Source of the DNA: an uncultured Erysipelotrichaceae bacterium
GTDB taxonomy: Bacteria; Bacillota_I; Bacilli_A; Erysipelotrichales; Erysipelotrichaceae
NCBI GenBank assembly: GCA_944326055.1
Contig: CALVCT010000054.1
Coordinates: 1 to 45,204, forward strand
Length of the DNA: 45,204 bases
Direction: 5' to 3'
The notes below the pieces were generated by a model. The model saw only the letters and a program-made list of their open reading frames with translations. It searched no databases and was not told the origin of the DNA. Both the position numbers and the translations under genes were made by a program. How positions within the stretch are numbered: position 1 is the first letter of the stretch; every line of letters begins with the position of its first letter. Shown here one piece after another: positions 1 to 45,204 of the stretch.

Positions 1-2
1 AA

Positions 3-80
3 AAGATACCAAGTGGTATCCAAGTAACGATAGATGGGACTGAAATAAAGATCACGATAAAGAGATCTAAAAGACCATAA
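3..80 (+). CDS. possible C-terminal end of an unidentified protein (partial, left edge)
   Basis: An open frame enters from the left edge and gives 25 codons before a TAA stop at 78-80. The residues (KIPSGIQVTIDGTEIKI, then a basic tail) read like protein rather than random sequence, but I do not recognise the family. The following 250 bases have stops in all frames, so this is either the true end of a gene to the left or a fragment of a decayed one. No start is visible in the window. Confidence 0.25.
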   Translation, partial: KIPSGIQVTIDGTEIKITIKRSKRP

Positions 81-674
81 GTGGGACCCAAAGAGCTACA
101 GCTGTGTTCGATGGTCTGGAATAATCAAGTGCGATAACACTGTTTTGCGCTTATGTGTATCATCTTATTTGCGGTGCTAAAATGGTGCCCAATTTTACAA
201 GATTAACTTATGCTACAATATGAGGAGATACAAGTAACAACGGGAAAAGCCATTGAAAATACAGACTTTTTCCATACTTCTATAAACACTTGTAAGAAGC
301 TATAAAACGATTTTTGACTATTAAATCAATAAAAAATGGCTCAATACTTAGGTAGAGAGCCATTTTTAATAAAATATCTTTGTTCAGGAGATACTTACCA
401 TGTCATATTTTAACACAAGAGCGATCCCTTTATTTCCTTCCTACGCTTTGACTTTTAAAAAATAGAAGCAGCTGGATGATTTCCCCCCTTTTTTTAGATA
501 ACACCTAAATGGTGAGATAGTAAACATAGAATGAAAGCTAGATAAATGGTTAGAAAAAGAGGGTTTTAAAAGACCAAGTGCTAAGTGACTTCAAAATAAA
601 GTACTTAAAAAGCAGAATAGGACAAACAATTAAAAAGCTAATGATGGATATAGATATAAGCATCACTCAACTAA
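81..674. other. gene-poor, apparently decayed intergenic stretch
   Basis: I find no intact gene here. Several short open stretches are broken by stops. One, around 531-582, reads KLDKWLEKEGFKRPSAK before a stop and looks like remains of a coding sequence, possibly a mobile-element gene, though no family can be named. The rest of the window is packed tightly with genes, so this block is out of character. It contains one clear terminator hairpin at 332-367. No tRNA, riboswitch or repeat array was recognised. Confidence 0.5.
332..367 (+). terminator. rho-independent terminator (bidirectional shape)
   Basis: The arms AAAAATGGCTC (332-342) and GAGCCATTTTT (357-367) are perfect 11-base complements around a 14-base loop. 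The A- and T-rich ends give a U-tract in either direction. It probably ends a transcript coming from a gene left of the window. Confidence 0.7.
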
Positions 675-677
675 AAA

Positions 678-724
678 GAGGGTGCAAAACCTTAGGTTAC
701 TTACCCGAGGTTTTTACACACCCC
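678..724 (-). terminator. terminator of the Asp23-like gene
   Basis: An imperfect stem pairs 680-692 (GGGTGCAAAACCT) with 708-723 (AGGTTTTTACACACCC). Read on the minus strand it lies directly after the stop codon at 732 and ends in a T-rich tail. Confidence 0.6.
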
Positions 725-731
725 TTTTAAT

Positions 732-1079
732 TTATGCTCCTTCGATCTCATCCTTGTCGCTTATGAAGCCAGCGACATCGATATTGACTGATCTTGGTCT
801 TATACCAGCCATATCTAATAAGTGATCATAGACTTCTCTTTGCAAGTCTTCACAAACTTTGGCGATATCTGATCCTTGCATGATCTTGATAACGATGTCG
901 ATATCGATATCCCCACCCTTACTCATGCGTACCTTACAAGTCTCACTGTCCTTTTTAAATGTATAAGCATCCTTTACGTTGCGCAAAGACGTCTTAGCGA
1001 TATTTCCTATCGCTTCAAGAGACATCATCGACTTGCCTGTCTTAGGATCATCACTTAAGAGGTAATATTCATTTGCCAT
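732..1079 (-). CDS. Asp23/Gls24 family envelope stress response protein
   Basis: This 115-residue protein belongs to the Asp23/Gls24 (DUF322) family. Members are small, abundant proteins associated with the membrane or cell-wall stress response in Gram-positive bacteria. Family features visible here are the early SLEAIGNIAKTSL segment, the acidic DIDIDIVIKI strand and the C-terminal RSVNIDVAGF strand. No transmembrane segment is visible, so an anchoring partner such as an AmaP-like protein, if used, must lie elsewhere. The start has a good AAAGGAG ribosome-binding site, and a likely promoter overlaps the end of the upstream methyltransferase gene. A terminator follows, so the gene is probably transcribed alone. 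Confidence 0.85.
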   Translation of the reverse strand: MANEYYLLSDDPKTGKSMMSLEAIGNIAKTSLRNVKDAYTFKKDSETCKVRMSKGGDIDIDIVIKIMQGSDIAKVCEDLQREVYDHLLDMAGIRPRSVNIDVAGFISDKDEIEGA

Positions 1080-1097
1080 AATCTAACTCCTTTTTCT

Positions 1098-1111
1098 CTA
1101 AATGATTATAT
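1098..1111 (-). promoter_or_regulatory. putative -10 element for the Asp23-like gene
   Basis: TATAAT on the minus strand (1105-1110) lies about 25 bases before the start at 1079, which leaves room for a short leader with AAAGGAG. No convincing -35 is seen, so read-through from the upstream operon is also possible. Confidence 0.4.
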
Positions 1112-1123
1112 AACATCCATCGA

Positions 1124-2389
1124 TCAAAGACTAGTTACTCTTAGTCCTTTTGGATATTTGTTTTTGAGGGTGCCGTTAGTAGCTTTGATGTATCCTAGTG
1201 CATATCCAAGATGTGTAATTAGATGAAATCCGTTACTGACATTCTTTTTTATTTCATATCCCTGAATATACTTTCGATACTCGATATCATCAAGATCGAT
1301 AACGCTAAAGAAACGCTCTCTCATCATATTCGATCTAAACAGACTATGTGCTGGATAAAAGATATCACCTTTCATCTCTCCAGCTTTGACTCCATAACGT
1401 AAAACGGCTCTATCAAGATCATATAATGGTACTTTACTTAGATAGATAGAACCATCAAGTTCATATAGATACAAAGAAGAGATATCGACGATCTTTTTGA
1501 TCGCTTGGATGATCTTCTTGTCTTTGCATTCTTTAAGAAATGAAGGCTTTGTCATATCTGTCTCATCCAGTTTACTTAATAAGCACATATACTGGCCTTC
1601 CGAATCATCAAGGAAACTAAATAACTTCTTATCGATGATCTTAAAGGGATGACGCTTTAGAAGTTCTATGATCTGACCATCGTTTTCTTCATATGTATAA
1701 GTACAAGTGCTATAGAGCAATAGACCATCTTTCTTAAGTAGACGATAAGCTGCATCTAAGATCTTCTTTTGTCTTATAACATTCATTTTAATATCTTTTT
1801 CAGAAAGATCGTTTACTATACTAGGATATTTTCGTGCCATCCCCATACCAGAACACGGTGCATCCGAGACAACGATATCCGCAAGACCTGATAGTTCTAA
1901 GGCAAGTCTATCGACATCTTTGGTCGTAATGATGATATTGCTGATGCCAAGACGCTCGATATTGCTCAAAAGTGCTTGGGCACGTTTTTTGTCAACTTCA
2001 TTAGCGATGATCAAAGCCTCATCTTTGTACGTGATCGCAAGATCGATCGTCTTACCGCCTGGTGCTGCACAAAGATCGACGATCAATTTTGCAGGATGAT
2101 CTTTGATAAGCTTATGTGTCATTATCGCACTTCTTTCTTGGGGGTATAAAAGGCCCAAGATATAGGCTTTTCTCTTCCCAATATCGTCTATATCAAAATC
2201 ATAGACCATTTCTTCACCAGTTGGGTATGCTTCAAAGTCAAGGAGATCTTTAAGATCAGTGTAAGATGCTTTAAGGGTATTGATGATGAAACTGCGATGA
2301 AATGGTTCGTTTAGTTTTTCGATCAGGGCATCAGCGCGATCTTTAAAGACTTCTTTTATTATCTTATAGTATAAAGTCGTTTCTTGCAT
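1124..2389 (-). CDS. NOL1/NOP2/Sun-family rRNA m5C methyltransferase (RsmF/RsmB-like)
   Basis: This is an S-adenosylmethionine-dependent cytosine-C5 RNA methyltransferase, about 421 residues from the preferred start. The SAM-binding AAPGGKT motif, the DAPCSG motif with its cysteine, and the STCTYTYEEND motif with the catalytic cysteine are all present. The C-terminal third resembles the RNA-binding extension found in Firmicutes RsmF-like (YebU-type) enzymes. The target is probably 16S rRNA, but the exact cytosine cannot be read from sequence. It follows ribF and overlaps its 3' end, so translation is likely coupled. An in-frame start at 2416 also exists; I prefer ATG 2389 because it gives the usual short N-terminus, but neither start has a strong ribosome-binding site. 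Confidence 0.85.
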   Translation of the reverse strand: MQETTLYYKIIKEVFKDRADALIEKLNEPFHRSFIINTLKASYTDLKDLLDFEAYPTGEEMVYDFDIDDIGKRKAYILGLLYPQERSAIMTHKLIKDHPAKLIVDLCAAPGGKTIDLAITYKDEALIIANEVDKKRAQALLSNIERLGISNIIITTKDVDRLALELSGLADIVVSDAPCSGMGMARKYPSIVNDLSEKDIKMNVIRQKKILDAAYRLLKKDGLLLYSTCTYTYEENDGQIIELLKRHPFKIIDKKLFSFLDDSEGQYMCLLSKLDETDMTKPSFLKECKDKKIIQAIKKIVDISSLYLYELDGSIYLSKVPLYDLDRAVLRYGVKAGEMKGDIFYPAHSLFRSNMMRERFFSVIDLDDIEYRKYIQGYEIKKNVSNGFHLITHLGYALGYIKATNGTLKNKYPKGLRVTSL

Positions 2390-3302
2390 CTTGTTCTTCT
2401 GCTCTTTTTCTATCATTCTCTAGTTGTTTTTTAAGATCTTCTAAACTAGAAAAACGTTTATCATCTCTGATTCGTTCATTTAGATAGATGATCAACTCTG
2501 AATCATATATATCCTTATCAAAATCTAAGATATGGACCTCGTAGGTCAGTCCGTTATTGCTGGCGATCGTCGGATTGTTCCCGATATTGATCATCGCTTT
2601 ATAGCTTTTTTCATCATAGACTGCATATCCGATATAAACACCGTTTTTAGGTATCAAGATCTCTTCATCTAGACGCAGATTGGCTGTTGGAAAGCCTAGA
2701 CGATGTCCATTGCGCTTCCCATGCACAACAAGCCCACGATCAAAATAATCATACCCTAAAAGCGCTCTAGCAAGTTTGATGTCACCTCTTTCGATCGCTA
2801 GACGAACACGTGTCGAAGAGATCTTCTCACCTTCATAGAGAACTTCTGGAACTATATCGACTTCAAAACGATCTTTAGCGAGCTTCTTTAGAGTCTCGAC
2901 ATCGCCTTTTCCCTTATGACCAAAATGAAAATCAAAACCAGAGACCAATCCTTTGAGCGGTAATTTTCCTAAGATCTTTTCAAAAAAGTCTTCAGCACTT
3001 GTCAGACATAAATGTTCTGTGAACTCAAAGACGATGGCTATCTCAATGCCCATGGCTTGAGCTATCTTAAGTCTATCATCGAAACTTTGAATATGACGAT
3101 GGCGTTTTTTTGTGATGATATCTTTTGGGTCAGGATAGAAAGTGATCAGCGCTCGTTTTGTATCTTTCTTGATGGCGATCTCTTTCACTTTTTCGATCAA
3201 AGCTTGATGGCCAAGATGAAGACCATCAAAATAGCCGATACAAGCGACGATATCCTCTGCGACCTTGATATTACTAGACTCCTTAAATCTATAGATCTTC
3301 AT
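2364..3302 (-). CDS. ribF: bifunctional riboflavin kinase / FAD synthetase
   Basis: RibF makes FMN from riboflavin and then FAD from FMN, both with ATP. The N-terminal nucleotidyltransferase domain shows GYFDGLHLGHQ, YPDP and SSTRVRLAIERGD. The C-terminal flavokinase domain shows NGHRLGFPTANL and NIGNNPT. Its length of 312 residues is normal. ATG 3302 overlaps the truB stop codon as TGATG; an upstream in-frame TTG adds only one residue. The order truB-ribF is conserved in many Firmicutes, so this is one operon with truB and the downstream RNA methyltransferase. Confidence 0.95.
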   Translation of the reverse strand: MKIYRFKESSNIKVAEDIVACIGYFDGLHLGHQALIEKVKEIAIKKDTKRALITFYPDPKDIITKKRHRHIQSFDDRLKIAQAMGIEIAIVFEFTEHLCLTSAEDFFEKILGKLPLKGLVSGFDFHFGHKGKGDVETLKKLAKDRFEVDIVPEVLYEGEKISSTRVRLAIERGDIKLARALLGYDYFDRGLVVHGKRNGHRLGFPTANLRLDEEILIPKNGVYIGYAVYDEKSYKAMINIGNNPTIASNNGLTYEVHILDFDKDIYDSELIIYLNERIRDDKRFSSLEDLKKQLENDRKRAEEQDARNDFIL

Positions 3303-4147
3303 CAAAATAACCCCCTAGATGAGCGAAAGATATCTTTATCTTCTCTACGATAGATAGCTAATGCTATCTTATCTTTAGCGATAAGCACTTCATCATTAGG
3401 CGTATCGATCTTTATCTTTTTGCCGTTTCTTATCGCTTTATCGTCCTCAAATTCATATACTTCATAACGACTGGCTAGGACATCATAAAGAGAATGTGTA
3501 TGATATCTTCCTTCCAAGATCGCATCAAGTTTATCGCAATCTTTGACCTCGATACTACCAACACTTATCCGTCTTAAAGATACTAATGTACCGATAAGCC
3601 CAAGATCGTCTAGAATGTCACGGCTCAAAGATCTGATGTATGTGCCAGAGCTGACTTTTACTTTAAAAGAAAAACCATCATCTTTCGCCTCTAGTAGTGT
3701 CATGTCATAGATCGTGACTTTTCTTTTTGGGATCTCTACACTAAGACCTTGCCTTTGATAATCATAAAGTTTCTTTCCTTTGACTTTGATCGCACTTGTC
3801 AAGGGAGGCTCTTGATCATATGTTTTGATATAAGAATCTAATACAGCATTAAGATCTTTTGGATCAGGTACTTTAAAATCTTCCTTTTTGATGATCTTCC
3901 CATCTTTATCTAAAGTATCAGTCTGATAACCATAAACGACTTCGGCAACATATTCTTTATCATCTCCAACTAAGAATTGATTAGCTTTAGTTGCCTTATC
4001 GACTAAGACGATCATTACGCCACTGGCAAGCGGATCGAGCGTTCCTGTGTGCCCTATCGCTTTAGTATTAAATACTTTTCTTAATTTATAACAGACATCA
4101 AAAGATGTGATGCCTTCTGGTTTATCTACATATATAACTTTGCTCAC
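3302..4147 (-). CDS. truB: tRNA pseudouridine-55 synthase
   Basis: TruB isomerises U55 in the T-loop of tRNAs. The catalytic motif GHTGTLDPLASG with its aspartate is near residue 35. The TSAIKVKGKKLYDYQR segment and the SGTYIRSL motif are also typical. From GTG 4147 the protein has 281 residues and begins SKVIYVDKPEG, matching the family N-terminus. An in-frame ATG at 4189 would add 14 unrelated residues and would nearly collide with the divergent gene at 4195. GTG 4147 has no Shine-Dalgarno sequence, but a perfect TATAAT ends 6 bases before it, so the mRNA is probably leaderless. It is the first gene of the truB-ribF-methyltransferase operon. Confidence 0.93.
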   Translation of the reverse strand: MSKVIYVDKPEGITSFDVCYKLRKVFNTKAIGHTGTLDPLASGVMIVLVDKATKANQFLVGDDKEYVAEVVYGYQTDTLDKDGKIIKKEDFKVPDPKDLNAVLDSYIKTYDQEPPLTSAIKVKGKKLYDYQRQGLSVEIPKRKVTIYDMTLLEAKDDGFSFKVKVSSGTYIRSLSRDILDDLGLIGTLVSLRRISVGSIEVKDCDKLDAILEGRYHTHSLYDVLASRYEVYEFEDDKAIRNGKKIKIDTPNDEVLIAKDKIALAIYRREDKDIFRSSRGLF

Positions 4148-4159
4148 TAGAAAATTATA
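4148..4159 (-). promoter_or_regulatory. -10 element for truB, leaderless arrangement
   Basis: TATAAT on the minus strand at 4154-4159 ends 6 bases before GTG 4147. Transcription would therefore start at or within a base or two of the start codon. The -35 region is weak (TATCAT at 17-base spacing). Confidence 0.6.
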
Positions 4160-4180
4160 ACAGATACTTAACTTAGATGA

Positions 4181-4194
4181 TATAATCAAGACCT
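4181..4194 (+). promoter_or_regulatory. -10 element for the TtcA-like gene, leaderless arrangement
   Basis: TATAAT at 4181-4186 ends 8 bases before ATG 4195, and there is no Shine-Dalgarno sequence. The divergent truB promoter lies back to back, within 48 bases between the two start codons. Confidence 0.6.
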
Positions 4195-4941
4195 ATGAGT
4201 GTAAAAAAAGTACTTGCAACTATGCGTAAGGCCGATCAAGACTACGGTCTTATCGAAGATGGAGATTATATTGGAGTAGGTGTCAGTGGTGGTAAGGATT
4301 CTGTCTTGCTTCTTTATCTCTTATATCTTTATCAATTTCTTGCAAAAAATACCTTTGCCAAGAGATTTAAGATCATCGGTATCCATATCGATCTTGGCTT
4401 TGGTGAAGAAGATTTCAGTATCATCGATGATTTTTTCAAAGACTATCCGATCGAGATCCATAGATCTAAATCTTATATTGCAGATATTTTAGAAAGACAT
4501 AAAAAGAAGGAGCGTATCGAATGCAGCCTTTGTTCAACGCTCAAAAAAGGAGCTGTCATCAAAGAGGCAAAGTCGTTAGGTTGTAATAAAGTCGCTTTTG
4601 GCCATCATGCGGATGATGCGATCGAGACATTGTTTCTCAACATGATCTATGGCGGAAAACTTGCGACTTTCGACCCTAAGATGTTTTTGACAGACTCTAA
4701 GATCACCTTTATCCGTCCTTTCATATACGCGTTTGAAAAAGACATCAAAAGAGCGATCAAAGATCTTGATGTGCCAACGATCAAAAGTGGTTGTCCAAAC
4801 GACGGTTTCACTAAAAGACAAGATATCAAAGAGATGCTTCATACCATCTATCATACATATCCTCAAGCTAAAGAGAACTTTTTATTGTCATTGCACAACG
4901 AAAAGATGATCAATCTTTGGCATAAAGAGATGAAAGAGTGA
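4195..4941 (+). CDS. TtcA-family tRNA thiolation ATPase (PP-loop)
   Basis: This 248-residue protein has the N-type ATP pyrophosphatase P-loop SGGKDS near residue 31, a CSLC cysteine pair near residues 106-109, the GHHADDAIETLFLN motif and a later cysteine in SGCPNDG. These are the features of the TtcA/TtuA group, which activates a tRNA base with ATP and inserts sulfur using an iron-sulfur cluster bound by the cysteines. TtcA itself makes 2-thiocytidine at position 32; I infer a similar role but cannot fix the target base. It stands alone on the plus strand, diverges from truB and converges with the next gene, overlapping it by 32 bases at the 3' ends. Confidence 0.82.
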   Translation: MSVKKVLATMRKADQDYGLIEDGDYIGVGVSGGKDSVLLLYLLYLYQFLAKNTFAKRFKIIGIHIDLGFGEEDFSIIDDFFKDYPIEIHRSKSYIADILERHKKKERIECSLCSTLKKGAVIKEAKSLGCNKVAFGHHADDAIETLFLNMIYGGKLATFDPKMFLTDSKITFIRPFIYAFEKDIKRAIKDLDVPTIKSGCPNDGFTKRQDIKEMLHTIYHTYPQAKENFLLSLHNEKMINLWHKEMKE

Positions 4942-5584
4942 TGCCAAGCTTCAAAGGCATTTTAAGTTCTTTCCCATTTTTGATCATAATAGGTCTTACT
5001 TCATGATCTTTACTAGAGAAGATGAGTGATGTGAGGCCTTCTTTTTTAAAGTCATGGATGTCATCACCATTATTTTTAAGTTCGTATAGAAGATGTTCGT
5101 CATAGGCTGAGATATAGTGTTTGAGATCTTTATAAGTTTCGATATTCGCATGAAATATCGAGCCCATTGAAGAGCGAACGACCTTAGGTTCAAATAGATC
5201 TATATGCTCCCCTAAAAAGACGATATCTTTCATATCGAATGAGATACAAGTCCTAATGATAGTTCCAAGTTCACCAGCCTCATCAATATCTTCGATGATC
5301 ACATGATCTTTATCACGTCTTAAAGCAGAAAAATATTTCTTAAAGACCCCGATCACATAGCAGTTCTCTTTGATCGAGAGCCGTTCGATTGCGCGATCAT
5401 CACACTTTAATACGATATTTCTTCTTTCACATTCTTCTTTAAGAGAAAAGAAAAGTTCGTTCTTTTTTATCTTTGAGGTATATAAGACTTCGATCACTTC
5501 TTGCGATCGCATCTTGATTAGCTCAAAAGTGATCGAATAACCTAAAGCATATGAAACATCGCCTTCTCTAGTATATCTCTGCAT
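4910..5584 (-). CDS. divergent TrmH/SpoU-type (SPOUT) RNA 2'-O-methyltransferase
   Basis: The 224-residue protein has an N-terminal substrate-binding-like region and a C-terminal SPOUT-like domain. Motif 1 appears as GELGTIIRTC, where the family usually has N-x-G-x-x-x-R. Motif 2 appears as VRSSMGSIFH. The usual motif 3 (SLNVSVA-type) is replaced by KMPLKLGITLSSLYAKD, so SAM binding or catalysis may be altered. It could still be an rRNA ribose methyltransferase, or a degenerate paralogue. The start lacks a Shine-Dalgarno sequence and has a -10-like TATCAT ending 6 bases upstream, directly after the clpB terminator. Its 3' end overlaps the convergent TtcA-like gene. Confidence 0.75.
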   Translation of the reverse strand: MQRYTREGDVSYALGYSITFELIKMRSQEVIEVLYTSKIKKNELFFSLKEECERRNIVLKCDDRAIERLSIKENCYVIGVFKKYFSALRRDKDHVIIEDIDEAGELGTIIRTCISFDMKDIVFLGEHIDLFEPKVVRSSMGSIFHANIETYKDLKHYISAYDEHLLYELKNNGDDIHDFKKEGLTSLIFSSKDHEVRPIMIKNGKELKMPLKLGITLSSLYAKD

Positions 5585-5596
5585 AAGTATATGATA
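5585..5596 (-). promoter_or_regulatory. -10-like element for the SPOUT methyltransferase gene, probably leaderless
   Basis: TATCAT on the minus strand (5591-5596) ends 6 bases before ATG 5584. The -35 would fall inside the clpB terminator hairpin and is weak. No Shine-Dalgarno sequence exists between the terminator and the ATG. Confidence 0.45.
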
Positions 5597-5602
5597 CTAA
5601 AA

Positions 5603-5636
5603 ATAAAAGAGACCTGCCAGTATTACTAGCAGGTCT
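5603..5636 (-). terminator. terminator of clpB
   Basis: AGACCTGC (5610-5617) pairs with GCAGGTCT (5629-5636) directly after the clpB stop. On the minus strand it is followed by a T-rich run. Confidence 0.8.
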
Positions 5637-5639
5637 AGA

Positions 5640-8174
5640 TTAGGCACTTATCTTGTAATCATCACCAACCGCATCGATCGTAAAGTGCTTCTTACTTGGA
5701 TCAGCAATGTTCATCTTAGCAAGTTTCGATTCGATCGCCCTTTGAATATGACGTTTCATCGGACGAGCACCAAAGGTCCTGTCATAACCATTCTTGACGA
5801 TCAGTGACATTGCTGCATCAGTGATATCGAGCGTTATGTCGTTTTGTGCTAATCGTGCTTTGAGCTGTTTGATGAACTTGTTTGCTATATCTTTGATGAC
5901 CTTCTCATCAAGAGGATTAAAGATGATTATCTCATCGATCCTATTGATGAACTCAGGCTTGAAATATCGTGATATGAGCTCTTGGTATTCCTTTTCTTTT
6001 AACACTTCATCACTTTCAAAGGCATATTCGCTTCCAAGGTTTGAAGTCATGATGATGATCGTGTTCTTAAAGTCGACAGTGACTCCTTTTGAATCTGTGA
6101 TCCGTCCATCATCTAGTATCTGTAATAAGATATTGAAGACATCTGGATGAGCCTTTTCGATCTCATCTAAAAGAACGATAGAATATGGTTTACGCCTTAC
6201 AGCTTCTGTTAGTTGGCCACCTTCTTCATAGCCTACATAGCCAGGAGGCGCGCCAATGAGTCTTGACACACTGAACTTTTCCATGTACTCAGACATGTCG
6301 ATGCGAATGATCTTATTCTCATCATCGAAGAGCTGTTCAGCCAAAGCTTTAGCGATCTCAGTCTTACCGACGCCTGTTGGTCCTAAAAACATGAATGAAC
6401 CAATAGGTCTTTCACTATCTTGGATCTGTGCCTTTGAACGTAAGATAGCGTCAGTGACTTTTTGGATCGCTTCATCTTGTCCCATGACACGCATTTTCAG
6501 TATCTCATCGAGATGGATAAGTTTTTCTCTTTCGGTCGACAAGAGCTTCGTTACTTCGATATGTGTCCACTTCGAAACGACTTTTGCGATCGCTTCTTCA
6601 TCTACGACCTCTTTGATCATCTTATCTTTCGTCTCATTTTGTAAGAGAGCGATTCTTTTTTCTAAGCTTGGTATAGTCTCATAGCGTAGTTTGGCTGCTT
6701 TTTCATACTCTGCATCATTTTGAGCTTTAGTGAAATCAAGCTTAGCTCTTTCGAGCTGTGCTTTGAGATCTTTTGATTCTTCTAGTTGCTTTTTTTCAAA
6801 AGACCAGCGTTCATATTGAACATCCTTTTTTTGTTTTAAGGTTTCAAGTTCCTCTTCAAGTTCAACAAGACGTTTCTTAGCTTTTTCATCACTTTCTTTT
6901 TTGAGTGAAACTTCCTCGATCTCAAGCTGTCTGATCTTTCTGATCATCTCATCAAGATCACTAGGCATCGAGTCCATTTCCACGCGTATCGAGGCACAAG
7001 CCTCATCGATAAGATCGATAGCTTTATCAGGTAAGAAACGATCAGTGATATAACGGTCAGACATCGTAGCTGCTGCAATGATCGCCTCATCCATGATCTT
7101 GACACCATGATGTGTCTCATAGCGATCTTTTAGACCTCTTAAGATAGAGATCGTCTCTTCAACACTAGGTTCATCGACAACGACCTTTTGGAATCGTCTT
7201 TCAAGCGCTGCATCTTTTTCGATATATTCACGATATTCATCATAAGTAGTGGCTCCGATACATCTCAGTTCACCTCTTGCAAGCATCGGTTTCAATAGAT
7301 TTGCTGCATCCATGGCTCCTTCACTTTTACCTGCACCAACGAGATTATGTATCTCATCGATAAAAAGGATGATACCGCCATTTTTATCTTTGACTTCTTT
7401 GAGGACTGCTTTGAGTCTTTCTTCAAATTCCCCACGATATTTTGCGCCAGCGATCAGTGCTCCCATATCAAGCTCTATAAGTTCCTTATCTTTTAGACTC
7501 AGTGGTACGTCACCATTCATGATACGCCAAGCGAGTCCTTCAACGATCGCTGTCTTACCGACACCAGGCTCACCGATGAGAACTGGGTTGTTTTTGGTCT
7601 TACGCGATAAGATCTCAATGACTCTTCTGATCTCTTCATCACGCCCGATGACAGGATCGATCTTACCATCTTTTACAAGTGCTACTAAATCATGCCCATA
7701 CTTCTTTAAGGCATTAAGTTCGTTTTCTTGATCATTTGATTGCATCTTCTTATCACCTCTTTTCTTAACTTCTCTTTCGATCATTTCCTTAGGATCGATG
7801 CCTACTTTAAGGCATAGTTCTCTTACTACTTCTGCACCATCATCTAAAAGATAGACAAATGCTAGAAAAGCACTTAAATAGCTATCACCTCTTTTTTCCA
7901 TAGCTGAATAGGCTTTTGATAGTGCTTCAGTAACATAGCGATCAAAACGAATATCTGTATTGCCGTCGACTTTAGGACGCTTATCAAGATATCTATCGAT
8001 TACTTCTGCTGCTTTATCTTTATCGATACTTGCAAAATCTAAGATATCTTCATCTTCAAGATAAGCCTTGAGCAGATGTTCGCTCGCCACTTCGCTGTGT
8101 TTTAGATCTTTAGTGATCTCGATCGCTCTTGCGATTATCTCTTTTGTCTTATCTGTGAATCTTTCAAAATTCAT
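5640..8174 (-). CDS. clpB: ATP-dependent disaggregase ClpB
   Basis: ClpB is a hexameric AAA+ chaperone that pulls proteins out of aggregates together with DnaK. The N-terminal Clp repeat domain covers about residues 1-145. The first AAA domain has Walker A GEPGVGKT near residue 200. A long charged coiled-coil middle domain covers about 395-520, as expected for ClpB rather than ClpA or ClpX. The second AAA domain has GPTGVGKT near residue 600. ATG 8174 is chosen because GGAGGT lies 4 bases upstream; in-frame starts to 8192 would run into the CIRCE operator. The gene follows dnaJ but has its own HrcA operator, so it belongs to the same heat-shock regulon. Its length of 844 residues is normal. 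Confidence 0.97.
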
Positions 8175-8185
8175 AACTACCTCCA

Positions 8186-8212
8186 TTAGCACTTTAATAT
8201 CGAGAGTGCTAA
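8186..8212 (-). promoter_or_regulatory. CIRCE operator (HrcA binding site) upstream of clpB
   Basis: The arms are TTAGCACTT (8186-8194) and GAGTGCTAA (8204-8212) with the canonical 9-base spacer. One base differs from the consensus TTAGCACTC-N9-GAGTGCTAA. It lies immediately upstream of the clpB ribosome-binding site, so HrcA should repress clpB directly. Confidence 0.88.
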
Positions 8213-8227
8213 TAATCGATGTTTTTA

Positions 8228-8249
8228 AAGTAAGGACAGAGCCTTACTT
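8228..8249 (-). terminator. hairpin at the end of dnaJ (possible weak terminator)
   Basis: AAGTAAGG (8228-8235) pairs perfectly with CCTTACTT (8242-8249) around a 6-base loop overlapping the dnaJ stop. The minus-strand tail TTTAAAAAC is a poor U-tract, so termination may be partial and the hairpin could instead protect the dnaK-dnaJ mRNA end. Confidence 0.45.
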
Positions 8250-9386
8250 GAAATTCTTTTTAAACCTTTCAAAAACAGATTCTTTCTTATCTTTATCTTT
8301 GCGCAGACGCTCATATAGCTCTTTCTCTTCACGCGACAATTTTTTAGGGATATTAACTTCGATCTCAACGATCTGATCCCCTTTTGATCCAGATCTAACA
8401 TCTTTTGCGCCATAACCACGCATCCTCAGTTGTTGGCCAGGCTGTGTACCAGCCGGGATCGTCATCTCGACATCACCATAGACTGTTGGTACATCGACTT
8501 TCGTGCCAAGAGTCGCATCTATTGCGCTGATCGGTACTTTGATATGGATATCATTTCCAGAACGTGTGAAATATCGATGTGGTCGAACAGTTATTTCGAC
8601 GTAGAGGTCACCATTAGGCCCACCATTGTATCCTCTTTCACCATAGCCTTGAACACGAACTTGTTGGCCAGAGGAGATACCCTCAGGGATCTTGATCTCG
8701 ATATCTTCTCTTTTATGTACATATCCATCACCATGACAATCAGGACACTTCTTGTCGATGATCTTACCAGTACCATGACAATCAGGACATTCTACGACTT
8801 GTTGCATCATACCAAAAGCTGTTCTTGATGTCCGAGTAACGCGTCCAGTGCCATGACATGTCGGACATGTTCTGATATCTGAGTCGCTATATGCTCCTGT
8901 ACCATGACACCTCTCACAACGCTTATCGACATCGATAGTAACAACGCGCTCTGTGCCGTGGATCGCATCAAGAAAGTCGATCTCCATGCGCAAATATCGG
9001 TTATCGCCTTTCATCGCTTGTGTCCGCGATGAACGTCTTGATGAGCCACCGAAATCAAAACCGAAGCCACCCATATTGCCCATAAAGCTTGAGAAGATAT
9101 CGTTTAGATCATCAGCTGATCCAAAACCACTGAATCCACCACCTGCTCCAGCAAAGCCATTTGGATCGACACCAGCAAAGCCATAGCGGTCATAAGCAGC
9201 TTTCTTTTCCGCATCTCCTAGTACTTCATATGCTTCATTGACTTCTTTAAATTTTTCTTCCGCACCAGGGTCTTTATTGACATCTGGATGATATTTTTTC
9301 GCCATCTTGCGATATGCTTTTTTGATATCATCCGCGCTCGCGCTTTTATCGATACCTAGCACTTCATAATAATCTCTTTTAGCCAT
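8244..9386 (-). CDS. dnaJ: chaperone DnaJ (Hsp40)
   Basis: DnaJ delivers unfolded proteins to DnaK and stimulates its ATPase. The J domain occupies residues 1-70 with HPD at 33-35. A Gly/Phe-rich linker spans about 76-114. The zinc-binding domain has four CxxCxGxG repeats starting at C157, C174, C200 and C214, and the C-terminal substrate-binding domains follow. The length of 380 residues and all zinc ligands are normal. The start has AAGGAGT upstream. It is the last gene of the hrcA operon, separated from dnaK by a hairpin and followed by clpB. Confidence 0.98.
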
Positions 9387-9401
9387 CTTGACTCCTTACT
9401 A

Positions 9402-9429
9402 GATGAGACCCCAATCATGGGGTCACATC
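9402..9429 (-). other. intercistronic hairpin between dnaK and dnaJ
   Basis: GACCCC (9407-9412) pairs with GGGGTC (9419-9424); the flanking GATG and CATC extend the stem across one mismatch. It has no U-tract and is followed by the dnaJ ribosome-binding site, so it looks like an mRNA processing or stability element rather than a terminator. Confidence 0.6.
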
Positions 9430-9430
9430 A

Positions 9431-11260
<1,830 letters not shown>

Positions 11261-11779
11261 CTATTCACTTATCTTGACCATTGCAGGTCTTAAGATCCTA
11301 TCTTTTAAGATATAACCTTTTTGTAATACTTCAATAACGATGCCTGGATCCTTGCCTTCGACCTTCTCTAACATGATCGCTTGTGCGACATTCGCATCGA
11401 ACGGCTTATCTAAGACATCGACTTCCATGACACCTTCATCTTCTAGCGCTTTTTTCAAAGCACTGTATGTCATCTCGATTCCTTTTTTGAAATTCTGAGC
11501 TTCTTCACTCTGTAGATCTTGTGATAGAGCTCTCTCTAAGTTATCGATGACGGGCAAAACTTCTTTTGCGAAAGACTGGATACGATATTTACGATCCATC
11601 TCCGCCTCAGCTTTAAGCCTTTTGCGTGTGTTCTCAGTATCCGCATAAGCTTTTGCGTAATCGTTTTTGAGCGTATCTAATTGGCTTTTAAGACCCTCGA
11701 TCTCTTTATTGAGCTTTTCGACTTCTTGCTCCATAGGATTGATCACGTCTTTAGCTTTCTTCTTCTTTTCTTTTTCCAT
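11261..11779 (-). CDS. grpE: nucleotide exchange factor GrpE
   Basis: GrpE releases ADP from DnaK. The N-terminal half is a long charged coiled coil, with the family segment DTENTRKRLKAE, and the C-terminal beta domain contains DVLDKPFDANVAQAI and KGYILKDRILRPAMV. ATG 11779 is preferred because GAGGTG lies at a proper distance; starts at 11785 and 11788 would sit directly on that site. The 5' end overlaps hrcA by 29 bases, so translation is probably coupled. The protein has about 172 residues, normal for Firmicutes. Confidence 0.96.
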   Translation of the reverse strand: MEKEKKKKAKDVINPMEQEVEKLNKEIEGLKSQLDTLKNDYAKAYADTENTRKRLKAEAEMDRKYRIQSFAKEVLPVIDNLERALSQDLQSEEAQNFKKGIEMTYSALKKALEDEGVMEVDVLDKPFDANVAQAIMLEKVEGKDPGIVIEVLQKGYILKDRILRPAMVKISE

Positions 11780-12806
11780 CTTCATCACCTCGATAATTCT
11801 CTTGTGCTTTCTTGCGTATAAAATCCAGCAAACTCATTACTTTCTCATATTGCATACGATTAGGACCAACGACCATCAGTTTAGCTGTATCTTTATCATT
11901 TACTTTGATATCCGATGAGATGACTGCGATATCATCAAACCAGACTAAGTCGGTCCCATCATCACTACGCATCGCTACGGTATCATCAGCAACAGCTTTT
12001 TCTGAAAGGAGATTGCGGAATAAAGTCGAATCATTCATGATCTTCATAAATTCCTTCAACTTCTCGATATCAGAGAATTCAGGCTGATACATCATATTGG
12101 CAGCTCCGCTGACATATAGAGATTCACTTGCGAATTTAATGAATGCCGTATAGAAAGCATTGAACAACATCTCGTGTCTTTTAACATTTTTTTCAAGAAG
12201 TGGTCTTACTTCTTCAAGCTTCTCATTGAGCATCGTGACAGGCGTATCTCTAAGATTATCGTTAAGGATGTTTGTACATGCATCGATATCATCTATAGAG
12301 ACATCGTCTTTGAAATTGAACATCTTGTTTTCAGTGTGCCCACTACTAGTCACAAAGACACAGATCGCTGTCTTTGGATCGATGGGAAAGAGCTTGATGT
12401 GTTTGAGTGTCTGTGAGGAAGCATCAGGTCCTAAGACACCTGAGACGAGATTTGTCATATCCGCAATCACATGACAAGACTCCTTTATCGCCTCTTCAAG
12501 TCCCTGTGATCTATCAGTAAAGATATTGGAGATGGCATATTTTACTTCTTCATCGTCTTCGTGGACACTGATGAGGTTCTCACAATAAAAACGATAGCCT
12601 TTATTTGAAGGGATACGTCCAGCTGATGTGTGTGGTTTTTCAAGATAACCTAGCTCTTCTAGCTGCGCCATGTCATTTCTGATCGTTGCACTTGAATATG
12701 GTAGACCATATTTATCTACAAGAGTCTTAGACCCGACTGGTTCTGCTGTTTCGATAAACTCTTCGACTATCGCGCTAAGTATCTCAATGTTCCTCGCTGT
12801 CAGCAT
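11751..12806 (-). CDS. hrcA: heat-inducible transcription repressor HrcA
   Basis: HrcA represses the dnaK regulon by binding CIRCE operators and is kept active by GroEL in known species. The N-terminal winged helix contains the YSSATIRNDMAQLEELGYL recognition region and the HTSAGRIPSNKGYRFY wing. The remaining residues form the GAF-like and dimerisation parts. The 351-residue length is normal. It heads the hrcA-grpE-dnaK-dnaJ operon. Two CIRCE-type palindromes flank its promoter, so it should repress itself. The nearer one overlaps the ribosome-binding site. Confidence 0.97.
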   Translation of the reverse strand: MLTARNIEILSAIVEEFIETAEPVGSKTLVDKYGLPYSSATIRNDMAQLEELGYLEKPHTSAGRIPSNKGYRFYCENLISVHEDDEEVKYAISNIFTDRSQGLEEAIKESCHVIADMTNLVSGVLGPDASSQTLKHIKLFPIDPKTAICVFVTSSGHTENKMFNFKDDVSIDDIDACTNILNDNLRDTPVTMLNEKLEEVRPLLEKNVKRHEMLFNAFYTAFIKFASESLYVSGAANMMYQPEFSDIEKLKEFMKIMNDSTLFRNLLSEKAVADDTVAMRSDDGTDLVWFDDIAVISSDIKVNDKDTAKLMVVGPNRMQYEKVMSLLDFIRKKAQENYRGDEDGKRKEEES

Positions 12807-12810
12807 CTCT

Positions 12811-12837
12811 TTAGCACTCCTTCCTCTTTACTGCTAA
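12811..12837 (-). promoter_or_regulatory. CIRCE operator proximal to hrcA
   Basis: The arms TTAGCACTC (12811-12819) and TACTGCTAA (12829-12837) have a 9-base spacer. One arm is perfect; the other departs from GAGTGCTAA in its first three bases. It covers the predicted transcription start and the Shine-Dalgarno sequence of hrcA. Confidence 0.8.
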
Positions 12838-12838
12838 T

Positions 12839-12867
12839 AGTCTATTATAGTTATTTAGCACTGTCAA
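12839..12867 (-). promoter_or_regulatory. sigma-A promoter of the hrcA-grpE-dnaK-dnaJ operon
   Basis: On the minus strand, -35 TTGACA (12862-12867) and -10 TAGACT (12839-12844) are separated by exactly 17 bases. The start site is expected near 12832, inside the proximal CIRCE. Confidence 0.8.
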
Positions 12868-12881
12868 GAGGTAATTGCTAA
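12855..12881 (-). promoter_or_regulatory. second, imperfect CIRCE-like operator upstream of hrcA
   Basis: The arms TTAGCACTG (12855-12863) and AATTGCTAA (12873-12881) have the same 9-9-9 layout. The outer six bases TTAGCA and TGCTAA are perfect while the inner ones are degenerate. It covers the -35 box, and its centre is 44 bases from the first CIRCE. Confidence 0.6.
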
Positions 12882-12904
12882 AAAATCACTTGAGTCTATC
12901 AAGT
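12882..12904 (-). terminator. terminator of coaD
   Basis: ACTTGA (12888-12893) pairs with TCAAGT (12899-12904) around a 5-base loop, overlapping the last codons and stop of coaD. On the minus strand the stem is followed by GATTTTTT. It separates this operon from hrcA. Confidence 0.6.
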
Positions 12905-13362
12905 ACCTCATCTTTTATGATCTCAGGGATGAGACCTGATATATCGCCATCATAATGAGCGATCTCTTTTGCGATCGAAGATGACATAAAGGAGAATTCA
13001 GGACGTGCTACCAAGAATACCGTCTCTATCTCATCATCAAGTTTCATATTAGTAGTTGCTAGAGATAGTTCGTATTCATAATCAGCCACAGCTCTGATAC
13101 CGCGGATGATGATCGAACAACCTTCTTTCTTAGCTAATTTTATCGTTAGACCCTCACCTATGATGACCCTCACATTTGGCATGTCTTTGATACAACTTTC
13201 GATAAGCGACCTTCTTTCTATAGCCGAAAATGTCGCTTTTTTAGCTACGTTTTCCATGATCGCTACGATAACTTCGTCATAGATCTTACTAGCCCTCTTT
13301 ATGATATCTAGATGTCCATTCGTTATAGGATCGAAGGATCCTGGATACATTGCTTTTGTCAT
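12886..13362 (-). CDS. coaD: phosphopantetheine adenylyltransferase
   Basis: CoaD transfers AMP from ATP to 4'-phosphopantetheine, the fourth step of coenzyme A synthesis. The N-terminal YPGSFDPITNGHLDII contains the TxGH nucleotidyltransferase signature. IIRGIRAVADYEYE and the FMSSSIAKEIA segment are also characteristic. The 158-residue length is normal. The ATG overlaps the rsmD stop by 4 bases (ATGA), and AAGGAG lies upstream. The rsmD-coaD pairing is common in Firmicutes. coaE, the last enzyme of the same pathway, is encoded at 23271-23825. Confidence 0.97.
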   Translation of the reverse strand: MTKAMYPGSFDPITNGHLDIIKRASKIYDEVIVAIMENVAKKATFSAIERRSLIESCIKDMPNVRVIIGEGLTIKLAKKEGCSIIIRGIRAVADYEYELSLATTNMKLDDEIETVFLVARPEFSFMSSSIAKEIAHYDGDISGLIPEIIKDEVLDRLK

Positions 13363-13892
13363 TGTTTGCTCCTTAAATAATATAGTGTACTTATACCATA
13401 ATCTTTCTTTTTATATATCTCTATTGTCTCTTGTTCTTTGATGATCGTTCCTTTTTTGACTTCTAAGATGATGATCGACCTTTTTGAATAAGCTTTTGAA
13501 GCTAGTACATCGCTGATCAATCCATCATGATCAAAATCGTATGGTGGATCCAAAAATATGATATCAAAAGGTCTTTCAACTGTATCAAGGCATGCTCGAT
13601 AGTCTAGATTTTTGATCTCTATATCTCCTTCAAACTGAGCGGCATTCTTTCTTATGACAAGATAAGCATCTTTATCACGATCATTCATCAAGACCCTCCC
13701 AATGCCGCGAGAGATCGCCTCAAGAGCTATAGCTCCACTACCTGCAAATAGATCTAACAAGCTCATTTCTTCATTCAAAAAACCTATTGAAGAAAAAAGT
13801 GCCTCCTTGACCATATCTTTTGTCGGTCTAGTATCGCTTTTTGGTGCTTCTAGTCTACGATTCTTATATCTTCCAGAAATGATCCTCAACAT
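13359..13892 (-). CDS. rsmD: 16S rRNA (guanine966-N2)-methyltransferase RsmD
   Basis: RsmD methylates G966 of 16S rRNA. The family N-terminus RIISGRYKNRRLEAP and the TRPTKDMVKEALFSS segment are present. The SAM-binding region is LLDLFAGSGAIALEAISRG and the catalytic motif is DPPYDF. The 177-residue length is normal. Its start overlaps the stop of the upstream SEDS gene by one base (TAATG), and its stop overlaps coaD by 4 bases, so all three are translated from one transcript. Confidence 0.95.
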   Translation of the reverse strand: MLRIISGRYKNRRLEAPKSDTRPTKDMVKEALFSSIGFLNEEMSLLDLFAGSGAIALEAISRGIGRVLMNDRDKDAYLVIRKNAAQFEGDIEIKNLDYRACLDTVERPFDIIFLDPPYDFDHDGLISDVLASKAYSKRSIIILEVKKGTIIKEQETIEIYKKKDYGISTLYYLRSKQ

Positions 13893-15067
13893 TACTGACC
13901 TTCCCTTTGAAGCTTACGTAATCTGATTATCTCATTTTGAGCTACGCCCAAAGAAATCATCGCTGCCATCGCACTTGAACCTCCGCTACTAATAAGTAGA
14001 AGCGGAACACCAGTAAGTGGAATAAGACCGCTGACGCCTCCGACATTGAGGATAAAGTGTAATAAGAAATATGAGATGACGCCTAAGAAGACCATTCTAG
14101 CTCGTATGTCGGCATACTTGCTCATAGAGTATTTGATCAAACGATAGATAATAAATCCATAAAGCAAGACGATCAATAAAAGACCAATGATGCCAAGTTC
14201 TTCGACGATGACAGGCAAGATAAAATCACTGGATGGATTAGGAAAATTCATATATTTATGAACAGAAGCACCATAACCAACACCAAAAAGTCCTCCAGTC
14301 GCAAAAGCGACTAAAGACATCACCAAATGATAGCCACTTCCATATTGATCACCAAAAGGATCAGCTGCCGATAGGAAACGATCGATACGATAGTCATCGA
14401 TACCTAAAAGATCGATCGTTGCCGTACCAATAGGAGATAAGATGAGAATGCCTAAAGCAACACCTATCACCATCACTAAAAACATGAGTCTTTGCCACTT
14501 CTTGAAGGCTGGATGTTTTGGTATGAGCATCAAAAGATATGCAATACCAAAGAAGATGATGCCAGAACCAGTGTCCTTTTCCCATATCACGATGATGATC
14601 GCATAGATGATCATCGTAAAGAAGACTTCTTTAAATACTTTGAGTGCCTGCTCATCACTTTTGAAATTCTGCGTCAATAATTTAGCTTCAAGCAGAATGA
14701 TAAAAACTTTCGCAAATTCTGAAGGCTGGATCGTAAAAGCACCAAATCTTAACCAAGCATATGCACCACCTATAGATCCAAAAGCTCTAGTGATGATAAG
14801 TACGCCAGCCACGACAAAGATCAATACGCGGTAGATATGTCTAGAAAAGATGAACGGCGAGAGCCATGTTAATGTGACATAAAAGAAAGAACCTATAAAA
14901 AGATAGACGATCTGTCTGATGATGACGCCCGCAATGACAGAGACATCTCCACCAGCATCTCCCATCTCAGCACTAGCGATCATCAAAGTGCCAAAGATCA
15001 TCAGTAATATAAGAGCGATCGTGATACCACGATCTGTGTATAAAGGAAAAAGACGGAATTTTTTCAC
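13892..15067 (-). CDS. FtsW/RodA-family SEDS peptidoglycan polymerase
   Basis: The 391-residue integral membrane protein has about ten predicted transmembrane segments. Family motifs include AWLRFGAFTIQPSEFAKVF, the large extracellular-loop region with GDQYGSGYHLVMS, and the C-terminal GLIPLTGVPLLLISSGGSS. SEDS proteins polymerise lipid II with a partner class B penicillin-binding protein: FtsW in division, RodA in elongation. Sequence alone does not decide which this is. The start is GTG 15067 with no usable Shine-Dalgarno sequence and TAGAAT ending 6 bases upstream, so the mRNA is probably leaderless. It heads the SEDS-rsmD-coaD operon and diverges from def. Confidence 0.93.
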   Translation of the reverse strand: MKKFRLFPLYTDRGITIALILLMIFGTLMIASAEMGDAGGDVSVIAGVIIRQIVYLFIGSFFYVTLTWLSPFIFSRHIYRVLIFVVAGVLIITRAFGSIGGAYAWLRFGAFTIQPSEFAKVFIILLEAKLLTQNFKSDEQALKVFKEVFFTMIIYAIIIVIWEKDTGSGIIFFGIAYLLMLIPKHPAFKKWQRLMFLVMVIGVALGILILSPIGTATIDLLGIDDYRIDRFLSAADPFGDQYGSGYHLVMSLVAFATGGLFGVGYGASVHKYMNFPNPSSDFILPVIVEELGIIGLLLIVLLYGFIIYRLIKYSMSKYADIRARMVFLGVISYFLLHFILNVGGVSGLIPLTGVPLLLISSGGSSAMAAMISLGVAQNEIIRLRKLQREGQ

Positions 15068-15079
15068 TTTCCTATTCTA
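15068..15079 (-). promoter_or_regulatory. -10 element for the SEDS gene, leaderless arrangement
   Basis: TAGAAT on the minus strand (15074-15079) ends 6 bases before GTG 15067. The bases between (AGGAAA) abut the start codon and are too close to act as a Shine-Dalgarno sequence. The -35 at 17-base spacing is weak (TTTAGT). Confidence 0.5.
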
Positions 15080-15085
15080 TCACAT

Positions 15086-15120
15086 TTGAACATTAGACTA
15101 AAATACACTATAATGTGCTC
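15086..15120 (+). promoter_or_regulatory. promoter of def, leaderless arrangement
   Basis: -35 TTGAAC (15086-15091) and -10 TATAAT (15109-15114) have perfect 17-base spacing. The -10 ends 6 bases before ATG 15121, so transcription should begin at the start codon. No Shine-Dalgarno sequence is present. Confidence 0.75.
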
Positions 15121-15681
15121 ATGAAGATCAACAATGAGACTATTATCAAAGATGATGATCCGATGCTGCGTGAACGTTCATTGGATGTAAAACTGCCTTT
15201 AAGTGCGCAAGATAAGAGCTTGCTACAAGATCTATATGATTATGTCGATCGTTCGACCGACCCTGAAATAGCTGAAAAAGAAGATCTCCAGGCTGCTGTC
15301 GGGATTTCTGCGATCCAAGTGGGTATCAAGAAGAAGATGTGTGCGATCATTCTCAAAGATAAAGATGGGAAGATCGTCCACGGTTACGCTTTAGCCAACC
15401 CAAAGATCATCAAAGAATCAGTTGAAGAAGCTTATCTTGAATCGGGTGAGGGCTGTCTCAGTGTCCCTGAAGCTCATGAAGGTTATGTATATCGTCATCG
15501 TCGCATAACGGTCAGAGGATATGATCTACTTCGCGAACAAGAAGTAAAAATAGAAGCTAAAGATTATCTAGCTATCGTCTTTCAGCACGAACTAGATCAT
15601 TTTAAAGGCATCCTTTACTATGACCATATCAATAAAGAGCAACCATTTATGAAAAAAGATGGTGCTCATTGCATCGAATAG
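15121..15681 (+). CDS. def: peptide deformylase
   Basis: Def removes the formyl group from the N-terminal methionine of new proteins, using a bound metal. All three motifs are visible: GISAIQVG (motif 1, GxGxAAxQ type but with serine and isoleucine), EGCLSVPE with the metal-binding cysteine, and QHELDHFKG with two histidines and the catalytic glutamate. Family length is normal at 186 residues from ATG 15121. An in-frame GTG at 15115 lies between the -10 element and the ATG and would not be transcribed. It leads the def-rnj-lemA-DUF3137 operon. Confidence 0.96.
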   Translation: MKINNETIIKDDDPMLRERSLDVKLPLSAQDKSLLQDLYDYVDRSTDPEIAEKEDLQAAVGISAIQVGIKKKMCAIILKDKDGKIVHGYALANPKIIKESVEEAYLESGEGCLSVPEAHEGYVYRHRRITVRGYDLLREQEVKIEAKDYLAIVFQHELDHFKGILYYDHINKEQPFMKKDGAHCIE

Positions 15682-15689
15682 GAGAGATT

Positions 15690-17426
15690 ATGAGCTACAA
15701 ATACTACAACAACTACGGAACTTTCAACTATGATCCCAAGAAAGATACTTTAGTCTATGCTTTAGGAGGACTTGGTGAGATCGGTAAGAATATGTACTGC
15801 TTCGAGCATGACGATGAGATAATCATCGTTGATGCCGGTGTCAAATTTCCCGATGATGACTTATTAGGCATTGACTATGTCATACCTGATTATACGCATC
15901 TCATAAAAAATAAAGATAAGATCAAAGCTTTGATCATTACCCACGGACACGAGGATCACATCGGTGGTATACCTTTCTTATTGCTTCAATGTTCGATCGA
16001 TAAGATATACGCACCAAGATTCGCCAAGGCGCTTATCGAGAAGAAATTATCTGAAAAACGTCGATTATCAAGAGTGAAGATCACGGAGATCGATGGTGAT
16101 TCCTCAGTGAAGACTAAATATTTTACAGTTGGTTTTTTCAACACTATCCACTCCATACCTGATAGCTTAGGTATACTCATAAATACACCTAACGGACGTA
16201 TCGTCGAGACTGGTGACTTTAAGTTTGACTTGACTCCGATCGGAAAGAATGCAGATTATCAAAAGATGGCATATATCGGAGCTAGTGGTGTAACGCTTTT
16301 GATGAGTGATAGTACGAACTCTGAAGTCGATGGTTTCTCGATCTCTGAACGTGAAGTAATTAGATCGATAGATGAGATCTTCAAGAAGACAAAAGGACGA
16401 TTATTAGTCTCAACTTTCGCTTCAAATGTCGATCGTCTATCGCAGATCCTCAAGTGTGCTTATGATTGTGGCAGAAGAGTCGTCGTTTTTGGACGCTCGA
16501 TGCAAAACGTCGTTGAGATCGGACTCAAACTCAAAACTATCGACATCGATGAGGATGCATTTATCGACCCTGAACTGTTGAACACGATACCGCCAGAGAA
16601 GCTCTGCATCGTCTGTACAGGATCACAAGGTGAGACACTAGCTGCCCTTTCACGTATCGCTGGTGGAACTCATCGTTATGTCAGGATCATTCCAGGCGAT
16701 ACAGTCGTTTTATCATCTAATCCTGTACCAGGTAATGCCATGAGTGTTACTGGTATCATAAATCAACTCACAAGATGTGGAGCTACAGTCTTAGAGAATA
16801 CGACTCTTGCTTCTTTACATACGACTGGACACGCCTCAAAAGAGGAACAAAAGCTAATGTTACAACTCATCAAGCCAAAATATTTCATGCCTATGCATGG
16901 TGAATACAAGATGCTCAAGATGCATGCAGAGACAGCCATGGAGACAGGTATACCAAAAGAGAACACCTTTGTCATGTCTAATGGTGATGCGCTTGTCTTG
17001 CATGAAGGAGAAGTATATCGTGCAAATACACGTATCCAAACAGATTCGATCTATGTCGATGGAAACGATATCTCTGGTCTATCGACATCTGTCATCAAAG
17101 ACCGAAAGATCTTAGCTGATAATGGAATGGTCGCAGCTGTCGTCTGCATCGACTCTCGTTCTAATAAGATATTATGCCGACCAGGTATCGTCTCACGTGG
17201 TTTTGTCTTTATCAAAGAATCTCAGACTTTGCTCAAAGAAGCTGAGATCATGGTCTATGAAGCCCTCAAACAAGCCATGAAACAAAAAGTCACTTTCGGT
17301 GATCTTAAGAATACGATCAGAAATACTTTAGAGCCTTATCTTTACCGTAAGACTAACAGGAACCCTATCGTCATTCCGGTCATTCTCAATCATCGTGACG
17401 CAATGCGTAAAAACAAAGGTGAATGA
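15690..17426 (+). CDS. rnj: ribonuclease J
   Basis: RNase J is a metallo-beta-lactamase/beta-CASP nuclease with endo- and 5'-3' exonuclease activity in mRNA decay and rRNA maturation. The zinc motif HGHEDHIGG is near residue 80. GDFKFDLTPI, DSTNSEVDG and the beta-CASP motifs including VCTGSQGE and SSNPVPGN follow, with MHGEYKML in the C-terminal part. The 578-residue length is normal. ATG 15690 has GGAGAG just upstream, overlapping the def stop; an earlier TTG would read into def. The 3' end overlaps the LemA gene by 4 bases. Only one J-type enzyme is seen in this window. Confidence 0.96.
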   Translation: MSYKYYNNYGTFNYDPKKDTLVYALGGLGEIGKNMYCFEHDDEIIIVDAGVKFPDDDLLGIDYVIPDYTHLIKNKDKIKALIITHGHEDHIGGIPFLLLQCSIDKIYAPRFAKALIEKKLSEKRRLSRVKITEIDGDSSVKTKYFTVGFFNTIHSIPDSLGILINTPNGRIVETGDFKFDLTPIGKNADYQKMAYIGASGVTLLMSDSTNSEVDGFSISEREVIRSIDEIFKKTKGRLLVSTFASNVDRLSQILKCAYDCGRRVVVFGRSMQNVVEIGLKLKTIDIDEDAFIDPELLNTIPPEKLCIVCTGSQGETLAALSRIAGGTHRYVRIIPGDTVVLSSNPVPGNAMSVTGIINQLTRCGATVLENTTLASLHTTGHASKEEQKLMLQLIKPKYFMPMHGEYKMLKMHAETAMETGIPKENTFVMSNGDALVLHEGEVYRANTRIQTDSIYVDGNDISGLSTSVIKDRKILADNGMVAAVVCIDSRSNKILCRPGIVSRGFVFIKESQTLLKEAEIMVYEALKQAMKQKVTFGDLKNTIRNTLEPYLYRKTNRNPIVIPVILNHRDAMRKNKGE

Positions 17427-17962
17427 ATATGTTGATGATAGCTCTGATCTTTCTTGTTGTTGTCATCATATTGATTTTCATCATTTCAACGACGAACAAT
17501 TTTAAACGCCTAGATATTAAAGTCGATGAATCTCTCTCGGGTATCGAAGTTGCCTTAGAAAAGCGCTATGATATGTTGACAAAGTTATTAGAAGCAACCA
17601 AAGGCTATATGTCTCATGAAAAAGAAGTCTATGAAGATGTGATCGCTTTAAGGAAAGGCATGTCGATAGATGATCTTAAGTCAGCGGTAAAAAAGATCGA
17701 TGCGATGCAAGATAGAGTCGTAGCTCTATGTGAAGGATATCCTGAACTTAGATCATCAGATGTCATTATCAACCTACAAGATGGAATAAAAGATGTTGAG
17801 GAACATTTGCAAGCTGCAAAACGCCTATATAACGCTAATGTTAGTGCTTATAATGAAGCACTCGCAGTCTTTCCATCAAGTCTTTTAAAAGGAAATAGGA
17901 CTCCTAAAGATTTCTTCGAAATAGAAGATAGAAAAAAACAAGATGTCAAGATTGAGCTCTGA
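17423..17962 (+). CDS. LemA family protein
   Basis: The 179-residue protein has one N-terminal transmembrane segment (about residues 4-22) followed by a helical domain. The pattern of ALEKRYDMLTKLLEATKGYMSHE and the C-terminal YNANVSAYNEALAVFPSS is typical of LemA proteins. Family function is poorly defined; LemA proteins are membrane-anchored, and often sit beside DUF3137, TPM or M48-type genes. Here the next gene is a DUF3137 membrane protein, with a 20-base overlap. The ATG overlaps the rnj stop by 4 bases, so both are co-transcribed with def and rnj. Confidence 0.85.
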   Translation: MNMLMIALIFLVVVIILIFIISTTNNFKRLDIKVDESLSGIEVALEKRYDMLTKLLEATKGYMSHEKEVYEDVIALRKGMSIDDLKSAVKKIDAMQDRVVALCEGYPELRSSDVIINLQDGIKDVEEHLQAAKRLYNANVSAYNEALAVFPSSLLKGNRTPKDFFEIEDRKKQDVKIEL

Positions 17963-18788
17963 TCATATAGATCATATTGATAAACTTATCAAAAGTGAAA
18001 AGAAGAAAAGAAGATTATGCATCATAGCAGGGATCATAGCCCTGCCATTTCTTCTCTTTTTCGCTCCTTTAGGTATCATCATACTGATGGCTGCTATCAT
18101 AATCTTTTTTTCATCGACAAATAAGCTCAAAAGAGTAGTCGTTCCTATCGTCATGCAAGACGTTTTAAAAGAGGTATTTCAAGACTATACTTATCATACC
18201 GATGACGATGAGACCATCGATATCGAAAGCATAGATTTAGATCTACCACACTTTGATAGTTTCAAGATCGATGATCACATAAAAGCTAAATATAAAGATC
18301 ATGAGATCGAGATCATTGATCTAGAACTTACCGAAAAGCAAGTAACTAGTCATAAAAATGGTTCACGGGTTAGAAAAATGATCGTTTTTTTAGGAACCCT
18401 CATCAAGATCGATCATGATAAGACTATCACTTCATCAGTCAACATCTCGCCACACGATTTTCTCTCATCCAGTGATATCGAAACTGAAAGTGTTAGATTC
18501 AATGAAATTTTCGAGATCCATGCTGATAGTGGACATGATGCGTTTTACATATTGACACCGCAAGTCATGGAAAGGTTGATATCCCTTAAAGACTACGTCT
18601 TATCTGAGATCTATCTTGATTTTGATGTCGATGGACACGCCTATCTAGCAATAGATACAAGAAGAAGCAGTTTCGAGATCTCCTTTGACCAAGATGATAT
18701 AGATATGATGAAAAAAGAGTTCATGATCGAACTCTCTAAGATCCTTGAAATAGTCGATCGACTGATCGAAATAGTCGATAGTAATTAA
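17943..18788 (+). CDS. DUF3137 domain-containing membrane protein
   Basis: The 281-residue protein has two closely spaced hydrophobic segments at about residues 25-60, then a long soluble domain. That domain matches DUF3137 in layout, with FLGTLIKIDHDK, an ESVRFNEIFEIHADSGHDAFYILTP-type core and the MERLISLKDYV segment. The molecular function is unknown. DUF3137 genes regularly occur next to LemA genes, as here, so the two products probably act together at the membrane; that is inference. The start lacks a good Shine-Dalgarno sequence and lies inside the LemA gene, suggesting translational coupling. A bidirectional terminator follows. Confidence 0.75.
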   Translation: MSRLSSDHIDHIDKLIKSEKKKRRLCIIAGIIALPFLLFFAPLGIIILMAAIIIFFSSTNKLKRVVVPIVMQDVLKEVFQDYTYHTDDDETIDIESIDLDLPHFDSFKIDDHIKAKYKDHEIEIIDLELTEKQVTSHKNGSRVRKMIVFLGTLIKIDHDKTITSSVNISPHDFLSSSDIETESVRFNEIFEIHADSGHDAFYILTPQVMERLISLKDYVLSEIYLDFDVDGHAYLAIDTRRSSFEISFDQDDIDMMKKEFMIELSKILEIVDRLIEIVDSN

Positions 18789-18810
18789 AAAGCTCGAATC
18801 ATTCGAGCTA
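18788..18810. terminator. bidirectional terminator between the DUF3137 gene and pyk
   Basis: AGCTCGAA (18791-18798) pairs perfectly with TTCGAGCT (18802-18809) around a 3-base loop. A-rich sequence on the left and T-rich sequence on the right serve the two convergent transcripts. Confidence 0.85.
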
Positions 18811-20229
18811 TTATTTGATTTCAACGATCTTCATCATATTAGCACTGCCTTCACCTGTAGGATATCCAGCAGAGATGATGATCAATTGGCCAGGTTTGAA
18901 ACCTTCAGACTTAGCTACAGCACTTGCTAGTTCATCGTCATTTGTCATCTCGTTTTGAACTTGAGAGTATACAGGATGTACGCCCCAATATAGTTCTAGT
19001 TTTGCTTGTGTCGACTTAGTGAACGTTACAGCATAGATCGGACAAGATGGACGATATTTCGATAGTCGACGAGCTGTCGTACCGCCTTGTGTAAAGACGA
19101 CAATCGCTGCGATATCGAGAGTTAGCGTAGCATCGGATATGGAGATACCGATCGCATCTTGAACTGTCTTATTATTGGAAAGTTTAAGACGCTCCAAGTT
19201 TTCGCGATATGGTATGATCTTTTCCACTGCCTCGATTATATGCGCCATCGTTTTAACAGATTCTACCGGATAATCACCAGATGCTGATTCAGCAGACAAC
19301 ATGACGGCATCAGATCCATCTAATACAGCATTAGCGACATCTGATGCTTCTGCTCTAGTACAGCGAGGATTTGCCGTCATGGAATCGAGCATATGAGTTG
19401 CTGTGATAACAGCTTTACCATGACGATTTGCAGCTTCAATGATCTTCTTTTGATAGATAGGAACCAAAGCTGTCTCCACTTCAACACCTAAATCACCTCT
19501 TGCGACCATTACGCCATCTGCGACCTCGAGGATCTCTTCTAAGTTGTCAAAACCTTCTTGATTTTCGATCTTCGCGACGATATTGATCTTTGGTTGTCCC
19601 ATCTCTACTAAGATCTTTCTGATCGCTAAAACATCAGCTGCTCTCCTTACAAAACTTGCAGCGATGAAATCAACATTGTTTTCACATCCAAAACGGATAT
19701 CAGAGTCATCCTTGTCTGAAATGAAAGGCATGCTCAATTTGACACCTGGTACATTGCATCCTTTATGCGATGATAATGGACCATTGACTTCGACGCGGCA
19801 TTGCATCTCTGAACCATTGTTCTCAAGGACAGTAAGACGCATCTTCCCATCATTGATCAAGATATAGTTTCCTGGCTTGACATCGTCAAAAAGTTCAGGG
19901 CATAAGATCTGAAAACGATCATGTGTGCCCAAGAAATCTTCTTTACATATCGTTACGATCTCACCGATCTGATATTCTTCTTTGTCATTGGCAAAATTAC
20001 CAAGCCTGATCTCTGGTCCTTTTGTATCGAGCATGATACCAAGATTTACTTGATTCTCTTTTTCGATCTTACGAACGAGTTTGATCCTGTTGAGATGTTC
20101 TTCATGACTACCATGTGAGAAATTTAAACGAACGATGTTCATGCCTTCTTGAGCCATCTTTAGCATCGTCTCATAATTCTCGCTAGCCGGTCCGATCGTA
20201 CAGACGATCTTTGTTTGTTTTCGTATCAT
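18811..20229 (-). CDS. pyk: pyruvate kinase
   Basis: Pyruvate kinase converts phosphoenolpyruvate and ADP to pyruvate and ATP, the last step of glycolysis. IVCTIGPASE, LDTKGPEIRLG, the DKDDSDIRFG segment, VMVARGDLGVEV and SAESASGDYPVESV are all present. At 472 residues it lacks the extra C-terminal phosphohistidine-like domain found in Bacillus Pyk. It lies 19 bases after pfkA, so the two control enzymes of glycolysis are co-transcribed. The upstream AAGGTAGGG is a moderate ribosome-binding site. Confidence 0.98.
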   Translation of the reverse strand: MIRKQTKIVCTIGPASENYETMLKMAQEGMNIVRLNFSHGSHEEHLNRIKLVRKIEKENQVNLGIMLDTKGPEIRLGNFANDKEEYQIGEIVTICKEDFLGTHDRFQILCPELFDDVKPGNYILINDGKMRLTVLENNGSEMQCRVEVNGPLSSHKGCNVPGVKLSMPFISDKDDSDIRFGCENNVDFIAASFVRRAADVLAIRKILVEMGQPKINIVAKIENQEGFDNLEEILEVADGVMVARGDLGVEVETALVPIYQKKIIEAANRHGKAVITATHMLDSMTANPRCTRAEASDVANAVLDGSDAVMLSAESASGDYPVESVKTMAHIIEAVEKIIPYRENLERLKLSNNKTVQDAIGISISDATLTLDIAAIVVFTQGGTTARRLSKYRPSCPIYAVTFTKSTQAKLELYWGVHPVYSQVQNEMTNDDELASAVAKSEGFKPGQLIIISAGYPTGEGSANMMKIVEIK

Positions 20230-20248
20230 TCTAATCCCTACCTTTAAT

Positions 20249-21208
20249 CTATACTAATCGATCAAACAATCGATATAGTGCTTTACGTGAAGTCTTCGGC
20301 ATCGCTAACGCTTCATTGATCGGAAGCGATGTAATCTCGTTGTTCAATAGACCAACACAATGTCCACCAACGCCATTAACTAATAAGTCAACAGCTTTCT
20401 CGCCCATTCTAGATGCTAAGACACGATCGTTTGGTGTTGGAGAACCACCTCTTTGGATATGGCCCAAGACTGTAGCTCTTCCTGAAAAACCTGTAGATGC
20501 TGAAACTTTCTTAGCGAGTCCCTCGACATCGCAGATCTTTTCTGAGATGACGATGATCGCATGATTTTTGCCAAGATTGTCAAGATATCTAAGCTGATCT
20601 AAGATCTCCTCTTCATCATAGCCAGTCTCTGCTGTGATGACGATCTCAGCACCACAAGATATACCTGAATAAAGTGCTAAGTCACCACAGTGATTGCCCA
20701 TTACTTCAACTAATGAACAACGATGGTGTGAGCTTGATGTATCCCTTAACTTATCGACACATTCAACGACTGTATTGAGTGCTGTATCAAATCCTATAGT
20801 TAGATCAGTACCAGCGATATCGTTATCGATAGTGCCTGGAAGTCCGATACAGTTGATGCCCTTATCAGTCAATGCTTTTGCACCGCGATATGAGCCATCG
20901 CCACCGATAACAACTAAAGCATCGATCTCATTAGCTCTCAATATCTCGCAAGCTTTGACGACAGTAGCATCTTCCTTGAATTCCGGAAGACGAGCGCTCC
21001 CTAATATAGTGCCGCCACGTGACATGATATCTGAAACGCTAGACTTATCAAAGACTTCGAATTTACCTTCGATCAGTCCTTTATAACCATCTTTGATGCC
21101 AATGACATTTACACCATTGCCTAGTGCACATTTAGTCACGGCTCTTATCGCAGCATTCATTCCGGGCGAATCGCCACCACTTGTGAGTACTCCTATCTTT
21201 CGTATCAT
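20249..21208 (-). CDS. pfkA: ATP-dependent 6-phosphofructokinase
   Basis: PfkA phosphorylates fructose 6-phosphate. LTSGGDSPGMNAAIRA, GGDGSYRGA, the catalytic GTIDNDIAGTD motif, VEVMGNHCGDLAL and GHIQRGGSPTPNDR are all present, as in the allosteric bacterial PfkA type. The 319-residue length is normal. A strong GGAGGT precedes ATG 21208. The gene lies between dnaI, 32 bases upstream, and pyk. A TACAAT element in the gap could give it an additional promoter. Confidence 0.98.
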   Translation of the reverse strand: MIRKIGVLTSGGDSPGMNAAIRAVTKCALGNGVNVIGIKDGYKGLIEGKFEVFDKSSVSDIMSRGGTILGSARLPEFKEDATVVKACEILRANEIDALVVIGGDGSYRGAKALTDKGINCIGLPGTIDNDIAGTDLTIGFDTALNTVVECVDKLRDTSSSHHRCSLVEVMGNHCGDLALYSGISCGAEIVITAETGYDEEEILDQLRYLDNLGKNHAIIVISEKICDVEGLAKKVSASTGFSGRATVLGHIQRGGSPTPNDRVLASRMGEKAVDLLVNGVGGHCVGLLNNEITSLPINEALAMPKTSRKALYRLFDRLV

Positions 21209-21240
21209 AGCTCAACCTCCGACTTATTGTAGCATAAACT

Positions 21241-22161
21241 CTATTGTTTGAATCGCATATTTTCACCATCGAGATTGAAAGGTATCGCAAGATATCTTAT
21301 CCTTTCAATAAGACGACGGGCTTTTAAAGTGTCTTGATTGTTATTTTTATCGTAAGTAAAAAGGCGCTTAAGATCATCAAGTGGCAAATTGCTTGTGAAG
21401 ATCGTGAGCAGATCGTTCTCCATCCTGTAGTCTAAGATATTGAATAGCAGATCGTCACGTGAATAGGCACTTACAGATTCCGTACCGATATCATCCAAAA
21501 TAAGATATGAGACCTTTTTGATATCATCTAAGATATCATCATAAGCTCTACGATCGTTTATCAAAAGAGTTCGCATCTTGTTGATAAAGTCATTTACTTT
21601 GACAAATGCCCCTTTTTTACCATTTTGTGCGATCTCATTGATAAAAGCGATGCTTAAATAAGTCTTGCCAACACCAAGATCACCATAGATATAAAGCCCT
21701 TTTTTGATATCACCTTTTGAGATCTTATCTAAAAGAACATAAAGCTTCGTTTTCGTATTAAGTGGTGACTTCTCGATCTCTTCTTTTAAAGATGATAACG
21801 TCACATATCGTAGTCTTTCAGGAATATCGCTATACCAAAGTTCTGATAAAAAAGAGTCTTTCTTCTTTTCACTATGAAAGAATTCACAATACTCTAACTC
21901 ATCATATACGACACCATCAAAACTAAGAGAAAGTCTTTGACCTTTAGTGTCTTGTTTGCAATCGGCAAGTCCTTTACAACCATTGCACTTCTTTCTTGAA
22001 TTAAGATAACTTTCAAGTAACGAAAGTCGTGGTATATCTTCGATCTTAAGTTCATTGTGATCAAGGAAACTTTGGATAAGCGGCTCTTTAAGAAGTGAGT
22101 TGATGCGCTCTTCTCTTCTATCATCGTGATCTTTTAATTCAGGAAAGATAAGTCTATCCAT
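21241..22161 (-). CDS. dnaI: primosomal protein DnaI (replicative helicase loader)
   Basis: DnaI loads the replicative helicase onto DNA in Firmicutes. The N-terminal third contains a cysteine-rich zinc-binding segment (CNGCKGLADC). The AAA+ domain has Walker A YGDLGVGKTYLSIAF and Walker B LILDDIGTES. The 306-residue length is normal. The start overlaps the end of dnaB by 8 bases. Having dnaB directly upstream is the standard Firmicutes primosome arrangement and supports the call. Confidence 0.93.
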   Translation of the reverse strand: MDRLIFPELKDHDDRREERINSLLKEPLIQSFLDHNELKIEDIPRLSLLESYLNSRKKCNGCKGLADCKQDTKGQRLSLSFDGVVYDELEYCEFFHSEKKKDSFLSELWYSDIPERLRYVTLSSLKEEIEKSPLNTKTKLYVLLDKISKGDIKKGLYIYGDLGVGKTYLSIAFINEIAQNGKKGAFVKVNDFINKMRTLLINDRRAYDDILDDIKKVSYLILDDIGTESVSAYSRDDLLFNILDYRMENDLLTIFTSNLPLDDLKRLFTYDKNNNQDTLKARRLIERIRYLAIPFNLDGENMRFKQ

Positions 22162-23281
22162 CAGTTCCTCCTTTCATAGTCTTTAAATACTCTAATACTT
22201 CTTCATCCGAGATACTTGGATTATCTTTAGTGTTATAAACAGGATCGAAATCAGCTTTTACACTTTGTTTATCTTGATTATTGATCTGCCTGATGCGATC
22301 CTTAGCTTTATCTACTGTGTCGATCTTCTTGTTGACCCAATCACTGGCTATCGCATAGATGAGATTTTGATCTAGGCGATCTTTTTTCTTATAGACATAT
22401 TCAAGAAGAACATTGACGACAGCGTGATCGAGATCGAAGAATTCTTTTGAGATCAGACGATTGATGATCTTTCTATCGTTGAAATTGAGCTTATCGACAT
22501 TTAATAGCTGCATCAAGAAATCATTAGTAGCCATCAAATATCCTTCATCGGTATAGACCGTATGTTTTCTAGCGTTTTGACATTTTTTTAGCAGTTCACT
22601 CTTATCGATAAAAGGATCTTTTACACGAACGATACTTTCATTAACATATCGGCGCATCTCATCAAGTCCTATGCCATAAGTCTCGCCAAGCTTTTTGATA
22701 TAATCAAGATTATCATAAGTTCTAAGTGATTCAGGAAAAAGATTCTTTGATACTTTAAGGAATTTTTTAAGTGGGAAGATAGAAGAATCAGTCAGAGCTT
22801 TGATATCACGATAATCTTTTTCATCTATCGAACTCCATGAAGATAGATCGGCCTTAGCACTTATGTCGATATAATCAGTCTTATCTGATGATTCACGGAT
22901 CAAAAGTGCACGCAGTGAACGATAACGATCTTTTGTCTTTGTGGCGAGGTAGCGGTCAAATATCTCACTTGCGAAGAATTCATTACAATTGAGTGGTGCA
23001 AGAACATCGATCAGATACTCATCACCTTTCTTGTATGTCTTGATAAGTTGTAGTCTTTCAAGTTCGTGCATCATCTCACACAAGGTCTCCTCTTTGATAT
23101 GCAAGATATCTAAAAGCTGTGAAACAGAATATAAGGTGCCATGATTAAGATAGATCAAACATTGATAAAGATGGATCGCGCGTATATCGATCAGTTCCTC
23201 ATAAAGAAAAAGTAACGATTTCAGTCTCTCATTACTGATCTCTTCTATCCCTTCGATCTTTACTGTCTCTTTATCCAACAT
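22154..23281 (-). CDS. dnaB: replication initiation and membrane attachment protein DnaB
   Basis: This is the Firmicutes primosome protein DnaB, which acts with DnaD and DnaI and is not the helicase. Sequence similarity in the family is low. The recognisable parts are an N-terminal winged-helix region (TLYSVSQLLDILHIKEETL) and a C-terminal DnaD/DnaB-like domain around VLLEYVYKKKDRLDQNLIYAIA. Position immediately before dnaI is the strongest support. ATG 23281 is chosen because AGGTGG lies 8 bases upstream; an in-frame GTG at 23293 would bypass that site. The start overlaps the end of coaE. Confidence 0.85.
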   Translation of the reverse strand: MLDKETVKIEGIEEISNERLKSLLFLYEELIDIRAIHLYQCLIYLNHGTLYSVSQLLDILHIKEETLCEMMHELERLQLIKTYKKGDEYLIDVLAPLNCNEFFASEIFDRYLATKTKDRYRSLRALLIRESSDKTDYIDISAKADLSSWSSIDEKDYRDIKALTDSSIFPLKKFLKVSKNLFPESLRTYDNLDYIKKLGETYGIGLDEMRRYVNESIVRVKDPFIDKSELLKKCQNARKHTVYTDEGYLMATNDFLMQLLNVDKLNFNDRKIINRLISKEFFDLDHAVVNVLLEYVYKKKDRLDQNLIYAIASDWVNKKIDTVDKAKDRIRQINNQDKQSVKADFDPVYNTKDNPSISDEEVLEYLKTMKGGTDG

Positions 23282-23825
23282 GTAGATATCCACCTAATAC
23301 TTTCTTTATCTTTTCTTCTAGTTCGGCTTTATTACCATCATTATAAATGATGACATCTGCTTTTTTCATCTTATCTTCAACACTCATCTGTGATTCAAGA
23401 CGTTTCTTGATGTCCTTGAATTCAGTACGCTTCAAGATCGTTTCTTTCGATGCAACGATCAAGATCGTCACATCGAATAATTTCTCCCAGCCAACTTCAA
23501 AAAGTAGAGGCACCTCCGCAAAGAATGGATCGTGACGATGTGCTTCTTTAAGTAACTCGTTTCTAATATATGGATGTAATATTCCTTCTAGTTGCTCCCT
23601 CTTATTTTTTTGCTCAAAAACGATCTTAGCTAAGCTAGTTTTATCGAGTTCGCCATTTTTAAAGACATCGAAAGATTCCCTGATCTTTTCGATGACACTA
23701 TTATTATCCTTTAAAATTTTAGCGTTATAAGCATCTGAATCAAAAACATAATAGCCTAAACTGCGAATTATCGCAGAAGCTGTTGATTTACCAGAGCCTA
23801 TTGAACCAGTTATCGCAAATTTCAT
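23271..23825 (-). CDS. coaE: dephospho-CoA kinase
   Basis: CoaE phosphorylates the ribose 3' hydroxyl of dephospho-CoA, the final step in coenzyme A synthesis. The P-loop ITGSIGSGKSTAS is at the N-terminus, and the EVPLLFEVGWEKLFD lid region follows. The 184-residue length is normal. ATG 23825 overlaps the mutM stop as ATGA, so translation is coupled. The order polA-mutM-coaE is common in Firmicutes. Confidence 0.95.
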   Translation of the reverse strand: MKFAITGSIGSGKSTASAIIRSLGYYVFDSDAYNAKILKDNNSVIEKIRESFDVFKNGELDKTSLAKIVFEQKNKREQLEGILHPYIRNELLKEAHRHDPFFAEVPLLFEVGWEKLFDVTILIVASKETILKRTEFKDIKKRLESQMSVEDKMKKADVIIYNDGNKAELEEKIKKVLGGYLHVG

Positions 23826-24628
23826 TTCTGACAAGAAGGACAGAAATATGTCCCCCTTCCTCCAACTTTGATCTTCATTACTTTATTGCCACAGATCGGA
23901 CAGACTTCCTTAGTATGGATGCCAAGCTCGTTTTGAAAGCGGCCGGTAACGCCAAGAGAAGATGTATAGGACCTTATCGTCGTTCCACCCTTTTCGATCG
24001 CTTTTCTTAGGATCTCTGAAGTCGCCTCTATCAAAAGATCGATCTCTTCATCTGTGATCGATAAGGCTTCTCTTCTTGGATCGACTTTCACCCTAAATAA
24101 GATCTCATCAGCATAGATATTGCCGATGCCTGCAACAAAGTCCTGCTCTAATAAGATGGTCTTTATCGGCCTTTTGATCTTCGCTAGATGCTCTTTGACG
24201 TAAGCATGATTAAAATCAGGACTAAAAGGCTCTGGTCCTAGCCCTCTGAATATCTTGTAATCATCATCTTTGTCGATAAGCGCCATCCTGCCAAACTTTC
24301 TGACATCATTATACCTAAGGTCGCGACCATCGCTGAGATGGAAGACGACATGAGTATGTTTGATCAGAGGCTCATTAATGTCTTGAACGAAGTATTTGCC
24401 TTCCATCCTTAAATGCGAATAGAAAGCTGTGTCTTCTGCTTCAAAGATCAGATATTTTCCTCTTCTTTTGATGTCAGTTATCACTTTACCATTTAGCGCA
24501 TTACAAAAAACATCACGATCACCCTCAATGATACTTGGATATATGATAGAGACATGGTCGATCTTTGAGCCTAAGACTAGACCTTTTAGCGTCTCTTTGA
24601 CTGTTTCTACTTCAGGAAGTTCTGGCAT
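23822..24628 (-). CDS. mutM: formamidopyrimidine-DNA glycosylase
   Basis: MutM (Fpg) removes oxidised purines such as 8-oxoguanine and cuts the abasic site. The start must be ATG 24628, because the family's catalytic proline follows the initiator methionine (MPELPEVETV). The HTHVVFHL segment, a LLEQDFVAGIGNIYADEILF-type helix-two-turn-helix and the C-terminal zinc finger with two CxxC pairs (CPIC and CPSC) are all present. The length of 268 residues is normal. The ATG overlaps the polA stop by one base (TGATG). Confidence 0.97.
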   Translation of the reverse strand: MPELPEVETVKETLKGLVLGSKIDHVSIIYPSIIEGDRDVFCNALNGKVITDIKRRGKYLIFEAEDTAFYSHLRMEGKYFVQDINEPLIKHTHVVFHLSDGRDLRYNDVRKFGRMALIDKDDDYKIFRGLGPEPFSPDFNHAYVKEHLAKIKRPIKTILLEQDFVAGIGNIYADEILFRVKVDPRREALSITDEEIDLLIEATSEILRKAIEKGGTTIRSYTSSLGVTGRFQNELGIHTKEVCPICGNKVMKIKVGGRGTYFCPSCQK

Positions 24629-27204
24629 CACTTTGCCTCATACCATGTGTAGCCAAAGCTCATAGAAACATCGAGTTTGACATCAAGAGAAAGAGCGCTG
24701 ATCATACCGTCATGGACGAGCTCTTGCATGATCTCTCTTTCATCGTCTGCTACATCAAAGATCAATTCATCGTGTATCTGTAAGACCATCTTCGATCTAA
24801 GTTTCTTTTCTTGCATCTTTTGATAGATCTTGACCATTGCGACTTTGATAAGATCAGCGGCAGAACCTTGGACTTTTGAGTTCATGGCTGCCCTCTTTGC
24901 AAATTCTTTCAAACGGTGATCAGAAGAGTAGATCTCTTTGATATATCTTCTTCTTCCCAAGATCGTCGTAACATAACCCTTTGCGATACATTCGTCGATG
25001 GATGCATCCAGAAAAGCCTTTATATTAGGATAGGTCTTGAAATAATCGCTAATGAAATCACGCGCTTCCATAAGCGACACGCTTGCTTGTTTAGCCAATC
25101 CAAAATCACTTATTCCGTATATGACACCGAAATTTATCGCTTTGGCCTTACGTCTTAGATGATCATCTACCTCATCTTTAGAAAGATCAAAGATGTCCAT
25201 CGCCGTCTTTGTATGGATATCGATCCCTGCACTAAAAGCATCTTGCATACGCTTTTCTTTAGCTAACGCACTAAGGACACGTAGCTCGATCTGTGAATAG
25301 TCACTAGACAACAAAGTATGACCATCACTTGCATGGAATGCTTTTCTGACGATCTTTCCTTCTTCGTCGCGCACACTGATATTTTGTAAGTTAGGTTCAC
25401 TAGAAGATAGACGTCCAGTCTGAGTAAGAGCTTGAGAGAAGATCGTATGGATCTTACCGTCATCTGAGATATATTTCTGCAGACCTTCAAAATAAGTCGA
25501 ATAAAGTTTCATGTCTTTTCTATAATCCATCAAATGATGGATTATTGGATGATATAGTTCAAGTTTTTCAAGTTCTTCAACATTTGTTGAACGTTTTTTA
25601 TTGGCTGGTAGCCCGAGTTCATCAAAAAGCACTGTAGCAAGTTGCATTGGAGAATTGATGTTGAATTCATGTCCCGCTTCTTCATAGATGATCTTAGCTT
25701 TAGCCTCCATTCTCCTTCGTATATCTTGTGCTTGCATATTTAAAACTTCCGCATCACAAGATATGCCATTCACTTCCATATCATATAAGACATAAGTAAG
25801 TGGTAGTTCTACTTCATCATAGAGATGATAAAGATCATCTGCGATCAATCCTTTTTTAAGATCGTCATATATAGCTACTAGTCCTGAAGCGATCTCACAA
25901 GCTCTTTTAGTTTGGAGCATCGTATCGATAGCTTTTGGCTTTTTGATCGTTCCGTAGATATCTTGTAGATCTATCGATCTAGAAAGACCATAACTTTCAA
26001 GTAAAGCGCCAATGGAATCATTGTAATTATTTTTAAGAAAGCTCATCAACATCATATCATCGATATGACCAGCTATCTTAAGTTTACGGTAATCAAAAGC
26101 GTGTAGGATATGTTTAAGACCATAAACGATCTTTTTCATCTCACCTTTAAGATAATCAAGAGCTTCTGTGTCTTGGATCAGATCTTCATACGGTATATAT
26201 TCAACAAGTTCTTTACTTGCAAAGACTATTCCATAGATTCGAGCTTTATAATACGAAAACTCATCTGTATCCATGTAGATGAAAGTACCATCTTTAAAAA
26301 GCTCATTAGAGATCTTAGATACGCGTCCATGCTTAGCACTTCTTTTGATCGAAACGTCGTGATTTCTGATCAGTGAGCGCATCTCATATTTTTCGTAGAA
26401 TCTATTAGCGCCAGCACCATCAAGATCGATCTTGAAATCATCTAGGACGTGATCGATCTTTAGGTCAGTCTTGATCGTCGCAAGAGTACGGCCCAAAAAA
26501 GCTTCATCTTTATCATTTATAAGATTCTCTTTGAGTTTACCTTTGAGTTCATCTATATGCTCGTAGACACCTTCAAGATTGCCATAGCGTTTGATCAGAT
26601 CAACACCCGTCTTTGGTCCAACTTTTGTCACTCCTTTGATATTATCACTGTTATCGCCCATCAAAGCTTTAAGATCAGCGATCTGTTCAGGCTTGACATC
26701 CCATATCTTACTTATATTATCAAGCCTTATGACCGCTAGATCAGATAGTCCTTTATTCATAAAATATACTTCTGTAGTCTCATCAAGCAATTGCAACATA
26801 TCCTTGTCGCTTGTCAAGATACATACATCGACATTCGGATATTTCTTCGAGATCGTACCGATTATGTCATCACCTTCATATTCATCATATTCAAGGTATG
26901 GTACATGATATGCATTCAGATATTCCCTGACCAAAGCAAATTGTGGTCCTAATTCCACAGGGGCTGGCTTACGGTTAGCTTTATAGTCCTTTGATAATTC
27001 ATGGCGGAAATTGTGCTTGGCTTTATCAAAAGCCACTACTAGATATTCAGGATGTATCATAGTTACAGCCTTATTTAACATATTGGCAAAAGCAAAGACA
27101 GCATTTGTATAAGTGCCATCTTTAGTACGCATCATATTATTCGACGCAGTGGCATAGAATCCGCGAAAAAGTACGGAATTGCCATCTATCAATAACATCT
27201 TCAT
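24628..27204 (-). CDS. polA: DNA polymerase I
   Basis: Pol I fills gaps and removes RNA primers. The 858 residues comprise a 5'-3' exonuclease domain (about 1-285), a middle 3'-5' exonuclease-like domain (about 300-450) and the polymerase domain. Polymerase motifs A (SDYSQIELRVLS), B (KAKAINFGVIYG) and C (QIHDELIFDV) are intact. In the middle domain the canonical DxE and NxxxD-type exonuclease motifs are not seen; GLKHILHAF stands where NLKxD is expected. Proofreading is therefore probably absent, as in Bacillus enzymes. GGAGG lies in the end of the preceding gene, one base away. Confidence 0.96.
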   Translation of the reverse strand: MKMLLIDGNSVLFRGFYATASNNMMRTKDGTYTNAVFAFANMLNKAVTMIHPEYLVVAFDKAKHNFRHELSKDYKANRKPAPVELGPQFALVREYLNAYHVPYLEYDEYEGDDIIGTISKKYPNVDVCILTSDKDMLQLLDETTEVYFMNKGLSDLAVIRLDNISKIWDVKPEQIADLKALMGDNSDNIKGVTKVGPKTGVDLIKRYGNLEGVYEHIDELKGKLKENLINDKDEAFLGRTLATIKTDLKIDHVLDDFKIDLDGAGANRFYEKYEMRSLIRNHDVSIKRSAKHGRVSKISNELFKDGTFIYMDTDEFSYYKARIYGIVFASKELVEYIPYEDLIQDTEALDYLKGEMKKIVYGLKHILHAFDYRKLKIAGHIDDMMLMSFLKNNYNDSIGALLESYGLSRSIDLQDIYGTIKKPKAIDTMLQTKRACEIASGLVAIYDDLKKGLIADDLYHLYDEVELPLTYVLYDMEVNGISCDAEVLNMQAQDIRRRMEAKAKIIYEEAGHEFNINSPMQLATVLFDELGLPANKKRSTNVEELEKLELYHPIIHHLMDYRKDMKLYSTYFEGLQKYISDDGKIHTIFSQALTQTGRLSSSEPNLQNISVRDEEGKIVRKAFHASDGHTLLSSDYSQIELRVLSALAKEKRMQDAFSAGIDIHTKTAMDIFDLSKDEVDDHLRRKAKAINFGVIYGISDFGLAKQASVSLMEARDFISDYFKTYPNIKAFLDASIDECIAKGYVTTILGRRRYIKEIYSSDHRLKEFAKRAAMNSKVQGSAADLIKVAMVKIYQKMQEKKLRSKMVLQIHDELIFDVADDEREIMQELVHDGMISALSLDVKLDVSMSFGYTWYEAK

Positions 27205-27205
27205 C

Positions 27206-28240
27206 TTATTCCTCCACTACGATATCATCAAGGCTGCCATCTTGGACTTGAGTTGCTTCCATCAATACATCTGTCGTCAAGTTCTCTAAGACATTGAGGT
27301 TTTCATACATCAAAGAAAGATAGTCCTTATTGGCACCGATCTGCGATGGCGTTAGAGAGCTGAGATTAGAAAGATTGATACGTGTAAGACCCAATTCGCT
27401 CTCTAATGAATTGAAAAGCTCGATCATCTCATCTGTCATATTTGGTTCATAGGCGATATATTCTACTTCATCAGCTATGATACGCTCTTTTATAGCCGCT
27501 AGTTGCTCATCTGTTGGAAGAGCTCCATACTTTGAAAGACAGACAGGATAGATCTGAAAACCATAAGCTTTTTGCCAGTTACCGAGATTAGGTGTCATCG
27601 TGACAAAACGAATGGTTTGGTTATTGTCCTTGAGTCTTTGAGCAAGATTTTGATAAGCTGCGTCAAGAGAGATCAGGTCTTCTTTCAGTGCTTCATAATT
27701 TTCAGAAAAAACACTCGATGCTTCAACATAATTGCTCGCTAGCGTATTATAGATACGTTCAGCCATCGACAACATTCCTATCGGATCGGTCCAAAGCGCT
27801 AGATCGTTCTCATTAGTATCTACGGTGTCAAATGCACTACTATTGTAATATGGTGATTCGATGTAAGTTTCATTACCATCGACATATACGAGTGTATATC
27901 TTTGAAAGCGATATATCGCGTTGAGCTCAGACAAGTCGATGATCGTCGTTCCTGAATTCTCGATCTCATCTTCATAGATCGTTAGATAAGGCTCTAGATC
28001 GCCGATATGGAAAAAGTATAATGAATCTTTTAAAAGTTCGGCATAATCATCTCTAATATTAGCGACCTGTACGAGCTCATTCTCCTGGATCGAAACGGCC
28101 TCGATACGATCACCAGCAATCTTTTCGATGAGATATCCAACAGGATAAACAGAATATGTGACGATCGATCTAACATTTTGACAGCCAACTAATGTCAGAT
28201 TCAAAGATAAAATAACTAATAGGATCAAAATCTTTTTCAT
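27206..28240 (-). CDS. ZnuA/TroA-like metal ABC transporter substrate-binding lipoprotein homologue with lost ligands
   Basis: The 344-residue protein has a signal peptide with lipobox LVGC (lipidated Cys20) and the fold pattern of cluster A-I metal-binding proteins. Typical members bind zinc or manganese with three histidines and an acidic residue. Here only H78 (in FFHIGDLEPY) is retained. ALWTDP at about 148-153 lacks the usual histidine, and TMTPNLGNW near 214-221 has threonine where the family has histidine. No permease or ATPase gene is adjacent; the gene lies 1 base before polA and 7 bases after trmB. It may bind something other than a metal ion, or act as a chaperone-like lipoprotein. 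The family call is firm, the substrate is not known. Confidence 0.78.
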   Translation of the reverse strand: MKKILILLVILSLNLTLVGCQNVRSIVTYSVYPVGYLIEKIAGDRIEAVSIQENELVQVANIRDDYAELLKDSLYFFHIGDLEPYLTIYEDEIENSGTTIIDLSELNAIYRFQRYTLVYVDGNETYIESPYYNSSAFDTVDTNENDLALWTDPIGMLSMAERIYNTLASNYVEASSVFSENYEALKEDLISLDAAYQNLAQRLKDNNQTIRFVTMTPNLGNWQKAYGFQIYPVCLSKYGALPTDEQLAAIKERIIADEVEYIAYEPNMTDEMIELFNSLESELGLTRINLSNLSSLTPSQIGANKDYLSLMYENLNVLENLTTDVLMEATQVQDGSLDDIVVEE

Positions 28241-28247
28241 AGGACTA

Positions 28248-28868
28248 TTATACTACTTGGCCTTTCTTAAACGAAGCAAAGTATATAGGCATGCCCTTTT
28301 CAATAAACTTACTCTCATAACCAGTCAGGACATCATCATTCTCTTTACGGTGTCTGTCAGTTGAAAAAGCGACCATCTTATAGCCATGATCTAAAAATGA
28401 CATGATCGAAAAATCAAAGAATGCACTGTTATCAGTCTTGAAGACGATGAGACCATCATCCTTTAGTATTTGATCATAGATCTTAAGGAAGTTCTCATGC
28501 GTCAATCTTCTCTTTTGATAACCGCTTTTAGGCCATGGATCAGAGAATTGTAAGTAGATCCTATCAACTTTTAGTGGAACGATATCCAGGATATCTTTGA
28601 CATCAGCCAAGATGACTTTAACGTTCTTTAACTCATTAGTTTCAAATTTCTGGATCGCTTTAGCTACGCAAGTAGCTTCTTTTTCATAACCGATGAAAAG
28701 GACTTCTGGCTCTCTTATAGCACTTTGCGCAATAAAATCGCCCATTCCCATACCTAACTCCAAATAGACGCTTTTATAACCTTCTTGATTTTTTAGAGCA
28801 CCTCTTACTAGATATCTTTCTTCATTCTCTAAAAAAGGTGCTACCCATTTCTTTTTTCTTATCCTCAT
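28248..28868 (-). CDS. trmB: tRNA (guanine46-N7)-methyltransferase
   Basis: TrmB methylates G46 of tRNA with SAM. The ELGMGMGDFI SAM-binding motif and the characteristic FSDPWPKSGYQKRRLTHE motif are present, and GKIDNSAFF is represented by FKTDNSAFFDFS. The 206-residue length is normal. No Shine-Dalgarno sequence is visible before ATG 28868; the start lies 9 bases after a hairpin that ends pnp. Translation may depend on coupling or on a separate transcript. Confidence 0.94.
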   Translation of the reverse strand: MRIRKKKWVAPFLENEERYLVRGALKNQEGYKSVYLELGMGMGDFIAQSAIREPEVLFIGYEKEATCVAKAIQKFETNELKNVKVILADVKDILDIVPLKVDRIYLQFSDPWPKSGYQKRRLTHENFLKIYDQILKDDGLIVFKTDNSAFFDFSIMSFLDHGYKMVAFSTDRHRKENDDVLTGYESKFIEKGMPIYFASFKKGQVV

Positions 28869-28869
28869 A

Positions 28870-28900
28870 AGCTTATAAAAGGATGATCACTCATCCTTTT
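28870..28900 (-). terminator. hairpin at the end of pnp (possible terminator or attenuator)
   Basis: AAAAGGATGA (28877-28886) pairs with TCATCCTTTT (28891-28900); on the minus strand the loop is GTGA, a GNRA-type tetraloop. The stem overlaps the pnp stop and is followed by TTTTATAA just before the trmB ATG. Confidence 0.6.
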
Positions 28901-31100
28901 TCTTACCAAAGAACCTTACTTCACCTTTTGGTTCAGGTCTCGTTCTTTTTTCATGTCTTTCCTCATGACGATCTTCACGTCTCTTATGATCATCATCACT
29001 CTTTTCTAGGAGATCCTTAGCACTGACATTTACTCGTCCTTTATCATCGATCTCGATGACCTTGACTTTTATCGTATCACCGACCTTCAGAACATCTTCA
29101 GGTTTATCGATACGTTTATTAGAGATCTTAGAGACATGTAGTAGCGCATCTTTATTACGATAAAGTTCAACGAAAGCGCCAAACTTTTCAAGCCTTATGA
29201 CCTTGGCATCGTAGATCTCTCCGACTTGAACTTCACGGATGAGATCTTCAATGAAGTTCTTTGCCTTATCGATCATTTCACGGTCTTGATGGTAGATGAC
29301 ACATTTGCCATCATCATCGATATCGATCTTAACACCACCACATTCTTCGATAATCTGGTTGATCATCTTGCCACCAGTGCCGATGACCTCTCTGATCTTA
29401 TCTACTGGGATCATGAGTGTATCCATTTTCGGTGCATATTTTGAGACATCTGGTCTTGGCTTATCGATAGCACTGAGCATATTCTCTAAGATGAACAATC
29501 TACCTTCTTTTGCCTGTGCAAGAGCTTCTTTGAAGATATCTCGTGAAATGCCTTTGATCTTGATATCCATCTGTAAAGCCGTAATACCATCTTTAGTACC
29601 AGCTACTTTGAAGTCCATATCGCCATAATGGTCTTCCATACCTTGGATATCACTCAATATCGTATAATGTTCGCCATAAGTGATAAGTCCCATCGCAATA
29701 CCAGCGACTGGGGCTTTGATAGGTACACCAGCTGCCATCAAAGACATCGTACCAGCACAGATACTGGCTTGAGATGAAGAACCATTCGATTCTAATACTT
29801 CAGCGACAGTTCTGATAGCATAAGGGAACTCCTCTTCGCTTGGTAAGACCTGTAACAGAGCTCTTTCACCTAAGGCACCATGACCTATCTCTCTTCTTCC
29901 AGGATTACCCATCCTGCCGACTTCGCCAACAGAGTAAGGAGGGAAATTATAATGATGCATGAATCTCTTCTCTTCAACATCTGTTAGATCATCGATGATC
30001 TGATTATCACCAAGAGGGCCAAGTGTCGTTACTGACAAGACTTGCGTCTCACCACGTGTAAATAGAGCTGAACCATGTGCACGAGGTAAGAGATCGACTT
30101 GCGAATCTAATGGCCTTATCTCATTTATGGCACGGCCATCAGGTCTGATCTTTTCAACAGAGATAAGGCGACGTACTTCGCCAGCAACTATCTCTGTACA
30201 ATATTCACGTGCTTGTTTGACCGCTTTATCTTTTTCTTTATCAGAATGATATTCTAAACTCTCAAAGTGTGCAGCCATCTCATCTTCGATCTCATCGATC
30301 TTGCCATAACGTTCAAGTTTCTGCTTGATCGAAACAGCTTCCTCTAGACGAGCTTTTGCGTTCTCATCGATATAAGATCTGATCATCGGATCGATCTCAT
30401 ATAAGACGACTTCCATCTTCTCTTTACCGACTTTAGCAATTATTTCTTCTTGGAATGCACAGAGTTTTTTGATGTATTCATGTCCAAACATAAGTGCATC
30501 TAACATCACATCTTCACTAACTTCTTTTGCGCCAGCTTCGACCATATTAATAGCATCTTTCGTACCAGCGATCGTGAGGTGGATCAGCGACTTTTCTTCT
30601 TCTTCGCGAGTCGGATTGATGATATATTCACCATCGATATAACCTACGACGACACCAGCTACTGGTCCATCAAAAGGTATATTGGAAATACATAGAGCTA
30701 AAGATGAGCCAAATAAAGCAGCCATCTCTTGTGAGCGATCTTGATCGACTGACAAGACAGTATTTACTACTTGTACTTCGTTACGAAAACCATCAGCGAA
30801 TAGTGGCCTTATTGGTCTATCGATAAGACGTGCTGTGAGCGTAGCATGCTCGCTAGGACGTCCTTCTCTTCTTAAGAAACCTCCAGGTATCTTACCTACA
30901 GAGTAGAGCTTCTCTTCAAAACTTACAGTCAACGGAAAGAAATCTGTGTCTTTAGCAACCGATGAAGCTGTCGCAGTCGATAAGACGACGGTATCGTCAT
31001 ATCTGACAAGAACTGAGCCTCCTGCTTGTTTGGCGATCTCGCCTGTTTCGATAGTAAGATTCCTTCCATTTAGATCATAGTGAAATACTTCTTTTCCCAT
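28887..31100 (-). CDS. pnp: polyribonucleotide nucleotidyltransferase (PNPase)
   Basis: PNPase degrades RNA 3' to 5' using phosphate. Two RNase PH-like domains are linked by a helical segment, and then KH ([19 protein letters not shown]) and S1 ([21 protein letters not shown]) RNA-binding domains follow. [15 protein letters not shown] and the [16 protein letters not shown] motif mark the second catalytic core. The charged C-terminal tail is rich in His, Arg and Glu. The length of 737 residues is normal. It sits between yebC and trmB; RNase J is encoded in the same window at 15690-17426. Confidence 0.98.
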
Positions 31101-31162
31101 TTCTTACTTTCTTCTTCCTTTTCTTATTCCTAAACGTCAATATGATAGCACAAATATAGATA

Positions 31163-31185
31163 CTAAAAAAGGAGATTTCTCTCCT
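31163..31185 (-). terminator. terminator of yebC
   Basis: AGGAGA (31170-31175) pairs with TCTCCT (31180-31185). On the minus strand the loop is GAAA and the stem is followed by TTTTTTAG, giving a classic intrinsic terminator overlapping the stop codon. Confidence 0.75.
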
Positions 31186-31906
31186 AGTCTAAAATGACGT
31201 TGTGGAAGACTTCTTGGACATCATCGACTTCATCTAATAGACGAAGTAATCTGTTCCACATCTCTTTATCTTCCTCTTTCGTCAATGTCACATACTCATG
31301 AGGTATCATCTTGATCGCACAGACACTGAACTCGACACCCGGAATGAGTTCTTCGATCGCTTCTTGTGCTTTATGGAAATCACTAGGCTCTGTATAGACC
31401 GTCATGATGCCATCTTCAACTTCGATATCGCTTACCTCGACTTCTTTTTCGATCAATGTCTCTAACATTTTATCTTCATCATCATAATTTAAAGACAAGA
31501 CAGCCAGATTGTCGTAGCCAAAAGATACTGAACCTTTGACTCCAAGCTTACAATGCGATTTATTGAAACAAGAATTCATTTCAGCAACAGTTCTATTCGA
31601 GTTATCAGTAAGGCAATCGATGATGATCGTCGCTCCACTAGGGCCAATTCCTTCATATCTTAAAGAATCATAGTTTTCATTTGATCCGCCTTTTGCTTTT
31701 TCGATTGCTCTTTTGATGACATCAGCAGGTACTTGGTTAGCTTTAGCTTCAGCGATCTTTCTTTTGAGACTCAAATTCATATCAGGGTCAGGAACGCCGC
31801 TCTTGGCTGCGATATACAGTTCCTTTCCATATCTTGAATATAATTTTGACTTCATTGCGGCTGTCTTAGCCATTGAGGCAGCGCGCACTTCATGTGCTCT
31901 TCCCAT
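31184..31906 (-). CDS. YebC/PmpR-family protein (translation or transcription factor)
   Basis: The 240-residue protein has the typical start MGRAHEVRAASMAKTAAM (here RAHEV in place of the usual RKWEN/HKWAN type), the FxRKIxxA-type segment YSRYGKELYIAAKSG, and the YEGIGPSGATIIIDCLTDN motif. YebC-family proteins were described as DNA-binding regulators and more recently as factors that help ribosomes at difficult sequences; I cannot tell which applies. A strong AGGAGGAG site precedes the ATG, and a TATAAT-like element lies further upstream. It appears to be a single-gene unit. Confidence 0.93.
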   Translation of the reverse strand: MGRAHEVRAASMAKTAAMKSKLYSRYGKELYIAAKSGVPDPDMNLSLKRKIAEAKANQVPADVIKRAIEKAKGGSNENYDSLRYEGIGPSGATIIIDCLTDNSNRTVAEMNSCFNKSHCKLGVKGSVSFGYDNLAVLSLNYDDEDKMLETLIEKEVEVSDIEVEDGIMTVYTEPSDFHKAQEAIEELIPGVEFSVCAIKMIPHEYVTLTKEEDKEMWNRLLRLLDEVDDVQEVFHNVILD

Positions 31907-31948
31907 TGATCTCCTCCTTATTCTTGATACAAACGCGAATATTATACA

Positions 31949-32410
31949 CTATATAGTTCTTATCAGCTCATCTAATTTTTCTAAGAACTTATCTCGATTA
32001 CTTATAAAAGGGCGCGGTGTGAAATTTTTGAGTTCCTTTATCTTCTCATTGATATCATCACCATCATTCAAGACCAAGATATGCCCTTCTTCTTTAAACT
32101 TCTTTGCGATCTCTAATTGGTGATCATTTGTATGCTCAGAGTATTTGGCAAGTCTTGGCACCGCTAAGATCTTCTTGCCTCTTTTAAGAGCTTGGATGAT
32201 CGATCCAACACCTGCGTGTGTGATGATGATATCGGCTTTATCAAGCATCATTTCAAAAGCCACTTCGTCTAGATAGTCTTTATGAGCTAATGTATCGGGA
32301 CAAGCAGTATAACCAGATTGTACGAAGATCTCTTCATCTTTTATCTTAGACAATTCCAAGATCAATCGATCAAAAGCTTTATCTTGTGTACCTAAAGTAA
32401 CAAATATCAA
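31949..32410 (-). CDS. PssE/Alg13-like glycosyltransferase catalytic subunit
   Basis: The protein matches the C-terminal half of family 28 glycosyltransferases, with IFVTLGTQDKAFDRLI at the start and ITHAGVGSIIQALKRGKKIL as the nucleotide-sugar-binding region. In two-part enzymes (Alg13 in yeast, PssE/CpsG in bacteria) this subunit supplies catalysis. The start TTG 32410 is preferred: it gives the family N-terminus, overlaps the partner gene by 4 bases, and has GGGGGTG 6 bases upstream. A TTG at 32425 is in frame. The partner gene directly upstream encodes the membrane subunit. No other polysaccharide genes are nearby, so the acceptor is unknown. Confidence 0.85.
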   Translation of the reverse strand: MIFVTLGTQDKAFDRLILELSKIKDEEIFVQSGYTACPDTLAHKDYLDEVAFEMMLDKADIIITHAGVGSIIQALKRGKKILAVPRLAKYSEHTNDHQLEIAKKFKEEGHILVLNDGDDINEKIKELKNFTPRPFISNRDKFLEKLDELIRTI

Positions 32411-32874
32411 AATAAACACCCCCAATATTCTGCTTTAGGGTATATCTCTAAAAGCTCAGGCCATTGGACGATAAACTTGTCCGCGATCTTATAGACCAGT
32501 TTTCCAGCCATCGTCGGTGTCGTGATATTAGCGAAAGTCTCAATAAAAATGACTTTCTTTTTAAACAGATGAGCGATATAACACATAGGAACAGCGGTAT
32601 GCGTGCCTGTGGTGATGATGATGTCTGGCCTTTTTTTCAAGAAGATATATAGCGAATATAAGATATTGAACATAAAGATGAAGAGATAGCGAAAAAGATG
32701 ATCCTTAGTGCCATAAGCCAATAGATAGACATCATCATATCGCTCTTTGAGATAAAGTGTCGTCTTCGTCTTTTCACTTACTAAAGTTGCATCATACTTT
32801 GAGATCAAAGGTTCAAGCTGTAATAACTCTGTAAGATGACCGCCGCCACTTGCAATAAAAAGTACTTTCTTCAT
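32407..32874 (-). CDS. PssD/Alg14-like glycosyltransferase membrane subunit
   Basis: The 155-residue protein starts KKVLFIASGGGHLTELLQL, the glycine-rich segment typical of Alg14/PssD/CpsF proteins. A hydrophobic region at about residues 63-80 could anchor it to the membrane. DIIITTGTHTAVPMCYIAHLF follows. This subunit recruits the catalytic PssE-like partner, encoded with a 4-base overlap. The ATG has no Shine-Dalgarno sequence but a full promoter whose -10 ends 8 bases upstream, so the mRNA is probably leaderless. The sugar and acceptor cannot be read from sequence. Confidence 0.85.
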   Translation of the reverse strand: MKKVLFIASGGGHLTELLQLEPLISKYDATLVSEKTKTTLYLKERYDDVYLLAYGTKDHLFRYLFIFMFNILYSLYIFLKKRPDIIITTGTHTAVPMCYIAHLFKKKVIFIETFANITTPTMAGKLVYKIADKFIVQWPELLEIYPKAEYWGCLF

Positions 32875-32882
32875 CGAGCAAG

Positions 32883-32911
32883 ATTATATAAAAATTCCCG
32901 ACTCTTGTTAA
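32883..32911 (-). promoter_or_regulatory. promoter of the PssD/PssE pair, embedded in the ptsI terminator
   Basis: On the minus strand, -35 TTAACA (32906-32911) and -10 TATAAT (32883-32888) have exactly 17-base spacing. The -35 lies in the loop of the ptsI terminator hairpin. The -10 ends 8 bases before ATG 32874. Confidence 0.75.
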
Positions 32912-32922
32912 GTCGGGAATTT
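32892..32922 (-). terminator. terminator of ptsI
   Basis: AAATTCCCGACT (32892-32903) pairs perfectly with AGTCGGGAATTT (32911-32922), a 12-base stem with a 7-base loop, directly after the ptsI stop. A T-rich run follows on the minus strand. Confidence 0.85.
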
Positions 32923-32926
32923 CATC

Positions 32927-34639
32927 TTAATTTTTAGAATCTAGATAATCTTCGACATATGCTCTGATCTCATCTTGTGATTCTAATTCGAGCACTTTAG
33001 CCGCTAGATCTTTCATCTCTTCATAGTTGAGCGATCTGATCATCTTACGTGCTGGTAAGATGCTTGGTGCAGTCATCGAGAATTCATCAAGACCAAGTCC
33101 TAGTAAGATAGGTGCTGCGATGATATCGCTAGCCAACTCACCACATACACCGCACCATTTGCCATATTTATGTGCGGCATCGATAGCTTTTTTGATCAAT
33201 GTGAGAACAGCTGGATTTAGTGGTTGATAGAGATAAGATACTTCTTTTGAACCACGGTCAGCTGCCATCGTATATTGTGTGAGGTCATTTGTTCCGATCG
33301 AGAAGAAATCTGCATACTTAGCGAATTTTTCAGCCATTATCGCGCTTGCAGGGATCTCGACCATCATACCGACTTCGATATCATCAGCAACATTGAAGCC
33401 CTCTTTGACAAGTTTCTCTCTTTCTTCTTCATAGATAGCTTTCGCTCTTTTGAATTCATCGACCGTTGCGATCATTGGGAACATGATAGCAGCCCTGCCA
33501 TATGCACTTGCTCGTAAGATGGCTCTTAATTGCGTTCTAAAGATATCTTGACGATCAAGGCATAATCTTATCGCACGATAGCCTAAGAATGGATTCAACT
33601 CTTCAGGGAACTGGAAGTAATCAAGTTTCTTATCGCCGCCAATGTCCAAAGTCCTAAAGACGACACGTTTTCCCTCCATACGTTCTAAGACAGCTTTATA
33701 TGCTTCATATTGTGTCTCTTCATCAGGGAAATCTTCTTTTGAATCCATATATAAGAATTCAGTACGATATAAGCCGACCGCTTCACCACCGTTATTGATG
33801 ACACCGTCAACATCTTTAGGTGTACCTATATTAGCAGCGATCTCGACTTTATGACCATCAAGAGAGATCGATGGTTGATCGATCAAGACTTTAAGAGCTT
33901 CTTTCTCAGCTTTGAGCTCATTGCCGCGCTTGATATAGTCTTCTTTAACATCGTCACTTGGTTCTGTAACGACATCACCACTTGTAGCATCCATAGCAAT
34001 GATCATGTCATCTGTAGTTGCATCTAAGATGCCCTTACAGCCAACGACAGCAGGTATCTCAAGTGATCGAGCCATGATCGCCGAGTGTGAAGTCCTACCA
34101 CCCTCTTCTGTACAGAATCCAATGATAAACTTCTTGTCCATCTGCGCTGTATCTGATGGTGTGAGGTCACTTGCAACGATGATGACTTCTTCATCGATAG
34201 CTGTTAGATCAGGAACTTTTAGTCCCAAAACATTGCACAAGAGTCTTTGGCCAACATCTTTGATGTCAGCAGCTCTCTCTTTGAAATACGCATCATCCAT
34301 CATCGAGAACATATTGACCATCATGTCTGTTACTTCTTTAGTAGCAAGATCAGCGTTCGATCCATCATTTATCTTAGCTTCGATCTGACCTTGATACTCT
34401 GGGTCATCAAGCATCGTTAGATGGGCATCAAAGATCTCGAGTTCTTCTGGTTTCAATTTACCTGCAGCTCTTTCTTTGATCTTTTCAATATCTGTGCGTG
34501 TCTTAGCGACAGCAGCTTTGAATGCGGCTAGTTCAGCACTAGTCTCTCCTTTTTCTTCTTTCAAGACGATCTCAGGTTGGACAAGTTTATAGACTTTTCC
34601 AACAACGATACCGCTTGAGACAGCGATTCCTTTAAGCAT
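32927..34639 (-). CDS. ptsI: PTS enzyme I (phosphoenolpyruvate-protein phosphotransferase)
   Basis: Enzyme I takes phosphate from phosphoenolpyruvate and passes it to HPr, the first step of sugar uptake by the phosphotransferase system. The phosphohistidine site is in GGRTSHSAIMARSLEIPAVVG. The PEP-binding C-terminal barrel contains YRTEFLYMD, FRTLDIGGDKKLDYF, GTNDLTQYTMAADR and the conserved cysteine in GVCGELASD. ATG 34639 begins MLKGIAVSSGIVVGK, as in the family, with GGAGTG upstream; an in-frame start at 34678 would add 13 unrelated residues. The length is 570 residues. No ptsH gene is nearby, which is unusual, as HPr is often adjacent. Confidence 0.97.
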   Translation of the reverse strand: MLKGIAVSSGIVVGKVYKLVQPEIVLKEEKGETSAELAAFKAAVAKTRTDIEKIKERAAGKLKPEELEIFDAHLTMLDDPEYQGQIEAKINDGSNADLATKEVTDMMVNMFSMMDDAYFKERAADIKDVGQRLLCNVLGLKVPDLTAIDEEVIIVASDLTPSDTAQMDKKFIIGFCTEEGGRTSHSAIMARSLEIPAVVGCKGILDATTDDMIIAMDATSGDVVTEPSDDVKEDYIKRGNELKAEKEALKVLIDQPSISLDGHKVEIAANIGTPKDVDGVINNGGEAVGLYRTEFLYMDSKEDFPDEETQYEAYKAVLERMEGKRVVFRTLDIGGDKKLDYFQFPEELNPFLGYRAIRLCLDRQDIFRTQLRAILRASAYGRAAIMFPMIATVDEFKRAKAIYEEEREKLVKEGFNVADDIEVGMMVEIPASAIMAEKFAKYADFFSIGTNDLTQYTMAADRGSKEVSYLYQPLNPAVLTLIKKAIDAAHKYGKWCGVCGELASDIIAAPILLGLGLDEFSMTAPSILPARKMIRSLNYEEMKDLAAKVLELESQDEIRAYVEDYLDSKN

Positions 34640-34707
34640 TTGATCACTCCTTCTTTCTATGCAGCTATTGTATTTCATTTTTTAGGAAACTTCAATAAAC
34701 GCTTACA

Positions 34708-34730
34708 TTCAAAAGAGAGCTTTCGCTCTC
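34708..34730 (-). terminator. terminator after the HPF operon
   Basis: GAGAGC (34715-34720) pairs with GCTCTC (34725-34730). On the minus strand it forms a stem with GAAA loop followed by TTTTG, just after the stop of the small HTH-like gene. Confidence 0.7.
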
Positions 34731-34739
34731 CTTTGTCGA

Positions 34740-35096
34740 TCATAACTTTAGCTTCTCAATAAATTCTGCATAAGCTTTAGCTTTGATACGATTATATGCT
34801 GACTTTGAGTAGAAATCGCTGTACCAATGCGGATCATAATTACCTTTGATCTCGATCGCTATGATCCTTCTTGCATCACGGCCAAGATTCTCTACTATAC
34901 TGTCGACACGATCGATCGCGATCTGTAATCGAACGATCGTTGGATGTGAGAGATCAGATAAGCCTTCATCATAAGCCAAGATCTTCAACAGACTTTCTTG
35001 GTAGAAGTCATAGACTCTTTGGATGATAGGTTTATAATCTCTTATCCTAGCTTTATAAGTCCCTTTACTTGCCTTTTTGACAGTTATATCATTCAT
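34740..35096 (-). CDS. small sigma-region-4/ArpU-like HTH protein of unknown function
   Basis: The 118-residue basic protein has a helical pattern ending in WYSDFYSKSAYNRIKAKAYAEFIEKL. This resembles the C-terminal helix-turn-helix of ArpU-type phage regulators and sigma factor region 4, where a recognition helix of the form S-x-x-x-Y-R-x-K is followed by a final helix. Small proteins of this kind are also known in Mollicutes (MG284-type, from memory). No enzyme motif is present. Its ATG overlaps the HPF stop by 8 bases, so it is co-expressed with HPF. A role in stationary-phase transcription is possible but is only inference. Confidence 0.5.
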   Translation of the reverse strand: MNDITVKKASKGTYKARIRDYKPIIQRVYDFYQESLLKILAYDEGLSDLSHPTIVRLQIAIDRVDSIVENLGRDARRIIAIEIKGNYDPHWYSDFYSKSAYNRIKAKAYAEFIEKLKL

Positions 35097-35616
35097 CTAC
35101 TTCGATAAGACCGTAGTTATTGTCAAAGCGTTTGTAGACAACTGCGATCTTATTCGCATCCGTATCTTTGTAGATAAAGAACGTGTGCGATAACATCTCC
35201 ATCTGCATGATGGCCTCATCTAAGGTCATCTCATCGGCGTAGATCCTCTTCGTCTTGACTAGAGTCTCATCTTCATTAGCTTCTTCATTTAGTGTGATGA
35301 AGTTCTCTGCTAAAGAATCTTTGTGACGACGTGAGAGCCTGGTCTTCTGTCTTCTGATCTGATCTTCAAGTTTATCGATGGCCAGATCGACTGCGGCATA
35401 GAAGTCTTCGTGCATGACTTCTGCCCTAAGTATGCCGACTTTTGTCGGTATCGTGATCTCGACTTTCTGACCATTCGGATAGACTTTAGCTACGACTCTA
35501 GCTGTCGTATCGTCATCGATCATAAAGTACTTTTTAAGGAAGCTGAGCTTCGTTTCGATCTTGTGACGCATTCCGTCAGTGATCGTGATGTTCTCACCAT
35601 ATATTTCGAATTTCAT
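35089..35616 (-). CDS. hpf: ribosome hibernation-promoting factor, long form
   Basis: HPF stops idle ribosomes by dimerising them. The N-terminal ribosome-binding domain (about residues 1-100) has the form MKFEIYGENITITDGMRHKIE and TIPTKVGILRAEV. The C-terminal domain (about 118-175), with YADEMTLDEAIMQMEMLSH and VVYKRFDNNYGLIE, is the dimerisation part found only in the long form of Firmicutes. The 175-residue length is slightly shorter than Bacillus HPF. AAAGGAAAT precedes the ATG. The next gene overlaps its stop. Confidence 0.95.
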   Translation of the reverse strand: MKFEIYGENITITDGMRHKIETKLSFLKKYFMIDDDTTARVVAKVYPNGQKVEITIPTKVGILRAEVMHEDFYAAVDLAIDKLEDQIRRQKTRLSRRHKDSLAENFITLNEEANEDETLVKTKRIYADEMTLDEAIMQMEMLSHTFFIYKDTDANKIAVVYKRFDNNYGLIEVDE

Positions 35617-35631
35617 GAGATTATTTCCTTT

Positions 35632-37092
35632 CTAAAATATATGTCTAGTTATATTACATAACCATCTATAAAGCAAGTATAAACTATATGAGTCAAGTGA
35701 ACAGTAGCGAGATAGTTCACTACGTACGTCATCTAAGTTCTCATCTTGGATATTCTTGTCTAAAAGTCGCCACTTATATACTGCATCCATACCATTTGAG
35801 ATATCAAGATCTCTGTAATCTAGATCAGAGACGACTTTGACGAGACTCTTGACGCTGAAGTTAGCACGCATCTTGGTATGATAGACTAGTCCTTCACTAA
35901 AAGGATATGCCATATCGACAAAACGAGCGATCATATCATCCAGCATCACTGCATAAGAAGGAAATTGATCCTTGAGTTCTTTAAGTCTCAATATCTCCGC
36001 TCCTTCAGCATTATAGGCAACAAGACAAGCATCCTTTGGGATATCTTTTATAAGCGATCTGATAAAATCTTCACGACAATCACCAGTTTGTATGAACTCG
36101 CGATGTGTCAAGCTTCCATCTTTCTTGAGCATATGTAAAGAGTATTCAAAACACACATGATCATAAGGCCTTAAGCCACGATATGGAGGGATCATATATG
36201 TCTCCCATTCGAAGTCGATAAAACACAGCGTCTTATCCTTGAACTTCTCCAACCATTTCTTAAGTGCTATCTCATCATAGTAGAGACCTCCGTTTTTGGA
36301 AGCCATGATCTGTGCGTATTGGACCCGCGTGCCTTCGATCAGATCAAGGTCTGCATCTTTAAGATGCTTTATACCTCTATCTTTCATCTCATTTTTCTTG
36401 CTAGAAGAGACGAGATATTCGATATCATCATCCACAAGATCTTCTATAAAACATTGATCGAAGAAATCGCATAACCCTCTCGCTTTACATGCGCGCCTTT
36501 TGACTGGTTGATGATCTTTGAGATTATGTGATCGCATCTGATCGAGCGTAGTCTTAAGATCGTAATCTTGATCTTTAAGATCATCCAACATTATCGAAGG
36601 CTTTTTCACTTTATATAGATATCTATCGATGACAAAGAGCTTATCAAGATCCAAATCTTCCTGGCGGACATAATCACCAGAAAGATGGATCACATAGATG
36701 TTTTGAAGTTTGATACCAACTTTTTTAAGGACCCAGATATTATCACGATAGAATTCGACGTCCTCTGCTTTTGGAAGTGGTGCATACATCGCAAAGTAGA
36801 GATCAAAACCGTCTGCGACTCTATGTAAGACAGGTATCTTGATCCTAAGATCTTCATAGGCGAAACGTGCTTTAACGAACCATTCATGCTTATCAAGAGC
36901 TTCTAAGACACGCGATGGGTCATCCCCTCTTTCACCTAAGTAATAATCTTTAAGGCCTAAAAACTCAACGACGAGTTTCGTCAATTCTTCATCATGTCTA
37001 AGATATGGTTGATATACACTTGGATGATCCACACTAAGATAGTATAGACGCGGACAGCGTTTATACTTCTTAACGTCGCTTATGTGTAACAT
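35632..37092 (-). CDS. DUF2779 protein: Cas4-like domain fused to a DnaQ-like exonuclease
   Basis: The 486-residue protein has the DUF2779 layout. The N-terminal Cas4/RecB-like part has one early cysteine (C13 in KRCPRLYYL) and three later ones (C202, C208, C214 in ACKARGLCDFFDQC), the pattern that binds an iron-sulfur cluster. The expected nuclease E-x-K strand is not seen: the matching stretch near 97-104 reads FDLYFAMYA, so this nuclease is probably inactive. The C-terminal DnaQ-like part keeps DFEWET (D293, E295), YNAEGAEILRL and the final CSLDSYSLYLLYRW region. Function of the family is unknown. The start has no Shine-Dalgarno sequence and a -10-like element 4-6 bases upstream. Confidence 0.75.
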   Translation of the reverse strand: MLHISDVKKYKRCPRLYYLSVDHPSVYQPYLRHDEELTKLVVEFLGLKDYYLGERGDDPSRVLEALDKHEWFVKARFAYEDLRIKIPVLHRVADGFDLYFAMYAPLPKAEDVEFYRDNIWVLKKVGIKLQNIYVIHLSGDYVRQEDLDLDKLFVIDRYLYKVKKPSIMLDDLKDQDYDLKTTLDQMRSHNLKDHQPVKRRACKARGLCDFFDQCFIEDLVDDDIEYLVSSSKKNEMKDRGIKHLKDADLDLIEGTRVQYAQIMASKNGGLYYDEIALKKWLEKFKDKTLCFIDFEWETYMIPPYRGLRPYDHVCFEYSLHMLKKDGSLTHREFIQTGDCREDFIRSLIKDIPKDACLVAYNAEGAEILRLKELKDQFPSYAVMLDDMIARFVDMAYPFSEGLVYHTKMRANFSVKSLVKVVSDLDYRDLDISNGMDAVYKWRLLDKNIQDENLDDVRSELSRYCSLDSYSLYLLYRWLCNITRHIF

Positions 37093-37096
37093 ACTT

Positions 37097-37125
37097 ATAT
37101 AATACCATATTTATCTCTTTTGCAA
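37097..37125 (-). promoter_or_regulatory. promoter of the DUF2779 gene, probably leaderless
   Basis: On the minus strand, -35 TTGCAA (37120-37125) is followed by TATTAT (37099-37104, 15-base spacer, 6 bases before the ATG) or TTATAT (37097-37102, 17-base spacer, 4 bases before the ATG). Either places the transcription start at or next to ATG 37092. Confidence 0.55.
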
Positions 37126-37137
37126 AGTGAAAGATAT

Positions 37138-37157
37138 TAAAAAAGCCCCGAAGGGCT
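37138..37157 (-). terminator. terminator of potD
   Basis: AGCCC (37144-37148) pairs with GGGCT (37153-37157). On the minus strand it reads as a GC-rich stem with a TTCG tetraloop followed by TTTTTT, right after the potD stop. Confidence 0.85.
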
Positions 37158-37161
37158 CATA

Positions 37162-38241
37162 TTAACTGTTCTTGACTTTGATCCAAAGTTCAGATAGCAT
37201 CTCACGCAATGTCTCGTTATTGCGGAAGACTTCATCATTAGGGTTGTCAGTGCGTGCTATATAAGCATCATTACCATAGAAGTCGCCACCTTCAGCAGTC
37301 ATATCCTCTAATACTTCAGCGTTGCTGGAAGCATAACCGACAGTTGCTGAATTATCATAAGATGCTTCATAAGCAAGGATATAATTGATGAATGTATTAG
37401 CTAGTGCTGGACAGTCAGCATTAGCTGGGATGACCATCGCATCAGTCCAAATGTTCGTTCCTTCATCTGGGACATAGAAAGCCATGTTCTCATTCTCGCT
37501 CAAGATATATGCAGCATCACCGCTATACATGAAACCCATAGCTTTTTCGCCGAAGATCAATCCGTCGATAGCTTCATCTGTGACATAAGCTGGATCCATC
37601 GTCTCTTGAACTTCGACCAACCATTCATATGCTTCATTGATCTCGTCTTCGTTGTCTGTATTCATTGAATATCCTAGAGCTTTGAGTGCGATCATGAAAG
37701 CATCTCTTTCTGAATCATACATATAGATCATGCCTTTATATTTTGGATTCCTAAAGACATCCCAACCTTCACTTTCGACATCAGCACTATCGACGAGCGT
37801 TGTGTCATAGACGATACCGACATTGCCCCAGAAGTAAGGTATAGAATACTCGTTATCAGGATCATAATCTTTGTTTAAGGTACCTTCGTAGATGAGATCG
37901 GTATTTGTGATGATGTCATAATCAAGAGGCTGTAAGAGATCTTCTTCGATCAATCTTTCGATCATGTAATCTGAAGGCACTAAGATATCATAATGTGAAC
38001 CACCTAAGATCCTAGTGTACATCGCCTCATTAGAATCAAAGAGACTATAATTGACTTTGACGTTATACATCTCTTCAAAGTTGCTCAAGACGTCTTCACC
38101 GATATATTCGCCCCAGTTATAGACGTTCAAGACACTGCATCCAAACTCTTCTTGTGGATCGACGTCACTTGTTGAACTCGAGCAGGCCGTCATACTGACA
38201 AGCAGTAAGAGGCATAAGATAAGCTTCGTAATACGCTTCAT
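37162..38241 (-). CDS. potD: spermidine/putrescine-binding lipoprotein PotD
   Basis: The 359-residue lipoprotein has a signal peptide with lipobox MTAC (Cys20) and the PotD fold pattern: VLNVYNWGEYIGEDVLSNFE at the start of the mature part, YDILVPSDYMIERL, YSIPYFWGNVGIVYD and MGFMYSGDAAYIL. It captures polyamines outside the membrane and delivers them to PotBC. It is the last gene of the pot locus, but it has its own promoter and a perfect palindromic operator, which suggests separate and stronger expression of the binding protein. AGGAGG precedes the ATG. Confidence 0.95.
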   Translation of the reverse strand: MKRITKLILCLLLLVSMTACSSSTSDVDPQEEFGCSVLNVYNWGEYIGEDVLSNFEEMYNVKVNYSLFDSNEAMYTRILGGSHYDILVPSDYMIERLIEEDLLQPLDYDIITNTDLIYEGTLNKDYDPDNEYSIPYFWGNVGIVYDTTLVDSADVESEGWDVFRNPKYKGMIYMYDSERDAFMIALKALGYSMNTDNEDEINEAYEWLVEVQETMDPAYVTDEAIDGLIFGEKAMGFMYSGDAAYILSENENMAFYVPDEGTNIWTDAMVIPANADCPALANTFINYILAYEASYDNSATVGYASSNAEVLEDMTAEGGDFYGNDAYIARTDNPNDEVFRNNETLREMLSELWIKVKNS

Positions 38242-38257
38242 TTCTAACCCTCCTCCT

Positions 38258-38274
38258 GTTTAGTAGTACTAAAC
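38258..38274 (-). promoter_or_regulatory. 17-bp palindromic operator in the potD leader
   Basis: GTTTAGTA-G-TACTAAAC is a perfect odd palindrome between the promoter and the ribosome-binding site of potD. The same motif with one mismatch occurs at 42977-42993 before the XRE-cupin regulator gene, so that regulator is the likely ligand. Confidence 0.75.
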
Positions 38275-38302
38275 AAATAATTTTCAATCATGAAACAATG
38301 AA

Positions 38303-38330
38303 ATTATACATATTTTCTTTGCTGTGTAAA
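38303..38330 (-). promoter_or_regulatory. promoter of potD
   Basis: On the minus strand, -35 TTTACA (38325-38330) and -10 TATAAT (38303-38308) are separated by 16 bases. The expected transcript start near 38296 gives a leader of about 55 bases containing the operator. Confidence 0.75.
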
Positions 38331-38340
38331 GACAAATCAG

Positions 38341-39258
38341 CTAAATCCATATAATTGAAGATACCGCAACGACAAGTGGGATGCTAAAAAGGCTAAAGAT
38401 CGTCGATAAACTGATCACATCAACAGATAACGTACCCTTCTTTCCTAGCATATCCTCAAACATCGACATTGCGATCGCAACAGGTGCACTCATCCCGATC
38501 AGAAGAGCTGATCTCATCAGCGACAATGAAGATGGTAAAAGACTCAGGATCGCTATAGTAATAAGAGGGATGATGATAAGTCTAAAAATGGAGATCTTGT
38601 ATGCTTCTGCATCCTTGAAGATCGTGTTCAAATGTCTTGATGCAAGATATGAGCCTAAGACGATCATTGCTAGCGGTGTATTACAAGACGTCAACATCTC
38701 TAAACTATCTTTGAAGATCACTGGTAGTTCGATCGGTAAAATGAATAAGATCAAGCCAACGAAAAGAGCTATCGTTGCAGGATTTTTGATGACCTTTGAA
38801 AAACAAATATCATTTCTATCCCCACTTATGAGATATATGCCATACGTCCACATGAAAAGCGTCGATGTGACCATAAAGACCGTCATATAGATGATGGCAC
38901 TATCACCTAAGAAAGCTTCGACAAGCGGTATCCCCATAAAACCGGAATTAGTGAAGATAAGTGCAAAAGCAGAAAGTCTACTCTTTGAAAAGCACAGCTT
39001 AGCAATGATGATCATCACTAGATGCAATAATAGGCAGATCGCAAATGCAAGTGCTAGCGTCATCAACGTTTCAATATCAAATTCGATATTGAATGATTTG
39101 ATCATCACAGCTGGATTAGTGATACAAAGCAAGAACGTCGACAATTTCTTAGTGAAATCAGCATCGATCATTTCTTTTTTTGTCAAGATATAGCCAATGA
39201 TCATCAGCACTAACATGATGCTGACTTGATTCAATAAAAGTGAGAAAGTTTCTATCAT
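38341..39258 (-). CDS. AEC-family (auxin efflux carrier-type) permease
   Basis: The 305-residue membrane protein has about ten hydrophobic segments in two related halves, with TNPAVMIKSFN, FTNSGFMGIPLVEAF in the middle and a C-terminal APVAIAMSMFEDMLG region, all typical of AEC transporters. Known bacterial members move malate, other organic anions or auxin-like compounds. Its start overlaps the potC stop by 4 bases (ATGA), so it is translated as part of the pot operon. A substrate linked to polyamine metabolism is therefore plausible, but it is not established by the sequence. Confidence 0.88.
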   Translation of the reverse strand: MIETFSLLLNQVSIMLVLMIIGYILTKKEMIDADFTKKLSTFLLCITNPAVMIKSFNIEFDIETLMTLALAFAICLLLHLVMIIIAKLCFSKSRLSAFALIFTNSGFMGIPLVEAFLGDSAIIYMTVFMVTSTLFMWTYGIYLISGDRNDICFSKVIKNPATIALFVGLILFILPIELPVIFKDSLEMLTSCNTPLAMIVLGSYLASRHLNTIFKDAEAYKISIFRLIIIPLITIAILSLLPSSLSLMRSALLIGMSAPVAIAMSMFEDMLGKKGTLSVDVISLSTIFSLFSIPLVVAVSSIIWI

Positions 39259-40052
39259 TCGATAACTCTTTTGGTTTTAGATCTCCGTTTTTGGGCAATA
39301 AGAGGCAAGACATTCGCAAGTATCAAAATGATTGTGATACCTAAGACGATGATCGTCGATAAAGCGTTGATACTAGGATTGATACGTCTGACACTTGAGT
39401 AGACATAAGTCGAGATATTATTGATGCCTGGACCAGTAACGAAATATGAGATGACAAAATCATCAAAAGACATGGTAAAAGCAGTTAGAGCACCAGTGAA
39501 GATACCAGGTTTTATCTGTGGGATGATGACTTTATAGAGAGCTTGCCAAGGTGTACATCCAAGATCAAGAGCAGCTTCCGCTAGATTATCATCAAGCTGT
39601 CTTAGTTTTGGCATTATCGATAATATGACATAAGGTATACAGAAAATGATATGTGCCAAAAGTAATGTCATGAAACCAGTCTCGATATTGAGGCTCACAA
39701 AGAAAAGCATAAGACCGATGGCTGTAACTATCTCAGGGTTGAGCATCGAGAGATTGTTCATTTGATTGACAAACTCTTTGACGACTTTACGACTTTTAGA
39801 TAAGCCAATAGCTGTTATCGTACCGATGATCGTAGAGACTAAAGTCGCTAATACAGCGATGATGACCGAATAATAGATCGATTCCATCATCGTTCGGTTA
39901 TCGAACATTTTTTCATACCACTCAAAAGAAAACCCGGTGAAGTTTGTAAGCGATCTTGAGTCATTGAATGAAAAGATGATCACGTAGATGATAGGTAGAT
40001 AAAAGAAAGCAAAGATCAAAAAAAGATAAAGCTTAGGTAAGTATTTACGCAT
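39255..40052 (-). CDS. potC: spermidine/putrescine permease PotC
   Basis: PotC is the second membrane subunit of the polyamine ABC transporter. About six transmembrane segments are visible, and the EAA loop that contacts PotA reads EAALDLGCTPWQALYKVIIPQI. FTMSFDDFVISYFVTGPG is the conserved C-terminal region of PotC. ATG 40052 (MRKYLPKLY) overlaps the end of potB by 8 bases; an in-frame start at 40076 would extend the overlap. The length is about 265 residues. Confidence 0.95.
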   Translation of the reverse strand: MRKYLPKLYLFLIFAFFYLPIIYVIIFSFNDSRSLTNFTGFSFEWYEKMFDNRTMMESIYYSVIIAVLATLVSTIIGTITAIGLSKSRKVVKEFVNQMNNLSMLNPEIVTAIGLMLFFVSLNIETGFMTLLLAHIIFCIPYVILSIMPKLRQLDDNLAEAALDLGCTPWQALYKVIIPQIKPGIFTGALTAFTMSFDDFVISYFVTGPGINNISTYVYSSVRRINPSINALSTIIVLGITIILILANVLPLIAQKRRSKTKRVIE

Positions 40053-40830
40053 TTTCTGCCTCCTTTTCGTGATCAAACTTTTTGGTGATAAACATCGATA
40101 TCAAGATGACGATAGTCATGATGAGACTGATCGCTGCACCAAAATTCCAATCACCAGCTGTAAGGAAATAGTTCTCGATAAGATTACCGATAAGCACAAA
40201 AGAGCCACCACCTAAAAGTTTAGGAATAAAGAAAGAAGATACTGCTGGTAAGAAGACAAGTGTGATGCCTGATATGATGCCAGGCACACTGAGCGGTAAT
40301 GTCACCTTAAGAAAAGCTTGACGGGCATTACAGCCTAAGTCTGTTGCAGCGATAAGGTAGTCCTTATTCATCTTAGAAAGCGATGTATAGATCTGTAAGA
40401 TCATGAATGGCAAGAAATTATAGACCATGCCGATATATACCTTCACTTCAGGCGAAAGACCACTTTCAAGTAAGATACCTCTCCATGCATATGTCCTAAC
40501 CAACATATTGATCCACATTGGAAGAGTGATCAATAAAACAGCAATGCTCTGACTATTTGGCTTAGCTCTAGCGATGATATAGGCTACAGGATAGCCAACG
40601 ATGATACAGATGATCGTCGTCACGATAGCGATCTTAAGTGAGCGTAATAAGACTTCGATAAAGATCGAATCTTCAAAGAAACGCAAGAAATTATCAAAAG
40701 TAAAGGAGACAGTCATAACGCCATTACCTTCGCTTATAAAGGCATAGAAGACGATCATGAACATCGGGATCAAAATAAAGATCGATCCCCAAACGATATA
40801 TGGATAGACTAAACGACGAAAGCTACGCAT
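40045..40830 (-). CDS. potB: spermidine/putrescine permease PotB
   Basis: PotB is the first membrane subunit of the polyamine ABC transporter. It has six hydrophobic segments, the TLPMWINMLVRTYAWRGIL motif characteristic of PotB, and the EAA-type loop AATDLGCNARQAFLKVTLPLS. The 261-residue length is slightly short but complete. It begins 2 bases after the potA stop and overlaps potC. Confidence 0.95.
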   Translation of the reverse strand: MRSFRRLVYPYIVWGSIFILIPMFMIVFYAFISEGNGVMTVSFTFDNFLRFFEDSIFIEVLLRSLKIAIVTTIICIIVGYPVAYIIARAKPNSQSIAVLLITLPMWINMLVRTYAWRGILLESGLSPEVKVYIGMVYNFLPFMILQIYTSLSKMNKDYLIAATDLGCNARQAFLKVTLPLSVPGIISGITLVFLPAVSSFFIPKLLGGGSFVLIGNLIENYFLTAGDWNFGAAISLIMTIVILISMFITKKFDHEKEAENA

Positions 40831-40832
40831 CT

Positions 40833-42404
40833 TTAGGCTCCCATCTTGTGCATGACATGGATATCACTACCTTCAAAATCGATAGCGATACGCTGTCCCT
40901 CTTCGAAACATTTAGTGGTATGGACTTTATATTCACGACCTTCCGTCGAGAAAGTGATCTTATAATCGCCCTCTTCAATCGTATTAGGGTCGAAGTCAAA
41001 ACGAACTTCCGTGATCGGTGCTTCTTCATCATTATCGATATACCAAGCATAAGCATCAGCCCAAGTCTTGAGGTCAACAGAGATCGCCATCGATTCTTTG
41101 ATCTCATCAACTGTCTTATAAAAATCGAAGGCTGTTATACCAGTATTATCTTTATTATCTTCGACATACTTAGGTTCAACGACCGTGATCACGATACCGA
41201 TCGATGTGCCCTCATGTGTCTTGAACGTACACTCATACTTTCCAGCTTCATCTTTAAGATCTGTGATGACTTCCGTTATCGAAATATCTTCTTCTGACGT
41301 AGCATCCCAGGCTTGTGCATTAGCACGCGCTATGATCTCTTGGTCCGTCATCGTCTTAACGTCTTCGATATCCATCGAAAAGTCTGAGGCATGCATCATC
41401 TCGTTAGCTTCAGCATTGACGATATCACGCTCCTTCATGACGTGCATCGTTACCGTTTTAGATGTACCACGACGTGTCTCAACTATTACTTCATAATGTA
41501 CGCCCTTAAAGAGTACCGACTTGATCTCGCCATTGAGCTTGCCTTTACCATAAGGAACGATATCGATATCTTCAGGTCTGATAACGACATCGACGACTTC
41601 GTTATCCTTAAAATCGCGATCAACACATTCATAATCCTTATCATCAAACGAGACAAGATAATCTTTCTTCATGATGCCATCGATGATATTTGATTCACCA
41701 ATAAAATTAGCAACATACTCATTGACAGGTTCGTTATAGATCTCAGTTGGAGTACCTATTTGTTGGATCGTGCCATCCTTGATTACGACGATCTTGTCTG
41801 ACATCGTCAAAGCTTCTTCTTGGTCGTGAGTAACAAAGATAAATGTAATACCGACTTCTTGTTGGATGCGTTTCAGTTCATGTTGCATCTCTTTTCTTAA
41901 CTTAAGATCTAAAGCAGCTAACGGTTCATCCAATAGTAAGACATCTGGCTCATTGACTAGAGCTCTAGCTATGGCAACTCGTTGTTGTTGACCGCCTGAT
42001 AAGACAGAGATATCTTCTTTCTCACGTCCAACTAGATCGACAAGTTGGATCATTCTTGTTACTTTTGTTTCTATGATGTCTTTTGGCATCTTTTTCAACT
42101 TTAGACCAAAAGCTATATTGTCATAGACATTAAGATGAGGAAAAAGGGCATATTTTTGAAATATCGTGTTGATAGGTCTTTTATAAGCCGGCATATCATT
42201 AATCATCTCACCATCAAAGATGATCTCCCCTTCATCAGGCTTAAGGAAACCTCCTAACATCCTAAGCAAGGTCGTTTTCCCACAACCTGATGGTCCAAGA
42301 AGAGTGACAAATTCATTCTCATAGATATCCAAATCGATGCCTTTGAGCACTAATTGGTCATCAAACTTCTTGACGATGTTTTTAAATTCGATCAGTTTCT
42401 TCAT
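40833..42404 (-). CDS. potA: polyamine ABC transporter ATPase PotA with a two-repeat insertion in its TOBE domain
   Basis: The first 240 residues form a standard ABC ATPase: Walker [11 protein letters not shown]-loop, signature LSGGQQQR and Walker [12 protein letters not shown]. From ATG 42404 (GGGGGAAGG upstream) the protein has 523 residues, against about 350-370 for usual PotA. The TOBE domain begins normally with [12 protein letters not shown] and [11 protein letters not shown] (about 270-309). It is then interrupted by about 160-180 residues before the usual ending [21 protein letters not shown]. The insertion holds two related units, seen as ASDF...AQAW...ITEV...GKYECTF (339-394) and AFDF...AYAW...ITEV...GDYKITF (425-485). 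The spacing of the first landmark is 86 residues. The frame is continuous with normal codon use. Confidence 0.93.
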
Positions 42405-42421
42405 ATCCTTCCCCCTTTTAA

Positions 42422-42961
42422 TTAAAATATCGGTGGTGTGCAGATCCAAAGGAAAGCACTTGGATCTTTACCAGTATTTGTTATGTAGTGTTCATCGTTG
42501 CCACGAAGATAGAAAGTCTCACCCTTTTTTAAAGTATATTTTTCTTTCTTCAAGATATTCTCGATCGTTATACGCCCTTTAAGAACATATCCAAACTCCT
42601 CACCATCATGAGGTTTTATCACAAAGGTCTTAGCTTGACTATCGAGTTCATATAATATTGGCTCCATTGCATTCTTTTGAGCCATAGGCACAAGCCAAGT
42701 GATCTTCCCATCATCCTTCTCATCGACATAATAATCAGCTTTTTTGAAAACGACACGTTCATCTTTATCGTCTTTAAAAAAATCAGCTAAAGATATACCT
42801 AATACTTCAGTTATATCTTCTAAAGTCGTAATCGATGGCGATGTGAGATTGCGTTCTAGTTGTGACAAGAAGCCCTTAGAGAGTTCCGATCTAGAAGCAA
42901 GTTCTTCTAGCGTAAGATCGCTTTTGATCCTGAGCTGTTTGATCCTTTTTCCGATATCCAT
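42422..42961 (-). CDS. XRE-cupin transcriptional regulator of the pot locus
   Basis: The 179-residue protein has an N-terminal helix-turn-helix (about 3-57, with [21 protein letters not shown]) and a C-terminal cupin domain (about 105-175, with [15 protein letters not shown] and LRGNDEHYI). This architecture is shared with PuuR-type polyamine regulators. It is the first gene of the pot operon, 17 bases before potA. ATG 42961 has AAAGGAGG at the correct distance; an in-frame start at 42985 would lie within the operator. A 17-bp palindrome in its leader also occurs before potD, so it probably controls both units. The effector may be a polyamine, by analogy. Confidence 0.9.
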
Positions 42962-42976
42962 CCAGATCCTCCTTTG

Positions 42977-42993
42977 GTTTAGCATTACTAAAC
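42977..42993 (-). promoter_or_regulatory. operator in the leader of the pot regulator gene
   Basis: GTTTAGCA-T-TACTAAAC differs from the perfect potD palindrome (38258-38274) by one arm position and the central base. It lies between the promoter and the ribosome-binding site. Confidence 0.72.
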
Positions 42994-42996
42994 TTA

Positions 42997-43011
42997 TTGT
43001 TTAGTAAACAA
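42997..43011 (-). promoter_or_regulatory. second palindrome at the pot regulator promoter
   Basis: TTGTTTA-G-TAAACAA is a perfect 15-base palindrome centred 19 bases from the 17-bp operator, just downstream of the -10. It shares the GTTTAGTA half-site and may be a second binding site. Confidence 0.55.
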
Positions 43012-43015
43012 TACA

Positions 43016-43043
43016 ATTATATTGATAAGATATGAAAAAACAA
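43016..43043 (-). promoter_or_regulatory. promoter of the pot regulator-potABC operon
   Basis: On the minus strand, -35 TTGTTT (43038-43043) and -10 TATAAT (43016-43021) have 16-base spacing. The expected start lies inside the 15-base palindrome. Confidence 0.65.
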
Positions 43044-43053
43044 TAGGTAATTA

Positions 43054-43080
43054 AAAAAGAGTTCATTTCGAACTCTTTTT
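43054..43080 (-). terminator. terminator of trxA
   Basis: AAAAAGAGTTC (43054-43064) pairs perfectly with GAACTCTTTTT (43070-43080) around a 5-base loop. It follows the trxA stop on the minus strand. Confidence 0.88.
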
Positions 43081-43084
43081 GATC

Positions 43085-43393
43085 TTACTTGCGATACATA
43101 TCGATGAAGTTCTTGATCGCTTCTTTTGGTTGAAGACCACCAGTCTTGCCGACCATCTCGCCATCTTTGAACATAAAGACTGCAGGAATCGACATTATTC
43201 GATATTCAGCAGCAAGTTCCTGTTCATTATCGACATTGATTTTGATGAAGTCGACATCAGGATACTCATGACTTACTTCTTCTAAGATCGGTCCTAACAT
43301 CTTACATGGCCCACACCAATCAGCGTAGAAATCAACTAAAGTATAACCATTTTGGATGATCTTTTGAAAATCTGTTTTATTTACGATCTGCAT
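43085..43393 (-). CDS. trxA: thioredoxin
   Basis: This 102-residue protein is a classic thioredoxin, a small disulfide reductase. The active site is ADWCGPCKML, followed by the cis-proline segment MSIPAVFMFKDGE and the conserved glycine near GGLQPKEAI. AAAAGGAG precedes the ATG, and a strong promoter lies upstream. With a terminator just after its stop it is a single-gene unit. No thioredoxin reductase gene is in the window. Confidence 0.97.
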   Translation of the reverse strand: MQIVNKTDFQKIIQNGYTLVDFYADWCGPCKMLGPILEEVSHEYPDVDFIKINVDNEQELAAEYRIMSIPAVFMFKDGEMVGKTGGLQPKEAIKNFIDMYRK

Positions 43394-43420
43394 AACGTTT
43401 CTCCTTTTACTTATGTTCTT

Positions 43421-43449
43421 ATTCTATCGATGAGTTATATATATGTAAA
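43421..43449 (-). promoter_or_regulatory. promoter of trxA
   Basis: On the minus strand, -35 TTTACA (43444-43449) and -10 TAGAAT (43421-43426) have exactly 17-base spacing. The leader of about 20 bases carries AAAAGGAG. Confidence 0.72.
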
Positions 43450-43461
43450 ATGATATGCTCA

Positions 43462-44301
43462 TCAGAATATTTCGATACTATAAGCTGTATAGAACGTATT
43501 TCCACTTTCTAAGTTGATTACGCCTTCCCTTTTTTCAAACGGTACATCAACAACTTCTCGATCACCATGTGAGAACCAAGGCTCAATACAGATAAATGGT
43601 CCATTAGGAGTCCAAATGCCCCAGAAAGGATAACCAACAGCTGCAACAGTGACACCATGGCTGCCATTTGAAAGCTTGATCCAATTTGAAACGAGGTCCT
43701 TATAGATCACTGTTGGAAACTTTTTGAAGATCTCATATGACAGATCTATCTTATGATCTTCGATAAGTTTCAATTCTTCGGTATCATCTTTTTCTTTTGA
43801 AGAAAACTCAAGATGGTAATCTTCAAATCTTTCTCCAGCATATATCGGACAATTAAATGCTGGATGGAGTCCAAATCCAAATGGCATAGTCGCTTCGTCT
43901 TTATTGAAGATGCGATAACTTATCTCAAGCTTCTTAGCTATAAGACGATATGTGACTTCAAGTCTAAAATGATAAGGGTAATCTTCATATGTCTTCTCAT
44001 CATCTTCGATGTAAAGAGTCAACTGATCATCTTTTCTTTGTGCTAAAGAAAACTTCGCATGTCTTGCAAAACCATGATTCCCTAAATGGCATTCCTTACC
44101 TTTGAAGACTTGTTTTTTATCATGTGTATTTCCGACTTGTGGAAAGAGTATAGGGCTTCTTTGTGCCCAGTACTTCTCATTACCGTTCCACATGCGCTCT
44201 GAACCATCTTCTTTATAAATGATACTGTAGATCTGTGCGCCATCCGTACTGATCGTAACTTTCAGATCTTCGTTTTCTAAGATGAATTCTTCGTGCTCCA
44301 T
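43462..44301 (-). CDS. aldose 1-epimerase family protein (LacX-like)
   Basis: The 279-residue protein has the galactose-mutarotase-like fold. Typical residues are in GNHGFARHAKF, FGFGLHPAFNCPI with the catalytic-type histidine, and ICIEPWFSHGD with the acidic residue expected to act as base. This subgroup, often called LacX-like, is less well characterised than GalM and its sugar is not known. The start overlaps the pduL stop by one base (TAATG), so the two genes are co-transcribed. Confidence 0.88.
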   Translation of the reverse strand: MEHEEFILENEDLKVTISTDGAQIYSIIYKEDGSERMWNGNEKYWAQRSPILFPQVGNTHDKKQVFKGKECHLGNHGFARHAKFSLAQRKDDQLTLYIEDDEKTYEDYPYHFRLEVTYRLIAKKLEISYRIFNKDEATMPFGFGLHPAFNCPIYAGERFEDYHLEFSSKEKDDTEELKLIEDHKIDLSYEIFKKFPTVIYKDLVSNWIKLSNGSHGVTVAAVGYPFWGIWTPNGPFICIEPWFSHGDREVVDVPFEKREGVINLESGNTFYTAYSIEIF

Positions 44302-44870
44302 TACTTGATGATCTCGCCTTCAGCGTTGCCTTTAAGACCAGCTGCATTCGATTCGTCAGTATCGATGTGCATAGCTAGTGCAAACTTTTCTGAAACTCTG
44401 ACAACTGTATCTCCAAAGATAAGGCTACGACCGTCGCTATCGATCTTGACAGAGACGATATCTCCGTTCTTAACACCATACTTTTCTGCATCAGCCGGTG
44501 TCATATGGATGTGCCTTTTAGCTGCAATAACACCCTCTGAGATCTGGATCTCACCACATGGGCCTGCTAATGTGATACCATGGGTTCCTGCAATATCTCC
44601 TGATTCTCTGATCATAGCTTCAACACCTAAAGAACGTGCATCAGTAAGTGATACTTCAACTTGTGCTGCATTCCTTTCAGGTCCTAAAACAGACATCTTC
44701 ATCTCACTTCTTGGACCTTTTACAACGACTTTCTCTTCACAAGCAAACTGTCCAGGTTGTGATAGATACTTTTTTACCGTCAACTCATGTCCTTTACCGA
44801 ATAATGTTTCTACTTGATCACGTGTAAGATGTACGTGTCTAGCAGAAGTTTCAACTAATATCTTGTCCAT
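44301..44870 (-). CDS. pduL: PduL-type phosphate acyltransferase (phosphotransacetylase)
   Basis: PduL-type enzymes interconvert acyl-CoA and acyl phosphate, supplying acetyl or propionyl phosphate for ATP formation. The two zinc-binding histidine motifs SARHVHLT and AAKRHIHMT are present, as are GPRSEMKMSVLGPERN and the GPCGEI segment. ATG 44870 starts MDKILVETSARHVHL, with AGAGAGG upstream, giving 189 residues. The frame is open back to 44990, but a TATAAT at 44898-44903 lies within that stretch, so it is probably not translated. With no encapsulation-type N-terminus and no shell-protein genes nearby, a housekeeping acetate role is likelier than a microcompartment one. Confidence 0.9.
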   Translation of the reverse strand: MDKILVETSARHVHLTRDQVETLFGKGHELTVKKYLSQPGQFACEEKVVVKGPRSEMKMSVLGPERNAAQVEVSLTDARSLGVEAMIRESGDIAGTHGITLAGPCGEIQISEGVIAAKRHIHMTPADAEKYGVKNGDIVSVKIDSDGRSLIFGDTVVRVSEKFALAMHIDTDESNAAGLKGNAEGEIIK

Positions 44871-44890
44871 TTGAAATTCCTCTCTTTCAT

Positions 44891-44903
44891 CAAATAGATT
44901 ATA
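44891..44903 (-). promoter_or_regulatory. -10 element for pduL
   Basis: TATAAT on the minus strand (44898-44903) would start a transcript about 20 bases before ATG 44870. The -35 region is weak (GTGAAA at 17-base spacing). Confidence 0.5.
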
Positions 44904-44951
44904 GTACAAGCGTAAGTCATTTTCACTCGAAAGTGCATCGATTTTTTCCTC

Positions 44952-44980
44952 TTGTATTTTATTTGAAAATGCCCTAAAAT
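44952..44980 (+). promoter_or_regulatory. promoter of tRNA-Leu
   Basis: -35 TTGTAT (44952-44957) and -10 TAAAAT (44975-44980) have exactly 17-base spacing, ending 15 bases before the mature tRNA start. Confidence 0.7.
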
Positions 44981-44995
44981 AATCAAGCACGACAT

Positions 44996-45078
44996 GCGCG
45001 TGTGGTGAAATTGGTAAACACGATAGACTTAGGATCTATTGCTTCGGCTTGGGGGTTCGAGTCCCTTCACGCGCACCA
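44996..45078 (+). tRNA. tRNA-Leu (anticodon UAG)
   Basis: The acceptor arms GCGCGTG (44996-45002) and CACGCGC (45068-45074) pair fully, followed by discriminator A and an encoded CCA. The anticodon arm is ATAGA-CTTAGGA-TCTAT with TAG at the centre, reading CUA and other CUN leucine codons. GGTTCGAGTCC marks the T arm, and the long variable arm around GCTTCGGC is that of a class II tRNA. It is a single tRNA on the plus strand. Confidence 0.96.
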
Positions 45079-45102
45079 TTTATCGTTCACAAGGGGATGT
45101 TT

Positions 45103-45131
45103 CAAAACCTATAATCAAAAATTAGGTTTTG
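45103..45131. terminator. terminator after tRNA-Leu, shared with the convergent right-edge gene
   Basis: CAAAACCTA (45103-45111) pairs with TAGGTTTTG (45123-45131). Runs of A and T at both ends give a U-tract in both directions. It overlaps the stop codon of the minus-strand partial gene. Confidence 0.65.
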
Positions 45132-45204
45132 ACGCCTCTTTTCTTATAGTTACCACGATAGCTCTCCTTGCTTAGTTGGTTAGGACTTTTACGCTTCTTT
45201 CTGT
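45122..45204 (-). CDS. C-terminal end of an unidentified basic protein (partial, right edge)
   Basis: A minus-strand frame enters from the right edge and gives 26 codons before TAA at 45122-45124. The residues (KKRKSPNQLSKESYRGNYK, then KRGVKT) are strongly basic, which suits a nucleic-acid-binding tail. I do not recognise the family. A terminator-shaped hairpin overlaps the stop, which supports a real gene end. Confidence 0.4.
   Translation of the reverse strand, partial: RKKRKSPNQLSKESYRGNYKKRGVKT

Follow-up and report, generated by a model that had tools for sequence, protein, structure and literature searches.

Predicted leaderless truB and TtcA-like mRNAs from back-to-back extended -10 promoters in an Erysipelotrichaceae genome

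Background

How is translation initiated at two divergent genes that lack a Shine-Dalgarno (SD) sequence and carry a TATAAT box just upstream of each start codon? This question is raised by truB and a TtcA-like gene in an uncultured Erysipelotrichaceae bacterium. Both genes lie in a stretch of 45,204 nucleotides, contig 54 of the assembly, which is referred to as the window. The original prediction, made from the window alone, was that both genes are transcribed from the start codon itself and that the genome uses two initiation modes, in keeping with a kinship to Mycoplasma. This kinship had to be given up, as the organism belongs to the Erysipelotrichaceae and the closest relatives that bear a name are metagenome assemblies of the same family, some of them from ruminant gut.

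Data and methods

The 1.38 Mb assembly, probably a metagenome bin, is 98.5% complete with 39% GC, and 1,378,841 bases (99.8%) were analysed. For the gene-anchored test, 1299 starts were picked solely from the coding score and the start codon, with no use of upstream information. SD sequences were scored by SD cores only, the 4-mer TGAT being unusable because TGATATAAT contains it. The divergent locus was compared in nine compact loci of the Erysipelotrichaceae, namely the window, G002, G004, G006, G008, G010 and loci L115, L117 and L118. TATAATN{6,7}ATG and TATAATN{12,13}ATG were counted in 395 genomes of the class, and a tally was made over seven families (189 genomes).

Results

The start codons of truB (GTG 4147, minus strand) and the TtcA-like gene (ATG 4195, plus strand) are separated by 47 bases, and the intergenic sequence plus both start codons reads CACTAGAAAATTATAACAGATACTTAACTTAGATGATATAATCAAGACCTATG. 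Upstream of truB the minus strand reads CTGTTATAAT-TTTCTA-GTG, with TATAAT at 4159-4154 and a gap of 6 bases to GTG; upstream of the TtcA-like gene the plus strand reads GATGATATAAT-CAAGACCT-ATG, with TATAAT at 4181-4186 and a gap of 8 bases to ATG. The perfect hexamers at 6 and 8 bases had been noted originally and were found as described, and inspection of the upstream sequence likewise bore out that neither GTG 4147 nor ATG 4195 has an SD. A new feature is that both hexamers are preceded by TGn and are extended -10 elements (TGnTATAAT). The genes originally named as a contrast are indeed SD-led: dnaK has aggagg, pfkA cggagg, yebC aaggagg, and clpB has GGAGG just 5' of ATG 8174. A CIRCE-like element, TTAGCACTC-N9-AAGTGCTAA (8186-8212, minus strand), lies directly 5' of clpB and suggests that clpB may be controlled by HrcA.

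The TruB protein scored 210.3 bits with the equivalog model TIGR00431, above the cut-off of 151.45. The best NCBIfam model for the divergent protein was the TtcA equivalog NF007972, whose cut-off of 272 was missed at 172.7 bits, and the gene was therefore filed only as a TtcA-like PP-loop ATPase. In a consensus scan for -35 elements, two candidate sites were found against 0.7 expected, and no site was scored for truB. The features are collected in Table 1.

Table 1 Features of the truB/TtcA-like locus and other genes of the window predicted to be leaderless
Feature	Coordinates	Strand	Basis or remark
truB, tRNA pseudouridine(55) synthase, GTG start 4147	3302..4147	-	TIGR00431 and PF01509
truB extended -10 TGTTATAAT, 6 bases 5' of GTG	4154..4162	-	Sequence; orthologue conservation
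truB predicted transcription start, first base of GTG	4147	-	6-base spacer; mapped spacers of 5-7 nt in M. gallisepticum (PMC4245973)
TtcA-like PP-loop ATPase (tRNA 2-thiocytidine synthetase family)	4195..4941	+	PF01171 over cut-off
TtcA-like extended -10 TGATATAAT, 8 bases 5' of ATG	4178..4186	+	Sequence; orthologue conservation
TtcA-like predicted transcription start, A of ATG (alternatives 4193-4194)	4195	+	Prediction; pyrimidines at spacers 6 and 7
Weak candidate -35 of TtcA-like promoter (ATAACA, spacer 18), overlapping truB -10	4157..4162	+	Consensus match only
FtsW/RodA-like gene, probably leaderless	13892..15067	-	TGATAGAAT, 6 bases before GTG
def (peptide deformylase), predicted leaderless	15121..15681	+	TATAAT 15109-15114, 6 bases before ATG
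ZnuA-like zinc-binding lipoprotein	27206..28240	-	TATAAT 6 bases before ATG, no SD
PssD-like glycosyltransferase subunit	32407..32874	-	TATAAT 8 bases before ATG, no SD

The near -10 boxes could be chance AT-rich hexamers, the genes being leadered but SD-less and their true promoters lying upstream inside the neighbour gene. The 39% GC of the genome favours this explanation, and so do more than 400 SD-less starts without a near -10 box, which indicate that SD-less leadered or translationally coupled starts exist. However, exact TATAAT at 6-8 bases was found before 60 of the 484 SD-less genes, whereas 200 shuffles gave a mean of 1.65 and a maximum of 7. The spacing is also exact: among the 1299 starts, TATAAT lay 6, 7, 8 and 9 bases upstream of 41, 19, 8 and 6 genes, respectively, and upstream of 0-3 genes at each other spacing below 19 bases (about 1 at most of them), and wrong starts from the simple gene caller would blur this peak rather than create it. 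When the distance was anchored on the motif, the counts for ATG starts of ORFs of at least 80 aa were 57 (6 bases) and 24 (7 bases), other distances giving about 5, and no comparable 6-7-base peak appeared in the histogram for scrambled hexamers. Pattern counts gave 30 matches for TGNTATAATN{5,9}ATG, 9 for N{10,14} and 2 for the reversed control. At the locus itself the gap is only 47 bp, so that any promoter further upstream would have to lie within the opposite gene's coding sequence.

Comparison of orthologues also speaks against chance. In the nine compact loci, where the gap between truB and the TtcA-like gene is 34-63 bp, the truB-side TATAAT is found 6-10 bases before the start in 9/9 and the TtcA-side -10 at 6-8 bases in 7/9, a clear box being missing in the other two. 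The boxes are kept across the nine genomes while the adjacent bases vary. Taken as a whole, the chance explanation is improbable.

The spacing peak had been proposed as a genome-wide check, and a sharp peak before SD-less starts was indeed found and was absent before SD-bearing ones; of the proposed 6-8 bases, 6-7 form the peak and 8 is a shoulder (8 genes over a background of about 1). With near-consensus boxes the near peak was again confined to SD-less genes, and the -10 boxes of SD genes lie 20-28 bases upstream, a distance in keeping with short leaders. An SD core is present on 761 of all 1299 genes, and it precedes 1 of the 68 genes with TATAAT at 6-8 bases versus 760 of the 1231 others (p = 7e-26), an exclusion that is partly mechanical since there is room for only one of the two motifs. 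The 16S tail with the anti-SD was not found in the assembly; the SD peak at 4-9 bases indicates that the anti-SD is functional. Two initiation modes in one genome, as originally proposed, are thus well supported at the level of sequence by the spacing peak, the SD contrast and orthologue conservation.

When one mismatch in the -10 was allowed, 121 candidates were obtained over a background of about 22. Leaderless genes therefore probably number about 100 of some 1300, i.e. about 8% of genes and 18% of the SD-less ones, an estimate that misses genes with weak -10 boxes. Among the 68 genes, only 20 have the upstream TG of an extended -10, and nine start with GTG.

The annotated start codons of truB and the TtcA-like gene appear credible. 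If they were misassigned, the -10 boxes would drive leadered mRNAs with true starts downstream, and the TtcA-like gene does offer an in-frame ATG at codon 10. This ATG lacks an SD, however, and in truB no internal start occurs ahead of the conserved KPEG motif. TruB has the N-terminus VSKVIYVDKPEG, and its orthologues start from the same residue; orthologues of the TtcA-like protein retain the N-terminus MSVKKVL..RKAD, and in outgroups the SD-led orthologues have their starts in the equivalent place. Misassignment is less probable still than chance hexamers. One bidirectional promoter built around a symmetric -10 common to both genes, the least probable reading of all, would suit the divergent orientation and overlapping promoter elements but was rejected on spacing, since the divergent starts of such E. 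coli promoters lie 10, 18 or 23 bp apart (Warman et al., PMC12825309), a range of 10-23 bp around one -10, and here two separate TATAAT boxes 21 bp apart correspond to predicted starts 48 bp apart.

The preferred reading, with a probability of roughly 0.87, is that the 47-bp region holds two back-to-back extended -10 promoters of the housekeeping sigma type and that both mRNAs would be leaderless, among about 100 such genes beside an SD-led majority. Each promoter would start transcription on, or within 1-2 bases of, the adjacent start codon, from which leaderless truB and TtcA-like mRNAs would follow. At truB the -10 ends 6 bases upstream, which would place +1 on the G of GTG. At the TtcA-like gene pyrimidines occupy spacers 6 and 7, and ATG begins with its A at spacer 8, so transcription would start at this A or give a leader of 1-2 bases. 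The original claim of transcription from the start codon is supported on both sides, with the reservation for the TtcA-like gene that its 8-base spacing, one longer than the genome-wide peak, counts against a strictly leaderless mRNA. The peak itself matches mapped spacers, which are 6 nt, rarely 5 or 7, in M. gallisepticum (PMC4245973) and 6-7 at the transcription starts of Mesoplasma florum (PMC7745072).

The ribosome would then engage the 5'-terminal GUG or AUG directly, without an SD, by the known leaderless route. This route uses an fMet-tRNA-charged 70S ribosome or 30S-IF2. A GTG start is less favoured in E. coli leaderless translation, which counts against the reading for truB, although GTG starts do occur among the 68 candidates. 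No match to full-length ribosomal protein S1 (bS1) was found in the genome, only single S1-domain hits in three proteins; this fits leaderless translation but does not prove it. With the -10 boxes only 21 bp apart and the weak plus-strand -35 overlapping the truB -10, occupation by two polymerases together looks impossible.

Divergent pairing is not a special feature of these genes, as 7 pairs were seen in the genome versus 6.7 expected from independent leaderless genes. Another divergent pair of the window that is probably leaderless consists of the FtsW/RodA-like gene (15067) and def (15121), 53 bp apart. The 68 genes include truB, the TtcA-like gene, miaA, tsaC, fmt, def, an RlmN-type radical SAM gene, dnaX, dnaE, a PcrA-type helicase, RarA-like, RapZ, recU, an ArsR regulator, an Mn-dependent pyrophosphatase and others. 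By inspection they lean to RNA processing and replication, where a bias to information processing was reported by Zheng et al. Intriguingly, both genes for the addition and removal of the formyl group in the formyl-methionine cycle, fmt (L073:12354-13301) and def, are predicted to be leaderless.

The divergent order of truB and the TtcA-like gene is common across Erysipelotrichales. In the more distant members G014, G015, G020 and G029 the same order is found, but both genes have SDs and the gap is 71-170 bp. A near -10 precedes tsaC by exactly 6 bases in G017 and in each of the eight genus genomes read, while nearly all others are SD-led; before miaA, it is placed at 6-7 bases in G010 and in every one of the eight genus members read, and most others are SD-led. 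In a tsaC and miaA tree, built on two short proteins and with a few starts without a clear SD counted as not leaderless, the genus groups with G010 in a supported clade, which is nested among lineages that are not leaderless, and G017 stands apart. Given this nesting, leaderlessness would by parsimony be the derived condition, and tsaC would have acquired it at least twice. The leaderless mode seems to have arisen in the clade, its relatives using normal SD leaders. The tsaC of G017 (L197) has the near -10 TAAAAT at 6 bases, apparently an independent gain in a separate lineage, and its miaA retains an SD.

Across the class, the near-spacing excess is patchy, being found in part of Erysipelotrichaceae, in family f8 and in family f16, and no excess was seen in families f2, f5, f11 and f13 of the 189-genome tally. 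The present genome, with 126 versus 54 matches, ranks fifth in this tally. No family of the class has a stronger leaderless signature than f8 (G253, G283, G307), with counts such as 39 versus 1 and 36 versus 2. In a gene-level test on 80-100 kb of each genome, an SD-less peak at 6-7 bases was found in G008, in G253 (f8, 61% GC) and in G388 (f16), with little in G014 and none in G020. The G388 peak became clearer with TGA read as Trp, so G388 is probably a Mycoplasma.

Discussion

A tentative extension, to which slightly less than even odds are given, is that leaderlessness was gained gene by gene in one Erysipelotrichaceae clade from SD-led ancestors, while divergent intergenic regions shrank, and that it was concentrated on tRNA-modification, formyl-methionine and replication genes. 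Such a gain would contradict the published view of leaderless genes as mainly declining in bacterial evolution, and changes in the state of the ribosome or of IF2/IF3 could then affect such genes together. It is directly testable, since leadered and leaderless orthologues occur in close relatives. In such genomes, up to about one tenth of starts may be misplaced by gene callers relying on an SD, and leaderless mRNAs react differently to initiation inhibitors, e.g. kasugamycin.

Nothing relevant on leaderless genes in Erysipelotrichaceae was found in the literature; an earlier computational notice is possible, and the GeneMarkS-2 study reportedly classed 5,007 genomes by leaderless use. The kind of gene is known and the Erysipelotrichaceae lineage appears to be new. 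A 2024 survey placed Erysipelotrichia among SD users, at 74% (PMC10783764). Within Firmicutes, leaderless genes were reported mainly from Lactobacillales and Mycoplasma (Zheng et al. 2011, PMC3160421), and a gut Erysipelotrichaceae clade would join these few groups while mostly using SDs. According to the same study, leaderless genes tend to become fewer as bacteria evolve; in contrast, a local gain is suggested by the present pattern and is its most interesting part.

The truB/TtcA-like pair agrees with the "TA-led" class (Zheng et al. 2011), having a -10-like hexamer some 12 bp upstream of the start codon, no SD and a signal positionally enriched genome-wide above chance. Leaderless genes of Mycoplasma likewise have TATAAT with the start codon 6-7 bases downstream and no SD, alongside leadered genes. 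They make up 16% in M. pneumoniae (PMC10568206), where an SD is found on about 8% of genes, whereas most genes have one here. Those of Lactococcus and Streptococcus (Zheng et al. 2011) likewise combine TATAAT with an SD-dominated Firmicutes genome, but they belong to a different order and often have the upstream TG, a minority feature here. Bidirectional promoters of E. coli share the divergent transcription from a short stretch, but the two genes studied here would each be served by a -10 box of its own.
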